Assembly (NCBI RefSeq): GCF_002008315.2
Contig: NZ_MVDG02000001.1
Span: 3,906,001 to 3,970,000, forward strand
DNA: 64,000 bases
Reading direction: 5' to 3'
Origin: Arthrobacter sp. KBS0703
GTDB lineage: Bacteria > Actinomycetota > Actinomycetes > Actinomycetales > Micrococcaceae
Positions 1-64,000 of this stretch are shown in pieces. The stretch's first letter is position 1. Each line of letters begins with the position of its first letter. The translations under genes were made by a program, and so were the position numbers. Under the pieces are notes generated by a model that had not been told where the DNA came from, did no database searches, and saw nothing but the letters and a program-made list of their open reading frames with translations.

Positions 1-18
1 GGTGTTGAGCCAGTCCAT
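1..18 (-). CDS. Start of an amino-acid ABC transporter permease (partial)
   Basis: A minus-strand ATG at 18 opens a frame reading MDWLNT before the window edge, preceded by a weak purine stretch (GAGAGCAACC). It directly follows a solute-binding lipoprotein gene on the same strand, and polar amino-acid ABC permeases often begin this way. Only six residues are visible, so the assignment is inference from context. Confidence 0.35.
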
Positions 19-50
19 GGTTGCTCTCAGACGTAGTTAGCTTGTGAATC

Positions 51-81
51 CCGGGCAGGCCGCGTCCGGCGGCCTGCCCGG
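51..81. terminator. Strong hairpin after the solute-binding protein gene
   Basis: Perfect 13-bp arms (51-63 and 69-81) with a 5-nt loop lie just past the stop of the minus-strand lipoprotein gene and before the next gene. There is no U-tract, so it may attenuate expression between the binding protein and the permease or protect the 3' end, and not fully terminate. Confidence 0.5.
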
Positions 82-128
82 TGGTGAGCCGGTTGGCTTG
101 GTGCCCGGCGGCGTATGCGCCGGGCTTG

Positions 129-989
129 CTACTTGCTCGGCGTCGGCGAAGCGGTCTGCTCCGCCTTGGGCAGGTACTGCTCCGGCATCGGCGAGCCCGG
201 GAACCACTTCTGGTAAAGCTTCTTCCAGGTGCCGTCCTCCATTGCTGCGGCCAGTCCCTTGTTCAGGGCCTCCTTGAAGGCGGTCTTGCCCTTCGCGACG
301 GCGAACCCGGCGGGGGCGTCGAAGGACGGGATGTCCGCAGCGCTCACCAGGCCGTACTGCTCCTGGTAGGCCTTGGCTGCCTCGTAGTCCAGGAAGTGGG
401 CGTCCACGGCGCCGCTGTTCACGGCGGAAATTGCCGTGTTGTTGTCCGGGAAGCGGACCAGGTTGGCGGACGTGAAGTTCTTGACCGCGTAAGCCTCCTG
501 AAGCGTTCCCTGGACTACGCCGAGGCGCTTGCCGGACAGGCCGTCGGCGTCCTTGATGCCGGAGGTCTTGGTGGTGATGACTGTAAGGTAACCGGCGAGG
601 TAGCCCTCGGAGAAGTCAACGGTTTCCTTGCGCTTGTCGGTGATGCCGATGGCGGCCACACCGACGTCGAACTGGCCGTTGGCCACTGCGGCGAGCAGGC
701 CGGAGAAGTCCTGCCCGGTGAAGACCACATTGTCTACGCCGGCGCGGTGGGCCACGTCCTTGAACAGTTCAACGTCGAAGCCAGTGAAGTTTCCCTGGGC
801 GTCGGCGAAGGTGTAGGGCTTGGAGTCGCCGAGGCTCGCGACCCGTATGGTGCCCGGTTGAATCAGGCCGTACGGGTTGTCAGCTGGCGCAGAAGATGCC
901 GACGAGGACGCGCCGCAGCCCGAGAGTGCGAGCACAGCCGCCAAGGCTGCTGCAGCCACGGCTGCCGGGCGGAAGTTCAGTTTGATCAC
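129..989 (-). CDS. Amino-acid ABC transporter substrate-binding lipoprotein (SBP family 3)
   Basis: Periplasmic-type solute-binding protein, anchored outside the membrane as a lipoprotein, delivering a polar amino acid or similar ligand to an ABC permease. The chosen GTG start at 989 gives 286 aa with a compact signal peptide ending in lipobox LSGC; an upstream ATG at 1058 would give an unusually long leader. The mature part carries family-3 hallmarks: an opening [14 protein letters not shown] strand, [12 protein letters not shown], and the segment [24 protein letters not shown]. The next gene leftwards looks like the permease. The divergent LacI regulator and a double palindrome at 1065-1103 suggest local control. 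Ligand unknown. Confidence 0.85.
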
Positions 990-1064
990 AGCGTTGTCCA
1001 ATCGTTGGAGGGAGAGCGGTGCTGTCAGGGCCGCCGGAGGAGGTTCTCGATGAATCACTCTTGC

Positions 1065-1103
1065 TGAGTCCGGTCTCAGTCCCTAGGATTGAGACCGGAC
1101 TCA
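1065..1103. promoter_or_regulatory. Paired LacI-type operator
   Basis: Two 14-bp sites, TGAGTCCGGTCTCA (1065-1078) and TGAGACCGGACTCA (1090-1103), are exact reverse complements of each other. Each is also a near-palindrome of form TGAGnCCGGnCTCA with a central CG, the layout typical of LacI-family operators. Centres are 25 bp apart. They lie between the divergent binding-protein gene and the LacI regulator gene, so autoregulation plus control of the transporter is the simple inference. Confidence 0.6.
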
Positions 1104-1167
1104 CATCGATTGATTGAAATGTAGCCGAAGCTAAATCAGGCGTCAATAGCCCTCCCGAAAGGTGAAC

Positions 1168-2268
1168 ATGAGCAGTGACGGAGCCAGACGGCGCGACGTA
1201 ACGGTTGCCGACGTCGCAAAAGCCGCCCAAGTGTCCAAGGCGCAGGCAGCCCGCGCCCTGGGAAACTATGGCGCGGTTAGCGACGACGTTCGGGAGCGCG
1301 TCCTGGCCGCGGCGGAAGAGCTGGACTACCGGCCCAATGAGCTCGCCCGCAGCATGAACACGGGGAAATCGAACACCATAGGCGTGGTGGTGGGAGACAT
1401 CGAAAACCCACACTTCGGCCTGGCCACGAGGGGCATCTCGGACACGGCGAAGAAGAGCGGATTCAACGTCATCCTGATCAACACGGACGAGAATACGGCG
1501 GCCGAAGTGGACGCCGTGCGGGTCCTTCTGGACAAGCGCGTGGACGGCCTCATCGTGGCTCCCGCGTCATCGGTGGAAACACAACATTTACAGCGGGTTC
1601 ACGATTCCGGGCGCCCGCTGGTCCTGCTGGACCGCTCTGCGGAAGGGCTTGCCGTCGAGACGGTCGCCGTCGACATGGCGGGCATCTCCTATGAGTCCAC
1701 CCAATACCTCATCGAGGCAGGCCACCGCAGGATCGCCTTTATCTCCACGTTGCGGACGGACGCCGCCTACGGCGACGGCGCGAGGCTCGACTCCTCGCAG
1801 ATCTCCGACCGCCTGGACGGCATGCGGCGCGCCTTCGAGGACGCCGGGCTGCCGACCCCCGGAGACCTCGTGCGGCTCAATGCCGGCGATGCCGAGTCTA
1901 TCCGGAACATCACCCGGGAGGTCCTCCTGCAGCCTGACCCGGCCACCGCCGTCGTCGCCTCTGACGGCCTCATCGCCCTCAGCGTGGTGGAAACCATTCA
2001 GGAACTTGGCCTCGACATTCCGGGCGATGTCTCGTTCCTGATGTACGACGACTTCGCCTGGACCCGCCTGACCACACCGCCCCTGACGGTCATCGCGCAG
2101 CCGGTCTATGACATGGGCGCGGCCGCCGCGGCCGCCCTGATCCGGCAGATCGAGGGCCGCGCACCCCGCGGAGCACGGCCGGAGTTCAGAGCGACACTCA
2201 TCCGCCGCGGCTCCGTCGGTGCGGCTCCGGCGCCGTCAAAGGGGCGTCTGGCAGTTCAGGCAGGGTAA
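1168..2268 (+). CDS. LacI-family transcriptional regulator
   Basis: DNA-binding repressor of 366 aa. The N-terminal helix-turn-helix reads VTVADVAKAAQVSKAQAARAL, followed by the hinge region YRPNELARSM and a periplasmic-binding-protein-like effector domain beginning NTIGVVVGDIENPHFG. The ATG at 1168 is preferred over a GTG at 1162 because GAAAGG lies 5 nt upstream of it. The gene is divergent from an amino-acid-type ABC binding protein, and a double palindromic operator sits in the shared intergenic region. Convergent with the LysR gene on its right. The effector cannot be read from the sequence. Confidence 0.9.
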   Translation: MSSDGARRRDVTVADVAKAAQVSKAQAARALGNYGAVSDDVRERVLAAAEELDYRPNELARSMNTGKSNTIGVVVGDIENPHFGLATRGISDTAKKSGFNVILINTDENTAAEVDAVRVLLDKRVDGLIVAPASSVETQHLQRVHDSGRPLVLLDRSAEGLAVETVAVDMAGISYESTQYLIEAGHRRIAFISTLRTDAAYGDGARLDSSQISDRLDGMRRAFEDAGLPTPGDLVRLNAGDAESIRNITREVLLQPDPATAVVASDGLIALSVVETIQELGLDIPGDVSFLMYDDFAWTRLTTPPLTVIAQPVYDMGAAAAAALIRQIEGRAPRGARPEFRATLIRRGSVGAAPAPSKGRLAVQAG

Positions 2269-2334
2269 AGGCCCGACCAGGCGCCGCCCGGCACCGCGCC
2301 ATCCAGCCACGGCGCGCCGTTCATTCCGAAACGT

Positions 2335-3216
2335 CTAATCGCCCTGTTCGTTGATGGCCTCGAGCACGCGGTGCAGCGCCGGGTTGCGGGAGTTGCGCAT
2401 CCAGATGGCGTGGAGCTCCACCGGATCCACCTCGAAGCCGCCCAGCTCGAGGTATTCCACCCCGTCAATGCCCAGGACGGTTGCCGACTGGGGCACGAGC
2501 GCCACGCCGCGTCCCGCCGCAACGAGGAAGATCATGGTCAGGATCTGGCTGACGGTGTGCACGAACGTCCGGTGCGAGGACACCAGGCTGACCACCAGGT
2601 CGTAGAAATAGCGCGCCTGCGTGGGTGAGTGCATGATGAGGTCCTCACCGTGCAGGTCCTCCGCGGTCAGCTGCCGGTCCAGTTGCGTCAGGCGGTGACC
2701 TGACGGAACTGCCACCATGATCGGCTCCCGGTACAGCAGGCGGGAATCGAACAGCTCATCATCGAACGGCGGACGTGCCAGCCCCAGGTCGATGTCGCCG
2801 TTGATGAGCGCCGACGTCTGGTCCTTGGTCACCATCTCCCTGAGGTCGATATCCACATCGGGCAGCGCTCCGGAGATTTCGTTCAGGAGGGCGCCGAGGA
2901 GCCCGAACGTGGACGCGGCGGTAAATCCGATCCGGACGGCACCGGCGGAGCCCGCGGATATCCGGCGCGCGAGACTCGGCGCGGCCTCGGCGAGCTCCAG
3001 CAGCTTGAGCGCGTCGGCTAGGAAGGCCGTGCCGGCGGCGGTCAGGGTGACACCGCGGTTGTCGCGGTCAAACAGCTGCACCCCAATGGCCTTTTCCAGT
3101 TTCTGGATCTGCCGGCTCAAGGGCGGCTGGGTCATGTTCAGGCGAGCGGCGGCGCGGCCAAAGTGCAACTCTTCTGCGACGGCCACGAAGCCGCGGAGCT
3201 GGTCCAAGGAATACAT
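2335..3216 (-). CDS. LysR-family transcriptional regulator
   Basis: 293 aa, the usual LTTR length. The winged HTH is at residues 1-60 (LRGFVAVAEELHFGRAAARLNMTQPPLSRQIQKLE), followed by a two-lobed effector domain starting near residue 90. It is transcribed divergently from the tctC gene, the classic arrangement for an LTTR controlling its neighbour. The 146-bp intergenic region holds ATACC-N5-GGTAT at 3218-3232 and several ATGCA/TGCAT elements overlapping the tctC promoter. Probable activator of the tripartite transporter operon in response to an organic or aldaric acid. Confidence 0.9.
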   Translation of the reverse strand: MYSLDQLRGFVAVAEELHFGRAAARLNMTQPPLSRQIQKLEKAIGVQLFDRDNRGVTLTAAGTAFLADALKLLELAEAAPSLARRISAGSAGAVRIGFTAASTFGLLGALLNEISGALPDVDIDLREMVTKDQTSALINGDIDLGLARPPFDDELFDSRLLYREPIMVAVPSGHRLTQLDRQLTAEDLHGEDLIMHSPTQARYFYDLVVSLVSSHRTFVHTVSQILTMIFLVAAGRGVALVPQSATVLGIDGVEYLELGGFEVDPVELHAIWMRNSRNPALHRVLEAINEQGD

Positions 3217-3235
3217 AATACCGTGAGGGTATCAC

Positions 3236-3283
3236 GCAATGCAGAAATGCACTTGGACATGCATTGCAGACCGACTTTAGTCT
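3236..3283 (+). promoter_or_regulatory. Putative tctC promoter with overlapping ATGCA repeats
   Basis: TTGGAC (3253-3258) and TAGTCT (3278-3283) are separated by 19 bp, an acceptable actinobacterial -35/-10 pair with TAnnnT. GCAATGCA (3236-3243) and TGCATTGC (3260-3267) are an exact inverted pair, with another ATGCA at 3247-3251, so the -35 lies inside a potential operator. The same TTRGAC/TAnnnT layout recurs before three other genes of the cluster. Confidence 0.45.
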
Positions 3284-3362
3284 TCATTAGCAGCCTTCGG
3301 AGTGACGGAGCTCACGGGCGCACGATTTCCGCTCCCCAGCGGCGAATATTCAAAGGAGAATT

Positions 3363-4379
3363 ATGATCAAGTCGGCATTCACACGTCGGTCCATTCTGGC
3401 CACGGGGTCTGGCCTTGCCCTCGCGCTGGCATTGACCGCGTGCGGCGGCAACGTGGCGGGCACCGGCCCGGCGGCGGACGCCAGCAAGTTCCCTGCAGGC
3501 CCGGTCACGCTCACCATCGGCGCCGATCCGGGCGGCAGCACCGACCTGATCGGCCGCGCACTGGCTGAGAACGCCAGCGGCCCGCTCGGGGCTCCCATCC
3601 CCGTCGTCAACAAGCCGGGCGCGAACGGCGCCCTGGCCACCAAGGAAGTTGGCGGCGCGAAAGCGGACGGGCAGACGCTCGTCATCCTGAACGCCTCCCT
3701 GTTCGCCATCACGCCGCTGGCCGTCTCCGCCGGCGAGACGGTCAAGATCGAAGACTATGAGGTCATCACGGGAATTTCCCAGGATGACTACGTCCTAGTC
3801 TCCAATGCGGGCTCAGGCATGAAGACCATGGACGACCTGACCAAGGCGGGCAAGAAGTTCAACTTCGCCACCACCGGCGTCGGAACCGGCAGCCAGCTGG
3901 CACAGGCTCTGCTGTTCAAGCAGGCAAAGATCGACGGCACCGACGTTCCGTTCGACGGCGGCTCCCCCGCCATGACGGCGCTCCTGGGAAACCAGGTTGA
4001 TCTGGCCACCATCCAGCTCGCCGAGGCCATGCCCCAGATCAAGGCCGGCAAACTTAGCCCGATCGTGGTCTTCTCGAAGGAACGCAACCAGTACCTGCCG
4101 GACACCCCCACCGCCGTCGAGGCCGGCTATGACGTCCCGGTGTCCCAGTTCCGCGCGGTGGCCGCACCCAAGGGCACCCCCGAAGCCGTCCTGACCAAGC
4201 TGCGTGAGTCCTTCAAGAAGGCGTTCGAATCCGACGCCTACAAGGCCTTCAACAAGCAGAACCTCTTCACCGCGGCCGAGATCGACGGCGGCCAGGTCGC
4301 CAAGGACTGGTCAGCCAACGCGGCCAAGTACAAGGAACTGACCCAGAAGTACGACGTCGATCTGGGCGGCGGCAAGTGA
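3363..4379 (+). CDS. tctC: TctC-family tripartite tricarboxylate transporter binding lipoprotein
   Basis: Extracytoplasmic binding protein of 338 aa for a TTT-type transporter. The N-terminus has RRS and then a lipoprotein signal with lipobox LTACG. The Bug-fold hallmarks are visible: VTLTIGADPGGSTDLIGRAL, VVNKPGANG, and the later ATTGVGTGSQLAQ. An AAAGGAG ribosome site lies 5 nt before the ATG. It is the first gene of tctC-tctB-tctA-uspA, with GTGA overlap into tctB. The adjacent glucarate pathway suggests an aldarate or related dicarboxylate as ligand, which is inference. Confidence 0.92.
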   Translation: MIKSAFTRRSILATGSGLALALALTACGGNVAGTGPAADASKFPAGPVTLTIGADPGGSTDLIGRALAENASGPLGAPIPVVNKPGANGALATKEVGGAKADGQTLVILNASLFAITPLAVSAGETVKIEDYEVITGISQDDYVLVSNAGSGMKTMDDLTKAGKKFNFATTGVGTGSQLAQALLFKQAKIDGTDVPFDGGSPAMTALLGNQVDLATIQLAEAMPQIKAGKLSPIVVFSKERNQYLPDTPTAVEAGYDVPVSQFRAVAAPKGTPEAVLTKLRESFKKAFESDAYKAFNKQNLFTAAEIDGGQVAKDWSANAAKYKELTQKYDVDLGGGK

Positions 4380-4966
4380 TTTCCGCATCAAATAAGGAAG
4401 CCTCTTCCGGCGGCAGCGCCAACCACGCTGCCGCCGGGAACGGCCCTTCTCCCACAATCGCCGACGAGCTCCCCGAACCGCTGACTGCCGAACAGCTGGC
4501 CGCGGAATGGGATGAGGAACGGCCCCCGCACGCCGGTCCCCTCGCCAACGTGGCCGCGGCCGTGGCCACCGCCGCTCTTGGCGCCGCATGCCTGGCCATG
4601 TCAGTGGCCATGGGCCTTGGCAGCCCCGAAAAGCCCGAACCTGGGCTGTGGCCGTTCATCATCAGCCTTGTCATGATCGCCATGTCAGCGGCCCTGCTCG
4701 TTTTCGGGCGGAAGAAGCTGGACGCCGAAGCCTTCTCGGGGTCAAGCTGGCAGGTTGCCGGCGGAGTAGCGACGCTGGTCGGGTTCGTCCTGGTGGTCGG
4801 GGTGGCTGGCTTTGAGATCCCCACCCTGCTGCTGACCTTCGTCTGATTGAGATTCCTGGGCAAGGAAACCTGGCGGATGTCCATCATCCTCAGCCTCGCC
4901 GTGACAGCGGCCTTCTACCTGATCTTCGTCGTGGCGCTTAGCGTGCCCATCCCACATCTGTTCTAG
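4376..4966 (+). pseudogene. tctB: TctB small membrane subunit, broken by an in-frame TGA
   Basis: Small membrane subunit of the TTT transporter with four predicted membrane segments. The frame starts at a GTG overlapping the tctC stop and runs 156 codons to TGA at 4844-4846. The same frame then continues without a break as LRFLGKETWRMSIILSLAV through a final membrane segment to TAG at 4964, 8 bp before tctA. A single TGG-to-TGA change (Trp in a TFVWLRFLG context) explains it. The product as written lacks its last roughly 40 residues and fourth membrane helix. It may be a true nonsense mutation, a sequencing error, or rare readthrough. Confidence 0.8.
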
Positions 4967-4974
4967 GGAACCTC

Positions 4975-6507
4975 ATGGACTTTCTTGCACCGGTCATCAA
5001 CGGTTTCGGCGTCGTGCTGGAACCGATGAACCTCCTCTACTGCCTCATCGGCGTCGTCATCGGAATGCTCATCGGCGTACTGCCAGGCCTGGGCCCGGCA
5101 GCGACCATCGCCATCCTGCTCCCGCTGACGTACGGCGTCGAGCCCGTGACAGCCATCATCATGCTGTCCGGCATCTTCTACGGGGCCCAGTACGGCGGAA
5201 CCATCACGTCCGTGCTCCTCCGGCTGCCCGGCGAAGCATCCTCGGTGGTGACCGTCTTTGACGGCTACGCCCTGGCCCGTCAGGGAAAGGCCGGCACCGC
5301 CCTCGGCATCGCGGCCATCGGCTCCTTCTTCGGCGGCACCGTCTCGATCATTGGACTGACCCTTCTGGCACCCGTCGTCGCCGGATTCGCCCTGGATTTC
5401 GGACCGCCGGAGTACACCGCCCTGGCCATGCTGGGCATCCTTCTGGTGGCAACGGTCAGCAACGGCAGCAAGCTGAAATCCATCATCGCCGCGTCGCTTG
5501 GGCTGCTCCTGGCCACGGTCGGCCGCGACACGTTCACCGGCGAGTCACGGTTCACGTTCGATAACCTGTCCCTCGCCGACGGCCTCGACTTCGTACCGAT
5601 CGCCATGGGCATCTTCGGCCTGGGTGAAATCCTGTACAACCTCGAGGAACGGCACAACAAGGTCCAGGCGCCGGCCAAGGTGGCAAACGTCTGGCCCTCC
5701 CGCAAGGACCTGAAGGAATCGTCCGGCGCAATCGGCCGGGGATCCCTATTGGGCTTCTTCCTCGGGATCCTGCCGGGCGGCGGCGCAACCATCGCCTCAC
5801 TCGCGGCTTACGCCATGGAAAAGAAGCGGGCCAAGAACCCCGAACGCTTCGGCCGCGGCGCAGTCGAAGGTGTCGCCGCACCGGAAAGCGCCAACAACGC
5901 CGCCGCGACGTCCTCGTTCATTCCGCTGCTGACCCTGGGCATTCCCGCCAACGCCACCATGGCTATCATCTTCGGTGCGCTGCTGATCCAGGGCGTCACG
6001 CCGGGGCCCCAGCTCGTCCAGGACGATCCGGAGCTTTTCTGGGGCGTGGTCAACTCGATGTACATCGGCAACATCCTGCTGCTCATCATGAGCATCCCCC
6101 TGGTCGGCATCTTCGTGAAGATCCTGCGGGTCCGGGCGGCCATCCTCGCTCCGATCACGGTGCTCATCACGCTGATCGGCGTCTACACCATCAACAACAG
6201 CATCTTTGATATCTGGCTGGTCATTGTCTTCGGCATCCTCGGATACCTGATGAAGAAGTTCGGCTTCGAGCCCGGTCCGCTGGTGCTGGCCTTCGTCCTC
6301 GGCTCCCTCCTCGAGGAAAACCTGAGGCGCTCCCTCCTCCTCTTCGGAGGCGACCCCGCCGGCTTCATTGGCCGGCCCATCTCCGGCGTCCTGCTGCTGG
6401 TCTTCCTTGTGGTGATGCTTTTGCCGCTGCTCCAGAAGGCCTTCAAGAGGACCCGGACCACCGCACCCGCCGTCGAAGCCCGGCATGAAGAAAAGGAACG
6501 AGTATGA
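4975..6507 (+). CDS. tctA: TctA-family large membrane subunit of a tripartite tricarboxylate transporter
   Basis: Integral membrane permease of 510 aa with about eleven hydrophobic segments, the usual size for the TctA/DUF112 family. The conserved opening GVLPGLGPAATIAILLPLTYG and its internal repeat LGILPGGGATIASLAAY (around residue 265) mark the two symmetry-related halves. It works with TctB and the lipoprotein TctC to import carboxylates with a cation gradient. It begins 8 bp after tctB and its stop overlaps the ATG of a UspA gene (ATGA). Confidence 0.93.
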   Translation: MDFLAPVINGFGVVLEPMNLLYCLIGVVIGMLIGVLPGLGPAATIAILLPLTYGVEPVTAIIMLSGIFYGAQYGGTITSVLLRLPGEASSVVTVFDGYALARQGKAGTALGIAAIGSFFGGTVSIIGLTLLAPVVAGFALDFGPPEYTALAMLGILLVATVSNGSKLKSIIAASLGLLLATVGRDTFTGESRFTFDNLSLADGLDFVPIAMGIFGLGEILYNLEERHNKVQAPAKVANVWPSRKDLKESSGAIGRGSLLGFFLGILPGGGATIASLAAYAMEKKRAKNPERFGRGAVEGVAAPESANNAAATSSFIPLLTLGIPANATMAIIFGALLIQGVTPGPQLVQDDPELFWGVVNSMYIGNILLLIMSIPLVGIFVKILRVRAAILAPITVLITLIGVYTINNSIFDIWLVIVFGILGYLMKKFGFEPGPLVLAFVLGSLLEENLRRSLLLFGGDPAGFIGRPISGVLLLVFLVVMLLPLLQKAFKRTRTTAPAVEARHEEKERV

Positions 6508-6905
6508 CAATTCTGATCGGCTACCTGCCCACGCCCGAGGGCGAGGCGGCCCTTGAGGCAGGCATCGCCGAAGGCCAGCTGCGACGCGAGAGCATCGTCA
6601 TCCTCAATTCACCACGCAAGGGAGCGCCCGTCGACGCCGCCCTCGCCTCGGTGGAACAGGTCACGGAGCTGCTGCGGCGGGCCGAAGTGGCCGGCGTCCA
6701 GGCAACAATCCGGCAGCCTGGCCACACCGACGACCTGACCGACGAGTTCATTGACATCGCCGACGAGATCGATGCCTCCCTGATCGTCATCGGTCTCCGC
6801 AGGAGGTCCCAGGTCGGAAAGTTCATCCTCGGGAGCCACTCCCAGCGGATCCTGCTGCAGGCGGACCGGCCAGTGCTGGCGGTCAAAGTCCGGGAAAAAT
6901 CCTAA
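6504..6905 (+). CDS. Universal stress protein family (UspA-like)
   Basis: 133 aa cytoplasmic single-Usp-domain protein. The C-terminal nucleotide-binding pattern is recognisable as VIGLRRRSQVGKFILGSHSQRILLQADRPVLAVK, the G2xG9xG(S/T)-type ATP loop. The start overlaps the tctA stop by ATGA, so it is translationally coupled to the transporter operon. Usp proteins coupled to TTT or TRAP transporters may bind ATP and modulate transport (TeaD is the known TRAP example), but a direct role here is inference. Confidence 0.88.
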   Translation: MTILIGYLPTPEGEAALEAGIAEGQLRRESIVILNSPRKGAPVDAALASVEQVTELLRRAEVAGVQATIRQPGHTDDLTDEFIDIADEIDASLIVIGLRRRSQVGKFILGSHSQRILLQADRPVLAVKVREKS

Positions 6906-6927
6906 CCCCACCCATTGCAGTCCGCGC

Positions 6928-6954
6928 CCGGCGGCGATTTCTCCGCCGCCGGGC
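6928..6954. terminator. GC-rich hairpin after the uspA-like gene
   Basis: CCCGGCGGCG and CGCCGCCGGG flank a short T/C-rich loop right after the Usp stop and immediately before the next ATG at 6956. It probably ends or attenuates the transporter transcript. No U-tract is present. Coordinates are approximate to a base or two. Confidence 0.45.
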
Positions 6955-6955
6955 T

Positions 6956-8272
6956 ATGAAGCCAGGAGTCACCAGAGCCGTGAACCGCCCCCTCAGCCCC
7001 ACCGGGCCACACCGCATCAAGGACATCGCCATCACCCCGGTGGCATTCAAGGATCCGCCCCTTCTTAACGCGGTGGGCGTGCACGAGCCCTTCGCGCTGC
7101 GGGCCATCGTGGAGATCACCACCGACACCGGTATCTCCGGCCTCGGAGAGACCTACGGGGATGCCCCGCACATTAGCCGGCTAAAACTCGCCGCTGCGGC
7201 CCTGGCCGGAACCGATGTCTTTAACATCAACGAGATGCGCCAGCGGGTCACCAGGGCCCTCACTGCCGACACCACCGTCGGCGGCCACGGGATGTCGGGA
7301 ATGGTGACCGGTTCCAGCACCCCGGACCGAGTGCTGTCCCCTTTCGACGTTGCTTCGCTCGATATCCAGGGGAAGATCCTCGGACGTCCCGTGAGCGACC
7401 TGCTCGGAGGGGCGGTCCGGGGCGAGATCCCCTTCAGCGGATACCTCTTCTACAAATGGGCGGGGCACCCCGGCCACCAGGAAGACTCCTGGGGAGCCGC
7501 ACTGGATCCCGCGGGAATCGTCCGGCAGGCCCGCCGCATGGTGGACGAATACGGCTTCACCGCCCTGAAGCTCAAGGCAGGAGTGTTCCCTCCCGAGCAG
7601 GAAGTGGACGCCATCAAGGCACTCCGGGCCGAATTCCCGGACCTGCCGCTGCGCATCGACCCCAATGCCGCCTGGACCGTGGACACGTCCATCCGGGTGG
7701 GCAAGGACCTCTACGGCGTGCTGGAATACCTGGAGGATCCCACTCCGGGCCTCGCCGGCATGGCCGAGGTGCGCCGCAACGTGTCCATGCCCCTCGCGAC
7801 CAACATGTGCGTGGTCAGCTTCGGCGACGTGCCTCCGTCCGTTGAGGCCGGCGCCGTCGACGTCATCCTCTCGGACCACCACTTCTGGGGCGGCCTCCGC
7901 CGGTCCCAGTCGCTGGCCGGCATATCGGAAACCTTCGGCCTTGGATTGTCCATGCATTCCAACTCGCACCTGGGCATCAGCCTGGCCGCCATGGTCCACC
8001 TGGCCGCCGCCACGCCGAACCTGGACTACGCCTGCGATACGCACTGGCCGTGGAAGGAACCCGACGAGGATGTCATCGTGCAGGGACCCCTGGTCTTCCG
8101 CAACGGCGCCGTCGGCGTTCCCACCGCGCCCGGGCTGGGCGTGGAACTGGACCGTGAGGCCTTGGCACGCCTCCACGAGCAGTACTTGAAGTCCGGCATG
8201 CAGAACCGCGACGACACGGGCTACATGCAGAGTGTCCACCCCGACTACGAGCTGGTAACCCCGCGATGGTGA
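6956..8272 (+). CDS. Glucarate dehydratase-related enolase-superfamily enzyme
   Basis: 438 aa, dehydratase of the mandelate racemase/glucarate dehydratase group, expected to remove water from an aldarate after proton abstraction on a Mg2+-bound substrate. Visible active-site elements in order: ALKLKAGV (KxK base, near residue 205), RIDPNAAW and EYLEDP (metal ligands), TNMCVVSFGD, LSDHHFWGG, and MHSNSHLG (catalytic His-type motif). They parallel the second enzyme at 11009 but differ (DHHFWGG versus DPHFWTM), so this is a paralogue and possibly has a different aldarate substrate. The start could also be a GTG about 24 nt downstream. Confidence 0.85.
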   Translation: MKPGVTRAVNRPLSPTGPHRIKDIAITPVAFKDPPLLNAVGVHEPFALRAIVEITTDTGISGLGETYGDAPHISRLKLAAAALAGTDVFNINEMRQRVTRALTADTTVGGHGMSGMVTGSSTPDRVLSPFDVASLDIQGKILGRPVSDLLGGAVRGEIPFSGYLFYKWAGHPGHQEDSWGAALDPAGIVRQARRMVDEYGFTALKLKAGVFPPEQEVDAIKALRAEFPDLPLRIDPNAAWTVDTSIRVGKDLYGVLEYLEDPTPGLAGMAEVRRNVSMPLATNMCVVSFGDVPPSVEAGAVDVILSDHHFWGGLRRSQSLAGISETFGLGLSMHSNSHLGISLAAMVHLAAATPNLDYACDTHWPWKEPDEDVIVQGPLVFRNGAVGVPTAPGLGVELDREALARLHEQYLKSGMQNRDDTGYMQSVHPDYELVTPRW

Positions 8273-8361
8273 ATGACCGGACTAGTACGTTCACGGTGGA
8301 CGGCCGGCCACCCCCGCAGCCAAGCAATGCCTAAAGGGTATCAATCAATACATAAATAGGC

Positions 8362-8391
8362 TTAGACAGGCATGAATTAGCTGCCTAGGCT
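8362..8391 (+). promoter_or_regulatory. Putative promoter of the kdgD operon
   Basis: TTAGAC (8362-8367) and TAGGCT (8386-8391) with an 18-bp spacer lie about 55 bp before the kdgD start. The element CTTAGACAGGCAT resembles CTTGGACATGCAT at the tctC promoter. An upstream GGGTATCA at 8338 is also shared with the LysR/tctC intergenic region. Sequence similarity only. Confidence 0.4.
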
Positions 8392-8446
8392 GAAAAGGAA
8401 CCACACCACCTCCGCCGCCCGCGGCGCCAACTCCAAGGACCATCCC

Positions 8447-9361
8447 GTGGCAAAATACTCACCCCAGGAACTCGCCAACGTCCTCAAGGAAGGACTGCTC
8501 TCCTTTCCGGTGACATCCTTCGACGCCGAGCTGCAGTTCGACGAAGAGAACTACCGCAAGCACCTGGCCTGGCAGACCAGCTACCCGGTGGCGGGCCTCT
8601 TCGCAGCGGGCGGCACGGGCGAAGGCTTTTCACTCACCCCCTCCGAGTCGGCACGCGTGGTGCGTGCCGCCGTCGAGGAAGTCGGAAGCCTGGTTCCGGT
8701 CCTGGCGTCAGCGGGCGGATCCACGGCTCAGGCCATCGAAAACGCCAAAGCGGCCGAAGCCGCCGGGGCCGAGGGCATCCTGCTTCTCCCGCCGTACCTG
8801 ACCGAAGCAGACCAAGGCGGCCTGATCGAGCACGTCAGCGCCATCTGCAAGGCGACATCGCTCGGCGTGATCATCTACAACCGCGCCAACGCGATCTACA
8901 AGGACACCACGGTGGCCACGCTGGCCGACCGCCACGAGAACCTGATCGGATTCAAGGACGGCGTGGGCGACCTCGAGCACGACGCCCGCGTCTACGCCAA
9001 GCTCGGCGACCGCCTGTTCTACCTCGGCGGCCTCCCCACGGCCGAAACCTTCGCGCTTCCGCTGCTGCAGCTCGGCATGAGCACCTACTCCAGCGCCATG
9101 TACAACTTCGTGCCGCAGTTCGCCCTCGACTTCTACCAGGATGTCCGCAACCAAGACCGCGCGGCCGTCAACAAGAAGCTCAACGAGTTCGTCATCCCCT
9201 ACCTGGACATCCGTGATCGCGTGAAGGGCTACTCTGTCTCCATCGTCAAGGGCGGCCTCGACGCGATCGGCCGCTCGGCCGGCGGAGTCCGCCCGCCGCT
9301 GCAGAACCTGGCACCGCAGGACCTCGCCGACCTCAAAGCCCTCATCGCCACCGTTTCCTGA
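8447..9361 (+). CDS. kdgD: 5-dehydro-4-deoxyglucarate dehydratase (DapA/NAL family)
   Basis: 304 aa (beta/alpha)8 enzyme that dehydrates and decarboxylates 5-keto-4-deoxy-D-glucarate to 2-oxoglutarate semialdehyde. Family marks: [15 protein letters not shown] substrate loop, the Tyr in [11 protein letters not shown] (near residue 144), and the Schiff-base Lys in [10 protein letters not shown] (near 170). Length is normal. A GTG start is preceded by AAGGA. It is followed after 35 bp by the semialdehyde dehydrogenase, and then gudD, which gives a complete glucarate-to-2-oxoglutarate route in one operon. Confidence 0.94.
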
Positions 9362-9395
9362 TCCACCTGATCCACGTCTCCTAGGAGGAACCACC

Positions 9396-11012
9396 GTGAC
9401 CCTCACCGGACACTCCCTGATTGCCGGCCAGCCGGTCGCCGGCGAAGGCAAAACCGCCTTCGGCTTCGACCCCGCCAGCAACGAACAGCTCGCCCCTGCC
9501 TACACGCTGATCACCGAAGATCAGCTCAAGGCAGCCACCGCGGCTGCGGCGGAGGCCTTCGAGTCCTTCAGCACGCTGGACCCCGATACCCACGCCGCCT
9601 TCCTGGACGCAATCGCGGACAACATCGAAGCCATCGGCGACGATCTGATCATCCGCGCCGGCCGGGAAACCGGGCTGCCGGCTGCCCGTCTGCAGGGTGA
9701 GCGTGCGCGCACCACGGGCCAGCTGCGGCTGTTCGCCAACGTGGTCCGCCAAGGCGACTTCCGCGGCGTCCGGATCGATCCGGCCCTGCCGGGCCGGAAG
9801 CCCCTGCCGCGCGCCGACATCCGCCAGCGCCAGATCCCACTCGGCCCGGTGGCCGTGTTCGGCGCGAGCAACTTCCCACTTGCCTTTTCGACGGCGGGAG
9901 GAGACACCGCCTCGGCCCTCGCCGCCGGCTGCCCGGTGGTCTTCAAGGCCCACAACGCCCACCCCGGCACCAGCGAACTGGTGGGCCAGGCCATTGTGAA
10001 GGCCGTCGAGAAAATCGGCCTTCACCCCGGCGTGTTCTCCCTCATCTACGGGCCCGGCAGCAGCATCGGCCAGGCCCTTGTGGCGGATCCCGTCATCAAG
10101 GCCGTCGGCTTCACCGGTTCCCAGAGCGCCGGCATCGCCCTGATGCGTACGGCGGCCGCGCGCCCCGAGCCGATTCCCGTCTACGCCGAAATGTCATCGC
10201 TCAACCCGGTCTTCGTCTTCCCCGGCGCGCTGAACGGCTCCGCCGAAAAAATTGACGCGCTGGCCCAGCAGTACGTCACCGCCGTCACTGGCAGCTCAGG
10301 GCAGCTCTGCACGTCCCCCGGCCTCCTGTTCGCGCCCGCCGGTGAGGCTGGCGACAAACTTGCTGCCGCCGTCGGACGCGCCGTGTCCGCCTGCGCCGGC
10401 CAGACCATGCTGACCGAAGGCATCGCCGCGTCCTGGAACTCCGGCGCCGAGGCGCTCGGCGGCGCCCACAACGTCAGCGTCGTCGGAAAAGGCACCGAGG
10501 GTGCCACCGAGAACGCGCCGGCCCCCACCATCTTTGGCACCGATATCCCAGAGTTTGTGTCCAACGATGTGCTGCACGCCGAAATCTTCGGCGCGGCCAG
10601 CCTGGTGATCCGCTACTCCACGGCCGAGGAACTGATTGAGGCGACCAAGCGGATCGAAGGGCAGCTCACCGCTTCGCTGCAGCTCACCGAAGAGGACTAC
10701 CCGACGGCGGCACGCCTGCTGCCGGCGCTCGAGCAGAAGGTGGGCCGCATCATCGTCAACGGCTGGCCCACCGGCGTCGAAGTGGGCCACGCCATGGTCC
10801 ACGGCGGCCCCTTCCCCGCGACATCGGACACGCGCACCACGTCCGTGGGCACGCTGGCCATCAACCGCTTCCTCCGGCCTGTCGCCTACCAGAACCTGCC
10901 GCAGGAACTGCTGCCGGCATCGCTGCAGGACGCCAATCCGTGGCAGTTGAACCGCCGGATCGACGGCATGGTCGAAGCCGCAGCCGACGCAGAGGATGAG
11001 GTCAACGCATGA
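9396..11012 (+). CDS. 2,5-dioxovalerate (2-oxoglutarate semialdehyde) dehydrogenase, NADP-type
   Basis: 538 aa aldehyde dehydrogenase completing the pathway by oxidising 2-oxoglutarate semialdehyde to 2-oxoglutarate. Visible residues: [15 protein letters not shown] cofactor-site motif, general base Glu in [12 protein letters not shown] (near 265), and nucleophilic Cys in [11 protein letters not shown] (near 304). The SSLNP form is typical of the KGSADH/AldH-III group. A near-perfect AGGAGG sits 8 nt before the GTG start. Its stop overlaps the ATG of gudD (ATGA). Confidence 0.93.
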
Positions 11013-12337
11013 GCACGCAGCCCACCGTCACCCGCGTCGAAGTGGTCCCGGTCGCCGGCCACGACAGCATGCTGATGAACCTCAGCGGCGCCCACGGACC
11101 GTTTTTCACCCGGAATATCGTCATCGTGACCGATTCGGACGGCCGCACCGGCCTCGGCGAAGTGCCCGGCGGCGAGAAGATCCGCACTACCATCGAGGAG
11201 GCCGGGGCACTGATCACCGGCAAGCCGGTGGCGCGCTACCGGTCCCTGCTGCGCGACATCGCGGCCGAATTCGCCGACCGTGAGGCCGGCGGCCGCGGCC
11301 TGCAGACATTTGACCTGCGCACCACCGTCCACGCCGTCACCTCCGTCGAGTCCGCGCTCCTGGACCTCCACGGCCAGTTCCTCGGCGTCCCGGTCGCCGA
11401 GCTACTCGGCGACGGCCAGCAGCGGACGTCGGTGCCCATGCTGGGCTACCTCTTCTTTGTCGGCGACCACAGCAGGACCGATCTGCCCTACCTCGTGGAG
11501 GACGCGCCGTCGGACCGGTGGGAGAAGCTGCGCCGCCAGGAGGCCATGACCCCCAAGGCAGTGGTTGCCTTGGCCGAGGCCGCGCAGGAACGCTACGGAT
11601 TCAGCGATTTCAAGCTCAAGGGCGGAGTACTGTCCGGCGATGACGAGGTTGACGTGGTCACGGCGCTAGCCAAGCGCTTCCCCGAAGCGCGAGTCACGCT
11701 CGATCCCAACGGCGGCTGGCTCCTTGAGGAAGCCATCAGGCTCGGCAAGCGGATGCAGGGCGTCGTCGCGTACGCCGAGGACCCCTGCGGCGCCGAGGGG
11801 CGCTTCTCCGGCCGCGAAGTGATGGCCGAATTCCGCCGCGCCACCGGCCTGAAGACGGCCACCAACATGATCGCCACGGACTGGCGGGAGATGTCGCACG
11901 CCATCCGCAGCAACGCCGTCGACATTCCGCTGGCCGATCCGCACTTCTGGACGATGCACGGATCCGTCCGGGTGGCGCAGATGTGCCACGAGTTCGGCCT
12001 CACCTGGGGCTCGCACTCGAACAACCACTTCGACATCTCGCTGGCCATGTTCACCCACACCGGAGCCGCCGCACCGGGCGAGATCACGGCGCTGGACACG
12101 CACTGGATCTGGCAGGACGGCCAGGGCCTGACCAAGGAGCCACTGCAGATCAGGGACGGCGCCATCGAGGTTCCGGACGCCCCGGGACTCGGCATCGAAC
12201 TGGACCGCGAGGCCCTGGACAAGGCTCACCAGTTGTACCTCAAGCACGGCCTCGACGCCCGGGACGACAGCATCGGCATGCAGTACTACATCGACGGCTG
12301 GTCCTTCGACCCGAAGCGACCCTGCCTGGTGCGGTAG
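11009..12337 (+). CDS. gudD: D-glucarate dehydratase
   Basis: 442 aa, enolase superfamily. Converts D-glucarate (and idarate) to 5-keto-4-deoxyglucarate. The sequence keeps the canonical GlucD signature set: FKLKGGVL (KxK near residue 201), [40 protein letters not shown], and [15 protein letters not shown] with the catalytic His near 336, then THWIWQ. Matches the classical enzyme more closely than the paralogue at 6956. Translationally coupled to the preceding dehydrogenase and supplies the substrate of KdgD. Confidence 0.96.
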
Positions 12338-12357
12338 AAAGTAACTAGTCCTTCCGC

Positions 12358-12391
12358 ACGGCCGGGCCTCCCCCACATGAGGCTCGGCCGT
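12358..12391 (+). terminator. Hairpin after gudD
   Basis: ACGGCCGgGCCT (12358-12369) pairs with AGGCtCGGCCGT (12380-12391) around a 10-nt loop, 21 bp after the gudD stop. No obvious U-run follows. Likely end of the aldarate operon. Confidence 0.5.
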
Positions 12392-12428
12392 TCGGCCACG
12401 TGTACACAGATAAATAGAAGGGCGCAGA

Positions 12429-13208
12429 GTGCTCGGCGTTGTCTCCGGAATACTCATCGTCTCCGCGGTCATCGCCGTCGGCTATCTGGCGGCCAGGCTG
12501 CGGATCCTGGGCCCCGAGGTCCAGGGCGCGCTCACCCGCACGGCCTTCTACATCACCAACCCGGCCCTGCTCTTCACGGTGGTGGCCGGCAGCTACGCCA
12601 ACGCCAACAACATCGGCATTCCCGTGTCCCTCTACGCGGTGGGCACGGCCCAGCATGTGGCGCCGGTGCTGCTGGTGCAGATCCTTGTCATGGCCCCGTT
12701 CTACCTCACCGTCTTGGGGCTGGCAGGGGGCTCGAAGATTTCCTGGAGGCGGCTGCTGGTCCAGCCCTTCGCCAACCCGATGATCATCGCCTCCGGGCTC
12801 GGCGCCGCGGCGGCACTGACCGGCTGGACGGCGCCGGACCTGCTGCAGAAGCCGATCGACATGCTGGCCGGCGGTGCAGTCCCCATGGTCCTGCTCGCCT
12901 TTGGACTGTCACTGGCCGGCAAGGCTCCCCTGCAAAAGGACGACGGCCGCACCGAAACGCTCGTGGCAACCTTCCTCAAGATCGCCGTGATGCCCCTCAT
13001 TGTCTGGGTGCTGGGCCGCTTCGTCTTCGGACTCGAGGGGCAGCACCTGCTCGCCAGCGTGATCATGGCCGCGCTCCCCACCGCCCAGAACGTCTTTCTT
13101 TTCGCATCGCCCTACGGCCGGGGCATGAGCGTGGCCAGGGATGTCATCCTCTGCACCACGCTCCTCAGCGTGGGTGCACTGCTGCTGGTGGCGTGGGCTG
13201 TCGGATAG
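12429..13208 (+). CDS. AEC-family permease, apparently with an internal deletion
   Basis: Auxin-efflux-carrier-type membrane transporter, 259 aa from a GTG start. The family is usually about 300-320 aa. The N-terminal helices (VVSGILIVSAVIAVGYLAARL, then FYITNPALLFTVVA) run straight into GSYANANNIGIPVSLYAVG, which in relatives lies about 50 residues later, after another membrane segment and a loop. The reading frame is kept, so an in-frame loss of roughly 150 bp near 12590 is likely. Function with a helix missing is doubtful. Substrate unknown; position after the aldarate operon suggests a carboxylate. Confidence 0.75.
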   Translation: MLGVVSGILIVSAVIAVGYLAARLRILGPEVQGALTRTAFYITNPALLFTVVAGSYANANNIGIPVSLYAVGTAQHVAPVLLVQILVMAPFYLTVLGLAGGSKISWRRLLVQPFANPMIIASGLGAAAALTGWTAPDLLQKPIDMLAGGAVPMVLLAFGLSLAGKAPLQKDDGRTETLVATFLKIAVMPLIVWVLGRFVFGLEGQHLLASVIMAALPTAQNVFLFASPYGRGMSVARDVILCTTLLSVGALLLVAWAVG

Positions 13209-13333
13209 GTACTTGCTGTTGCAGGTACGGGGTCGGTGGATAGATAGGGCGCCCCTCCTAGCTGTCCTGGTTGGCAACCCTCCTTGCAGGCCGGCGCGGC
13301 TTAATTGTCTGACCCCTCTGGGAGAGTTTCCCT

Positions 13334-15193
13334 ATGGAAGCCATTGGGGAATGCGCAGCGGGTTACGCCGCGGGCCGGGCGGTCACGCCGGGCCTTGGCG
13401 CGGTTGCCCTGCTGCGGAGCCGCCGGCTGCGCAGCGTTCCTGCTTCTGCCTTCCGCACGGATTGCGTGGCGTCCGACGGCGGTGCTGCCGCCGGCCGGTC
13501 TGTCACCGCTGCGTCGTTCACGGATTCAGCCTTCAGCGGCAGCGCGAGCGACTACCTCGAGTGCTGCCTGGTGCTGCTGGAGGCCGCCGTCGAATCCGCA
13601 CCCGGTGAGCTGGCCCTGGCCGGTTTCGCGGAGGCCGCGGATTTCGCCGGGCTCGCCGAGGAGATCTCCCGCCGGGCCGAATACCTGCAGGTACTCGCGG
13701 CGGGGGCCGTGGACCGGACCCGCACCGAAGCGATCAACGCCGCCGGACCCGCAAGCAAAGCCGCCGGCTGGACCACCGGCTGGGGCCACGACACCGAAGC
13801 CGCGGATGACGACGGCACCGCCGCTGCTGGTGCCTCCAGCTCCGCCGCCGGTTCCGCGGGGCCAAGCTCCGCCGACATGTGCTCTGCCGGCTCTGTCCCG
13901 GCGGTGTCGCCGGCCGATGACGGGTGCCGGAACACCGCGGAGTTCCTGCGGATCCGGCTACGGATCGGCGCCGGGGAAGCCCGCCGCCGTCTCGCCCTGG
14001 CCTCCGCCGTCCTCCCCCGCACCGGCATCACCGGCCAGCCCCTGCCCCCGGCCTGCGAAGAAACCGCCGCCGCCCTCGCCACCGGCACCATCGCCTCCCG
14101 CGCCGGCACCATCATCACCACCGCCCTGGACCGCGTCCGCCACATCGCCGCACCCGAGGACCTCGCCCGGATGGAACACGTCCTGACCCGCACCGCGACC
14201 ACCAACGACCAGGACTTCCTCACCCGCATCACCCAGCGCTGGACCGACGCCATCGACCAGGACGGCACCGAACCCAGCGAAGAAGACCTCCGCCACCGCC
14301 AAGGCGCCTTCCTCCGCCGCCCCCGCCGCGGACTCCACCACCTCGAAATCTTCGCCACCCCCGACCAATACGAACACCTCCTCACCGTCATGAACACCGC
14401 CACCAACCCCCGCACCCCACTCACCACCGGCCCCGGAAACAGCGACGCAGACGGCGAGAACGGCACCACCACGGACACGAACGAAGGCACCGCTGCGGGA
14501 CCTCACACCGGGCCGGGATTCGGCGCCGCAGCCGAGGCCGCCGCCGACACCGCCCACCTGGAACGCCGCACCCGGCCCCAACAACTCCTCGACGGCCTCA
14601 TCGGCGCCTGCAAAACCGCCCTCGCCACCGCAACCCTGCCCGCCACCGGCGGCCTCCGGCCCCAGGTCATGGTCACCATCAGCTACCAGGACCTCCTCAA
14701 CCGCCTCGAGACCACCGCCACCAACGGACCCCGCTACAACACCACCGCGGGCGGGCCTCCAGGCACCGCGACCGGCACCGGAACGTTCACCTACACCGGC
14801 CCCGTCACCCCCGCCACCATCCGCAAAATCGCCTGCGACGCCGACATCATCCCCATCCTCCTCGGCAGCGAAGGCCGCATCCTCGACATCGGCCGCACCA
14901 CCCGCATCTTCCCGCCCCACATCCGCAAAGCCATCACCGCCCGCGACCAAGGCTGCACCTTCCCCAACTGCACCATCCCCGCCCCCTGGTGCGAAGCCCA
15001 CCACACCACCTACTGGTCACACGGCGGACCCACCAACACCGACAACGGCACACTCCTCTGCACCCACCACCACCACCTCATCCACAAAGAACAATGGACC
15101 ATCCACATGCAAACCGGCATCCCCTGGTTCATCCCCCCACCCCACATCGACCCCAAACAAACACCCCGCCGCAACCACCAACACCGCAACTAA
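13334..15193 (+). CDS. DUF222/HNH endonuclease-domain protein
   Basis: 619 aa member of the actinobacterial DUF222-HNH (13E12-like) family. Residues from about 70 to 330 carry the DUF222 pattern (AGEARRRLALASAVLPRTG, GLHHLEIFATPDQYEHLL). The HNH nuclease motif is near the C-terminus: CTFPNCTIPAPWCEAHHTTYW, then GGPTNTDNGTLLCTHHHHLIHKEQW, with the Cys pairs, His and Asn expected for a zinc-bound HNH fold. A Gly/Thr/Asn-rich variable linker lies near 370-400. Such genes are multicopy in Arthrobacter-like genomes; the biological role is unknown. Codons are extremely C-rich from 14000 onward. Confidence 0.85.
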   Translation: MEAIGECAAGYAAGRAVTPGLGAVALLRSRRLRSVPASAFRTDCVASDGGAAAGRSVTAASFTDSAFSGSASDYLECCLVLLEAAVESAPGELALAGFAEAADFAGLAEEISRRAEYLQVLAAGAVDRTRTEAINAAGPASKAAGWTTGWGHDTEAADDDGTAAAGASSSAAGSAGPSSADMCSAGSVPAVSPADDGCRNTAEFLRIRLRIGAGEARRRLALASAVLPRTGITGQPLPPACEETAAALATGTIASRAGTIITTALDRVRHIAAPEDLARMEHVLTRTATTNDQDFLTRITQRWTDAIDQDGTEPSEEDLRHRQGAFLRRPRRGLHHLEIFATPDQYEHLLTVMNTATNPRTPLTTGPGNSDADGENGTTTDTNEGTAAGPHTGPGFGAAAEAAADTAHLERRTRPQQLLDGLIGACKTALATATLPATGGLRPQVMVTISYQDLLNRLETTATNGPRYNTTAGGPPGTATGTGTFTYTGPVTPATIRKIACDADIIPILLGSEGRILDIGRTTRIFPPHIRKAITARDQGCTFPNCTIPAPWCEAHHTTYWSHGGPTNTDNGTLLCTHHHHLIHKEQWTIHMQTGIPWFIPPPHIDPKQTPRRNHQHRN

Positions 15194-15290
15194 ACCCACC
15201 GGGAGGCCGCGCTAGGGGCAGCGACCGTGCGGAGCCGGCAGAACGCACTGTGCGGCTGCCGCATTCTCCCGGGGACCATTTCCCGCCATT

Positions 15291-15305
15291 ACTTGTAATA
15301 CAAGT
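15291..15305. promoter_or_regulatory. FadR/GntR-type operator upstream of the talarate/galactarate dehydratase
   Basis: ACTTGTAATACAAGT is a perfect 15-bp inverted repeat with a single central base. It fits the FadR-subfamily GntR consensus T-n-GT-n3-AC-n-A. A further half site ACTTGTA follows at 15311-15317. It lies 60 bp upstream of the dehydratase start, and the next gene but one is an FCD-domain GntR regulator, the obvious candidate to bind it. Confidence 0.6.
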
Positions 15306-15365
15306 TTGCTACTTGTAGCCTAAGAAGTGCGGGCGATGTTGCCCCCTAGTCTTCAAGGAGAACCC

Positions 15366-16493
15366 ATGAGTACGGTCGACCTCATCCGGCACGTCAAACT
15401 TTCCACGGCGAGGCTCCCGCTGGCCGTCCCGATCAGCGACGCCAAGGTCTTCACCGGACGCCAGAAGCCCATGACCGAGGTTGTCTTCCTCTTCGCCGAA
15501 ATCACCACCGAGCAGGGACACAGCGGCATCGGGTTCAGCTACTCCAAACGCGCCGGCGGACCTGCCCAGTACGCCCACGCCAAGGAAGTCGCCGAAGGCA
15601 TCATCGGCGAGGACCCCAACGACATCGGCAAGATCTACACCAAGCTTCTCTGGGCCGGCGCCTCCGTGGGCCGCTCCGGCGTGGCAACCCAATCACTGGC
15701 CGCCATCGACATCGCCCTGTACGACCTGAAGGCCAAGCGTGCCGGCCTGCCCCTGGCCAAACTCCTAGGCTCCTACCGCGATTCCGTCCAGACCTACAAC
15801 ACCTCCGGCGGCTTCCTCAACGCCACCCTGGATGAGGTCAAAGCACGCGCCACCCAGTCCATCAACGAGGGAATCGGCGGCATCAAAATCAAGGTCGGCC
15901 TCCCCGATAGCAGAGAGGACCTTCGCCGCGTCGCCGGCATCCGCGAACACATCGGCTGGGACGTGCCGCTCATGGTGGACGCCAACCAGCAGTGGGACCG
16001 CGCCACCGCACTGCGCATGGGGCGCCAGCTCGAGGAATTCAACCTCGTGTGGATTGAAGAGCCGCTGGACGCCTACGACTTCGAGGGCCATGCCCACCTC
16101 GCCTCCGTCCTCGACACGCCCATCGCCACCGGCGAGATGCTGGCTTCGGTGGCCGAGCACAAGGGCCTCATCAACGCCAACGGCTGCGACATCATCCAAC
16201 CCGACGCTCCCCGCGTCGGCGGCATTACACAGTTCCTCCGCCTCGCCGCCCTCGCGGACGAACGCGGCCTGGGCCTGGCACCGCACTTCGCCATGGAGAT
16301 CCACCTGCACCTCGCCGCCGCCTACCCGCGCGAACCGTGGGTGGAACACTTCGACTGGCTCGATCCCCTGTTCAACGAGCGCATCGAAACCAAGAATGGA
16401 CGCATGATCGTTCCCGACCGTCCGGGGCTGGGCGTGAGCCTCAGCGACCAGGCACGCGCCTGGACCACCGAGGCCGTGGAGTTCGGCGCGTAA
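15366..16493 (+). CDS. L-talarate/galactarate dehydratase-type enolase-superfamily enzyme
   Basis: 375 aa. The start at ATG 15366 is preferred over an upstream in-frame codon at 15327 because AAGGAGA lies 5 nt before it. Visible: GIKIKVGL (KxK near residues 175-177), LMVDANQQWD and VWIEEPLDAYDFEGHA (metal ligands), TGEMLASVAEH, CDIIQPDAPRVGG, and APHFAMEIHLHLAAAYP with WVEHFDWLDPLFNER. This set resembles characterised TalrD/GalrD enzymes, which dehydrate galactarate or L-talarate to 5-keto-4-deoxyglucarate, the substrate of kdgD in this window. The GntR gene follows 10 bp later. Confidence 0.85.
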   Translation: MSTVDLIRHVKLSTARLPLAVPISDAKVFTGRQKPMTEVVFLFAEITTEQGHSGIGFSYSKRAGGPAQYAHAKEVAEGIIGEDPNDIGKIYTKLLWAGASVGRSGVATQSLAAIDIALYDLKAKRAGLPLAKLLGSYRDSVQTYNTSGGFLNATLDEVKARATQSINEGIGGIKIKVGLPDSREDLRRVAGIREHIGWDVPLMVDANQQWDRATALRMGRQLEEFNLVWIEEPLDAYDFEGHAHLASVLDTPIATGEMLASVAEHKGLINANGCDIIQPDAPRVGGITQFLRLAALADERGLGLAPHFAMEIHLHLAAAYPREPWVEHFDWLDPLFNERIETKNGRMIVPDRPGLGVSLSDQARAWTTEAVEFGA

Positions 16494-16503
16494 TCTTGAA
16501 CCC

Positions 16504-17208
16504 ATGAGCCGGAACCTGACCGCGGACCTCGCCGCCGATCTTCGCGCCCGCATTGTCGACGGCGCCATACAGCCCGGCGACAAGCTGCCGAGCGAAAACA
16601 CGCTGATCAGCGAGTTCGGCGTCAGCCGCACGGTGGTCCGTTCCGCGCTCACCCGGCTTCAGGCCGAAGGACTCGTGGAAACCGAGCGGGGGCGGGGCAG
16701 CTTTGCGCTGACCCCGCCTCCGGACGGGCCGACGTCGGCCCGAGGCACCCGCGCTGTGGTCACCATGGAGGACCGCCTGCACCTGCTTGAGTTCCGCATG
16801 GGCGTCGAGTCCGAGGCCGCCGCTCTGGCAGCAAGGAATCGCACCGACCGCCAGCTGAAGGTTGTCCTGCGAGCCCTCGAAGAGTTCACCGCCAGCGTAG
16901 GGCACCCGGCGCACGCCATGAAATCCGACTACGACTTCCACCGTGCGGTCGCCGCGGCCTCCGGAAATCCGTTCTATTCCGACTGCCTCGCGTCCCTGGG
17001 CCAGACCATGATCGCCATGCCCCGGACCCGGCTGATGACGGGCGTTGAGCACTACGCCCGCGACCACTTCGACCAGGTGGTCCACGAACACGGGTCCATC
17101 TACGCTGCCATCGCAGAAGGTGACGAATCGTCGTCGTCGGCCGCCATGCGCAACCATTTGGCGAATTCCCGGCGCCGCCTGCGCGCCCCGGCGCCGGCCG
17201 CCGGCTGA
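16504..17208 (+). CDS. GntR-family regulator, FadR subfamily (FCD domain)
   Basis: 234 aa. The N-terminal winged helix reads GAIQPGDKLPSENTLISEFGVSRTVVRSAL, the FadR-type form. It is followed by an all-helical FCD effector domain (LLEFRMGVESEAAALAARN, DYDFHRAVAAASGN, HEHGSIYAAIAEGD), whose Asp/His residues normally bind a metal and an organic-acid ligand. It lies directly downstream of the galactarate-type dehydratase and probably acts on the palindrome at 15291, repressing until an aldarate or its keto product appears. Confidence 0.92.
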   Translation: MSRNLTADLAADLRARIVDGAIQPGDKLPSENTLISEFGVSRTVVRSALTRLQAEGLVETERGRGSFALTPPPDGPTSARGTRAVVTMEDRLHLLEFRMGVESEAAALAARNRTDRQLKVVLRALEEFTASVGHPAHAMKSDYDFHRAVAAASGNPFYSDCLASLGQTMIAMPRTRLMTGVEHYARDHFDQVVHEHGSIYAAIAEGDESSSSAAMRNHLANSRRRLRAPAPAAG

Positions 17209-17274
17209 CAACGGGGCCGCTCTACGGGCGGCATCCTGCGATCGGGGCTTCGCCATTCCTTCAAGGTATTCGGT

Positions 17275-17320
17275 AATGCAAATTTTGTGTTGGACGCGCA
17301 TCGCGGGTGGCCAATACAGT
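17275..17320 (+). promoter_or_regulatory. Putative promoter of the truncated MFS gene
   Basis: TTGGAC (17290-17295) and TACAGT (17315-17320) with a 19-bp spacer. AATGCA lies at 17275-17280, 9 bp before the -35. The layout is the same as at the tctC and hydroxyacid dehydrogenase genes, suggesting shared control. Confidence 0.4.
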
Positions 17321-17431
17321 GAGTGAAATCGCTGTGGCGCTGGCCACAGATCTATCGCCCGTCGCCAGTCGACCCGCGTCGCCTATTCAAAGGAATTACC
17401 CAGGCAGTCTGTAGACACCGCTGTCACGGAC

Positions 17432-17735
17432 GTGGCACACGCCACGAAGAAGTTTTTCAAGCGTGTTCTGCCCATCATGCTGGTCATGCTCGTATGCAAC
17501 GAGCTGAACCTGTCCAACATCGGCTATGCCCATGAGCACCTCGAAGCCGACGTGGGCATCGGCGCCGCCGCCTACGGCTTCGGCGCCGGTCTGTTCTTCA
17601 TCGCCTACGCCATCTTCGAACTCCCCAGCAACGTGATGATGGAGAAGTTCGGCGCAAAGGTGTGGCTGACACGGATCATGATCAGCTGGGGCATCGTCTC
17701 CTTCCTCATGGCCTTCGTGCGGCACCACCTCAAGG
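17432..17735 (+). pseudogene. MFS aldarate-type permease, N-terminal fragment
   Basis: The reading frame from GTG 17432 gives KKFFKRVLPIMLVMLVCNELN, GYAHEHLEADVGIGAAAYGFG, AYAIFELPSNVMMEKFG and TRIMISWGIVSFLMAFV, the first three to four membrane segments of an anion:cation-symporter-family MFS permease (phthalate/glucarate type, normally about 430 aa). Similarity stops near 17725-17735; beyond it the DNA codes on the other strand for a binding protein. A good SD (AAAGGA at 17389-17394) has no start codon at the right distance, so the true start may also be damaged. Non-functional as written. Confidence 0.8.
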
Positions 17736-18268
17736 AAGGAAAGGCGCAGCGGGAGGATGGGGTCGGGTTTGGGCGTGGTAACGGTGAGGGTTGTGGCGTC
17801 GACAGCCTTCACCTTCAGATCGGCATCGCCGAACACGTAGCCTTCCACGTTGCAGCCGAGCTTGGAGTTGACGGCCCTGTCGATCGTGAAGGCCGCGGCT
17901 TCCGCATTGAACGGTGTGCCGTCCTGGAACTTCACGCCTTCGCGCAGCTTGAACGTCCATCCCGTGGCTGACGTTGCTTTCCACTCCGTTGCGAGCAAGG
18001 GTTCGAGTTCGCCGGTTTTGGGATTCCGCTCCACCAGCGGCTCCGTCACGTTTGAGCGCACCACCACGCCGGTGGACGTGAGGTTTGACTCGCAGGCCTC
18101 CAGCGTCGGCGGCTCCTGGGCAAGGACCACGCGGAGAGCGCTTCCGGAGGCAGGTGCGGCCTCGGAATTGGACACGGCGCAGCCGCTCAGCGCCAGCAGG
18201 GCCCCGGCCGCGAGGGCCGGCCATTTGACCGCCGGTGCGGAAAATAGGGGTGTTGAAGAAGACGTCAT
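17736..18268 (-). pseudogene. Family-5 (peptide/nickel-type) ABC solute-binding lipoprotein, N-terminal fragment
   Basis: ATG at 18268 has GGAGG 5 nt upstream. The product has a signal with lipobox LSGC, then LRVVLAQEPPTLEACESN, NVTEPLVERNPKTGELEPLLATEW, WTFKLREGVKFQDGTPFNAEAAAFTIDR, and TLTVTTPKPDPILPLRLSF, about 177 residues of a family that is normally over 500. The coding match ends near 17736, where it abuts the 3'-truncated MFS gene head-on. Both genes have lost their 3' ends at one joint, as expected for a deletion or an assembly misjoin. Confidence 0.8.
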
Positions 18269-18529
18269 TGGATCCTCCGGATTAGTGGAGCACGGCAGGC
18301 TGCAGCTTTGACGATGGTGAGGACAGGGAGCTGGGGGCCGCGCTGGACTCAAGCTAGTTGTGATTCCAAAAACACCACAAGGGGACGGAGGGCCAGCCCG
18401 CCCCCGCGTCGGGCCCTTCGCCGCATCCCGGGGCGATGTGACGGGCACCACGCGCCCCCAACTGCCCCGCTATTCCGCCAAATTTGGACCACCAATTCAC
18501 ATCTTGCATCGATCCATGCTTATTGCATC

Positions 18530-18567
18530 TTGGACGCGTATGGATCCCCGAACCTACTGTGCAGGGT
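18530..18567 (+). promoter_or_regulatory. Putative leaderless promoter of the hydroxyacid dehydrogenase
   Basis: TTGGAC (18530-18535) and TACTGT (18555-18560) with 19-bp spacing place the transcription start about at the ATG (18568), so the message would be leaderless. TTGCAT repeats at 18504 and 18523 precede the -35. Confidence 0.45.
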
Positions 18568-19518
18568 ATGAACAACAACGTCGCTGTCCTGCAGGTAGGG
18601 CCACTCATGCAAACTGTCCAAGACACGGTGGTCGACGCGTACGGCGCCGTCCGGCTCCCCGATTCCGCAGCCGACCAGGCCGAGTTCCTGGAACGCCGCG
18701 GCAGCACCTTTGACGTCGCCGTCACATCGGGGCGCTTCGGCGTGGGAACCGAACTGATGCGCGCCCTTCCTAACCTCCGTGCGGTGGTGAACTTCGGCGT
18801 TGGCTACGACACCACCGACGTCCAGCAGGCGGCAGAGCGGGGAATTTCCGTCAGCAACACGCCCGATGTCCTCAACGACTGCGTGGCGGACACCGCCATC
18901 GCCCTCTACGTGGATGTGCTGCGCCGCACCAGCGCCGCAGACCGGTACGTCCGGCGCGGAGATTGGACCCGTAAAGGCAACTTTCCCCTCGCCACCAAAG
19001 CCAGCGGCAAGCGCGTGGGGATCCTTGGCCTTGGAAGGATCGGGAAGGTGATTGCCCGCAGGCTGGAAGGCTTCGACTGCATCATCAGCTACCACAACCG
19101 CAAGGAGGCGGCCGGGGTAACGTACGACTACGCGCCGTCCCCGGTGGAACTGGCCAGGAATACGGACGTACTCATTGTGGCAGCGGCCGGCGGCCCGGAC
19201 TCTGCACACGTGGTTGACCGTGCGGTCATCGAGGCACTCGGCCCTGACGGCTACCTCATCAATATCGCCCGGGGTTCGGTCGTCGACGAACAGGCCCTGG
19301 TGGCGGCCCTGCTCGCCGGTGAGCTGGCCGGCGCAGGCCTTGACGTCTACACCGATGAGCCAAAGGTGCCCCAGGATCTGCTGGCGATGGACAACGTGGT
19401 CCTGCTGCCGCACCTGGGCAGCGGAACACACGAGACACGGGCCGCCATGGCCGACCTCACGCTCGCGAACCTCGCACAGTTCGCAGCGGACGGAACCCTG
19501 GTCACGCCTGTCGTTTGA
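18568..19518 (+). CDS. D-isomer-specific 2-hydroxyacid dehydrogenase (hydroxypyruvate/glyoxylate reductase type)
   Basis: 316 aa NAD(P)-dependent oxidoreductase. The Rossmann motif is RVGILGLGRIGKVIARRL (near residue 150). The catalytic Arg is in NIARGSVVDEQALV, followed by LDVYTDEPKVP and the catalytic His in VVLLPHLGSGTHETR. The start at ATG 18568 is supported by GCAGGG just upstream and by promoter elements ending at 18560. Its promoter resembles those of the aldarate genes, so a role in reducing a 2-keto acid derived from aldarates is possible but unproven. Confidence 0.9.
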   Translation: MNNNVAVLQVGPLMQTVQDTVVDAYGAVRLPDSAADQAEFLERRGSTFDVAVTSGRFGVGTELMRALPNLRAVVNFGVGYDTTDVQQAAERGISVSNTPDVLNDCVADTAIALYVDVLRRTSAADRYVRRGDWTRKGNFPLATKASGKRVGILGLGRIGKVIARRLEGFDCIISYHNRKEAAGVTYDYAPSPVELARNTDVLIVAAAGGPDSAHVVDRAVIEALGPDGYLINIARGSVVDEQALVAALLAGELAGAGLDVYTDEPKVPQDLLAMDNVVLLPHLGSGTHETRAAMADLTLANLAQFAADGTLVTPVV

Positions 19519-19558
19519 TGCACGGCCGGGCACGACTGCCCTGCGGAAGGGCAAAAAA

Positions 19559-19590
19559 GAAACACCCCGGTCCAAAGACCGGGGTGTTTC
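19559..19590 (-). terminator. Rho-independent terminator of tRNA-Leu
   Basis: Fourteen-bp perfect arms (19559-19572, 19577-19590) around a CAAA loop. Read on the minus strand, a run of T follows (the complement of AAAAAA at 19553-19558). It ends the tRNA-Leu transcript and may also stop readthrough from the hydroxyacid dehydrogenase. Confidence 0.8.
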
Positions 19591-19597
19591 TGATGCG

Positions 19598-19680
19598 TGC
19601 GCGAGGGGGGATTTGAACCCCCACGCCCTTTCGGACACTGGCACCTGAAGCCAGCGCGTCTGCCGTTCCGCCACTCGCGC
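19598..19680 (-). tRNA. tRNA-Leu (CAG anticodon)
   Basis: The minus strand folds as a class II tRNA. The acceptor GCGCGAG at 19680-19674 pairs with CTCGCGC at 19605-19599, with an A discriminator at 19598. The anticodon loop reads TTCAGGT, giving CAG. A variable arm (TGTCCGAAAGGGCG) and a T arm with GTTCAAATC are present. Length 83 nt, no encoded CCA. Followed by its own terminator. Confidence 0.95.
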
Positions 19681-20079
19681 GCAACTTCTTCCACACAGTT
19701 TCAGCCCCGGAATCCGGAGTTTCAACCTCGTAAAAGCAGCGAGATCAAGCATAACGGACAATCCCGGCAAAACGCCAATCGGGCCTTTCCGGGGCGCAGT
19801 GCCGGTCCCGTCCGCAGGCGTCGTCGCCGTCGTCTATGGCCGCCGCAGCCCGGCGGGACTGCGCCCACGGGCGTGTGATCCCGCAAACACCGGGGCCTCC
19901 AAAATGAACGAATCGAGCGTCCGGCGCGTTGTGGATTAAGGTCATTCGCAGGCGTGGCAAGTAGTATCGGATGTATAGGCGCCCGCTTCCGGCGGGCCCG
20001 CTGTTCTGTTGTGACCTGCGTTGCCAGTTGAGTTCCACGAGATGTGCTGCCCCGCAGCTGCAAGGAAAGGAGAGGGACC
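19681..20079. other. Intergenic region before fhaA
   Basis: About 400 bp between the divergent tRNA-Leu and fhaA, with no convincing ORF. A TAGTAT hexamer at 19962-19967 could be the -10 of the fhaA operon, but I see no good -35 at the right distance. Confidence 0.5.
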
Positions 20080-20823
20080 ATGGGTTTGCTTGACAAAGTC
20101 GAGCGTGGCATCGAAAAGGCCGTCCGCGGCGTCTTCTCCACCGGTTCCAAGGCCCAGGTTGAGCCTGTGGAAATCGCCAGCCGCCTGCGCCGCGAAGTGG
20201 ACCATAAAGCCATCACTGTTGCCGCCGGCCGCACCCTTGCCCCCAATGTCTTTGACGTGATGCTCAGCGACGACGACTTCCAGCGGGCCCAGGAGTGGGG
20301 CACACCGCTGGCCGAGGAACTCTGCGACGTAGTCATCAACCATGTCCGCAGCCAGGGCTACACACTGCAGGGCCCCGTCCGGATTTCCTTCCGGCGGGAC
20401 GAGGCACACCGGGCCGGAGACTTCGAGATCACCTCGAAAACCGAAAAGTCCGCCGGCGCTCCAGCACCAGCGGCGCCCCGCGCCAACGTTCCCGCAGCGC
20501 CCAGCCGCCAGCCGGTCCGCCTGCAGCCGGTCCTGGACATCGACGGCCAGCGGTATTCACTCAACGCACCCTCTATCGTCCTGGGCCGTTCATCAGAAGC
20601 TGACATTTTGGTGGACGACACCGGAGTTTCACGCCGCCATCTGGAAATCCAGACGGCCGGCGGCACCACCACGGCCGTGGATCTCGGTTCCACTAACGGC
20701 AGCTACGTCAACGGACATAAAGTGGCCGGCAGCATGGAGCTCACTGACGGCTCCACCATCACGATGGGACGGACCAAAATCATCTTCCGCCTCCTGCCCG
20801 CCAACACTGGCGGCCGCCCATGA
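20080..20823 (+). CDS. fhaA: FhaA: DUF3662 and FHA domain protein
   Basis: 247 aa cytoplasmic phosphothreonine-binding adaptor. Residues 1-120 form the DUF3662 domain (MGLLDKVERGIEKAVRGVFS). A Pro/Ala linker follows. The C-terminal FHA domain has SIVLGRSSEADILVDDTGVSRRHLEI and LGSTNGSYVNGHKV, with the conserved Gly-Arg, Ser, His and Asn. A good AAGGAGAGGG lies before ATG 20080. In mycobacteria FhaA binds phosphorylated PknB and MviN to tune peptidoglycan synthesis; the same operon here supports that role. First gene of fhaA-fhaB-pstP-rodA-pbpA-pknA-pknB. Confidence 0.93.
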   Translation: MGLLDKVERGIEKAVRGVFSTGSKAQVEPVEIASRLRREVDHKAITVAAGRTLAPNVFDVMLSDDDFQRAQEWGTPLAEELCDVVINHVRSQGYTLQGPVRISFRRDEAHRAGDFEITSKTEKSAGAPAPAAPRANVPAAPSRQPVRLQPVLDIDGQRYSLNAPSIVLGRSSEADILVDDTGVSRRHLEIQTAGGTTTAVDLGSTNGSYVNGHKVAGSMELTDGSTITMGRTKIIFRLLPANTGGRP

Positions 20824-21302
20824 GCGAACTGACTATCACCGCCCTGCGTTTCGGCTTCCTCCTGCTTCTCTGGGTCCTCATCTTCAGCATTGTCTCTGCC
20901 ATGCGCCGCGACCTCATGATCGGCCGCAAGGCCGCCACCGGTGCGCCCACGGCACGGCAGGTCCGCAAGAACCCCGAACTCGCCGAGCCGCCTCCCGCCC
21001 CCGTCAAGCAGCAGGCCCGCCAACTTGTGGTGACCGAAGGACCCCTTAAGGGAACCACCGTGCCCCTGGCAGCGAGCCCCATCCTGCTGGGCCGGGCCCA
21101 GGAGGCCACCCTGGTGCTCGAGGACGACTATGCGTCCGGGAGGCATGCCCGGCTCTTTCCGCAGGGAAGCCGCTGGTTCATTGAGGATCTCGGCTCCACC
21201 AACGGCACATATCTGGCCGACCAACAGCTCACCCGGGCCCTTCCCGTGGACCTTGGTATACCCGTGAGAATCGGCAAGACGGTCATCGAATTGAGGCCAT
21301 AG
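20820..21302 (+). CDS. fhaB: FhaB/FipA: membrane-anchored FHA protein
   Basis: 160 aa. One N-terminal membrane segment (FGFLLLLWVLIFSIVSAM), a basic linker, then an FHA domain with SPILLGRAQEATLVLEDDYASGRHARLF and LGSTNGTYLADQQ. The start overlaps the fhaA stop (ATGA). In relatives FhaB binds phosphorylated division and cell-wall proteins near the septum. Three bp separate it from pstP, consistent with one transcript. Confidence 0.93.
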   Translation: MSELTITALRFGFLLLLWVLIFSIVSAMRRDLMIGRKAATGAPTARQVRKNPELAEPPPAPVKQQARQLVVTEGPLKGTTVPLAASPILLGRAQEATLVLEDDYASGRHARLFPQGSRWFIEDLGSTNGTYLADQQLTRALPVDLGIPVRIGKTVIELRP

Positions 21303-21304
21303 CC

Positions 21305-23102
21305 ATGGCCGCCCCGGACATTCCCGCAGAGAAGGCACCAGCCTCGAAGCGGCCGCTCATTTTGCGTTACGCCGCCCGTTCCGACGTCGGCCGCATCCGT
21401 GCCAAGAACGACGATTCCGCCTACGTGGGCAGGCATCTCGCCGTCGTGGCCGATGGCATGGGCGGGCACGCCGGCGGTGATGTTGCCTCGGCCGCCACGG
21501 TTCTGGACATGATCCACCTGGACACGGACGAATACCACGGCGACGCCGGTACCGTCCTGGCCGATGAAATCCAGACCGCCAATTCCCTTCTCTCGGAACT
21601 TGTCCACATCAATCCCAAGCTTGCCGGGATGGGTACGACCGTGACGGCCCTGCTACTGGCCGAGGGCAAGCTTCACTTCGCCCACATCGGCGACTCCCGC
21701 GCCTACCGCCTGCGTGATGGTGAATTTGAGCAGATCAGCGTGGACCACACCTTCGTCCAGCGGCTGATCGACGAAGGCCGCCTGCGCCCTGAGGAAGCCG
21801 AAACCCACCCGCATAAGAACGTCCTGATGCGCGTCCTCGGCGACGTCGACGCGAGCCCCGAACTGGACCTCGACACGCTGGAGGTGCAGCCCGGCGAACG
21901 CTGGCTGCTCTGCTCCGACGGCCTGAACTACGTTGCAGGCCACGTCGTGGAGCGGACAGTCCGGGAAACGAAGGACCTCCGCGAATGCGTGGAAACCCTC
22001 GTGGACCTCACCCTCGAGGCCGGCGCCCCGGACAACGTCACCGTCGTCATGGCGGAAATTGTCGAGGAAACGCCCGACGACGTCCGAACCTGTCTCTTAT
22101 ACACATCTAGATGTGTATAAGAGACAGCTCCCGCCGGGGCACCCGGCGCAACGCCCGCTGCCGCCGCCGATCCAGGCGCTGCGGCTCCGGCCGGCCCCGC
22201 AAAACCGGCCGACGCGCCCTGTCTCTTATACACATCTAGATGTGTATAAGAGACAGGCATCCGGGTCCACGGGTGCGCCCGCGAACGATGCTGAACCGCA
22301 TGTCGAAGCGGATGACAAAACGGATGCGGCCGGCACGGAAGATTCCGAATCCGCCCCGGCCAAGGAACCCGGCACCGGCACAGATCCCCATCTGGGCGAA
22401 CACCTATCGGCAGAAGTGCTGCGCCAGGAGCTGTCGTCCAGGCCACACCTCCTGGTCGGCGCAGCGGTAACGGCAGCCGAATCGGGTTCCATTCCCACCA
22501 TTGCAGGCCGCACCGTGGCGCGCCGGGCAGCAACCGTCCTGACCCACAAATCCGAGCAGGACCGCGACGGCACTGAGGAGCCCGGGCCCGAGAGACGTCC
22601 GCGGCGCTGGATCACGATGGGCATCGCGGCGGCCGCGCTTGTGGTCCTCGCCGTCGGCCTGTGGCTGGGGTACGCCTGGACCCAGACCCGCTACTACATC
22701 GGCGAATTCGATCAGCGGGTGGCCATCTTCAACGGCGTTTCACAGCGCCTCGGCCCCATCCAGCTGTCCACGCTGGAGGCGGTCACGGACATCCGGATGG
22801 ATTCCCTGCCCCAGTTCTCCCAGCAACGGGTCCGCCAGACCGTGCCCGCGCGCGATCTCTACGACGCCCAGCGCATCGTCAAAAACCTTGAACGCACGGG
22901 CACCACGGCGCCCTCGGACGAATGTATTACTCCGTCGCCTACCCCGTCCGCATCGCCGCGGGCCACACGCCCTGCAGCCACCGCGAAGCCCACGGCGACC
23001 AGCACTGCAAAGCCGACGGCTGCTGCCACCGCGAAGCCGACCGCTACTGCCGGGGCATCCGCTGCACCCACCCCAACCGCGACCTGTGAGGCGGGCCAAT
23101 GA
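21305..23102 (+). CDS. pstP: PstP: PP2C-family Ser/Thr phosphatase, interrupted in this assembly by two adapter junctions
   Basis: Membrane phosphatase that dephosphorylates PknA/PknB and their substrates. Residues 1-262 form a complete PP2C domain: RSDVGRIRAKNDDSAYVG, VVADGMGGHAGGDVAS, KLHFAHIGDSRAYRLRDGE and APDNVTVVMAEI, with the metal-binding Asp residues. At 22090 an artefactual junction sequence breaks the frame; a second is at 22219. An Ala/Pro linker lies between, and coding resumes from 22257 with a membrane segment (MGIAAAALVVLAVGLWLGYAW) and an extracellular Thr/Ala/Lys/Pro-rich tail to 23102. Removing both junctions puts the two ends in frame, but the linker then reads Arg-rich instead of Ala/Pro-rich, so some bases are lost or gained. 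Confidence 0.88.
22090..22127. other. Mate-pair adapter junction in pstP, first copy
   Basis: CTGTCTCTTATACACATCT followed directly by its reverse complement: two 19-bp Tn5 mosaic ends back to back, 38 bp. Matches the Nextera mate-pair junction. Artefact, not genome. Confidence 0.95.
22219..22256. other. Mate-pair adapter junction in pstP, second copy
   Basis: Same 38-bp head-to-head mosaic-end element, 91 bp after the first. The segment between them codes, in one frame, for an Ala/Pro linker. Confidence 0.95.
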
Positions 23103-24544
23103 CCATCGCCGAGACCATGCCCAAACCCCGGCGCAATGTGGAGCTTCTGCTGCTGGTGCTGGCCCTCTCGGTCAGCATCGGCGCCAACGCGCTGATCAGC
23201 GTCGACGGGCAAACCGCACTTGATACTGACTTCTGGTTCCAATCAAGCCTTTTGGCGGTGGCGGCCCTCGTCTTCCACGTGGTCCTCCGCTTCCGGGCAA
23301 AATATGCGGATCCGGTAATACTTCCCATCGTGGTGGCGCTCAACGGCCTTGGCCTGGCGATGATCCACCGGCTGGACGCTCCCGGCGAGGACACCGGCAA
23401 CAACCAGCTCCGCTGGACGCTGATAGCCATGGCCGTCGCCATTGCCGTGATCTGGTTCCTCAAGGACCACCGCGTCCTGCGGCGCTTTACCTACATTTCG
23501 CTGGCCGCCAGCGCGCTGCTGTTGATTCTGCCGCTGGTGCCCGGCATTTCCGCCGGTGAGATCCTGGGTGCCCGGGTCTGGATCAGGCTCGGCCCCATGA
23601 CCTTCCAGCCCGGTGAGGTCGCCAAGATCACCCTGGCAATATTCTTCGCCGGTTACCTATCGTCCAACCGCGATCTCATCATGCTGGCCGGACGCAAGAT
23701 CGGGCCCCTGCAGTTCCCGCGGTTCAAGGACATGGGCCCCATGATCACAGCATGGCTCGTAAGCATCGGCGTGCTCATCTTCCAGCGCGACCTCGGATCC
23801 TCCCTGCTCTTCTTCGGCTTGTTCCTCGTGATGATCTACGTGGCCACGAGCCGAATCAGCTGGGTGGTGATCGGCCTCGCACTGATCCTCGGCGGCGGCT
23901 TTGTGGCCTCCAAGGTCTTTTCGCACGTCGCGCTCCGCATCGACGCGTGGCTCAACGCGTTCACGGAGGAAGTCTTCGGCCGGTCTCCCGGCGGCAGCGG
24001 CCAGATCGTGGAAGGTCTGTTCGGCATGGCCAGCGGCGGCCTGGTGGGCACCGGCCTCGGCCAGGGCCGTCCCAACCTCGTGCCGTTTGCCAACAGCGAC
24101 ATGATCATCGCGTCCTTCGGTGAGGAACTGGGCCTGATCGGGCTCTTCGCCATTGTCCTGATGTACCTTCTGCTGTTCACCCGGGGCTTCCGGGCGGCCC
24201 TCGGGACACGCGATGCCTTCGGCAAGCTCCTGGCCTGCGGCCTCTCGTTCGCGGTGGCACTGCAGTGCTTCGTGGTCATCGGCGGCGTGACCCGGCTGAT
24301 CCCCCTGACGGGCCTTACCACACCGTTCCTCGCCGCCGGAGGCTCCTCCCTGCTGGCGAACTGGATCATCGTGGGCCTCCTGCTGATGATCTCGCACACG
24401 GCTCGCGGGCCGGTGGACACGACGCCCATGCAGCCGGGCGGTGTTCCTGAGGCGAAGAAAACCGAAGCCTCCGGCGGCCGGCGTGGCAAGAACGCCACCC
24501 AAATCCTTCCAGACGCTCCCACCGAGGCGGTGAAACACCTGTGA
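23099..24544 (+). CDS. rodA: RodA/FtsW-family peptidoglycan glycosyltransferase (SEDS)
   Basis: 481 aa polytopic membrane protein with about ten to twelve membrane segments, polymerising lipid II together with a class B PBP. The SEDS signature is present: WIRLGPMTFQPGEVAKI, the catalytic-region QRDLGSSLLFFGLFLVM, the loop GLGQGRPNLVPFANSDMIIASFGEELGLIG, and the C-terminal TGLTTPFLAAGGSSLLANW. ATGA overlap with pstP and GTG start of pbpA inside its 3' end show tight coupling to its partner PBP. Confidence 0.93.
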   Translation: MTIAETMPKPRRNVELLLLVLALSVSIGANALISVDGQTALDTDFWFQSSLLAVAALVFHVVLRFRAKYADPVILPIVVALNGLGLAMIHRLDAPGEDTGNNQLRWTLIAMAVAIAVIWFLKDHRVLRRFTYISLAASALLLILPLVPGISAGEILGARVWIRLGPMTFQPGEVAKITLAIFFAGYLSSNRDLIMLAGRKIGPLQFPRFKDMGPMITAWLVSIGVLIFQRDLGSSLLFFGLFLVMIYVATSRISWVVIGLALILGGGFVASKVFSHVALRIDAWLNAFTEEVFGRSPGGSGQIVEGLFGMASGGLVGTGLGQGRPNLVPFANSDMIIASFGEELGLIGLFAIVLMYLLLFTRGFRAALGTRDAFGKLLACGLSFAVALQCFVVIGGVTRLIPLTGLTTPFLAAGGSSLLANWIIVGLLLMISHTARGPVDTTPMQPGGVPEAKKTEASGGRRGKNATQILPDAPTEAVKHL

Positions 24545-25995
24545 ACCAGGCCATTCGACATTCCTGGATTGCCGCGATCGCCATGTTCGCCCTGATCTTC
24601 GGTGCCCTGAGCTACGTCCAGGTGGTTGGCGCCGACGAACTCAAGGCCAATGCCTGGAACAAGCGCGCCATCCTGCAGAACTACTGCAATGACCGCGGGG
24701 CCATCCTCGTGGCAGGCACACCGATTGCCGAGTCCGTCCCGGCCAGCGAGACCTGCAAATTCCAGCGCACCTACGCCCAGCCCGAGCTGTACGCCGGACT
24801 CACCGGCTACTTCTCCAAGAATTACGGAGTGACTGGGCTGGAACGCGCCATGGACGCCCAGCTCGCAGGCAGCTCGGACCAGCAGTTCCTGGACCGGATC
24901 GGGCAGCTCTTCCTGGGCAACCAGCCCAAGGGCGCCTCCGTGGAGCTGACCATCGACCCCAAGATCCAGAAGCTGGCGTACGACCTCATTCCGGACGGCC
25001 AGCGGGGTTCGATCGTAGTCACGGACCCCAAGACCGGCAACATCCTGGCCATGGTCAGCAAGCCGTCCTACAACCCCAACCTGATCGCCACCCAGGACGC
25101 CGCCAAAGAGCAGGCTGCCTACAACGAGATCATCAAGGTCCCGGGCGTCAACCTCAACCAGTCCGTCAGCGGACCCACGGGGGCAGTCCTGGCCCCCGGC
25201 TCGGTCTTCAAGATCGTGGACACTGCGGCAGCCCTGGCCTCCGGAAAATACAACGCGGACAGCCAGCTGCCCAATCCGGCGGAGATGTCCTTCCCCGGTA
25301 TCCAGTACAAGCTTCCCAACTACGCCGGCGGCAACTGCTACACCCGGAACACCGCCACCTTCGCCTTCGCGCTCCAGCAGTCGTGCAACACGCCTTTCGC
25401 CAGGATCGCCCTTGACCTTGGCGAGAATGCGATCGCCGAGCAGGCCGCCAAGTTCGGCTGGGGCCAGGAACTCGGGGACCAGCTCAAGGTCGACTACCAA
25501 AAGAGCATCTTCCCCAAGAACCTGGACGATGCCGGGCTGGCCCAGTCCGCCATCGGACAGCGCGACGTCCGCGCCACGCCGCTGCAGATCGCGCTGATGA
25601 CCTCGGCCATAGCCAACGGCGGAGTCCAGATGGCCCCCAACCTGATCAAGGCCGTACGTTCACCGGACCTTCGGGTACTGGACGAACCGAAGCCCACGGC
25701 CCTGAGGACCTCAACCACACCGGAAATCGCCGGCCAGATCACCCAGTGGATGACCAGCGTGGTGAGCGAGGGCATCGCCGGCGGAGCCGCAGTCCCGGGT
25801 GTGCAGGTCGCCGGCAAGACCGGCACCGCGGAACTCGGCACCGGATTGAACAACTCTTGGTTTACCGGGTTCGCCCCGGCCAACGACCCGCAGGTGTCTG
25901 TCACGATCGTCATGCAAGGCGTGGACATCTCCACCGGCGCACAGCTAACCAGTCCGAACGCAAAGAAGATTTTTGAGGCGGTGTTGAATAAGTGA
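24541..25995 (+). CDS. pbpA: PbpA: class B penicillin-binding protein (transpeptidase)
   Basis: 484 aa. One N-terminal membrane anchor ([19 protein letters not shown]), a dimerisation region with RGAIL (residues 54-58), then the transpeptidase domain. The catalytic Ser motif is APGSVFK (SxxK), followed by the SCN triad residue set in [10 protein letters not shown] (SxN), and the KTGTAE motif near residue 430. It cross-links glycan made by the adjacent RodA. GTG start overlaps rodA; its stop overlaps the GTG of pknA. Confidence 0.95.
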
Positions 25996-27877
25996 GGCCT
26001 ACATCAGGAATCACCCTCGGCGGCAGATTCCAGTTGACCACGCGTATTGCGATCGGCGGCATGGGTGAAGTCTGGAAGGCCAAGGACCTCATCCTCGGCC
26101 GGATCGTGGCCATCAAGGTGCTCAAAGAGGAGTACACGGGCGATCCCGGATTCCTCCAGCGCTTCCGTGCCGAGGCCCGCCACACCGCCCTGCTCAACCA
26201 CGTGGGCATCGCCAATGTGTTCGACTACGGCGAGGAGGAGGGCTCCGCGTACCTGGTCATGGAGCTGGTCCCCGGCCAGCCGCTGAGCAGCATCATCGAA
26301 CACGAGCAGGTCCTCTCGCCGGACCGCACCCTGTCCATGATCGCCCAGACGGCGCGTGCGCTGTCGGTGGCCCATGCACAGGGGCTGGTGCACCGCGACA
26401 TCAAGCCGGGAAACCTGCTCATCACCCCCGACGGCCGGGTCAAGGTCACCGACTTCGGCATCGCCCGCCTGGCCGACCAGGTTCCGCTGACGCAGACGGG
26501 CCAGGTCATGGGAACCGCCCAGTACCTCGCGCCGGAACAGGCAACGGGCCAGACAGCCACCGGCGCCTCGGACATCTATTCCCTCGGCGTGATCGGCTAC
26601 GAATGCCTCTCGGGCCACCGCCCGTTCTCCGGCGAATCGCAGATCGCCATTGCCCTGGCGCAGGTGAATGACGCCCCGCCGCCGCTGCCGGAAACCCTTC
26701 CGAGGCCGGTCCGGGCCCTCCTGATGTCCATGCTGGCCAAGGATCCGAAGAACCGTCCGGCCAACGCCATCAAACTGTCCGAAGCCGCCGAGGCGATCCG
26801 CAACGGCGACATCCCTGCGGCCCAGGCCGCCGTGCCCGGCATGCTGCTTTTCGAAGGCGCCACCGGCCCCATCACGGCCCCGGTCAAGGCGCACACGGCT
26901 CCCACCGGCGTCATCGGCTCGGAAAAAAGCTCGACGACGGCGACATCCGCACTCCCGGTGCTGTCTCTTATACACATCTAGATGTGTATAAGAGACAGCA
27001 ACCAGCTCCGCTGGACGCGGCGGCGGGAGGCGCTGCCGGCGCAGCCGCAGCAGCCGGGGACGCGCCGACGCGTGCCGGCAGCACACTCTCGCGGGCCGAC
27101 GCCCTCGCCGCCGAGCGCAGCTGGAGCCAGGAAGAGGAACAGTACGACGAGGAACCGGCGGATGTCTCTTATACACATCTAGATGTGTATAAGAGACAGC
27201 CCTGGACCTGGCCGCTGATCGCACTGATCCTGCTGGTCCTCTTCGCCGTCGTGGGCGTCCTGCTGACCCAGGCCGGCATCCTGTTCCCGAAGACGCCCGC
27301 CGGCACCGCGTCAGGCAGCCCGAGCCGCACTGTTTCAACGAGTGCCAGCCCGACGCCGTCGGCAACTTCGGCAACCCCAACGGAAACCACGCCGTCGCCG
27401 ACGCCCACCGAGACCACCCCGGAGGCCATCAACCTGATACCCGATGCCTACCTTGGCAAGCCGTACGGCCAGGTCCGCAACGACCTGATCGCCCTCGGCC
27501 TTCAGGTGAACGGCGTCGAGGTCTTCAATCCCGCGGCGCCCGGCACGGTCACTGACATCAATCCCGCCGGGCCTGTGCAGGTCGGGGACACCATCAAGGT
27601 GACGTACTCCAAGGGTCCGGAATCGGTTTCTGTGCCCGACATCAGCGTGGGCAGCAGCGAAGCCGAGGTGCAGGCCGCCATCGAAAAGGCCGGGCTGCGC
27701 TGGGTCAAGGGCGCTGAAGAGGCCGGAGACCCCGGGCAGGAAGCGGGCACGTTTGTCAGGTCCGAGCCCGACGCCGGGCGAAAGGTCGAGGCCGGATCCG
27801 TGGTGACCTACCACCTCGCCGCCCCGTTGGTTTCCCCGCCAGCCGCCACCCCCAGCACCGTTCCAACCCAAAGGTAA
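25992..27877 (+). CDS. pknA: PknA-type Ser/Thr kinase with PASTA domains, interrupted in this assembly by two adapter junctions
   Basis: Transmembrane Hanks-type kinase. GTG start overlapping pbpA. The kinase domain spans about residues 10-275: [15 protein letters not shown] (P-loop), [36 protein letters not shown]. Junctions at 26961-26998 and 27163-27199 break the frame. Removing the first 38 bp restores the frame exactly (V then [11 protein letters not shown]). The second leaves a mismatch of one to two bases. Coding resumes at 27200 with a membrane segment ([19 protein letters not shown]) and two PASTA domains. M. tuberculosis PknA lacks PASTA domains, so this orthologue has a richer sensor. 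Confidence 0.87.
26961..26998. other. Mate-pair adapter junction in pknA, first copy
   Basis: Same 38-bp double mosaic-end element. Excising exactly this stretch restores the pknA frame, so nothing seems lost here. Confidence 0.95.
27163..27199. other. Mate-pair adapter junction in pknA, second copy (37 bp)
   Basis: The same element minus its first C (A at 27162). Excision does not quite restore the frame. It is 164 bp after the first copy. Confidence 0.95.
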
Positions 27878-27928
27878 GCCGTGACCACGTCGCCAAGAAC
27901 TCCGTCGCACCGGGAGGATAGCATCCCT

Positions 27929-29824
27929 GTGACACCACAGCGCGTCCTCAACGGGCGCTATGAGCTCGGGGAGCTCATAGGACGCGGAGGAATGGCCGAC
28001 GTCCACCGTGGCGTCGATACGCGCCTCGGCCGGACCGTTGCCGTCAAGCTGCTCCGTGCGGATCTGGCCCGGGACCCGCAGTTCCAGGCCCGGTTCAAGC
28101 GTGAAGCCCAGGCCGTCGCGGCCCTGAACCACCCCTCCATCGTCGCCATCTACGACACCGGCGACCACGCGGTGCCCGGCGACGCCCAGGATCACGTCCG
28201 CGTTCCCTATATCGTGATGGAATTCGTCTCCGGCAAGACGCTCCGGGACCTGATCAGGTCCAAGGACATCACCATTGACCAGGCCATCGATTACACCCTG
28301 GGTGTGCTGTCAGCCCTGGAGTACAGCCACAAGGCCGGAATCGTGCACCGGGACATCAAGCCGGCCAACGTGATGTTCTGCGAAAACTCGGACACGGTCA
28401 AGGTCATGGACTTCGGCATCGCACGTGCCATGGCTGACTCGTCCGCCACCATGACACAGACGCAGGCGGTGGTGGGCACGGCCCAGTACCTCTCCCCGGA
28501 ACAGGCCCGTGGCGAGACTGTGGACGCCCGAAGTGACCTGTACTCGGCCGCCTGCCTGCTCTATGAAACGCTGACCGGCCGGCCTCCGTTCATTGGTGAA
28601 AGCCCCGTTTCAGTGGCTTATCAGCATGTTCGCGAGATACCGGAGCCGGCCAGCAGTTTCAATCCCGAAGTTTCCGAAGCACTGGACAGCGTCCTGGCGA
28701 AGGCACTGCAGAAAAACCGGGCGGACCGTTTCCAGGATGCCGCCGCCTTCCGGCGCGCGCTCCGTGCCGCGAAGAACGGCATCTCCGTGCCTGCGCTGTC
28801 AGCCAGTGAGGCGCCGACGGACCCCAACGACCACATTCCGGAACCCCGCCGGACACCGGCGACCGCCGCTTTTTCCGTCACCGGCGCCAGCTTCCTTGAC
28901 GACGCTCCCGGCGGCCGGTTCCGCCCGGCGCGCGGCACCGGAGACGATGCCGTGCTGCCGGCGGAGGCCGCATCGGTCTATGAGACGGCCGAGCAGGATG
29001 ACCTGCCCCTTGGCCTCCCCCGCGAACGGGAGCGCACCGGGGTACAGAAGTCCCGCCGTCGCGCCTGGATGGCCACGTTTGTGATCTTCACGCTCCTGGT
29101 TCTGGCAGGAGGTGGCCTGTGGCTGTACAACATGATGAACCAGCCGCCGGCTGAGCCGGTCAGGATTGCCATCCCCCTGGTGGAGGCCCGGACGGAAACT
29201 GAAGCCCTGCAGCTGCTGTACGACGCGAGGCTGCGGCCGCAGATCAAGCGGGTGCAGCACGACACCATCGCGAAGGGCATAGCCATCGGAACCGAGCCGC
29301 CGGCCGGATCGTCGCTGGCACCGGACTCTGACGTGACACTGAATATTTCGGCGGGTCCAAGTGCCGTCAAGGTCCCGGCGACCCTGCCGGGACGGACGGA
29401 GGCGGCCGCCCGCGACATCCTGCGCCAGGCCGGCCTCGTGGGGGCGCCCTCCACCACGATGGCCAACAGCGCAACTGTGCCCGGAGGCCTTGTGATCACC
29501 ACCAAGCCGGCTCCCGGCCAGCAGGTGGCCGTCGGCAGCACCGTGGAAATTGTGGTTTCCACAGGCAAGGTGGCCATGCCCGAGCTGCGCGGCATGACGC
29601 AGGCCGAAGCCGAGGCCGCGCTCAAGGCGATCGGCCTGACCGCGGTGATCAGGGAGGTGGAGAACTCCCAGGTTGTCCCCGGCAAAGTAACCGGGCAGAG
29701 CGATCCGCTCAACGCCCTCGTGGAACAGGGAAAGTCCATCACCGTCACGGTTTCAAAGGCTCCTGCGCCGAAGCCCACACCCAGCCCGTCGCCCACCCCG
29801 AGCCCGTCGCCGACCAAGAGCTGA
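27929..29824 (+). CDS. pknB: PknB: Ser/Thr protein kinase with PASTA sensor domains
   Basis: 631 aa from GTG 27929, chosen because GGGAGGAT lies 9 nt upstream; an in-frame GTG at 27881 would add 16 residues. Kinase domain at residues 8-275: LIGRGGMADVHRGVDTRLGR, VAVKLL, IVHRDIKPANVMF, VMDFGIAR, GTAQYLSPEQ. A Thr-rich activation loop (SSATMTQTQAVVGT) matches the autophosphorylation site in relatives. A membrane segment (ATFVIFTLLVLAGGGLWLY) is followed by three PASTA domains, expected to bind muropeptides or lipid II outside, and a Pro/Ser tail. Last gene of the operon. Controls growth and division through FhaA, FhaB and other substrates. Confidence 0.95.
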   Translation: MTPQRVLNGRYELGELIGRGGMADVHRGVDTRLGRTVAVKLLRADLARDPQFQARFKREAQAVAALNHPSIVAIYDTGDHAVPGDAQDHVRVPYIVMEFVSGKTLRDLIRSKDITIDQAIDYTLGVLSALEYSHKAGIVHRDIKPANVMFCENSDTVKVMDFGIARAMADSSATMTQTQAVVGTAQYLSPEQARGETVDARSDLYSAACLLYETLTGRPPFIGESPVSVAYQHVREIPEPASSFNPEVSEALDSVLAKALQKNRADRFQDAAAFRRALRAAKNGISVPALSASEAPTDPNDHIPEPRRTPATAAFSVTGASFLDDAPGGRFRPARGTGDDAVLPAEAASVYETAEQDDLPLGLPRERERTGVQKSRRRAWMATFVIFTLLVLAGGGLWLYNMMNQPPAEPVRIAIPLVEARTETEALQLLYDARLRPQIKRVQHDTIAKGIAIGTEPPAGSSLAPDSDVTLNISAGPSAVKVPATLPGRTEAAARDILRQAGLVGAPSTTMANSATVPGGLVITTKPAPGQQVAVGSTVEIVVSTGKVAMPELRGMTQAEAEAALKAIGLTAVIREVENSQVVPGKVTGQSDPLNALVEQGKSITVTVSKAPAPKPTPSPSPTPSPSPTKS

Positions 29825-29890
29825 GCGGCCGCGCGCTGACCGGCCCCGCGACGCAGGCGTAAGCCGCCGCGCCCGCGAAGTTCCGGCTGG

Positions 29891-30532
29891 CTAGTGCTGG
29901 ATGAGGGGGCTGAGCTTGGCCGCCCGTTCGGCTGCGCCCTTCATGCCGAGCGATTCGAGCCAGTTGCCCAGCATCTGGTAGCCGCCTTCGGTGAGGACCG
30001 ATTCCGGGTGGAACTGGACGCCGCACAGCGGGGCGGTGCGGTGCTGCAGCCCCATGACCACGCCGCTGGCGGTCTCGGCAGTGATTTCGAGGACGTCGGG
30101 AATGGACTCCCGCACGGCGGCCAGCGAGTGGTAGCGCGTGGCGGAGACGGGGGAGGGGAGCCCGGCGAAAACGCTGGAACCGTCGTGCTGCACCAGCGAC
30201 GTCTTGCCGTGCATGAGCTCCGGCGCGTGCGTCACGATCCCGCCGTACGCCTCAGCGAGGGCCTGGTGCCCCAGGCAGACGCCGAACATCGGCTTGCTGT
30301 GCTCTCCGCACCACTTGATCAGCTCGATGCAGACGCCCGCCTCGGCCGGCGAGCCCGGACCGGGCGAGATGAGGACGCCGTCGCGCGTTTCCGCCATTTC
30401 GATGGCCTCGGCCAGCGTCACGTCGTCGTTGCGGACCACCGTGGTTTCGGCGCCGAGCTCCTGGAGATAGCCCACCAGGGTGTAGACGAAGCTGTCATAG
30501 TTGTCCACGACGAGGATCTTGGTTGTGCTCAT
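29891..30532 (-). CDS. Glutamine amidotransferase, component II of anthranilate/aminodeoxychorismate synthase
   Basis: 213 aa class I amidotransferase (TrpG/PabA). Catalytic triad visible: Cys in MFGVCLGHQALAEAYGG, and His/Glu in GVQFHPESVLTEGG. The N-terminus ILVVDNYDSFVYTLVGYL is the family opening. It releases ammonia from glutamine for a chorismate-using partner (TrpE or PabB) not in this window. It stands alone beside a sortase gene, as in other actinobacteria. Whether it serves folate, tryptophan or both cannot be told. Convergent with pknB. Confidence 0.93.
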   Translation of the reverse strand: MSTTKILVVDNYDSFVYTLVGYLQELGAETTVVRNDDVTLAEAIEMAETRDGVLISPGPGSPAEAGVCIELIKWCGEHSKPMFGVCLGHQALAEAYGGIVTHAPELMHGKTSLVQHDGSSVFAGLPSPVSATRYHSLAAVRESIPDVLEITAETASGVVMGLQHRTAPLCGVQFHPESVLTEGGYQMLGNWLESLGMKGAAERAAKLSPLIQH

Positions 30533-30699
30533 GGGTTGCTTGCCGCACCAATCGTTGAGTCGGTGAATTGTGTGAACTGGGACATCCAGGGAAACAGGAA
30601 CTCGACCATCAGGAACAGGGCCCCGGCGATCAGCAACACTGACGTGACAATGCGGAGCCAGAGGGGGCCCGGCAGGTGACGGAATATCCAGCCGTACAT
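30529..30699 (-). CDS. Small membrane protein next to the sortase
   Basis: 56 aa from ATG 30699 (GGGGGAAGG upstream), with one membrane segment (WLRIVTSVLLIAGALFLMVEFLFPWM). It sits 1 bp after the sortase stop and overlaps the start of the amidotransferase gene. A similar short protein accompanies class E sortases in other actinobacteria. Function unknown; perhaps a sortase partner. Confidence 0.7.
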   Translation of the reverse strand: MYGWIFRHLPGPLWLRIVTSVLLIAGALFLMVEFLFPWMSQFTQFTDSTIGAASNP

Positions 30700-30700
30700 G

Positions 30701-31495
30701 TCAGCCTTCCCCCCGGGCACGTGCCACCTGGGCTGCGATCTCCGCCGGCGGTCCTGCGGAGGCCGGCTGCCAGTGGTCCAGCAGGGAGTAGGCGATGATC
30801 CGTTCCTGGGATCCGAACCGGGGGTTGCAGCTGGTCATGGTGAGGAAGCTTTCCGTGGGCCTGACGCCCGGCTGCGAGGGCACGGGCAGGAGGACATCGG
30901 CGTCGGTGGGCATCACGATCCGGTTGTTCCGGAATACGTAGACGTAGTAGCCGTCGCGTGTCTGGACGTAGATTTTGTCGCCGGGCACCAGCGTGTGGAT
31001 GTTGTCCAGGACGGCACCGTGCGTCTGCCGGTGGCCGGCCACGGCGAAATTCCCCACCGCCCCGGGCATGGACGTGTTGCCGTAGTGGCCCAGGCCAAGG
31101 GTGTCCAGCACGTCCGCCGTGGTTCCCTCGACGATGGGCCGGGTGTAGTTTTCGCCGAACCGGGGGATGTACATGATGCCGATCGTCCCGCCGTGGCCGG
31201 GAGCCGTGCCGACAGCGGGCTTGCCGTAATCCTTGGTTCCGGGCGCGGGGGCTGACGGGCTCGGGACCGGTGCGGGAGTGACCGGGCCGCCCAGCTCCCG
31301 CGCGAAGTCTTTGACCACTTCGCTTTGCTTGGCGTCCGAAGCCACGTTGGTCCACCACAGCTGCCACGCGACGAAAAGCAGGAGCACGATGCCGGCCGTG
31401 ATGAGCAGCTCGCCGAAGATCTGGACTGCTTTGCGCAGGATCACGACGCCGGTGGCCGGCACGGCGGCGGGCGCCGCCTTCTCCTGCAGTACCAC
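30701..31495 (-). CDS. Class E sortase
   Basis: 264 aa membrane-anchored transpeptidase joining sorting-signal proteins to peptidoglycan. The GTG start at 31495 follows GGAGGAGAAC. One membrane segment (IFGELLITAGIVLLLFVAWQL), a Pro-rich stalk, then the sortase barrel: catalytic His in NFAVAGHRQTHGA, Cys in LTMTSCNPRFGSQERIIAY, and Arg in that same stretch. Class E enzymes are housekeeping sortases of high-GC actinobacteria and typically read LAxTG signals. No substrate protein is in this window. Confidence 0.92.
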   Translation of the reverse strand: MVLQEKAAPAAVPATGVVILRKAVQIFGELLITAGIVLLLFVAWQLWWTNVASDAKQSEVVKDFARELGGPVTPAPVPSPSAPAPGTKDYGKPAVGTAPGHGGTIGIMYIPRFGENYTRPIVEGTTADVLDTLGLGHYGNTSMPGAVGNFAVAGHRQTHGAVLDNIHTLVPGDKIYVQTRDGYYVYVFRNNRIVMPTDADVLLPVPSQPGVRPTESFLTMTSCNPRFGSQERIIAYSLLDHWQPASAGPPAEIAAQVARARGEG

Positions 31496-31670
31496 GCGTT
31501 CTCCTCCAAGGCGGTTGCGGCGGGCGCCGGTGTGGCCTGAACTACAGCTAGAATTGGCTGCTAGTAAGACTTCAGACTTGACCAAGAGCACCCCGACCGC
31601 CGGCGATTTCCTTCCTGCAGGATATCAAGCCACGGTCCACACTCTTGATTCAGCCCGCCAAGGAGGACAT

Positions 31671-31922
31671 GTGCCCGAGTCAAAGCCACGTAAGAAGACT
31701 GCCCGCCCGGCCGAGCCCGTCTCCGCCCAGGCGTACAAGCCGAACCCCGTCTGGTTTAAGCCCGTCATGTTCGGCCTGATGATCATCGGCCTGCTGTGGA
31801 TCATCACGTTCTACATCAGCGAGGGACAGTTCCCCGTCCAGTCCTGGGAATCCTGGAACATCCTGGCCGGTTTCGGCATCGCCATCGCGGGCTTCCTGAT
31901 GACCACCCGCTGGCGCTCCTGA
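31671..31922 (+). CDS. crgA: CrgA: cell-division membrane protein
   Basis: 83 aa, two membrane segments (WFKPVMFGLMIIGLLWIITFYI and WNILAGFGIAIAGFLMTTRW) with the conserved end TTRWR. The GTG at 31671 is preceded by AAGGAGG with 4-nt spacing. CrgA helps assemble the divisome, recruiting FtsI and FtsQ and contacting FtsZ in relatives. Its place near the pkn/rodA/pbpA cluster is conserved in actinobacteria. Confidence 0.95.
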   Translation: MPESKPRKKTARPAEPVSAQAYKPNPVWFKPVMFGLMIIGLLWIITFYISEGQFPVQSWESWNILAGFGIAIAGFLMTTRWRS

Positions 31923-31935
31923 CCCGCGCCACTTC

Positions 31936-32535
31936 ATGACGGTGGAAGGCATCATCATCGGCGACGATGGCCTGGCACGTCCGCTGTGGGCCTCGTCGGA
32001 CCCCCTCATGCGCGAGTACTACGACACCGAGTGGGGCCTGCCCGTAAGGGATGAACAGGGCCTCTACGAGCGCATCAGCCTGGAGGCGTTCCAGGCGGGC
32101 CTGTCCTGGGCCACCATCCTGCGCAAGCGTCCCGCCTTCCGCGCGGCCTTCCACAATTTCCACCCGGAGACGGTTGCCGCGTTTACCGATGCCGACGTCG
32201 AGCGGCTGCTCCAGGATCCGGGCATCGTGCGCAACAGGCTCAAAATCCGCGCCGCCATCACCAACGCGCAGGCAACCATTGCACTGCGTGCCGAGGGCGG
32301 GCTGGTGGACTTCGTCTGGCAGTTTCAGCCGGCCTCCACGCCGGAGCCTGTCACGTACGCCGACGTTCCGACGACGTCGCCGGAGTCCATCGCGCTCTCG
32401 AAGGCGCTAAGGAAAAAGGGCTTCGCCTTCGTCGGCCCCACCACCATGTTTGCCCTCATGGAGGCCATCGGCATGGTGGACACGCACCTCGTGGACAGCC
32501 ACCGCCGCGGTACGTCCGGAGTCTGGCGCTCATAG
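31936..32535 (+). CDS. tag: DNA-3-methyladenine glycosylase I
   Basis: 199 aa base-excision repair enzyme removing 3-methyladenine. Family motifs: REYYDTEWGLPVRDEQGLYERISLEAFQAGLSW (zinc His here replaced in part, but the conserved EWG..D region is clear), TILRKRPAFRAAFHNFHPETVA, and the C-terminal KKGFAFVGPTTMFALMEAIGMVDTHLVDSH. It starts 13 bp after crgA. Functionally unrelated to its neighbours. Confidence 0.92.
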   Translation: MTVEGIIIGDDGLARPLWASSDPLMREYYDTEWGLPVRDEQGLYERISLEAFQAGLSWATILRKRPAFRAAFHNFHPETVAAFTDADVERLLQDPGIVRNRLKIRAAITNAQATIALRAEGGLVDFVWQFQPASTPEPVTYADVPTTSPESIALSKALRKKGFAFVGPTTMFALMEAIGMVDTHLVDSHRRGTSGVWRS

Positions 32536-32815
32536 CACGTCGCCGCCCCCACCTCGGAGGATGGCTGACTCCGGTTCCGCTAGCTCAGGCCGGGCGCAAC
32601 GACGAGCTGCACATCGTCCTCGTACAGGACCGTTCCCGGGTCATCCGAAGCCCACCCATGGGCACCGTCCACACATGTTGGTAACGATATCCACAGTGTG
32701 GATAAGCCGCGGCCCCCGGGCCCACCTGAAAGCCGCGCCAAGGCCTTCGCTGCCACCATTGTTGCGCCAGCGGGTTATTAACAGATGTGGAAAGTCTGTG
32801 GAAAACGTTGCCTGG
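32536..32815. other. Intergenic region with DnaA boxes
   Basis: No ORF. Contains ATATCCACA-G-TGTGGATAA (32687-32705), a perfect DnaA box in an inverted pair, then TGTGGAAAG (32786) and TGTGGAAAA (32797). It lies about 17 kb from oriC. Possible titration or regulatory site. Confidence 0.6.
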
Positions 32816-33289
32816 CTACTCCTGCTTGCGCCGCACCGGGTGCTGGCTGGTGATCGACACCCGGTTGAACGCGTTCATGGCAATGGCCAACCAGCTTACT
32901 GCCGAGTACTGCTCGACCGACAGGTGGTCCCGGGCATAGCCGTCCTCAAGGTCCCGCTCCCGGGCGTCCGGAAGGTTCGTGATGCTCTCTCCCAGGGCCA
33001 GGGCCGCACGCTCGGTGCCGTCAAACAGGGCGGTGTCGCGCCAGGCGGACAGGACTGCGAGGCGCTGCACGGATTCACCGCCTTTCAGGGCGTCAGCCAC
33101 GTGCATGTCCAGGCAATAGGCGCAGCCGTTGATCTGCGAGATGCGGACGTTCAGCAGCTCAATGACCTTGGGGTCCAAACCAGCCTCGAGGGCAGCCTCC
33201 TTGGCCTTCAGTCCCAGGCCGTTCAACGCGCGCCAGGCTGCAGGGTGCTCCTTGTCCAGGAAGACATGTTCGGTGGAGTGGTTACTCAC
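32816..33289 (-). CDS. AhpD-like carboxymuconolactone decarboxylase-family protein
   Basis: 157 aa from GTG 33289, with GAGGAG 8-9 nt upstream; longer in-frame extensions lack a good ribosome site. The AhpD-like core has the redox CxxC and downstream His in INGCAYCLDMHVADALKGGES, plus a helix pair YSAVSWLAIAMNAFNRVSI. Such proteins are probable peroxidatic or disulfide reductases against alkyl hydroperoxides. It stands alone, with DnaA-box clusters on both sides. Confidence 0.88.
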   Translation of the reverse strand: MSNHSTEHVFLDKEHPAAWRALNGLGLKAKEAALEAGLDPKVIELLNVRISQINGCAYCLDMHVADALKGGESVQRLAVLSAWRDTALFDGTERAALALGESITNLPDARERDLEDGYARDHLSVEQYSAVSWLAIAMNAFNRVSITSQHPVRRKQE

Positions 33290-33371
33290 GGGATACTCCT
33301 CGCAACATCGGGCCACGACCTCCGGGGTCCACGTGGCTGGCAACTCATCCGAGACTACACGCGGAGCGAAG

Positions 33372-33841
33372 TTATCCACTTAGCAACAGGCAGCTTCCCA
33401 CAGGTTATCCACAGATGGGGATAACCTGTGGGATATCTGTGGGCGATCGCCGCGATGTAGGCCTTCACAGCACGCGTTTGTCGCGAACTACATGCATGTA
33501 AGTTATTAACACTGTGAATAACCCTGTTGAAAATGTGTGCTGCCGGTCCGGTTCGTCATGGGTTCACCGGCTGTTCCATCCCGCATAAGCCGGGCTTCAC
33601 GCCGCCGTGGTGGGGACAGGAGCGTCCAGAACTGATAGATCGCCTTCCGGCACCGCGGAGCGTGGTCGTCCCGTCAAAGTTGTCCACTTAACCACAACTC
33701 CGCCGTGGCGGGTTATCCACATGTGTGGACGCCGCAGACCCCCGGAGCGCAAGAACCGCCAGTCCGCGCGGAATTTGGGCCGTCGAATGTTGAACTACAG
33801 CCGTGTAAGTTACCAACAGTGTGGATAACCCCTGTGGAAAA
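33372..33841. other. DnaA-box-rich intergenic region
   Basis: About 690 bp (33290-33981) without a gene. Perfect boxes TTATCCACA at 33405-33413 and 33713-33721, and TGTGGATAA at 33820-33828. Near matches include TTATCCACT (33372), TGGGGATAA (33416), TGTGAATAA (33513) and TGTGGAAAA (33833). Together with 32687-32805 this is as box-dense as oriC itself, yet 16-17 kb away and far from dnaA. Confidence 0.65.
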
Positions 33842-33857
33842 CCCGTTAAAACCAGAA

Positions 33858-33881
33858 ACCCCGCCTCGGACGAAGCGGGGT
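33858..33881 (-). terminator. Probable terminator of the rhomboid gene
   Basis: ACCCCGC (33858-33864) and GCGGGGT (33875-33881) around a 10-nt loop; on the minus strand it is followed by a T-rich stretch (TTTCTGGTTTT). About 100 bp after the rhomboid stop. Confidence 0.65.
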
Positions 33882-33981
33882 ATGGCTGGGGGAAAAGGCC
33901 TGGACGGTGAAGCATTCGGTGCCTGGAAGGACTAGGCGCGGCGCGACGGTCTGTGCCCGTGCGGGGCTGGCGTCTGGCGGT

Positions 33982-34863
33982 TTAGCCGACGATGATGCGG
34001 AACCAGGTGGCCGCCACCAGCAGTGCCGCGACCAGGGCCAGGCCGCCTGCCTGCATGAGGTTGCGGCGGGGTCCACGCGGGGCGTAGGCGATCGCCGCAG
34101 CGCAGAGGCCACCCGTGATCAGGCCACCCAGGTGGGCCTGCCAGGCGATCTGGGGCACCAGGAAACCGATGACGCCGTTAATGGCGATGAGTACCCAGAG
34201 TTGCCTGGTGTCTCCGCCGCGGTGCCGCTGGACCACCAGCATGGCGCCGAAAAGCCCGAAGATGGCGCCCGAGGCGCCGACGACGCCTGTGATGGGCTGT
34301 CCCGGGACGTAGCCGGGTGTCAGCAGGAGATAACCGACTGAGCCGCCGATAGCGGACAGGAGATACACGGCAAGGAAGCGGGCTCGTCCGAGGAGCGGCT
34401 CCAGGGCCTGGCCGAACATCCACAGCATGTACATGTTCAGCGCGATATGCAGGATAAAGCCCTGCGAATGAAGGAAGGCCGACGTCAGCATGCGCCAGGG
34501 CTCGAACACCCCGTATTCCGGGGTGGCGTAGACGGTGGCGAAGGCCAGGTTTTGGTAGACCTCGTCGCCGGGAATCAGCCATTGCAGCACATAGAGCACG
34601 CCGCACAGGGCGATGATCCCGAACGTCACCAAAGGTTTGTCGGACGCGACGGCGCCGCCGTAGACGGTTCTGGCAGTCGGCGTCGTACGTTTTGCTTCGT
34701 TGACGCAGTCAACGCACTGGAATCCGACGGCGGCCGCCCGCTGGCACTCTGGGCATGCGGGGCGCCCGCAGCGCTGGCAGCTCACGTAGGAGGGCCGGTC
34801 CGGGTGCCGGGGGCACACGGGAACCTGCGCGGACGGCTCTGCCGACGGAATTCCGTAACTCAT
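33982..34863 (-). CDS. Rhomboid-family intramembrane serine protease
   Basis: 293 aa. Residues 15-60 form a cysteine-rich zinc-ribbon-like region (CPRHPDRPSYVSCQRCGRPACPECQ, CVDCV), followed by six to seven membrane segments. The catalytic Ser is in GVVGASGAIFGLFGAMLV and the catalytic His in WQAHLGGLITGGL. It cleaves membrane proteins within the bilayer; substrates unknown. Starts 8 bp downstream of the cyclophilin stop, so probably co-transcribed with it. Confidence 0.93.
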   Translation of the reverse strand: MSYGIPSAEPSAQVPVCPRHPDRPSYVSCQRCGRPACPECQRAAAVGFQCVDCVNEAKRTTPTARTVYGGAVASDKPLVTFGIIALCGVLYVLQWLIPGDEVYQNLAFATVYATPEYGVFEPWRMLTSAFLHSQGFILHIALNMYMLWMFGQALEPLLGRARFLAVYLLSAIGGSVGYLLLTPGYVPGQPITGVVGASGAIFGLFGAMLVVQRHRGGDTRQLWVLIAINGVIGFLVPQIAWQAHLGGLITGGLCAAAIAYAPRGPRRNLMQAGGLALVAALLVAATWFRIIVG

Positions 34864-34871
34864 CGTGTGGG

Positions 34872-35417
34872 TTAGAGCTGCTCGACGTCGATGCTGTTGA
34901 TCGTGACGTCCTCAACCGGGCGGTCGCCCATTCCGGTGCGGACGCCCTCGATTGCGTCAACAACCTTCTTGGACTCGTCGTCAGCTACTTCGCCGAAGAT
35001 GCTGTGCTTGCCCTGCAGCCAGTCGGTGGGGATGGTGGTGATGAAGAACTGCGAACCGTTGGTTCCCTTGCCCATCTGGATGCCGGCGTTCGCCATGGCC
35101 AGCTTGTACGGGGCGTTGAAGGTCAGTTCCGGGTGGATCTCGTCGTCGAACTTGTAGCCCGGTCCGCCGACGCCGCGGCCCAGGGGATCGCCGGCCTGGA
35201 TCATGAAGTCCTTGATGATCCGGTGGAAAATGGTGCCGTTGTACAGCGGCGTACCGGTCTTGTCTTCGCCGGTTTCCGGGTGCGTCCAAGGCTGCTCGCC
35301 CGTGGCCAGTCCGATGAAGTTCTTCACGGTCTTCGGCGCGTGGTTGCCGAAGAGGTTGACGACGATGTCGCCGAGGCTTGTGTGGATGGTTGCTTTTGCA
35401 GTTGCTGTGGCAGTCAT
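34872..35417 (-). CDS. ppiA: Cyclophilin-type peptidyl-prolyl cis-trans isomerase
   Basis: 181 aa cytoplasmic isomerase with no signal peptide. The cyclophilin core is complete: NGTIFHRIIKDFMIQAGDPLGRGVGGPGYKFDDE (active-site Arg and Phe/Met), AMANAGIQMGKGTNGSQFFITTIPTDWLQGKHSIFGEV. Assists protein folding. Its location near oriC beside rhomboid and the DUF5324-like gene is conserved in actinobacteria. Confidence 0.95.
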   Translation of the reverse strand: MTATATAKATIHTSLGDIVVNLFGNHAPKTVKNFIGLATGEQPWTHPETGEDKTGTPLYNGTIFHRIIKDFMIQAGDPLGRGVGGPGYKFDDEIHPELTFNAPYKLAMANAGIQMGKGTNGSQFFITTIPTDWLQGKHSIFGEVADDESKKVVDAIEGVRTGMGDRPVEDVTINSIDVEQL

Positions 35418-35572
35418 AGCGCCATTGTTTCACGGAGGGTCAACGCGGAAGCGGCTGTAAAGGCAGTTCCGCGCTGGGTGAAATCGGCGCTGAATCCGCC
35501 GGAACGATAGCAGCCCGGGTCATCATCAACGTAGGCTAGCGACAGAGCCGTCACATTAATCGGGAGGTAGTT

Positions 35573-36526
35573 GTGAAGAAATCGGATCGTATTGCCCGCG
35601 AACTGGAGTTGTCGGTCAGTTCAGCGGTTGACACCGCGAAGGACAAGGTAGAGGCTGCAGTCGATTGGGCTGTGCCGCGCCTTCAGCATGGCATTGACAC
35701 CGCTTCCCCCAAGATCCAGGAGGGGCTCAAATCGGCAGCCCACAACCTGGCCGACGGCGTCGCCACCGTGACGCCGCGGCTGCAGGACGGGCTGGCGCAG
35801 CTGGCACCCAGGATCCACGACGCCGTTGAGGTAGCCACGCCGCGGCTGCACGAGGCCCTGGACAGGGCAACTCCCGTCATTGCCCAGGCCCGCGACCGCG
35901 TGGTGGTGGAATACCTTCCCCGCCTCTCGGACCAGATCGGAACCGCCTCCGAGGCAGTCCACCGCACCCTGGAGGGCGCTCCTGCCCGAGTGGACGCCGT
36001 GGCCCAGAAGCTCGGCGACGCCGGCATCATCCACACCATCCAGGAGCAGGCCCAGGTGGCCGGTGGCCATCTGAAAACAGCAGCCTCCGATGCCAGCAGG
36101 GCAGTGACCGGCAAGGCGCTGGTGCAGCCGGAGAAGCCCAAGAAGCGGGGCCTCCTGATTGTGGCTGTGATCGCCGCGGCCGTGGCCGCCGGCGTCGCTG
36201 CGTGGAAGGCTTCCAAGCCCGTGGAGGATCCCTGGAAGACCCCGGCACCCGTTACACCCACCCCGCCGGCCCCGTCCACGCCCACTGCGTCTGCACCGGT
36301 GGCTGAAACGCCCGCTCCCGTTCCCGCAGCCACCGTCAGCGAGTCCGCGGCCGGTTCGGCCGAAGCGGCCTCCGACGACAACGACGACGAGGGCCCTGAC
36401 AAGGCGAAGCACGTTGCCGAGGATCCTGAAGGCGGCGCCGGCACACCTCCCACGGATGCCAAGACGGCAGTCAAGAACATTGCCGCCAACATGGACAACG
36501 TCGCCAGCAAGCCCGCCGGAACGTAA
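35573..36526 (+). CDS. DUF5324-like membrane-associated protein with helical repeats
   Basis: 317 aa from a GTG start. Residues 20-150 are amphipathic helical repeats in which PRLQ/PRIH/PRLH/PKIQ recur about every 15 residues (for example TPRLQDGLAQLAPRIHDAVEVA). A basic stretch and one membrane segment (RGLLIVAVIAAAVAAGVAAW) follow near 200, then a Pro/Thr/Ala-rich acidic tail. It resembles the actinobacterial DUF5324 family found beside crgA and ppiA. Function unknown; apolipoprotein-like repeats suggest membrane or envelope binding. Confidence 0.7.
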   Translation: MKKSDRIARELELSVSSAVDTAKDKVEAAVDWAVPRLQHGIDTASPKIQEGLKSAAHNLADGVATVTPRLQDGLAQLAPRIHDAVEVATPRLHEALDRATPVIAQARDRVVVEYLPRLSDQIGTASEAVHRTLEGAPARVDAVAQKLGDAGIIHTIQEQAQVAGGHLKTAASDASRAVTGKALVQPEKPKKRGLLIVAVIAAAVAAGVAAWKASKPVEDPWKTPAPVTPTPPAPSTPTASAPVAETPAPVPAATVSESAAGSAEAASDDNDDEGPDKAKHVAEDPEGGAGTPPTDAKTAVKNIAANMDNVASKPAGT

Positions 36527-36569
36527 GTAACCAAAAGTAACAGCGTCACGCCCGCAACGGCGTGCAAAA

Positions 36570-36600
36570 GGAGGGGTCCCGCCTGGTGCGGGGCCCCTCC
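36570..36600. terminator. Strong hairpin between the DUF5324-like and glycosyltransferase genes
   Basis: GGAGGGG-T-CCCGC and GCGGG-G-CCCCTCC around a 5-nt loop, with one mismatch. No U-tract. 44 bp after the upstream stop. Confidence 0.55.
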
Positions 36601-36637
36601 TGCCGCATCACCCGGAGTCAGGCCGCAATCGGCCAGG

Positions 36638-37561
36638 ATGGGCCGGGCCGCCGGAACGAAATCCATCGGTGCTAAATTTGAGGTGATGTCACCCGATAGA
36701 TCTTCCGAGGACGCCCCGCTTGATGCTCCGCAACCGCCGGGCGTATCAATCGTGATACCGGCATATAACGAGGAAAGCGTCATCCGGCAGTGCCTCATCG
36801 CCGCGGTGTACCAGTCAGTTCCCGCGCACGAGATCATCGTGGTGGACAACATGTCCAAGGACCGCACAGCTGCGATCGTGCTGCAGATGCAGCAGGAGTA
36901 CCCGGAGAGCCCCATCATCCTGCTGAGCCAGGACACGACCCAGGGCCTCATCCCCACGCGCAACTTTGGCCTCGACCACGCCACCGGTGAAATCCTAGGC
37001 CGCATCGATGCGGACTCCGTGGTGGAACCAGACTGGGTGGAGCAGGTACAGAAGGCGTTTGCCGAGCTGTCCACGCAGGCCGCCACAGGTCCGGTTGTCT
37101 ACTACGACATGCCCATGCGCCGCTTCGGCCTCAAGGCCGACGACAAGATGCGCCAGCTGATGCTGAAGCTGGCCAAGCACCAGTACCACTTCCTGTTCGG
37201 ATCGAACATGGCCCTTCGGCGCTCTGCTTGGGAGACCATCCGGGACGAGACCTGCCTCGATGAGAAGGACGAGATGCACGAGGACATCGACCTCTCCCTG
37301 CATCTGGCCGACCACGACCTCAAGGTCCAGTACTGGCCGCAGATGGTCTCCGGAATGTCGGCCCGCCGGCTGGAAGACTCACCGCGTGACTACCGCTACT
37401 ACGTGACCCGATTCGACCGTACCTACAAGGCCCACAACGTGAAGAAGATGGCCCTGAAGGCTCCCATGGTGGTGTTCTTCTCGGTGTACTTCCCAGCCAA
37501 GCTGCTGCGCGCCATCCACACCGTCAACACCAGCCAGCCTGCCCGCCGCGGCGGGCAGTAG
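36638..37561 (+). CDS. Family 2 glycosyltransferase
   Basis: Up to 307 aa; ATG 36638 and ATG 36686 are both possible and neither has a clear ribosome site. GT-A fold: GVSIVIPAYNEESVIRQCLIAA, EIIVVDNMSKDRTAAIV, the metal-binding DxD in ILGRIDADSVVEPDWV, and a later acceptor-site acidic motif in DEMHEDIDLSLHLAD. The C-terminal amphipathic or membrane helix (MVVFFSVYFPAKLLRAI) suggests action at the inner membrane. Donor and acceptor unknown; no sugar-polymer cluster nearby. Confidence 0.85.
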   Translation: MGRAAGTKSIGAKFEVMSPDRSSEDAPLDAPQPPGVSIVIPAYNEESVIRQCLIAAVYQSVPAHEIIVVDNMSKDRTAAIVLQMQQEYPESPIILLSQDTTQGLIPTRNFGLDHATGEILGRIDADSVVEPDWVEQVQKAFAELSTQAATGPVVYYDMPMRRFGLKADDKMRQLMLKLAKHQYHFLFGSNMALRRSAWETIRDETCLDEKDEMHEDIDLSLHLADHDLKVQYWPQMVSGMSARRLEDSPRDYRYYVTRFDRTYKAHNVKKMALKAPMVVFFSVYFPAKLLRAIHTVNTSQPARRGGQ

Positions 37562-37646
37562 CCTCAGGCCGGATTCAGGCCGGCCCAGCCTCGGACCGCG
37601 CCGTAGGACAGAGCTCAGTCAGTCCCCAGCCCAGTCAGTCTCCAGC

Positions 37647-38570
37647 TCAGTCGGTTCCAAGCTCCGCCAGCGGACGCTCCAGCGGCGGCCTGCCGCGCCC
37701 CGCGTTGCCGTTCCGCTGGCCCATCACGACGACGGTGAGCCCCACCAGGATCAGCGCTAGCCCGCCGTAGGTCCCGGCCAGCAGCGTTTCATGCAGGAAG
37801 AAAGCCGCAAGCAGGGCTGCCCCGGGGATCTCGAGCAGGATGATCATCGAGACGAGCAGCGGGCTCATGGTGGCGAGCAGGTGGTTGAACGCCGTGTGAC
37901 CCACCAGCTGGGCGCAGACGGTGATCGCGATGATCCCCAGCCAGCCGCCGGCGTCGAACCCCACCAGGGGTTGGCCGGTAGAGAGCGCCAGCAGCGCCAC
38001 CAGCGCGGCGCACATGCCGTAGCAGAGCGCGGTGTACGTCCCCGTGGTCATGCTCTGGCGGGCCTTCCCGCCGGCCAGCGTGTAGATCCCCGCCAGGAGG
38101 CCGCCGGCCATTGCCAGCAGGTCGCCGAGCAGTGCCTCGGGCGAGGCTCCCATGTCGAAGCCGGTGATGGCCACCACGCCGCCAAAGGCTATTCCGAGGC
38201 CCACCAGCACCTGCCAGCGGTGCTTCACGCCGCGCACGAGCTGTATGACGGCAATCCAGGCTGACTGCAGGCACACCAGCGCCGTCGCAGCAGCCACCGA
38301 CGTCAGCTGTAGGGAGGTGATGAAGCACGCGAAGTGCAGGGCCAGGGCCACAGCCGCAATGACCGACCAGCGGAATTCCTTGCCGGTGACGCGGCCGAAC
38401 TGGTCGGGCTCCCTGATCAGCGTGGGCGAGGCCATGACGGCCGCGCCGATCGCGTTGCGCCAAAAGGCGATGGCGAGGGCGCTCACCGTGGTGGCACCCA
38501 GCGTTGCAGCGATGAGCGGTCCCGACGAAGCGACGCCGAGGACACCCAGGGCCGCAAGGAAAAAGTTCAC
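37647..38570 (-). CDS. DMT-superfamily (EamA) transporter
   Basis: 307 aa from a GTG start, about ten membrane segments arranged as two EamA repeats: FLAALGVLGVASSGPLIAATLG and FWRNAIGAAVMA in the first, then YTLAGGKARQSMTTGTYTALCY and LATMSPLLVSMIILLEIPGAALLA in the second. Family members export amino acids or other metabolites; substrate cannot be inferred. Alone between the glycosyltransferase and tRNA-Ala. Confidence 0.9.
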   Translation of the reverse strand: MNFFLAALGVLGVASSGPLIAATLGATTVSALAIAFWRNAIGAAVMASPTLIREPDQFGRVTGKEFRWSVIAAVALALHFACFITSLQLTSVAAATALVCLQSAWIAVIQLVRGVKHRWQVLVGLGIAFGGVVAITGFDMGASPEALLGDLLAMAGGLLAGIYTLAGGKARQSMTTGTYTALCYGMCAALVALLALSTGQPLVGFDAGGWLGIIAITVCAQLVGHTAFNHLLATMSPLLVSMIILLEIPGAALLAAFFLHETLLAGTYGGLALILVGLTVVVMGQRNGNAGRGRPPLERPLAELGTD

Positions 38571-38652
38571 GGTTCCACAGTAGTGCGCCGCGGCAGCTGA
38601 TTCGGCCTGCCCAGAGAGCGCCGGCCGGTTGCGTTCCTACCCGGTTAAAGCA

Positions 38653-38682
38653 AAAGTCCCGGCCATTCCTGGCCGGGACTTT
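38653..38682 (-). terminator. Rho-independent terminator of tRNA-Ala
   Basis: Perfect 12-bp arms AAAGTCCCGGCC (38653-38664) and GGCCGGGACTTT (38671-38682) with a 6-nt loop; T-rich continuation on the minus strand. Confidence 0.8.
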
Positions 38683-38686
38683 CTTA

Positions 38687-38762
38687 TGGTGGAGGCACGG
38701 GGACTCGAACCCCGAACCCCCTGCTTGCAAAGCAGGTGCGCTACCAATTGCGCCATGCCCCC
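38687..38762 (-). tRNA. tRNA-Ala (TGC anticodon)
   Basis: The minus strand gives acceptor GGGGGCA paired with TGCCTCC, anticodon loop TTTGCAA (TGC), T arm GTTCGAGTC, discriminator A at 38690 and an encoded CCA at 38689-38687. 76 nt including CCA. Terminator immediately downstream. Pairs with tRNA-Ile in the conserved gyrA-tRNA-Ile-tRNA-Ala arrangement. Confidence 0.97.
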
Positions 38763-38834
38763 ATAAGAAGCAACCCGTCAATCATACCCTAGTTCCGGAG
38801 GCCGGCTAACCAGCTTCCGGACCGGGGATCCGGA

Positions 38835-38951
38835 CTATTCAACCGTATCGGTTGACTTACTCCAGACCGTTTTCCGGGCCTCGGACTCCTGCACCTTCTT
38901 GTAGAGCAGGACGCCTGCGACCGCAGCTGCAATAACCAGCAACTTCTTCAC
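38835..38951 (-). CDS. DLW-39-type small protein
   Basis: 38 aa peptide from GTG 38951: MKKLLVIAAAVAGVLLYKKV, then a tail ending KTVWSKSTDTVE. The N-terminal hydrophobic helix and the W-x-x-x-TDxV end match the tiny actinobacterial DLW-39 family that is normally encoded between the tRNA-Ile/tRNA-Ala genes near gyrA. Too short for routine ORF calling. Likely membrane-associated; function unknown. Confidence 0.8.
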   Translation of the reverse strand: MKKLLVIAAAVAGVLLYKKVQESEARKTVWSKSTDTVE

Positions 38952-39018
38952 ACGCACCCCGTTCCGGCCGGATTCTCTCGAATCCCACCTCAACTACATG
39001 AAACCTGTGCAGGTTCCG

Positions 39019-39093
39019 TGGGCGTACCAGGACTTGAACCTGGGACCTCTTCGTTATCAGCGAAGCGCTCTAACCGCCTGAGCTATACGCCCC
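39019..39093 (-). tRNA. tRNA-Ile (GAT anticodon)
   Basis: Minus-strand acceptor GGGGCGTA and TACGCCC with A discriminator, D arm AGCTCAGGCGGTTAGAGC, anticodon loop CTGATAA (GAT), T arm GTTCAAGTC. 75 nt, no encoded CCA. Downstream of gyrA and the DUF3566 gene, the usual actinobacterial order. Confidence 0.96.
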
Positions 39094-39191
39094 GATGCCT
39101 CATCGGGCCGAGACACGACTTTACAGCACATCCCAGCCCGATCTCAAATCGAGGCATTCCACCGGAGTTTTTCCGCGGAATCGCGGGCTTT

Positions 39192-39902
39192 TTAGTCGTC
39201 CGTCAGCGTGACGCCGATGCCACCCACGAGGGTCGCGGAAATGTTGTAGAGCACCGCGGACAGCATGGACAGGGCCGTCAGCAGCACAACGTTGACCACG
39301 GCGATAATGGTCGCGAAGGAGGCCACCTGGCCCAGGGACGCGACCTTCTTCAGTTCGAAGCCGCCGCCCTCGGAGCCGGCCAGCGTCCCCAGGAGGCTGT
39401 CCACCTGGTCAAAGATTCCCGTGAGGTCCAGGACCGTCCAGAGAACGATGGCGGCTACCACGGTGACGATGCCGAGTGCCACGGACAGCAGGAAGGCCAT
39501 CTTCAGCACGGACCAGGGGTCCACCTTGCTGACTAGGAGCCGCGCGCGGCGGACCTTTGCCTTCGGGGCGGGCTTGACCCTGTCTCTTATACACATCTAG
39601 ATGTGTATAAGAGACAGGCGCCCTGGCCGGGGCGCTGACCCGGAGTGGCCGGGCGCTGGCCCGGCGTCGCAGGACGCTGCCCGGGGGCTGCAGGGCGTTG
39701 TCCCTGCGCGGGCCGCTGACCCGCACCCGCCGGCCGCTGACCGGGAGCAGCGGGGCGCTGTCCCGGAACGCCCGACGGCGTGCCCGGGCCCTGCTGCGGA
39801 CGCACCGGGGCATTCACTCGGGGAGCGGATGCCGGCTGTCTCTTATACACATCTAGATGTGTATAAGAGACAGGGCTTGGGAAATGAGTCGGAATTACTC
39901 AC
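39192..39902 (-). CDS. DUF3566 membrane protein with Pro-rich N-terminus, interrupted in this assembly by two adapter junctions
   Basis: GTG start at 39902 overlaps the gyrA stop (GTGA), giving [10 protein letters not shown], then a junction at 39873-39836. A Gln/Arg/Pro-rich repeat region ([13 protein letters not shown] units) follows, then a second junction at 39617-39580, then the conserved part: [48 protein letters not shown], and the second membrane stretch [18 protein letters not shown] ending in LTDD. Excising the second junction restores the frame exactly (GA then VKPAPK); the first leaves a 1-2 base discrepancy. Always next to gyrA in actinobacteria; function unknown. Confidence 0.85.
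39580..39617. other. Mate-pair adapter junction in the DUF3566 gene, copy nearer the 3' end
   Basis: 38-bp head-to-head mosaic ends. Clean excision restores the reading frame on the minus strand. Confidence 0.95.
39618..39835 (-). repeat. Pro/Gln/Arg-coding tandem repeats
   Basis: Between two adapter junctions, the minus strand codes for repeated PGQRPA-type hexads ([20 protein letters not shown]). Such GC-rich repeats are hard to assemble, which may explain the artefacts on both sides; copy number here is not trustworthy. Confidence 0.7.
39836..39873. other. Mate-pair adapter junction in the DUF3566 gene, copy nearer the start
   Basis: 38-bp element, 10 codons after the GTG start. Excision leaves the flanks one base out of frame. 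Confidence 0.95.
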
Positions 39903-42580
39903 TCGTTACCTCCGGTGTTGTCTTCGTTCAGCTCGGCGTCGCTGCCCGCATCCTCGGATGCTGTGGCGGTTGCCGACTCTGCCTCTGCTGTTTCTGCCTC
40001 TGCGGACCCGTCTACGGGTCCGGCACCTTCAGCCAACGTTACGTCATCCTCCGGAGATTCCTCTCCCTCAATGCCGCGTTCGCTATTGCGGGCCACTTCG
40101 ATGATGCGGTCGTTCTTGTCCGGTTTCGCGAAGATGACGCCCATGGTGTCGCGGCCCTTGGCCGGAACTCCTGCCACGGATGACCGGACTACCTTGCCGC
40201 CACCCATGACCACGAGGACTTCATCTTCCTCCTGGACGATGAGGGCGCCGACCAGATCGCCGCGTTCCTCGGCAAGCTTGGCCACCTTGATGCCCAGGCC
40301 GCCGCGGCCTTGGAGACGGTACTCCTCGACGGCGGTGCGCTTGGCGTAGCCGCCTTCGGTCACGATAAAGACGTAGGAGCCTTCGGTGATGACGTTTGCC
40401 GCCAGGAGCTCGTCATCCTCACGGAATTTCATGCCCGTGACGCCCGACGTCGCCCGACCCATGGGCCGGAGTGCGTCATCGGTGGCGGTGAAGCGGATGG
40501 ACTGGCCCTTGCGGGACACCAGCATGAGGTCGTCCGTCTCGGAGACCAGCTGGGCCGAAACTAGTTCATCCCCGTCCCGCAGGTTGATCGCAATGACGCC
40601 GGCGGACCGGTTGGTGTCGTAGTCCTCCAGCCGGGTCTTCTTGACCAGACCCCGCTTGGTGGCCAGCACCAGGTAGGGCGAGTGCTGGTAGTCCTTCAGG
40701 TCCAGCACCTGGGCGATGTGCTCGTCCGGCTGGAAGGCCAGCAGGTTGGCCACGTGCTGGCCCTTGGCGTCGCGTCCGGCCTCGGCGAGTTCATAGGCCT
40801 TGGCCCGGTAAACGCGTCCCAGGTTGGTGAAGAAGAGCAGCCAGTGGTGGGTGGTGGTGACGAAGAAGTGCTCCACGACGTCGTCGCCGCGCAGCTGCGC
40901 GCCCTTGATGCCCTTGCCGCCGCGATGCTGCGAGCGGTAGTTGTCGCTCCGGGTCCGCTTGACGTAGCCGCCGCGGGTGATGGTAACCACCATTTCCTCT
41001 TCGGGAATCAGGTCCTCCATGGACATGTCACCGTCGTAGCCCATGAGGATCTTGGTGCGGCGGTCATCGCCGTGCTTGGCCACGATTTCCGCGAGCTCGG
41101 TGCTGATGATCTCGCGCTGGCGTTCCTCGGAGGCAAGGATCGCGTTGAATTCCGCGATCATGGCCTCGAGTTCGGCATGGCGGTCCTGGATCTTCTGGCG
41201 TTCCAGGGCAGCGAGCCGGCGGAGCTGCATGTCCAGGATTGCCCTGGCCTGCAGTTCATCGATATCCAGCAGTTCCATCAGGCCGTCGCGGGCCGCCTCC
41301 GTCGTGTTGGAGGCCCGGATCAGGGCGATGACCTCGTCCAGCATGTCCAGGGCCTTCAGGAGCGCGCGCAGGATGTGCGCCTCTTCCTCGGCCTTGCGCA
41401 GGCGGTACCGCGTGCGCCGGGCAATGACATCGAGCTGGTGGGTGACCCAGTGCCGGATAAAGGCATCGAGGCTGAGAGTGCGCGGCACGCCGTCCACGAT
41501 CGCCAGCATGTTCGCGCCGAAGTTTTCCTGCAGCTGCGTGTGCTTGTAGAGGTTGTTCAGCACCACCTTTGCCACGGCGTCGCGCTTGAGCACAATCACC
41601 AGTCGCTGGCCGGTGCGTCCCGAGGTCTCGTCACGGAGGTCGGCGATGCCCTGGACCTTGCCGTCCTTGACCAGTTCGGCGATCTTGATGGCGAGGTTGT
41701 CCGGGTTGGCCTGGTACGGCAGCTCGGTGACCACGAGGCAGGTGCGCCCCTGCAGTTCCTCCACGTTGACCACGGCGCGCATGGTGATGGATCCGCGGCC
41801 GGTACGGTAGGCGTCTTCGATGCCCCTGTGCCCCAGGATGGTGGCGCCGGTGGGGAAATCGGGTCCCTTGATGCGCAGCAGCAGTTCTTCGAGCAGCTGC
41901 TCGCGGCTCGCCGTGGGATTGGCCAGGTACCACTGGACGCCGTCCGCAACCTCGCGGAGGTTGTGCGGCGGGATGTTCGTGGCCATGCCGACGGCGATGC
42001 CTGAGGATCCGTTGACCAGCAGGTTGGGGAACCGTGCCGGGAGGATGGTGGGTTCCTGGTTCTTGCCGTCGTAGTTGTCCTGGAAGTCGACGGTTTCCTC
42101 ATCGATGTCACGGACCATCTCCATGGCCAGCGGCGCCATTTTGGTTTCCGTGTACCGCGGTGCGGCCGCGCCGTCATTGCCGGGTGAGCCGAAGTTGCCC
42201 TGCCCCAGCGCCAGCGGGTAGCGCATGGTCCAGTCCTGGATCAGGCGGACCAGGGCATCGTAAATGGCGGTGTCGCCGTGGGGGTGGTACTGGCCCATGA
42301 CCTCGCCCACCACACGAGCGCACTTGTTGAAGGAGCGGTCGGGGCGGTAGCCGCCGTCGAACATGGCGTAGAGCACGCGCCGGTGCACGGGCTTTAGGCC
42401 GTCCCGGACGTCAGGGAGGGCGCGGCCCACAATGACGGCCATGGCGTAGTCGAGGTAGGACCGCTGCATCTCCGTCTGGAGGTCAACCTGCTCCACGCGG
42501 TCGATCAGCACGTCGCCTTCCAGCACCGGCTCCGTGGCATCTGCGGATTCCGCGGGAACCTCGGGGGTTTCGTCACTCAT
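39899..42580 (-). CDS. gyrA: DNA gyrase subunit A
   Basis: 893 aa. Breakage-reunion subunit of gyrase, introducing negative supercoils with GyrB. The catalytic Tyr lies in [24 protein letters not shown] [17 protein letters not shown]. The quinolone region reads [26 protein letters not shown], with Thr where E. coli has Ser83 and Asp four residues on. The C-terminal DNA-wrapping domain has the GyrA box QRGGKGI (from [11 protein letters not shown]), and an acidic tail rich in Glu/Asp/Ala ends the protein. 59 bp downstream of gyrB. Confidence 0.98.
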
Positions 42581-42639
42581 AATCTGTATTTTCCGTTTCA
42601 GGTATATGTCGGATCTGGAATATTAGGCGCGAACTAACG

Positions 42640-45133
<2,494 letters not shown>

Positions 45134-45745
45134 CTATCCGTACGTGTCCCGGGGCCCGCGGCCATTGACCGTGCGCCCGCCCTTGCGCCAATTCGGCGCC
45201 GCCGGACCAAGGACCTGGATGCTGGTGACCACGCCGTCGCCCAGTTCTGTCCGGAACTTGTCGAGCAGGCTGATACTCAGCAGCCGGAGCTGGGTGGCCC
45301 AGGCCGTGGAGTCGCACCGCACGTGCAGCGTGGTGTCGGTGAAGCTTTCGGGCGTACAGTGCGCCGCGATTTCCGGGCCCACGAGGGTCGGCCATTCCGC
45401 CATGACCGAACCGACGGCAACGGGTGAGGTCCAGCCGCGCTCTGCCACCAGCCGGCCCACCACCTTACCGAGCCCCAAGGGGTCACGGCCGGTGGAATGG
45501 AACTGGCTGAAGCCGCGCGTGCTCCGCCCGGAGGTGCGGGGCTTCTGGCTGCTGCCGGAGCTGTCTCTTATACACATCTAGATGTGTATAAGAGACAGGC
45601 CCGGCGGACCTCGCCGCGGGCGGCTGCGGCTGTCTCTTATACACATCTAGATGTGTATAAGAGACAGGTTCAGGGCCGACTGCGCGGCATCGATTTCATC
45701 GGGATCGCGGCCGGGCTGCAGGCCGCCGTCCTTATCCCTGTTCAT
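45134..45745 (-). CDS. dciA: DciA (DUF721), interrupted in this assembly by two adapter junctions
   Basis: ATG 45745 has GGGAGG 7 nt upstream and overlaps the recF stop. It codes MNRDKDGGLQPGRDPDEIDA and AQSALN, is cut by a junction at 45667-45630, carries a 31-nt scrap that in one frame reads AAARGEVRRA, is cut again at 45598-45561, and continues with DPLGLGKVVGRLVAERGW, VAEWPTLVGPEIAAHC-like residues and the KH-like fold to 45134. Relatives have several residues between ALN and the AARGEVRRA stretch, so bases are probably missing. DciA proteins load the replicative helicase; the dnaA/dnaN/recF neighbourhood fits. Confidence 0.85.
45561..45598. other. Mate-pair adapter junction in the DUF721 gene, first copy
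   Basis: 38-bp head-to-head mosaic-end element identical to the other copies. Confidence 0.95.
45630..45667. other. Mate-pair adapter junction in the DUF721 gene, second copy
   Basis: Identical 38-bp element, only 31 bp from the first, the closest pair in the window. Confidence 0.95.
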
Positions 45746-46934
45746 CGATTCCTCCCGGGATAACCTTCACCCGCCGCCCGGTCAGTTCTTCCGGAATATC
45801 GGCATCGACGGCGGCGGTCACCAGCACCTGCTCGGCACCGGCAACGATTGCGGCCAGTTTACGCCGCCGCTGCACATCGAGCTCGGCAAAAACGTCATCC
45901 AGGATGAGGATGGGCGCCGAACCACCGGTGCGGGCGTCGTCCAGCATGACGTAGTAGGAAGCGAGCCGCAGGGAGAGGCACATGGACCAGGTCTCACCAT
46001 GCGAGGCATATCCCTTGGCGGGTGCCTGGCCGAGGACCAGTTCCAGTTCATCCCGGTGCGGTCCCACGAGCGAGATGCCCCGCTCGAGTTCCTTGCGGCG
46101 GGACGCCGCGAAGGCGCGCACATAACGTTCGGTGAGCTCATCGACGGACAGTAGCCGCAGGTCCTCAACAGGGTCTCCTGCTGCAGACGGTTCGGCTCCT
46201 GCGGCCGCCGGTGCGCCGTCGTCGTCGATCATGTTCTGGAGCGTGGACCGGTAAACGGCGTCCGCGGCCTTGGACCCGTCGGTGAGCTGGGCGTACGCGT
46301 TGTTGAGATGCGGGCGAAGGCGCTCCACGAGTTCCAGCCGGGCATGCAGCAGCTCCGCTCCCGCGCGCGCCATGTGCTGGTCCCAGACATCCAGGGTGGC
46401 CTCATGGCCGGACGTGAACTTGCCGGCACGCGCAGATTTCAGCAGGGCGTTGCGCTGTTTGAGCACGCGGTCGTAGTCGCTCCTCGTGGCGGCGTGCCGG
46501 GGCACGAGGCTGACCAGCAACTCGTCGAGGAAGCGCCGTCGGCTGGAAGGATCACCCTTAACGAGTGCCAGATCCTCGGGAGCGAAGAGGACCGTGTGGC
46601 AGATGCCCAGGAGGTCCCTCGCGCGGACCGGGTTGCTGCGGTTGATGCGTCCGCGGTTGGCCCGGCCGCCGTTGATCTCCAGCTCCAGGACCGTGGACTG
46701 TTCCCCGCGCACCAGCTTGGCCCGGATCATGGCCCGTTCGGTTCCGAAGCGCAGTAGCGGGGCGTCAGCACTGACCCGGTGCGAACTCAGCGTCGCCAGG
46801 TAGCCGATTGCTTCCATCAGGTTGGTTTTGCCGATGCCGTTGGAACCCACCAGGACGGTGACGCCGGGTTCCAGCCGGAGGTCCACCTGGGCGTAGCTGC
46901 GGAAATCGGTCAGGGACAGGTGTTCTAGGTACAC
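45732..46934 (-). CDS. recF: RecF recombination/repair ATPase
   Basis: 400 aa SMC-like ATPase that helps load RecA at gaps in DNA. Walker A is VGSNGIGKTNLMEAIGYL (near residue 35), the signature motif region is around YASHGETWSMCLSLRLASY, and Walker B is APILILDDVFAELDVQRR. Length and the start LEHLSLTDFRSYAQVDL are typical. In the dnaN-gnd-recF-dciA-gyrB string. Confidence 0.96.
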   Translation of the reverse strand: MYLEHLSLTDFRSYAQVDLRLEPGVTVLVGSNGIGKTNLMEAIGYLATLSSHRVSADAPLLRFGTERAMIRAKLVRGEQSTVLELEINGGRANRGRINRSNPVRARDLLGICHTVLFAPEDLALVKGDPSSRRRFLDELLVSLVPRHAATRSDYDRVLKQRNALLKSARAGKFTSGHEATLDVWDQHMARAGAELLHARLELVERLRPHLNNAYAQLTDGSKAADAVYRSTLQNMIDDDGAPAAAGAEPSAAGDPVEDLRLLSVDELTERYVRAFAASRRKELERGISLVGPHRDELELVLGQAPAKGYASHGETWSMCLSLRLASYYVMLDDARTGGSAPILILDDVFAELDVQRRRKLAAIVAGAEQVLVTAAVDADIPEELTGRRVKVIPGGIDEQG

Positions 46935-46993
46935 AAGATCTTCAAATTCTCGGGAGCCCTCATTCCGGGACCCTGCGGATCCCGGGCTCGGTG

Positions 46994-47878
46994 TTACTTG
47001 GCCGGCCGGGTGGCATGACCGCCAAACTGCTGGCGCAAGGCGGACACCATCTTCATGGCCGGTGAATTGTCCTCACGGGATGAGAAGCGCGCAAACAGCG
47101 CGGCGGTGATGGCCGGGGCCGGAACCGCGTTCGCGATGGCTTCCTCCACGGTCCAGCGGCCCTCGCCGGAGTCCTCGACGTAGTCGTCGATCGAGGCCAG
47201 GCCCGGATCCTCGTCCAAGGCCTTCACCATGAGGTCCAGGAGCCAGGAACGGACAACCGTACCCTTTTGCCAAGCCCGGAAAGTGCCGGGAAGATCGGTG
47301 ATGATGTCCTTGGCAGCGAGGAGCTCATAGCCCTCGGCGTAAGCCTGCATCAGGCCGTACTCGATGCCGTTGTGCACCATCTTGGCGTAGTGGCCTGCGC
47401 CGACGCCACCGACATGGACGAAGCTGTCGGCCCGCTCGCCTTCCGGGCGGAGGGCGTCAAAAACGGGCAGCGCGCGCTCGATGTCTTCTGCATCTCCGCC
47501 GGCCATCAGGCCGTAGCCGTTCTGGAGTCCCCAAACGCCGCCGGAGACGCCGCAGTCGGCGAAGCGGATTCCTTTTTCGGCCAGCGCGGCGCCGTGCTTC
47601 TGGTCCTCGGTGAAGCGCGAGTTGCCGCCGTCGATCACCAAATCGCCGGGCTGCAGCTTCACGCTGAGTTCGGTGATGACAGCGTCAGTGATGTCCCCGG
47701 ACGGGACCATGACCCAGACCAGGCGCGGAACCGGAACGGCCGCAATGAGTTCGTCGACGGAGGACACATCGGCGACGTCGGGGTTGCGGTCGTAGCCCGT
47801 GACCTCAACGCCGCCTTTGCGCAGCCGTTCGCGCATGTTGAAACCCATTTTGCCAAGGCCGATCAGTCCGATGTGCAC
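46994..47878 (-). CDS. gnd: 6-phosphogluconate dehydrogenase, decarboxylating (short NAD-type form)
   Basis: 294 aa, the shorter GndA/YqeC-like form versus about 470 aa for the classical enzyme. Rossmann start MHIGLIGLGKMGFNMRERL; substrate-binding VIDGGNSRFTEDQKHG; catalytic region GVSGGVWGLQNGYGLMAGGD and the Lys/Asn motif VGGVGAGHYAKMVHNGIEYGLMQAYAEGYELL. Oxidises 6-phosphogluconate to ribulose-5-phosphate. Insertion between dnaN and recF is standard for this group. Confidence 0.95.
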   Translation of the reverse strand: MHIGLIGLGKMGFNMRERLRKGGVEVTGYDRNPDVADVSSVDELIAAVPVPRLVWVMVPSGDITDAVITELSVKLQPGDLVIDGGNSRFTEDQKHGAALAEKGIRFADCGVSGGVWGLQNGYGLMAGGDAEDIERALPVFDALRPEGERADSFVHVGGVGAGHYAKMVHNGIEYGLMQAYAEGYELLAAKDIITDLPGTFRAWQKGTVVRSWLLDLMVKALDEDPGLASIDDYVEDSGEGRWTVEEAIANAVPAPAITAALFARFSSREDNSPAMKMVSALRQQFGGHATRPAK

Positions 47879-47983
47879 GGTGTGAGCTCTTTTCTGCGCT
47901 GGTGGTGGGGGTGCTGCGGTGGTGCACCCAACTGGGTCGCACTGGGTGTCGTTTTGGGTGCCCGTAACGACACCAGCTGCTAC

Positions 47984-49108
47984 TTAGTTGGGCAGCCGGA
48001 CCGGCATCACGAGGTAGCGGTAGTCGTCCTGGTCGTCGCCGTCGGCGTCAACCTGGGCGGTGATCATGGCCGGCTTTGGCGCGGTGGTGAAGGAGAAACG
48101 GACGTACTTCGTTTCGATGACGCTCAGGCCCTCAACGAGGTAGTGCGGGTTGAACGCCACGGTGATGTCGTCGCCGGACAGCTGCGCTTCGAGTTCCTCG
48201 GAGGCCTGCGCGTCCTCGCCGGTGCCGGCGTCAAGGTGGAGCTGGCCCTGGGTGAACGCGAGGCGGACGGGGGTGTTGCGCTCGGCAACGAGTGACACGC
48301 GCCGGACTGCTTCGACCAGTTCCTGGGTCTGCACGGTGGCATGGATCGGTGTGGAGTCCGGGAACAGGGAGCGGATCTTGGGGTAGTCGCCGTCGACCAG
48401 CAGCGATGTCGTGGTGCGTCCGCCGCTTTCAAACCCGATGAGGCGGCTGTCGTCGTCGGCAATGGCGAGGTTGATGTCCCCGCTGCTTCCGAGCGTCTTC
48501 GCAACCTCGTTGAGGGTCTTCGCCTTGACCAGCGCACTTGTGGAAATGCCGGGGGTGACCGGCTTCCACGGCACTTCCCGCATGGCCAGGCGGTAGCGGT
48601 CGGTGGCCAGGAGCGTGATGAGGTCATCCTCGATCTCCATGCGCACGCCGGTGAGGATGGGCAGGGTGTCGTCCTTGCTGGCGGCGATGATCACCTGGGA
48701 AACAGCCTGGGCGAAGGAATCGCCGGCGACCGTGCCGCTGATGGTGGGCAGGGCCGGCAGCGGCGGATATTCGGCTTCCGGCATGGTGGCCAGGTGGAAG
48801 CTGCTTCGGCGGCACGTAAGCGTCACTTTGTTGCCGTCGGTTACCACCTCGACGGGGGCGGACGGAAGGCTGCGGCAGATGTCGGCGAGCAGCCGGCCCG
48901 AGACCAGGATGGTGCCTTCCTCCGCGATGTCGGCAGGGATTTCAAGCCTGGCCGACGTCTCGTAGTCAAAGCTCGACAGGCTCACAGTTCCGGACTCGGC
49001 CTTGAGGAGCAGGCCGGACAGGACCGGTACCGGCGGCCGCGGAGACAACGATCGGGCTGTCCACGTTACGGCTTCTGCCAGGACGTCCCGTTCGACTCTG
49101 AACTTCAC
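47984..49108 (-). CDS. dnaN: DNA polymerase III sliding clamp (beta subunit)
   Basis: 374 aa from GTG 49108 (MKFRVERDVLAEAVTWTARSL is the family start; a longer frame to 49174 is not needed). Three tandem clamp domains, with PVLSGLLLKAE, LATDRYRLAMREVPW in the middle domain, and the C-terminal YLVMPVRLPN that closes the hydrophobic partner-binding pocket. The ring holds the replicative polymerase on DNA. Downstream of dnaA across the oriC region. Confidence 0.97.
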   Translation of the reverse strand: MKFRVERDVLAEAVTWTARSLSPRPPVPVLSGLLLKAESGTVSLSSFDYETSARLEIPADIAEEGTILVSGRLLADICRSLPSAPVEVVTDGNKVTLTCRRSSFHLATMPEAEYPPLPALPTISGTVAGDSFAQAVSQVIIAASKDDTLPILTGVRMEIEDDLITLLATDRYRLAMREVPWKPVTPGISTSALVKAKTLNEVAKTLGSSGDINLAIADDDSRLIGFESGGRTTTSLLVDGDYPKIRSLFPDSTPIHATVQTQELVEAVRRVSLVAERNTPVRLAFTQGQLHLDAGTGEDAQASEELEAQLSGDDITVAFNPHYLVEGLSVIETKYVRFSFTTAPKPAMITAQVDADGDDQDDYRYLVMPVRLPN

Positions 49109-49635
49109 GGAAGGGTGCCGCCTTTCATTGCTGCTGCCATTTTCTGAACGGGAACTCCTGCGTGGAGTCCACAAAACCGTTGCTCCCGGAACACCGGAAC
49201 CTGCATGGTCCGCACTTGCTGGACCACTGGAAGACCCGAGGATGGGAGCGCTGCTGACAGCTTAGCCGGAACATCGGGGATTTCCCCATCCCCGTCAATG
49301 ACCTCGGCCCCTCGGGGGCAGGGGCCCGGAGTCGTGTGGGGCAGGGAACGAGATTGTTGTTTGAGGGAATTTCAATTTTTTGGGATTAGTAGTGTTAATA
49401 ACTGCTGTGGAAACTGTGGATAACCCCGTCCCACTGCTGGAATCCGCGGTTAAGCCCTGTTCATGGACTGTGGGCGGAGCACGTTTTAAACAGGCTGTGG
49501 ATGGGGATAACATTTTTGGCCGTTTCCGTGATCCACAGACACCTTAAGGGTTTTAAGCCCATTAACCGCGGTTGTCCCCTTAACTGTCCACAGGGTTATC
49601 CACACGTGCCTGTTAATAAGGTTAAGAACCGCGGG
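49109..49635. other. oriC: oriC, dnaA-dnaN intergenic part
   Basis: 527 bp without a gene. Perfect DnaA boxes TGTGGATAA (49415-49423) and TTATCCACA (49596-49604), with near matches at 49406, 49496, 49502, 49531 and 49583. The AT-rich stretch around 49363-49402 (ATTTCAATTTTTTGGGATTA, then TTAATAACT) is the best candidate for the unwinding element. This is the usual origin position in actinobacteria. Confidence 0.85.
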
Positions 49636-51057
49636 TCAGGAGTCGCGCTGCTGCTGCTTGATCCGGTTGGTCAGCTCGGTGACCTGGTTGTAGATCACAC
49701 GGCGCTCAGCCATAAGCTCGCGGATCTTGCGGTCGGCGTGGATCACCGTGGTGTGGTCCCGGCCGCCGAGTTCCTGGCCGATCTTGGGCAGCGACATGTC
49801 CGTCAGCTCGCGGCACAGGTACATCGCGATCTGACGGGCCGTGACCAGCGTCCGGGTCCGTGACTTGCTGCAGAGCTCTTCCATGCTGAGCTTGAAGTAC
49901 TCGGCCGTCTGCGTCAGGATCTGGCTCGAGGTGATCTCCTGCGCGCCGTCATCGGTGATGAGGTCCTTGAGGACCATCTCGGCCAGGGCAACATCCACCG
50001 GCTGGCGGTTGAGGCTGGCGAAGGCCGTGACGCGGATGAGGGCGCCTTCGAGTTCGCGGATGTTGCTGGAGATCTTGGAAGCGATGTATTCCAGGGCGTC
50101 GTCCGGAGCGGAGAGACCTTCGCTGAGGGCCTTCTTCCGGAGGATGGCGATGCGGGTTTCGAGTTCCGGCGGCTGGATGTCGGTCAGCAGGCCCCACTCG
50201 AAGCGCGACTTCATGCGGTCCTCGAAGCCGGCCAGCAGCTTGGGCGGCTGGTCGGACGTGATCACAACCTGCTTGTTGTTGTTGTGCAGGGAGTTGAAGG
50301 TGTGGAAGAACTCCTCCAGGGTCCGGTCCTTGCCGGCGAGGAACTGGATGTCATCGATCAGCAGCACATCCACGTTGCGGTACGTGGTCTTGAAGCTGGC
50401 GCCCTCATCGTCACGGATCGAGTTGATGAAGTCGTTGGTGAATTCCTCGGAGTTCACGTACCGGACGCGGATGCCGCTGTAGAGGCGCCGGGCGTAGTGG
50501 CCGATCGCGTGCAGCAGGTGGGTCTTGCCCAGTCCGGAGTCGCCGTAAATGAACAGCGGGTTGTAGGCCTTCGCGGGCGCTTCGGCCACCGCCACGGCGG
50601 CGGCATGGGCGAACCGGTTCGATGAGCCGATCACGAAGGTGTCAAAAACGTACTTGGGATTCAACCGGCCGAACTCGTGGGAAGTGCTCGGCAGCATGGG
50701 CTGCGGCTTCAGTTCCACCGACGGGTCGGCAGCGAGGGAAAGCTCGACGGCGGGTTCCGGCTCTTCGTGGACGGGCACCAGATCGGTGTCAACGTCGATG
50801 GCGCAGCGGATGTCGTCTGAGAAAACATTGCGGAGCGCGTCGTCGAGTGCGTCCTTGACCTGGGTCTGCAGCACTTCCCTGGTGAGTTCATTGGGCACGG
50901 CCACGAGGAGGGTGGAACCGATGAGGCCCTGCGCCTGGGCCAGGATGACAAAGCCGCGCTGCCTCGGGGAAACACGGTCGTCCTGCTCAAGAAGGGTCAC
51001 CACGCGCCGCCAGGAACTTCCGACAGTATTGGCGTGGTTGGCTTCGTCTACTGTCAT
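49636..51057 (-). CDS. dnaA: Chromosomal replication initiator protein DnaA
   Basis: 473 aa from ATG 51057 (GAGGAACC just upstream). The N-terminal domain ([23 protein letters not shown]) is joined by an acidic linker to the AAA+ module: [23 protein letters not shown] (Walker A), [18 protein letters not shown] (Walker B), and the arginine-finger region. The C-terminal DNA-binding domain has [33 protein letters not shown], the DnaA-box helix-turn-helix. It is flanked by box-rich noncoding DNA on both sides. Confidence 0.98.
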
Positions 51058-51527
51058 CAATCGGGTTCCTCAAAGCTTGCTTACCTGCATTACATGCAGC
51101 CGCAAGCCTGGATCCAGGGTGCTGTCCCGGCTTCATCCACAGGGTTATGCACAGTCCGTGGATAATCGGCTACTGGGCCACTCTAGGGGATGAAAAGGCC
51201 AGAAGATAGCTGGGAAGTGGCTTGTGGATAATTACACCGTTGTGGTTCGAAAAAGGGGCTTGTGACCCACTTCATCCACAGGCTGGGGACACCGGTTAGC
51301 CACAGTTGGGGAAAGGTGGCGGGCCACCTCCCGGTTTGACTCGGGGTCGCAGTTTGGCCTAACGTTGTGGAGTCCTTTGTGCCTGCTTTCTGACCCCATT
51401 TTGACCTTCCAGACGCCCAGCGTTCCGGGAAATCGGGGGAAGCAGACACATACAAAACTTAGCGTCGGCCAGTTCTTCCCCTTTTTTGATCGGGTGGGCG
51501 CACCTTTGATCCACTGGAGTAACTAAC
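51058..51527. other. oriC-associated rpmH-dnaA intergenic region
   Basis: 470 bp, no ORF. Perfect TGTGGATAA at 51223-51231; near matches TTATGCACA (51145), CGTGGATAA (51168) and several ATCCACA/AGCCACA elements. Carries divergent promoters for dnaA and rpmH and probably forms the second half of the origin. Confidence 0.8.
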
Positions 51528-51665
51528 GTGAGCAAGCGGACTTTTCAGCCGAATAACCGCCGTCGGGCCAAGAAGCATGGCTTCCGCCTTCGTATGCGCA
51601 CCCGTGCAGGCCGCGCCATCCTGGCCGCCCGCCGCGGCAAGGGCCGCATCGAACTGTCGGCCTAA
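51528..51665 (+). CDS. rpmH: Ribosomal protein bL34
   Basis: 45 aa, from GTG 51528: [20 protein letters not shown], then the conserved [19 protein letters not shown]. Canonical L34 of the large subunit, too short for the length cut-off of many ORF finders. Starts the rpmH-rnpA-yidD-yidC-jag-rsmG-parA-parB run. Confidence 0.98.
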
Positions 51666-51705
51666 ATACTGACTCGTCGGTTATCTTTCCTTTGCGAGTT
51701 TAACG

Positions 51706-52116
51706 GTGCTGGCCACCAGGAACCGTCTGAGGACTTCAACCGATTTTTCAACAACTGTACGTTCCGGCGTCCGCAATGGACGCCGGAACGTAGTCTTATA
51801 TACGGCAACTATCGGGGCCGATGAACCCAGCAGAATCGGGTTCATCGTTTCCAAGGGTGTCGGGAACGCTGTTGCCAGGAACCTCGTTAAGAGGAGACTT
51901 AGGGAAGCCGGTGCTGTCTCGCTGCGCGAGTACGGTACCGGGTTCGCTATTGTGGTGCGTGCCCTGCCTGCCTCGGCGACTGCCAGCTGGCAGGAACTGC
52001 TGGCGGATTACAACGCTGCCTTGGAAGTAACCATGAGGCGGCTGGGTGGCCGCCATCCAAAGTCGGCTGCATTGCGATCGAACGGAACAACACAGGAAGG
52101 GACACAGCGTGTTTGA
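51706..52116 (+). CDS. rnpA: Ribonuclease P protein component
   Basis: 136 aa from GTG 51706. Conserved RNase P motif NAVARNLVKRRLREAGAVSL (the RNR box) after RIGFIVSKGVG. Assists the RNA subunit in 5' maturation of tRNA. Overlaps the next gene by 8 bp. Confidence 0.96.
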   Translation: MLATRNRLRTSTDFSTTVRSGVRNGRRNVVLYTATIGADEPSRIGFIVSKGVGNAVARNLVKRRLREAGAVSLREYGTGFAIVVRALPASATASWQELLADYNAALEVTMRRLGGRHPKSAALRSNGTTQEGTQRV

Positions 52117-52504
52117 CCTGACTGGCGCCGTCGTCCCTTTCCTTAAGTCCGCTGCAGCGGCTGCCGGCAGATTCGTCTGGAACCTGCCGCGCAATATCCT
52201 CATTCTTCTGCTGATGGCCTACCGCAAGGTGATTTCGCCCTTGTACGGGCAGGTCTGCCGCTTCTTTCCTTCGTGCTCGGCCTATGCGCTGGAGGCAATC
52301 ACGGTTCACGGAGCCGTCAGGGGAAGCTGGCTTGCAGCCAAGCGACTGGTGCGCTGCCACCCTTGGAACGCCGGCGGAGTGGACCATGTCCCCGCCGGCC
52401 ACCGCGAATGGCCAGACAACCAGACCCCCACAATTGTTGTGCTGAACAACCCGGATAAGTACCTGGCTGCTCGGACTGATGGAGAAGGCCGCCTTGCGGC
52501 CTAA
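52109..52504 (+). CDS. yidD: YidD membrane protein insertion efficiency factor
   Basis: 131 aa from GTG 52109 (GGAAGGGACA upstream). Core motif AYRKVISPLYGQVCRFFPSCSAYALEAI, followed by RLVRCHPWNAGGVDHVP, the family's Cys/Pro/His signature. Longer than the usual 70-90 aa, with an N-terminal hydrophobic extension and a C-terminal tail. Helps YidC insert membrane proteins. Confidence 0.95.
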   Translation: MFDLTGAVVPFLKSAAAAAGRFVWNLPRNILILLLMAYRKVISPLYGQVCRFFPSCSAYALEAITVHGAVRGSWLAAKRLVRCHPWNAGGVDHVPAGHREWPDNQTPTIVVLNNPDKYLAARTDGEGRLAA

Positions 52505-52520
52505 CGAATAGGGATATCGC

Positions 52521-53498
52521 ATGGACATCTTTGGAACAATCATGGCTCCGTTCAAGTGGCTGGTTTCAGTCATTATGGTCGGCTTCCATGACGGACTGAG
52601 CTTCATCGGCTTGCCGGCCGCGAACGGCTGGACATGGACGCTGTCCATCATTGGACTGGTGTTGGTCATCCGTGCCGCCCTGATCCCCGTGTTCGTCAAG
52701 CAGATCAAGGCACAGCGAGGCATGCAGTTGCTGCAACCTGACCTGAAGAAACTGCAGGACAAGTACAAGGGCAAGACCGATCAGCTGTCCCGCCAGGCCA
52801 TGGCGCAGGAACAGATGGCCATGTACAAGAAGCACGGGACCAACCCGTTCTCGGCGTGCCTTCCGATGCTGATCCAGATGCCGTTCTTCTTCGCCCTGTT
52901 CCAGGTGCTCTCCGGCATCAGTACGGCCAAGGCCGGCGGCCAGGGCATCGGTGCCATGAGCGTCGAGCAGGTCAGGCAGTTCGACGAGTCCAGCATCTTT
53001 GGCGCTCCGCTCTCCGCATCCCTGCTTCACGGCAGCACCGCAGGCGGTGAGGTTGCCGTTTGGATCCTCTCGATCGTGATGATCCTGGCCATGACGGCGT
53101 CGCAGTTCATCACGCAGAAGCAGATCATGGCCAAGAACATGTCCGAAGAGGCCATGGCCAGCCCGTTTATGCGCCAGCAGAAGATGATGCTCTACATCCT
53201 TCCCCTCGTCTTCGGCGTCGGCGGAATTAACTTCCCCATCGGTGTCCTCATCTACTGGACCACCACCAACCTGTGGACCATGGGCCAGCAGTTCTTTGTC
53301 ATCCGCCGCATGCCCACGCCGGGATCCCCCGCCGCGAAGGCCCTGGCCGAGCGCCGTGCCGCGAAGGGCCTGCCGGTGCTCCCCATCCTGGGAGGCAAGA
53401 AGGCCGACGCCGAGGCTGAGGCCGCTGCCGCCGCTGCGGTTTCGGAAGCCCGCAGCCAGCGCATACAGCCACAACGTAAGAACAGGAAGAAGAAGTAA
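52521..53498 (+). CDS. yidC: YidC/Oxa1 membrane protein insertase
   Basis: 325 aa, five core membrane segments: TWTLSIIGLVLVIRAALIPVFVKQ, the cytoplasmic hairpin (GKTDQLSRQAMAQEQMAMYKKH), NPFSACLPMLIQMPFFFALFQVL, and the later FPIGVLIYWTTTNLWTMGQQFF. The conserved Arg of the hydrophilic groove is in LVIRAALIP. Basic Lys/Arg-rich C-terminus for ribosome contact. Its TAA overlaps the ATG of jag by one base. Confidence 0.96.
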   Translation: MDIFGTIMAPFKWLVSVIMVGFHDGLSFIGLPAANGWTWTLSIIGLVLVIRAALIPVFVKQIKAQRGMQLLQPDLKKLQDKYKGKTDQLSRQAMAQEQMAMYKKHGTNPFSACLPMLIQMPFFFALFQVLSGISTAKAGGQGIGAMSVEQVRQFDESSIFGAPLSASLLHGSTAGGEVAVWILSIVMILAMTASQFITQKQIMAKNMSEEAMASPFMRQQKMMLYILPLVFGVGGINFPIGVLIYWTTTNLWTMGQQFFVIRRMPTPGSPAAKALAERRAAKGLPVLPILGGKKADAEAEAAAAAAVSEARSQRIQPQRKNRKKK

Positions 53499-54061
53499 TG
53501 TCTGTTGAGAGCTCTGAGCACGCACTTTCCGCTGATGTCAGCGAAGACCAGGACGACGCCACCGAGGCAGTGAACGCCGGTAAGGGTACGTCTGCGAGCC
53601 GCCTTGAAGAAGAAGGCGACGTTGCGGCCGACTACCTGGAAGAACTGCTTGATATCGCCGACATCGACGGCGACATTGACATCGAGGTCCGCAACGGACG
53701 GACCTACATCTCCATCGTCACCGAGGAAGAATCGGCCGGCCTGGAGAACCTGGTGGGCAAGGACGGCGAAGTACTGGAAGCACTCCAGGAGCTGACACGT
53801 CTTTCGGTTCTTTCCGCAACGGAAAACCGGTCACGCCTGGTGCTCGACATCAACGGGTACCGCAAAGAACGCGCGGGCCACCTGCAGAAGATCGCCGAGG
53901 ATGCCGTTGCGTCCGTCAAGGAAACCGGTGAGGCCGTCGCACTGGAGCCGATGAGCGCCTACGAGCGCAAGATCGTGCACGACGCCGTTGCCGATCTCGG
54001 GTTCGTAAGCGAGTCCGAGGGCGAAGGCGCCGGCCGGCACATCGTCGTCTCTGCTGACTGA
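53498..54061 (+). CDS. jag: Jag/KhpB RNA-binding protein
   Basis: 187 aa. Acidic N-terminus, a KH domain (IDIEVRNGRTYISIVTEEESAGLENLVGKDGEVLEALQELT), and a C-terminal R3H domain ending in EPMSAYERKIVHDAVADLG. RNA-binding protein coupled to yidC in many bacteria and linked to cell-shape and division control. Overlaps the yidC stop. Confidence 0.94.
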   Translation: MSVESSEHALSADVSEDQDDATEAVNAGKGTSASRLEEEGDVAADYLEELLDIADIDGDIDIEVRNGRTYISIVTEEESAGLENLVGKDGEVLEALQELTRLSVLSATENRSRLVLDINGYRKERAGHLQKIAEDAVASVKETGEAVALEPMSAYERKIVHDAVADLGFVSESEGEGAGRHIVVSAD

Positions 54062-54080
54062 ACAGCCGGCTGGACTACTG

Positions 54081-54731
54081 ATGGTGGAAATTACTGCGGC
54101 CGAGCGCCAGGCAGCGGAAAAGATCTTCGGCGATCGCCTTGGCCTGGCCGAGCGGTATGTGGAGCACCTCGCCACGTCGGGAACCGAACGTGGACTCATC
54201 GGTCCCCGGGAAGTTCCCCGGCTGTGGGGACGCCACGTCCTGAACTGTGCGGTTATTGAGAGCGAAATTGCGCACGGAAGCCACGTGGCCGACGTCGGCA
54301 GCGGAGCCGGCTTGCCGGGCCTTTGCCTGGCCATCGCCCGCCCGGATCTGGAGCTGACCCTCATTGAACCGCTGGAGCGGCGGGTCATCTGGCTGCAGGA
54401 GGTAGTTGACGATCTCGGCCTGAGCAATGTTACGGTTATGCGCACCCGGGCCGAACTGGCTGTCGGGATGGTGAAGGCGGACGTTGTGACCGCCCGGGCA
54501 GTGTCGGCGCTGAGCAATCTGGCCGGCCTGACTATTCCGCTGTTGGATGGCGACGGTGAAGTCGTAGCCATCAAGGGGCGAAGCGCCGCCGAGGAAATTG
54601 AAAAGGCCGCCAAGGTGATCCGCAAGCTTGGCGGTGTGCAGACTTCCGTAGTGACAGTGGGGCAGGATCTGCTGGAGGAACCCACCACCGTCGTTCGAAT
54701 TGTAGTGAAGAAGACGCGAAAGATCGTCTAG
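54081..54731 (+). CDS. rsmG: 16S rRNA (guanine-527-N7) methyltransferase
   Basis: 216 aa Rossmann methyltransferase. SAM-binding motif HVADVGSGAGLPGLCLAI, ELTLIEPLERRVIWLQEV, and the later VVTARAVSALSNLAGLTIPLL. Loss of this enzyme gives low-level streptomycin resistance in relatives. In the conserved jag-rsmG-parA-parB string. Confidence 0.95.
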   Translation: MVEITAAERQAAEKIFGDRLGLAERYVEHLATSGTERGLIGPREVPRLWGRHVLNCAVIESEIAHGSHVADVGSGAGLPGLCLAIARPDLELTLIEPLERRVIWLQEVVDDLGLSNVTVMRTRAELAVGMVKADVVTARAVSALSNLAGLTIPLLDGDGEVVAIKGRSAAEEIEKAAKVIRKLGGVQTSVVTVGQDLLEEPTTVVRIVVKKTRKIV

Positions 54732-54817
54732 CCAAGGCCCGTTGCCACAGGTCTTGGGGGCGTAGCGGTTAGGCTAGAGAACGGCAGCAAAAGCCGAACG
54801 AGAGTGAGTGTGTCCCA

Positions 54818-55870
54818 GTGACCAGTAGCGAAACCTCCACGCAGCGGATCCCCCCGTTCGTGTCCTTGGGGTCGGCGCGCGCCTTTGGTGTACCCTCGGT
54901 CGCTATGGCTTCGAATCACTTGAATTCGGTTGCGGTCCTGAACGCGTCGAAGGTTTCACGTGAAACACCGGCCACCGGCAACGTACTGGACACCTTGGAC
55001 GACTCAAGCCCCATCGCCCGCGAACTTGCGCATGAGAACAAGCGCCGGGAGAGGCTCCTGGGCCGCAATCTCCCGAAGCCCGAGAAGACCCGCATCTTCA
55101 CAGTCTCAAACCAAAAAGGTGGCGTGGGGAAGACCACCACCACGGTCAACATCGCAGCCGCACTGGCTGCCGCCGGGCTGAACGTCCTCGTTATCGACAT
55201 CGACCCGCAGGGAAACGCTTCCACCGCGCTGGGCATCGAACATCATGCTGAAGTCGACAGCATCTACGACGTCCTGATCAATGACATGGCGCTGGAGGAC
55301 GTCGTGGCTCCGTGCCCCGACATCAGCAACCTCATTTGTGCTCCTGCCACTATTCACTTGGCAGGCGCCGAAATCGAACTGGTGTCCCTCGTGGCCAGGG
55401 AGCAGCGACTCCGCCGAGCCATCGACGTTTACGCCAAGTCCCGCCAGAAAAAGGGCGAAGAACGCCTGGACTACATTTTCATCGACTGCCCGCCGAGCCT
55501 TGGCCTGCTGACGGTGAACGCATTCTGTGCTGCGGGCGAGGTCCTGATCCCCATTCAGTGCGAATATTATGCGCTGGAAGGCCTCAGCCAATTGCTGAAG
55601 AACATCGAGATGATCCAGAAGCATTTGAATGCTGATCTTGAAGTTTCCACCATTCTGCTGACCATGTATGACGGCCGGACCAACCTGGCCGCGCAGGTGG
55701 CCGCGGAGGTCCGCCAACATTTCCCGGACCAGGTGCTGGGTGCCGTTGTCCCGCGCTCTGTGCGCATTTCCGAGGCACCCAGCTATCAGCAGACGGTCAT
55801 GACGTACGATCCATCCTCCAGCGGCGCCCTTTCCTATCTGGAAGCCGCAGCGGAAATCGCTGAGCGCTAG
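54818..55870 (+). CDS. parA: Chromosome-partitioning ATPase ParA
   Basis: 350 aa from GTG 54818. An unstructured N-terminal extension of about 90 residues, typical of actinobacterial ParA, precedes the deviant Walker A ATPase: [35 protein letters not shown], and the Walker [16 protein letters not shown]. It drives ParB-parS segregation. A perfect parS palindrome lies inside the coding sequence at 54953-54966, where it is read as VSRET. Confidence 0.96.
54953..54966. other. parS: parS site inside parA
   Basis: Perfect GTTTCACGTGAAAC, the ParB-binding palindrome, embedded in coding DNA. Confidence 0.95.
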
Positions 55871-55937
55871 AATTTTCCAAACACTGCAACAGCCGGAGCC
55901 AGGCATAGCCGGGCTCTTCCAATGGAGGGATTTATCC

Positions 55938-57164
55938 ATGAGCGATAAGCGACGCGGGCTCGGTCGCGGTCTTGGCGCACTCATACCAAGTTCCGCCTCC
56001 ACCAACGCTGCGGGTAGCGGAACAGCGCCGTCACGCCCCGTGGACCTTTTCTTTCCGGAAGCGCGCAAGTCTGCGCCCGCAGAGGCTGATACCGCTGTTG
56101 AACCCTCGACCACCACGCCCGGCCGCTCTTCCGAATCCAAGGGTTCTGCAGCTGCCGGCACCGGAGAGACGACCGAGAAGACCGTGGACAAGCGGCGACC
56201 GGCTGCTTCCGCCTCGAAGTCCGAGCCTGCTGCGGCGACCCCGGTGAAGCCCAAGGGTGATGTGTCCGCCGAGGATGGTGCCGGATCGGAAGATGCTCCA
56301 GTAGGGGGCCTGCGTGCGGCCGGCAACGACGTCGAACTTGTTGAGGTCCCGGGTGTCCGGTTTGCCGAAATCCCCGTTGGTGATATCCACCCCAACCGTA
56401 AACAGCCCCGTACCGTCTTCGATGAGGACGATATGGCAGAGCTGATTCACTCAGTTCGGGAAATAGGCGTTCTCCAGCCAATTGTGGTGCGTACCTCAAC
56501 CGAAAAAGGTGGCGAACCTTATGAACTCGTCATGGGCGAGCGCCGATGGCGGGCGGTTCAGGCCGCAGGCTTGGATACGATTCCCGCAATCGTCCGTGAC
56601 ACCACCGATGACGACCTGCTTCGCGACGCACTCCTGGAAAACCTGCACCGCAGTCAGCTCAACCCGCTCGAAGAGGCCGCTGCCTACCAGCAGCTCCTCG
56701 AGGACTTCGGCACAACTCATGAGCAGCTCGCTGACCGCATCGGCCGCTCGCGCCCGCAGGTGTCGAACACGCTCCGCCTGCTCAAGCTGCCACCGCTGGT
56801 ACAGCGCCGCGTGGCCGCCAACATCCTCTCCGCAGGGCACGCTCGGGCACTGCTGTCATTGCCGGACGCGGCAGCCATGGAACGCCTTGCACAGAAGATT
56901 GTGGCCGAGGGCATGTCCGTGCGAGCCACGGAGGAAGCGGTGACCCTCCATCGTGAGCCTGCCGCACCGGCGAAGAACAACATTCCCCGCCCCGGTGCGC
57001 GCCACGAACGCCTGGATTATCTCGCTTCCTCACTTTCCGATCGTCTTGATACAAACGTGAAGATTTCGTTGGGCGCGCGAAAAGGTCGCGTTAGCATCGA
57101 GTTCGCCAGCGTGGAAGATCTGAACCGAATCATGGATGTGTTGGCCCCTGGGGCCGAGAACTAG
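55938..57164 (+). CDS. parB: Chromosome-partitioning CTPase/DNA-binding protein ParB
   Basis: 408 aa. The ParA-contacting start is [20 protein letters not shown] long Ala/Ser/Thr/Pro linker follows (about residues 25-120). The CTP-binding domain has [35 protein letters not shown] (GERRxR box) and [21 protein letters not shown]. The parS-reading HTH is [24 protein letters not shown]. The C-terminal dimer domain ends at 57164. It loads at parS and spreads; nine parS sites lie directly downstream. Confidence 0.96.
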
Positions 57165-57180
57165 GAATTCCGCACTACCG

Positions 57181-57208
57181 AGGGCCCGTTTCACGTGAAA
57201 CGGGCCCT
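57181..57208 (+). terminator. 28-bp perfect palindrome after parB: parS plus terminator stem
   Basis: The parS core (57188-57201) is extended on both sides by AGGGCCC/GGGCCCT to a 28-bp perfect palindrome 17 bp after the parB stop, followed by TTTCCTTTT. In RNA this is a strong hairpin with a 4-nt loop and a U-rich tail, so the site could serve both ParB binding and termination. Confidence 0.7.
57188..57201. other. parS: parS site
   Basis: Perfect GTTTCACGTGAAAC within the parB terminator palindrome. Confidence 0.95.
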
Positions 57209-58099
57209 TTCCTTTTGCCCAGAGTGTTCCGAACTGGCCACTGCCCGGTGGAACTGTTGCTCGCTGGCGGGGCCGAGTCGGTCGATCAAGGTCGCGGCCT
57301 CTCCGTGACTGCGCAGCCAGGCAACTGATCGCATTTGTCGGCATCGCCGCCATACCGTCGCGTGCCGCGGTCTTTGCCGGTGCAGGCTGGCACCTTTGAT
57401 GCGTTCCATTTTGAAGTTGCGGGAAGTGTTTCGGTGGACAGCATTTCCAAAGAACAACAAGCGCGTCTGAGTTTACGGGGTGAGCGGATGCATACGAGAC
57501 CGCTACCAGGCAGGCCGTTGCCTGGTTCGTGCACGGCGCTGAGGTGCCCAAATGGGCTGCAGGGCCAATTTTTCTGTCTCCGTTGGTGTCCGAATCTGTC
57601 ACTCTCTGCGTATCCAAGGCCGTTCAGCGGGCGTCGGAAACCTTACGGATCGACACAACCGCAGTCTGACCCGCACCCGATTGCCCTTCTAGTTCGGGGG
57701 CTAGGCACCTATCAGCCGCGTCGCAAAGTGCTGGCGGTCCTCCGAGTCGCCGGGACTGGTCTTCCACTTGCGGCTTTCCGAGCATGTTGGGGCTGCCCAG
57801 CGCATTTCGTACTCCGGGTAGCCTCGAAATGCCGCCACACTGCTCCTCGCGGGTGCAACGCGCAGCGGTCCACGTAGTCGCGACGTGGCCCTCTGTGCTT
57901 CCGCCGGCGAGGGCATAGAGGATCTCGTGGCTGCTTGCCTTGGGCGCAGACAGTGTCTACCAGCCGCGATCGTCTTCGGGGTGCGGGCCGGCTATACAGG
58001 ACGTCCGGACCGGCCTCGGGAGCGGCGTGGCCGCTGGATTCCTCTGTTCGGGGCGTCGTTTGCTGCGGAGAGGCGTAATCCATGTGGCTCCCCCAGGTT

Positions 58100-58113
58100 G
58101 TTTCACGTGAAAC
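58100..58113. other. parS: parS site
   Basis: Perfect GTTTCACGTGAAAC, flanks T and G. Confidence 0.95.
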
Positions 58114-58230
58114 GGTCCTATCCGGGTCCGAAATTCGGGCGTCCCAACTTCGTGCCAGGTAGCACCGGATCACATCGGCCCTCGCGGGGCGATTGGCTGT
58201 TCGACTCCGAAACGAACACAAAGTTTGCAC

Positions 58231-58248
58231 CCTTCCCTCGAGGGAAGG
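58231..58248. repeat. 18-bp perfect palindrome in the desert
   Basis: CCTTCCCTCGAGGGAAGG, unlike parS or a DnaA box. Role unknown; could bind a dimeric protein. Confidence 0.5.
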
Positions 58249-58636
58249 AACGCTATCAGCGGTCTACACACGATGCCGGCGACGATCGCACGTCTATGTG
58301 GAGGCGTCGGAACGGCGGAAATGCTCATGGTCGGACCGTCTGGTTCGCGAGAGACCTCCACCGTGTCTACAGGGTGGTGGATCGCGGTGCCGTGCGCCCC
58401 GCCAGCGAACGACAGTCAGGAAGATGGCCGGGCATACACGCCAACGGACGGGCCGCCCTCGGGCCGCCATGCCTGCCTTCGGACTGCTATCGGGGGTGCA
58501 GCAGCGTCTGCTCCCGTCTCCCAGTCGTCCAGCGCTCTGGCGGCCCAGGACTCTCAACCCTGCGGAAACTTGGACGTACGAGATTGCTGCAGGAAGTCTT
58601 TCGGCTATGGAACGCCGTGAGTGCTCTAGCTTGCCG

Positions 58637-58660
58637 TCGCAGGATCGCAGGATCGCAGGA
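58637..58660. repeat. Three tandem octamers
   Basis: TCGCAGGA three times in a row. Short tandem repeat in noncoding DNA. Confidence 0.7.
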
Positions 58661-59221
58661 TTGCCACAAGTCATGGGACTGCACCATCGCCAGCCGGGTG
58701 CGTTCCGTGCCGGCCGCATAGGCGCGATTCGAACCAGGACGATCTTGCTGGCGGTCCTGGAAAACCGGCAGGCCGTGAATCATCGTAAATGAACCGTCTC
58801 GTCTAAGGCGTGGGGACGGTGCCCTCCATTGCGCTGATAGCCTCCGAGGACGCCTGTCGCGACAGTCCCGGCTTCGATGCCGCGGGAGTTGTTGCGCGAT
58901 CGAAGGATCCTGTCGCCGGCCCAGAGGACTCCGAGCACGGTACTGCCCGTCGAACATGGAGAGTCCCTTGGGCGCTGAGCTCGTCTGGCGGGGCGCGGCC
59001 AAAGCTGCCAACGGCGGGACGCTCAGACGGAGACCTACGGATCGACGCCCCTGTATCCATGGCGCGCATCACCGAGTTCGCACTCCCCGGCACGTGCTGC
59101 TGTTCACGGCTCTGTCCTCTGCCCGCGTGGCATACTGGGCCGCTGGCCGTCCTTGGAACCCCTCACCCGTATCAGAGGGGCCGTGTGAGTGCGGAGCGGC
59201 CACGAGGGACCGGAGGCAGAG

Positions 59222-59235
59222 GTTTCACGTGAAAC
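59222..59235. other. parS: parS site
   Basis: Perfect GTTTCACGTGAAAC, flanks G and C (16-bp palindrome). Confidence 0.95.
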
Positions 59236-59401
59236 CCTAGTAGCCGGATGGTCGCTCTGGTCATTGCCAAGCCCGATGCATCTGTAGTTCCCTCGGCGGT
59301 AGAGCACGACGGTCATCCACCATGGTGCAGGGAGCTTCAACCAGCGCACGTCGGCTCTCGCTTCCCGCAAGGACAGTGGCTTCGCCGCCCTGGATACCGA
59401 C

Positions 59402-59415
59402 GTTTCACGTGAAAC
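59402..59415. other. parS: parS site
   Basis: Perfect core, extended to the 20-bp palindrome GACGTTTCACGTGAAACGTC, 180 bp from the previous site. Confidence 0.95.
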
Positions 59416-59640
59416 GTCCGTGCGGCCGACGCGGGCGTACCGAGAGGACTGGACGGGTCAGGCGACTACGTAGACCGACCACACCACTCGGCGCTAGTCC
59501 ACAGACTCGTTGTCGGTGCGTTCACTCCCCTGCCTCTTGACGTCGTGAGTAGTGGCTCATATTTGATCTCATGATCGTCATAGCGACAGGTGGTGGCAAC
59601 GCGCTCTGTCTGAAGGTGTCCATCATGGGGTTTATCGTGG

Positions 59641-59664
59641 AGTCCAGGAGTCCAGGAGTCCAGG
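59641..59664. repeat. Three tandem octamers
   Basis: AGTCCAGG three times, followed by degenerate copies (AATCCAGA, then ATCCAG). Short tandem repeat in noncoding DNA. Confidence 0.7.
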
Positions 59665-59927
59665 AATCCAGAATTGCGGAATCCAGCTCCCGCCTCTCGG
59701 TGCGGGTCAGTTGATCGGTGTCCGGACCCGGCCTTGCAGCCATGCCCGCATTCCTCCCAGATGATCGTGTTTGGTGGGTCATCCAGGAATGACGGTGCTT
59801 CCGTAGAGACAGCATACGATCCGAAAACTTGCCGCGATGTGCGACCCTCGTTCGAAGCTGACCAGAGACGGGCCTCGCCAGGGGTCTAGCAGCGACGTCG
59901 AGAGGTCACCGTGGGGGCTGTTGGGCC

Positions 59928-59987
59928 AGTGGATATTGCGGTGGATATCACGGTGGATAAACCTGTGGATAACTCTGTTGGTAACGA
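59928..59987 (+). repeat. Array of five 12-bp DnaA-box-like repeats
   Basis: Units: AGTGGATATTGC, GGTGGATATCAC, GGTGGATAAACC, TGTGGATAACTC, TGTTGGTAACGA. The fourth starts with a perfect DnaA box (59964-59972). Strict 12-bp spacing. Read as protein it would give VDIAVDITVDKPVDNSV, but no credible gene surrounds it. Confidence 0.7.
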
Positions 59988-60080
59988 GCCCCGCCCGGTT
60001 CGCCCGGATGGTTAGACAATTGAGCAGACTGGCGCAACGCCGAGTTCGGGTTAGGTGCCCTTTCCCGGTGTCGGCTTCGT

Positions 60081-60094
60081 GTTTCACGTGAAAC
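60081..60094. other. parS: parS site
   Basis: Perfect 16-bp TGTTTCACGTGAAACA. Confidence 0.95.
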
Positions 60095-60321
60095 AGGCAG
60101 GCCGCGAAATATCGAGACCGGAGACTTGCAAGATATTGAGAAATACGGCGTGAGTTTAAGCGGAATCAGTTTATTTTCCTTGGTACCAGGCGAGGCGGCG
60201 GATCGGAACAGGAAAGCGGTCCCCACGCCAGTCCCGGAACTGGCCTTCGGGTGCCCCACCCCGGCGCCGTATCGGTTTCCCTTTCCGGGTCCGACGTGAC
60301 ACAATGCGCGCCGGATACCAT

Positions 60322-60369
60322 TGTGGAAAAGTCTGTGGATACTGCTGTGGATAAGACTGTGAATAATGT
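60322..60369 (+). repeat. Array of four 12-bp DnaA-box-like repeats
   Basis: Units: TGTGGAAAAGTC, TGTGGATACTGC, TGTGGATAAGAC, TGTGAATAATGT. The third starts with a perfect DnaA box (60346-60354). Same 12-bp period as the array 394 bp upstream. Confidence 0.7.
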
Positions 60370-61868
60370 CATGCTGCGCCTGTGGGAAAGTTCACGACTC
60401 AGGCGTGCAGCGGGAGGCTCAGCGGTCGCCGACTACTGACTTGATCCTGTCAGTTGATGCTGCCCGCACGAGTGCATCCATCGCGAAGCCGCAAACGCAC
60501 AACCGAAGATCCCGAGTGCGGAGCCGTTTCCCGTGGCGACGCCGCCGTTCGCGACGGAATCCCATGCAGGCGAATACACATGTTCTGGTCGCTATGCTCC
60601 AGTCGGGAATGCTGGCTTGTCGCCGCGTAGCGGTAGACCAAATCCGCGATGACCGTGGTCCCTCGCGCGCTGATTGGTGGAAAGGGCAGTGGATCTCCCA
60701 GGCAGTGTTGAGGCCACTGGGCACGAGTGCGTGTGGGGCTGGGCCTGTGACCTGCGAAGGACACCCAGTGTATGGACTAGGGCATGGACTGACGCCGACT
60801 ATGATGCGACTGCTGAACCGGCTGACTCGTGAGCAGCTTAGCGCCGATGCCTCCTCGGATGCTGACGGGCTGCATCAATATGGAACCCGGCAGAGAAGCG
60901 ACTGGGTGGACAGCAGCGGGCAGCGGGCGGCGGGCAACAGGCAGTGGGCGGGGCGTTATGTGGAGGTACGCCGGTGCGTGCCTCAGTTGTCGATGGTTGG
61001 GTGCGTCAGAGAAGACTTCCGGCCGACGGGTGGGTCTCTTTCGGTGATGTGTCCTTGATGCGCCGAGGACGGCCCGGTTAGTAGGCGCGCCGAAGACCAA
61101 GCCCCGTTCACGAGCCCGGAGAGACATCGGCAGTCCCGCACCGGAACTATTCGACACTGTCCGCGGAGACCAGAGCCCCTAGGACTCCGCTCGGGGGCAC
61201 GACGCCGCCGTCCGGGTATGTACCTAGGCTTCCTGGCCTCTCTCAAGGCAGTGCTGGCAGATGGCCGGTTGGCATGTCGCCCCCGCTTCGTTCCGCTTCT
61301 TGTAGTGGGCCTGGTTCTTTTGTGGCACTGCGTGTGGCAGCTAATTCCGGGATAGTGGAATCGGCCCCTTGTGCCGCAGCGCCTATTGGTGGCAGCTGCA
61401 TCTACCGGTGAGGGCCGCCCTTGCGCTGGTCGGTGCATCATGCCCGATGCCCCACCTAGCTGCAATAGCCGCCCGGCGCCTCCTAGGAGATGCTCTTAGG
61501 AGGTGCCAGCCTCCAGCTGTGAGACCGACGCCCCAACGATATGGGCCACGCCGATGGGACAGTACGGTGGCGGTCAATCGTGGTGTTCCGGTACATATGC
61601 ATCCGCGCCACATGGAGTGGCTGTTGTCTTGGCTAGGCGAACGGCTCGACGTAGGGGCATGGACTTGGAGAGCCCAATTACGGAGCCGCTGCCGACTGAG
61701 CCAGTGACGCGCTCAGTTTCCCGATGATATGGCGTTGCCCGCGATGCAACCGCACGCAACAGTGGATGTAGCCCATACACTGGAGCCGCTTGTCTCATGC
61801 CTCAGCGCAGGTGCAGGCCCTCCGTCTTAGACGCTGATGTGGTCCACGAGGATCGCCACACGATCACC

Positions 61869-61882
61869 GTTTCACGTGAAAC
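61869..61882. other. parS: parS site
   Basis: Perfect GTTTCACGTGAAAC, flanks C and A. Confidence 0.95.
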
Positions 61883-61996
61883 AGCGACCGATCGCGACCC
61901 AGGTTTTGCCCCGCTGATCCATGAGTACCGTACCGACGGGAAATCATCGACTCCGGCACCCTACCCACCGCCGGGCCACCGTTGGGGAATTAGCAT

Positions 61997-62010
61997 GTTT
62001 CACGTGAAAC
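61997..62010. other. parS: parS site
   Basis: Perfect 16-bp TGTTTCACGTGAAACA, 128 bp after the previous site. Confidence 0.95.
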
Positions 62011-63022
62011 AACGCGTGCCTTGTGGTGTTGCCTAACTGCCAGACTGCTGGCCCCTGGGGTCCTGTGGTGGCTCTCGCATCGCCACTTCGTATATGCGGC
62101 TCACGAATGAAGCCTCTTCGTAGCACTTTGGCCAGTTCCAGGGAGGACCATGGTGTCTCAGAAGATGATGGGTGGTCCGGTGATCTTTTCGACTGGAATG
62201 GCCAGCTCGTTTGCAGAATCTGCTTCTGAACTGTCGCCTACGTGGAGGTGACTCCATGATGGACGCCCAGGCTCCTACGCGAACTGTGCGTACCGTCGCG
62301 GGTACGAAGCGGTCGGACTAGCAAATAGGTATCCACCAGCGGGTCGAGAGCGTCGAGTCCTCCTTGCAGTCCCTTCAGCTCTGCCCTCTGAGTGGCTACC
62401 GGAAGGGGACCTGGGCCTGGCCAGCTCGCCCACTCGGCGTGCCGGATGACCGCCGGCCCAAGGGGCGGAAGTCCCGGCCTCTCCAGCTGCTTCTGAAGGA
62501 AAGTGAGGAGAAATGTCTAGGCAGGAAGCCCGGCGATTGATTTGGCGTTGGCCACCTAGGCTCCCGAACCCGGTCCACTGGGGACCAGGTAGCGGCCTCA
62601 AATGTGCTGGTCGACCGGATAGGCGTCCCTGACGGTTGTCCAATCATCTGAAATGAGTTGTATGTCATTGGTTTCCGGATTTGCTCCCATAGACCGCGGG
62701 GCCGCTCGATGGGGGCGGCCTTTTCCCGCGAGCCGCTCAGGCGCGGACCGTGCGCTTGTCGCGACTTGTGGGTCCCTCTGTGGCTGGCGCGTTCCCAATG
62801 CCAGGATCCCATTGTTGGTGTGCCTACCTGCGGGAGGAGGGGCGACGGCTGATGTGGGAGCCCGGGATTCGGTAGGGCGGGTGGTCAAAGGGAGGGGACG
62901 CCGCCGAACTGGTGTGGCCCGCATTCACCGGCTGCGGGCTCGCATGGTCGTTGCCGGTTTAAAGACGCGCCCGGTTCAAGGAATCGAACATCTTCGTTGG
63001 TAGTCGCGCAGGAGGCCCGCAT

Positions 63023-63036
63023 GTTTCACGTGAAAC
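63023..63036. other. parS: parS site
   Basis: Perfect core within the 20-bp palindrome CATGTTTCACGTGAAACATG. Confidence 0.95.
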
Positions 63037-63436
63037 ATGGATTCGACAACCGCTAATTCCTCCTGCCGGCCGAATCGCGCAGGAGCGCGAAAACTACGAC
63101 GCGTTCGTACGAAGTGCTGATGTTTTCGGACCTCACAATCGGTCGCTCGACGGTGGCGTGCCATGCTCGCAGATCCGGGCGATGTGCAGCCATGGCCGGT
63201 GAGAACGCCGTGGAGGAAGCTGTGCAGGAATATGCAGAGAACGTGGGGTAGTGCCTGGGGATGTCGGTGGAGCCTCTGGGGTGGCAGAGTGGAGACTCGG
63301 CACTCCGCCCGATCCTGCGCATAATTCAGCCGGCGGCGACCAGCATGGTGCTCTTTGGCACTTTCTTAGGTTAGAGTATCGAATCGCCGCCCTGGGTACG
63401 AACCACTTTGATAGGGACGAGGGACCGGCGTGCGAT

Positions 63437-63450
63437 GTTTCACGTGAAAC
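63437..63450. other. parS: parS site
   Basis: Perfect GTTTCACGTGAAAC, flanks T and G; the last of the cluster in this window. Confidence 0.95.
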
Positions 63451-63894
63451 GAACTGCACCCACCACTGCAACCTGTGTAGGTACTCATGCATTGACGGCT
63501 ATGCACGTCGGAGGCCATGAAGCAAGCCATCCCAGCCGTACCGCTGGCCAATGCTAGTGGCAGCGGACGTCTGAAGTCTATCCTGCGAAAATATAGACGA
63601 TGCACAACGGATAATCGTTGCACTTGAGGGTGGATTGGGCACAAGAGAGCCGACCCGGCCCACGGGCTTACGACCGTGCGGTGCGGCAGCTGTCCGCAGA
63701 AGAAGAACGCAGCCGACAGCACCCCAACCGCAGTCCGAGCAAAGCCTGTACTGGCAGGAGATTAGTCCAAGGAAGGCCGGACACGTGGAAGGCCTCGATC
63801 GAATGACGCCCAGTGAAAATCCGCACGCCCCGAGAAAATGTGCCGGCCCCGTGACAAGTCACCGCCTGGGTCCACTTCCCCGGTTCAAACAAAA

Positions 63895-63925
63895 GTGGCC
63901 ACCACTCCCCTGGAGTGGTGGCCAC
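63895..63925 (-). terminator. Rho-independent terminator of a minus-strand gene entering from the right
   Basis: Perfect 14-bp arms (63895-63908, 63912-63925) with a 3-nt loop; on the minus strand TTTTGTTTG follows. It marks the right edge of the desert and implies a minus-strand gene ending within or beyond 63926-64000. The visible 75 bp do not let me choose its frame. Confidence 0.75.
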
Positions 63926-64000
63926 CGGTCCGTCTCCGTCTCAGCTGCCTGTCTCAGCGTCAGCCGAGCAGCGCCGTCGGCTATCCCGTTAGAGAAGTAC

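Follow-up and report, generated by a model that had tools for sequence, protein, structure and literature searches.

The window analyzed here, a whole stretch of 64,000 nucleotides from Arthrobacter sp. KBS0703, raises the question of what a long tract without a defensible gene is doing directly behind the chromosome partition genes. On the + strand, parA (54818..55870, with the Pfam domains AAA_31 and CbiA) is followed by parB (55938..57164, with ParB_N, HTH_ParB and ParB_C), which is convergent with trxA. The desert between parB and trxA, to which no strand is assigned, occupies 57165..64000 and continues outside the window to 64008 (L005:10008); as trxA ends at 64009, the full parB-trxA interval therefore measures 6844 bp. 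It lies about 6 to 13 kb from dnaA (49636..51060, - strand, Bac_DnaA and Bac_DnaA_C), and the two widest spaces separating predicted genes in the surrounding 400 kb both fall within it. The Pfam domains indicate that standard DnaA, ParA and ParB are all encoded in this genome. The spacers flanking dnaA (49415-49604 and 51133-51304) contain DnaA-box-like sites and are presumed to be oriC. We propose, with moderate confidence, that the interval serves a genus-level Arthrobacter lineage as its chromosomal centromere, where ParB is loaded and an integral DnaA platform couples initiation to segregation.

A previous sequence-only reading had recognized no defensible gene in this tract, and the coding model, Pfam, Rfam, ARAGORN and the substitution pattern were all negative as well. 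No desert ORF scored as coding in the model, the best being one of 62 aa at 60251-60439 (0.019 per codon vs. 0.162 as the 5% quantile of the training genes); parB itself, however, goes unrecognized by a model of this kind (0.010 per codon), so that this negative result is not decisive alone. Ten chosen desert ORFs gave nothing in Pfam at E <= 1, Rfam and ARAGORN returned no RNA gene match in the desert, and codon periodicity like that of parB was absent from desert substitutions in three pairs of relatives. Genes in the desert were thus rejected by the coding model, Pfam, Rfam, tRNA, protein conservation and codon-position tests. The tract could still be an artefact, consisting of unannotated or decayed genes or of an assembly chimera. 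When the desert ORFs of at least 30 aa were compared by tblastn with 48 other deserts, 6 of 102 found a match, mostly in locus L200, which the 62-aa ORF resembles at 54% over 56 aa, and adapter joins occur elsewhere in this assembly. However, all but one of these six overlap with the DnaA module described below. The 62-aa ORF itself overlaps array 2 of that module, and its mismatches with L200 are spread evenly over codon positions (24, 21, 24), on which ground array 2 was rejected as a small coding sequence. As for a chimera, which the earlier reading had itself raised, no adapter (Nextera mosaic-end) sequence was found within the desert and independent assemblies show this gene order too. 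An artefact of any of these kinds appears extremely unlikely.

The desert contains nine exact GTTTCACGTGAAAC sites, all found where the sequence-only reading had placed them: one at 57188-57201, and the others on the + strand at 58100..58113, 59222..59235, 59402..59415, 60081..60094, 61869..61882, 61997..62010, 63023..63036 and 63437..63450. The irregular spacing then described (128-1788 bp) follows from these coordinates, and the view that such sites would not arise by chance agrees with their absence from 100 dinucleotide shuffles. A tenth exact parS lies on the + strand within the coding sequence of parA (54953..54966). No further site was found in the window at two mismatches, nor in the 4.86-Mb assembly at one mismatch, and all ten exact parS of the assembly fall within 8.5 kb, at 3.9 to 12.4 kb from the dnaA start. 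A parS within the aligned parA was present in 31 of 31 genus loci having an interval, L005 included; L211, another genus locus, has no upstream parS. In three pairs of relatives, the parS were identical at 100, 99 and 98% of positions vs. 77, 55 and 53% for the rest, so that the sites are kept while the DNA between them drifts. Judging from these sequences, the parS sites are under selection. Terminator-like hairpins stand at both borders and point inwards, one on the + strand at the parB side (57180..57209), with the first parS of the desert in its stem, the other on the - strand at the trxA side (63894..63926), with a 15-bp stem; there were 5 such matches in all vs. 4.8 in shuffles. An array of identical parS in non-coding DNA, bordered in this way, would load ParB, and loading of SMC would be expected there from the biology of ParB. 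Thus, the proposal of a ParB-loading centromere in gene-free DNA holds as far as a non-coding, origin-proximal cluster of conserved parS of a chromosomal ParABS system is concerned, and is not supported as regards the exclusion of genes by selection, discussed below.

In the middle of the desert lies a module of about 440 bp with the order DnaA array, parS, A+T-rich tract, DnaA array. Array 1 (59928..59985, + strand) is composed of five DnaA-box-like units in 12-bp steps, with an exact box at 59964-59972, TTATCCACA reading on the - strand. Array 2 (60322..60366, + strand) is composed of four such units, also in 12-bp steps, with an exact box at 60346-60354. Both arrays are thus on the same strand with a parS in between, the site at 60081..60094, for which the distance to the exact box of array 1 is 117 bp. 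The A+T-rich tract (60101..60185, no strand assigned) extends between this parS and array 2, with 43.5% G+C vs. 61.8% in the desert. The DnaA-box arrays, the main feature of the interval, were absent from the sequence-only reading. Clustered boxes of the TTATCCACA type occur above chance in the desert, which marks it as a candidate DnaA-binding locus. Also, 12-bp-phased triples (at most 3 mismatches) occur in this genome only as arrays 1 and 2 and as a weak one in the dnaA-dnaN spacer.

The same arrangement recurs throughout the genus. We compared 49 genus deserts, a set which leaves out L207, L209, L214 and L247 (duplicates of included loci) as well as L203 and L219 (no trxA), and in which no identical or near-identical pairs are left. 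Every desert contained at least one exact box (49/49), and all 105 of these boxes point the same way. An exact box stands 80-150 bp before an exact parS in 40 of these deserts (the other 9 have none there), and 24 of 41 box-to-parS distances are 115-118 bp. Two separate exact-box groups exist in 41 of the 49, being 322-392 bp apart in 40 of those, and unit spacings below 20 bp are exactly 12 bp in 107 cases out of 111. Under the strict requirement of three units with no more than 4 mismatches, a phased array was recovered in 27 of 31 genus deserts and two arrays in only 12 of 31. TGTGGATAA occurs 67 times vs. 0.5 expected, in 30 of 30 genus deserts, and the most enriched 9-mers of these 30 deserts (156 kb) are all parS or DnaA-box words; this screen ranked only words present in at least 15 of the 30, with L036 omitted for length, and no other conserved motif appeared among the ranked words. 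The A+T-rich tract showed loose ATTTT-type enrichment only. In a wider sample of 206 genus genomes, 159 had TGTGGATA 96-126 bp before parS; when 395 genomes were sampled across the family, it stood there in 59 of the 77 belonging to this genus vs. 5 of the 318 others. The array-bearing genomes formed one clade with a support of 0.96, in a tree that used 10 of the genus loci. Most other genera sampled possess parS clusters and no desert arrays, and their sampled deserts are without exact boxes; the module also occurs in the few loci sampled from its sister groups. The sites and their phasing, orientation, spacing, conservation and clade distribution are matters of observation. Outside its motifs, the DNA of the module was more conserved than every other desert window in 5 of 8 pairs and not unusually conserved in the remaining 3; among the positive pairs, L054/L220 and L205/L062 are highly diverged, with parS itself aligned at only 59 and 47%.

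Because the desert holds nine parS together with two conserved rows of DnaA boxes, it suggests that the start of replication and the separation of chromosomes are wired together at one place in these Arthrobacter-type soil bacteria. We infer that DnaA and ParB bind at the module, that they interact there, and that coupling is its purpose. On the 12-bp-phased boxes that flank the ParB-loading site, DnaA would be expected to polymerise one-way. Early in the cell cycle, DnaA activity would influence the partition complex, or DnaA would be influenced by the ParB/ParA complex, and initiation at oriC would thereby be coupled to the release and movement of the centromere.

The arrays could alternatively be a DnaA-control locus that regulates initiation, by titration or by switching the nucleotide state of DnaA, the parS being a mere neighbour and the desert simply non-coding DNA available near oriC. 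Non-coding DnaA-control loci outside oriC exist in Escherichia coli (datA and DARS) and as DnaA-box clusters of other bacteria, and the present arrays are likewise DnaA-box loci in non-coding DNA outside oriC; to our knowledge, none of the known loci of this type sits in a parS array. There is no exact parS between the arrays in L045, L046 and L093, and the one in L052 has one mismatch; since the g7 locus L143, the Sinomonas locus L218 and the g19 locus L109 also have arrays without a parS in between, the arrays appear independent of that site. Moreover, a second DnaA-box region on the other side of dnaA, about 16-17 kb away (32650-33880, a part of whose match looks like a gene), is matched in every one of the 41 genus genomes sampled, therefore DnaA loci near oriC need not concern segregation. 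The genus has kept its canonical oriC boxes (23 of its loci compared with 42 others), which agrees with such a control locus; a weakened oriC was rejected on the same count. Titration, however, would not need the 115-118 bp distance between box and parS that is kept in about half of the genus deserts. We consider a DnaA-control locus possible, on the doubtful side.

Two DnaA clusters around an A+T-rich tract also resemble a replication origin, main or second; a passage in PMC4285127 describes bipartite origins as having two DnaA-box clusters, one of them with an unwinding element, and an A+T-rich part. The distance of 322-392 bp between the twin groups would suit this likeness, as would the modest G+C dip after the module parS, where the 40-bp minimum is 0.424 vs. 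0.465 at 262 other parS. Yet among the 40 modules analyzed, the lowest-GC desert window falls 0-260 bp after this parS in only 9 (1.9 expected), and skew places no origin here. In 28 genus deserts (those with an anchor among 30, L036 being omitted for length), mean GC skew was above zero to either side of the module, at +0.030 (positive in 25/28) and +0.046 (28/28), and no origin-type sign switch was found; that the right is slightly above the left (p 0.01) would suit an origin. In favour of this reading too, the cumulative skew minimum of the surrounding 400 kb lies 88 kb beyond the parB stop and not at dnaA, but in the complete genome G122, over 384 kb, it falls within dnaN, adjoining dnaA and 9 kb ahead of the parB stop; 4-fold skew, computed for 12 flanking genes, was ambiguous. 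An origin in the desert was rejected on skew, and GC skew favours one near dnaA, which makes the module highly improbable as an origin of either kind.

The centromere with a DnaA platform may be compared with known systems. In Caulobacter crescentus, DnaA binds the parS region and enables partitioning, as a review recounts (Mera 2014, in PMC6399470), and DnaA boxes lie within an origin-proximal parS region both there and here. In contrast, our strain is an actinobacterium in which two predicted 12-bp-phased one-strand DnaA arrays lie in a gene-free tract with 9 parS. The same review presents rctA/parS2 of Vibrio cholerae chromosome II, a centromere locus also bound by a replication initiator; there, the initiator is RctB, not DnaA, and the chromosome a secondary one. 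In Corynebacterium glutamicum, according to PMC7083940, ParB and SMC are loaded by a cluster of ten parS to one side of oriC, all but one of which are intergenic; this cluster covers 35 kb and lies 73 kb away from oriC, whereas the 10 sites described here occupy 8.5 kb next to parAB. The main text of that paper does not contain the word DnaA. Among the matches listed from open-licence PMC papers, none reported DnaA boxes in the parS region of Arthrobacter or its relatives. We advance, as a tentative idea that falls short of probable, that two one-way DnaA filaments flanking a ParB-loading site at a near-fixed distance were gained only once, in one Micrococcaceae clade, where the initiator would directly gate segregation by a DnaA-centromere switch independent of that of Caulobacter. 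The ties between replication initiation and segregation are an open question for which few cis-elements are known, and a compact module of recurring geometry makes the coupling idea testable without touching parS or oriC.

The sequence-only reading had offered a simpler account, a plain parS or SMC-loading desert from which genes are kept out so that ParB clamps slide freely, and to which the DnaA arrays would be incidental. For its genus, the parB-trxA interval is ordinary, the 49 intervals measuring 3.9-13.2 kb with 5-11 parS; across the family it ranges from 70 bp to 14 kb. These counts leave out L053 and L056 (first site far from parB) and L064 and L099 (no trxA within reach), and the 64 non-genus intervals include some genomes twice (e.g., L100/L225, L101/L226). 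In agreement with a plain desert, 47 of the 49 genus intervals are without a coding-like ORF (by a model that misses parB), the border hairpins point inwards, and parS become more numerous as the interval lengthens (Spearman 0.70 for 73 loci and 0.74 for 42 outside the genus), although more room for sites in longer intervals would explain this correlation. Genes are present in two of the 49 intervals: L036 has four with Pfam domains, and L202 a transposase-like ORF within the DnaA module (the domain scan took in 4 of 5 intended ORFs). Given these two and the span of interval lengths in the family, gene exclusion for clamp sliding is unsupported. With an exact DnaA box in every genus desert as a further objection, we judge the plain desert improbable. 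In 10 of 73 loci having both genes, the interval is shorter than 400 bp, and such relatives keep 0-1 parS within it and 2-5 upstream. Of these 35 upstream sites, at least 11 lie within the aligned coding sequence of parA or parB, the other 24 being unplaced, so that we rejected the idea that all are coding. The family also offers a natural centromere series that begins with short gaps and parS within the par genes and ends with extended tracts free of genes.

The desert (57165-64008) is flanked by parB (+) and trxA (-) at a distance of about 6 to 13 kb from dnaA. A coding model for which the window served as training set detected no gene in it, the best ORF scoring 0.019 per codon. Because a model of the same kind also misses parB (0.010 per codon), we added Pfam, Rfam/tRNA, substitution and ORF-match tests. 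Ten desert ORFs gave zero Pfam matches, Rfam and tRNA searches of the desert gave zero matches, and three pairs of relatives did not show parB-like codon periodicity of substitutions there. Only 6 of 102 desert ORFs of at least 30 aa matched any of 48 other deserts, and five of these six overlie the DnaA module described below. These tests agree with the sequence-only reading, which had seen no defensible gene here. In the surrounding 400 kb, no stretch free of predicted genes is longer than the desert halves (3569 and 3086 bp; next longest, 1824 bp), which only a marginal 62-aa ORF separates; this ORF was rejected as a coding sequence, being without codon constraint against the compared locus L200. 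Nextera mosaic-end sequences were observed at window positions 22090, 22219, 26961, 27181, 39580, 39836, 45561 and 45630 and at L005:13655 (own locus), mostly as head-to-head pairs, i.e., adapter joins remaining in the assembly; ORFs at two of these places encode MCIRDR-type peptides.

A motif search found ten exact parS in the window. All nine desert sites previously proposed were recovered (57188, 58100, 59222, 59402, 60081, 61869, 61997, 63023, 63437), and the tenth lies inside parA; no extra parS appeared with up to two mismatches in the window or up to one in the whole assembly. All 61 genus genomes searched for the site (Arthrobacter-type lineage of the source genome) carry 6-12 exact parS. 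The parS 14-mers are maintained while the intervening DNA drifts, a check that the earlier reading had proposed: in three pairs of relatives, parS positions were 100, 99 and 98% identical versus 77, 55 and 53% for other non-motif positions, and the ten bases flanking parS on each side reached only 80, 64 and 50%. Inward-facing terminator-like hairpins occur at both desert ends; the scan returned 5 in the region vs. 4.8 in shuffles, the two boundary hairpins having the longest stems. The stem of the parB hairpin (57180-57209) includes the first parS. Within the genus, stem extension by at least 5 pairs was found for 17/21 parB-proximal parS vs. 10/368 other parS, and with a T-rich tail for 9/21 vs. 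1/368. For parB-proximal parS of other genera, the stem was extended in 24/32, with a T-rich tail in 5/32.

The parB-trxA desert is not special to the source genome. We fetched 77 loci from 32 genera, with parB in 75 and trxA also within reach in 73, and the two genes were convergent in all 73. Genus intervals (49 loci: 31 anonymous, 18 named) span 3.9-13.2 kb with 5-11 parS, those of other genera 70 bp to 14.3 kb, and parS number rises with interval length (Spearman 0.70, n = 73). Where the interval is shorter than 400 bp (ten loci), 0-1 parS lie inside it and 2-5 upstream, at least 11 of the 35 upstream sites falling within aligned parA or parB. In 47 of the 49 genus intervals the kind of coding model that misses parB saw no coding-like ORF; L036 and L202 hold genes. 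The 13.2-kb interval of L036 (G032) holds four genes with Pfam domains (EamA, FMN_bind_2, B3/4, GNAT), so genes can enter a parS interval. L202 (Arthrobacter sp. MA-N2) has a 332-aa ORF, IS3-type transposase-like by eye, such ORFs occupying L202:13434-14884, past the module parS and short of array 2. Since short-interval relatives keep parS and these two loci carry genes, lack of genes typifies the genus intervals but is neither required for parS nor strictly kept. The suggestion that selection excludes genes to let ParB clamps slide finds no support in these loci. A parS located 833-857 bp before the parB stop was also noted in 16/75 loci, all non-genus (L098, L100-L103, L112, L146, L148-L151 and others), within aligned parB coding sequence in 15 of the 16; genus loci have a parS in parA rather than parB.

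A DNA search with the desert sequence gave matches in 80/206 genus genomes, mainly two islands besides short parS-flanking and trxA-end pieces. Both islands, missed by the sequence-only reading, are tandem arrays of DnaA-box-like units in 12-bp steps: array 1 (59928-59985, five units) and array 2 (60322-60366, four units). Together with the parS between them (60081-60094) and a modest A+T-rich tract between this parS and array 2, they form the mid-desert module. When the 9-mers of 30 genus deserts were screened blind, parS and DnaA-box words were the only ones ranked. Across the 49 genus deserts, exact boxes were oriented 105 to 0; 40 deserts had one 80-150 bp before an exact parS, 24 of the 41 distances in that range being 115-118 bp. 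Two exact-box groups were present in 41/49; in 40 of the 41, the groups are separated by 322-392 bp. At a stricter setting, 27/31 anonymous genus deserts had a phased array and 12/31 had two. In the own genome, phased triples were confined to the two desert arrays and, weakly, the dnaA-dnaN spacer.

The module was considered as a replication origin. Mean GC skew is positive on both sides of it (28 genus deserts: left +0.030, 25/28; right +0.046, 28/28), the pattern that rightward forks crossing the entire desert would give, and in complete genome G122 cumulative skew over 384 kb reaches its minimum in dnaN, adjoining dnaA; both oppose an origin here. The minimum of the own 400 kb, 88 kb beyond parB, fits neither dnaA nor the module. 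Gene 4-fold skew is ambiguous, and canonical oriC boxes are retained in the genus.

Clustering of parS near oriC is textbook knowledge. In Corynebacterium glutamicum, ten parS are clustered near oriC, nine of them intergenic, according to PMC7083940. By family analogy, ParB almost certainly loads at the array described here. The identity and phasing of the boxes, with a standard DnaA in the genome, make DnaA binding to the arrays probable. DnaA at the centromere is already known in Caulobacter, as stated in PMC6399470; here its presence is predicted from DnaA-box-like arrays beside parS. We favour coupling to segregation as the predicted role of DnaA, based on this precedent and on the near-fixed box-parS distance. 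A close rival is that the arrays serve titration or DnaA-state control, as a second conserved DnaA-box region (32650-33880) has a match in 41/41 genus genomes searched and a parS between arrays is not universal; the near-fixed distance favours coupling. This second region, on the opposite side of dnaA and about 16-17 kb away from it, has abundant DnaA-box-like sites and short conserved elements, and part of its match resembles a gene. Among the matches listed in open-licence literature, none described DnaA-box arrays beside parS in Arthrobacter or its relatives; parS clusters near oriC and DnaA at the Caulobacter centromere are known, and the Arthrobacter-type DnaA-array version therefore appears new.

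The box-parS spacing pattern was present in 159/206 genus genomes and, in a family sample, in 59/77 genus genomes vs. 5/318 others, three of the five in genus g7. Among non-genus deserts of at least 1 kb (64 intervals, some from the same genome counted twice), exact boxes occurred only in a g7 locus, Sinomonas and three loci of genus g19, oriented 11 to 0 as in the genus; partial 8-base boxes were found, one each, in four further loci. A ParA-ParB-TrxB tree with 56 tips, 10 of them genus loci, places the array-bearing groups and the genus in one clade (support 0.96), which suggests that the arrays were gained once.
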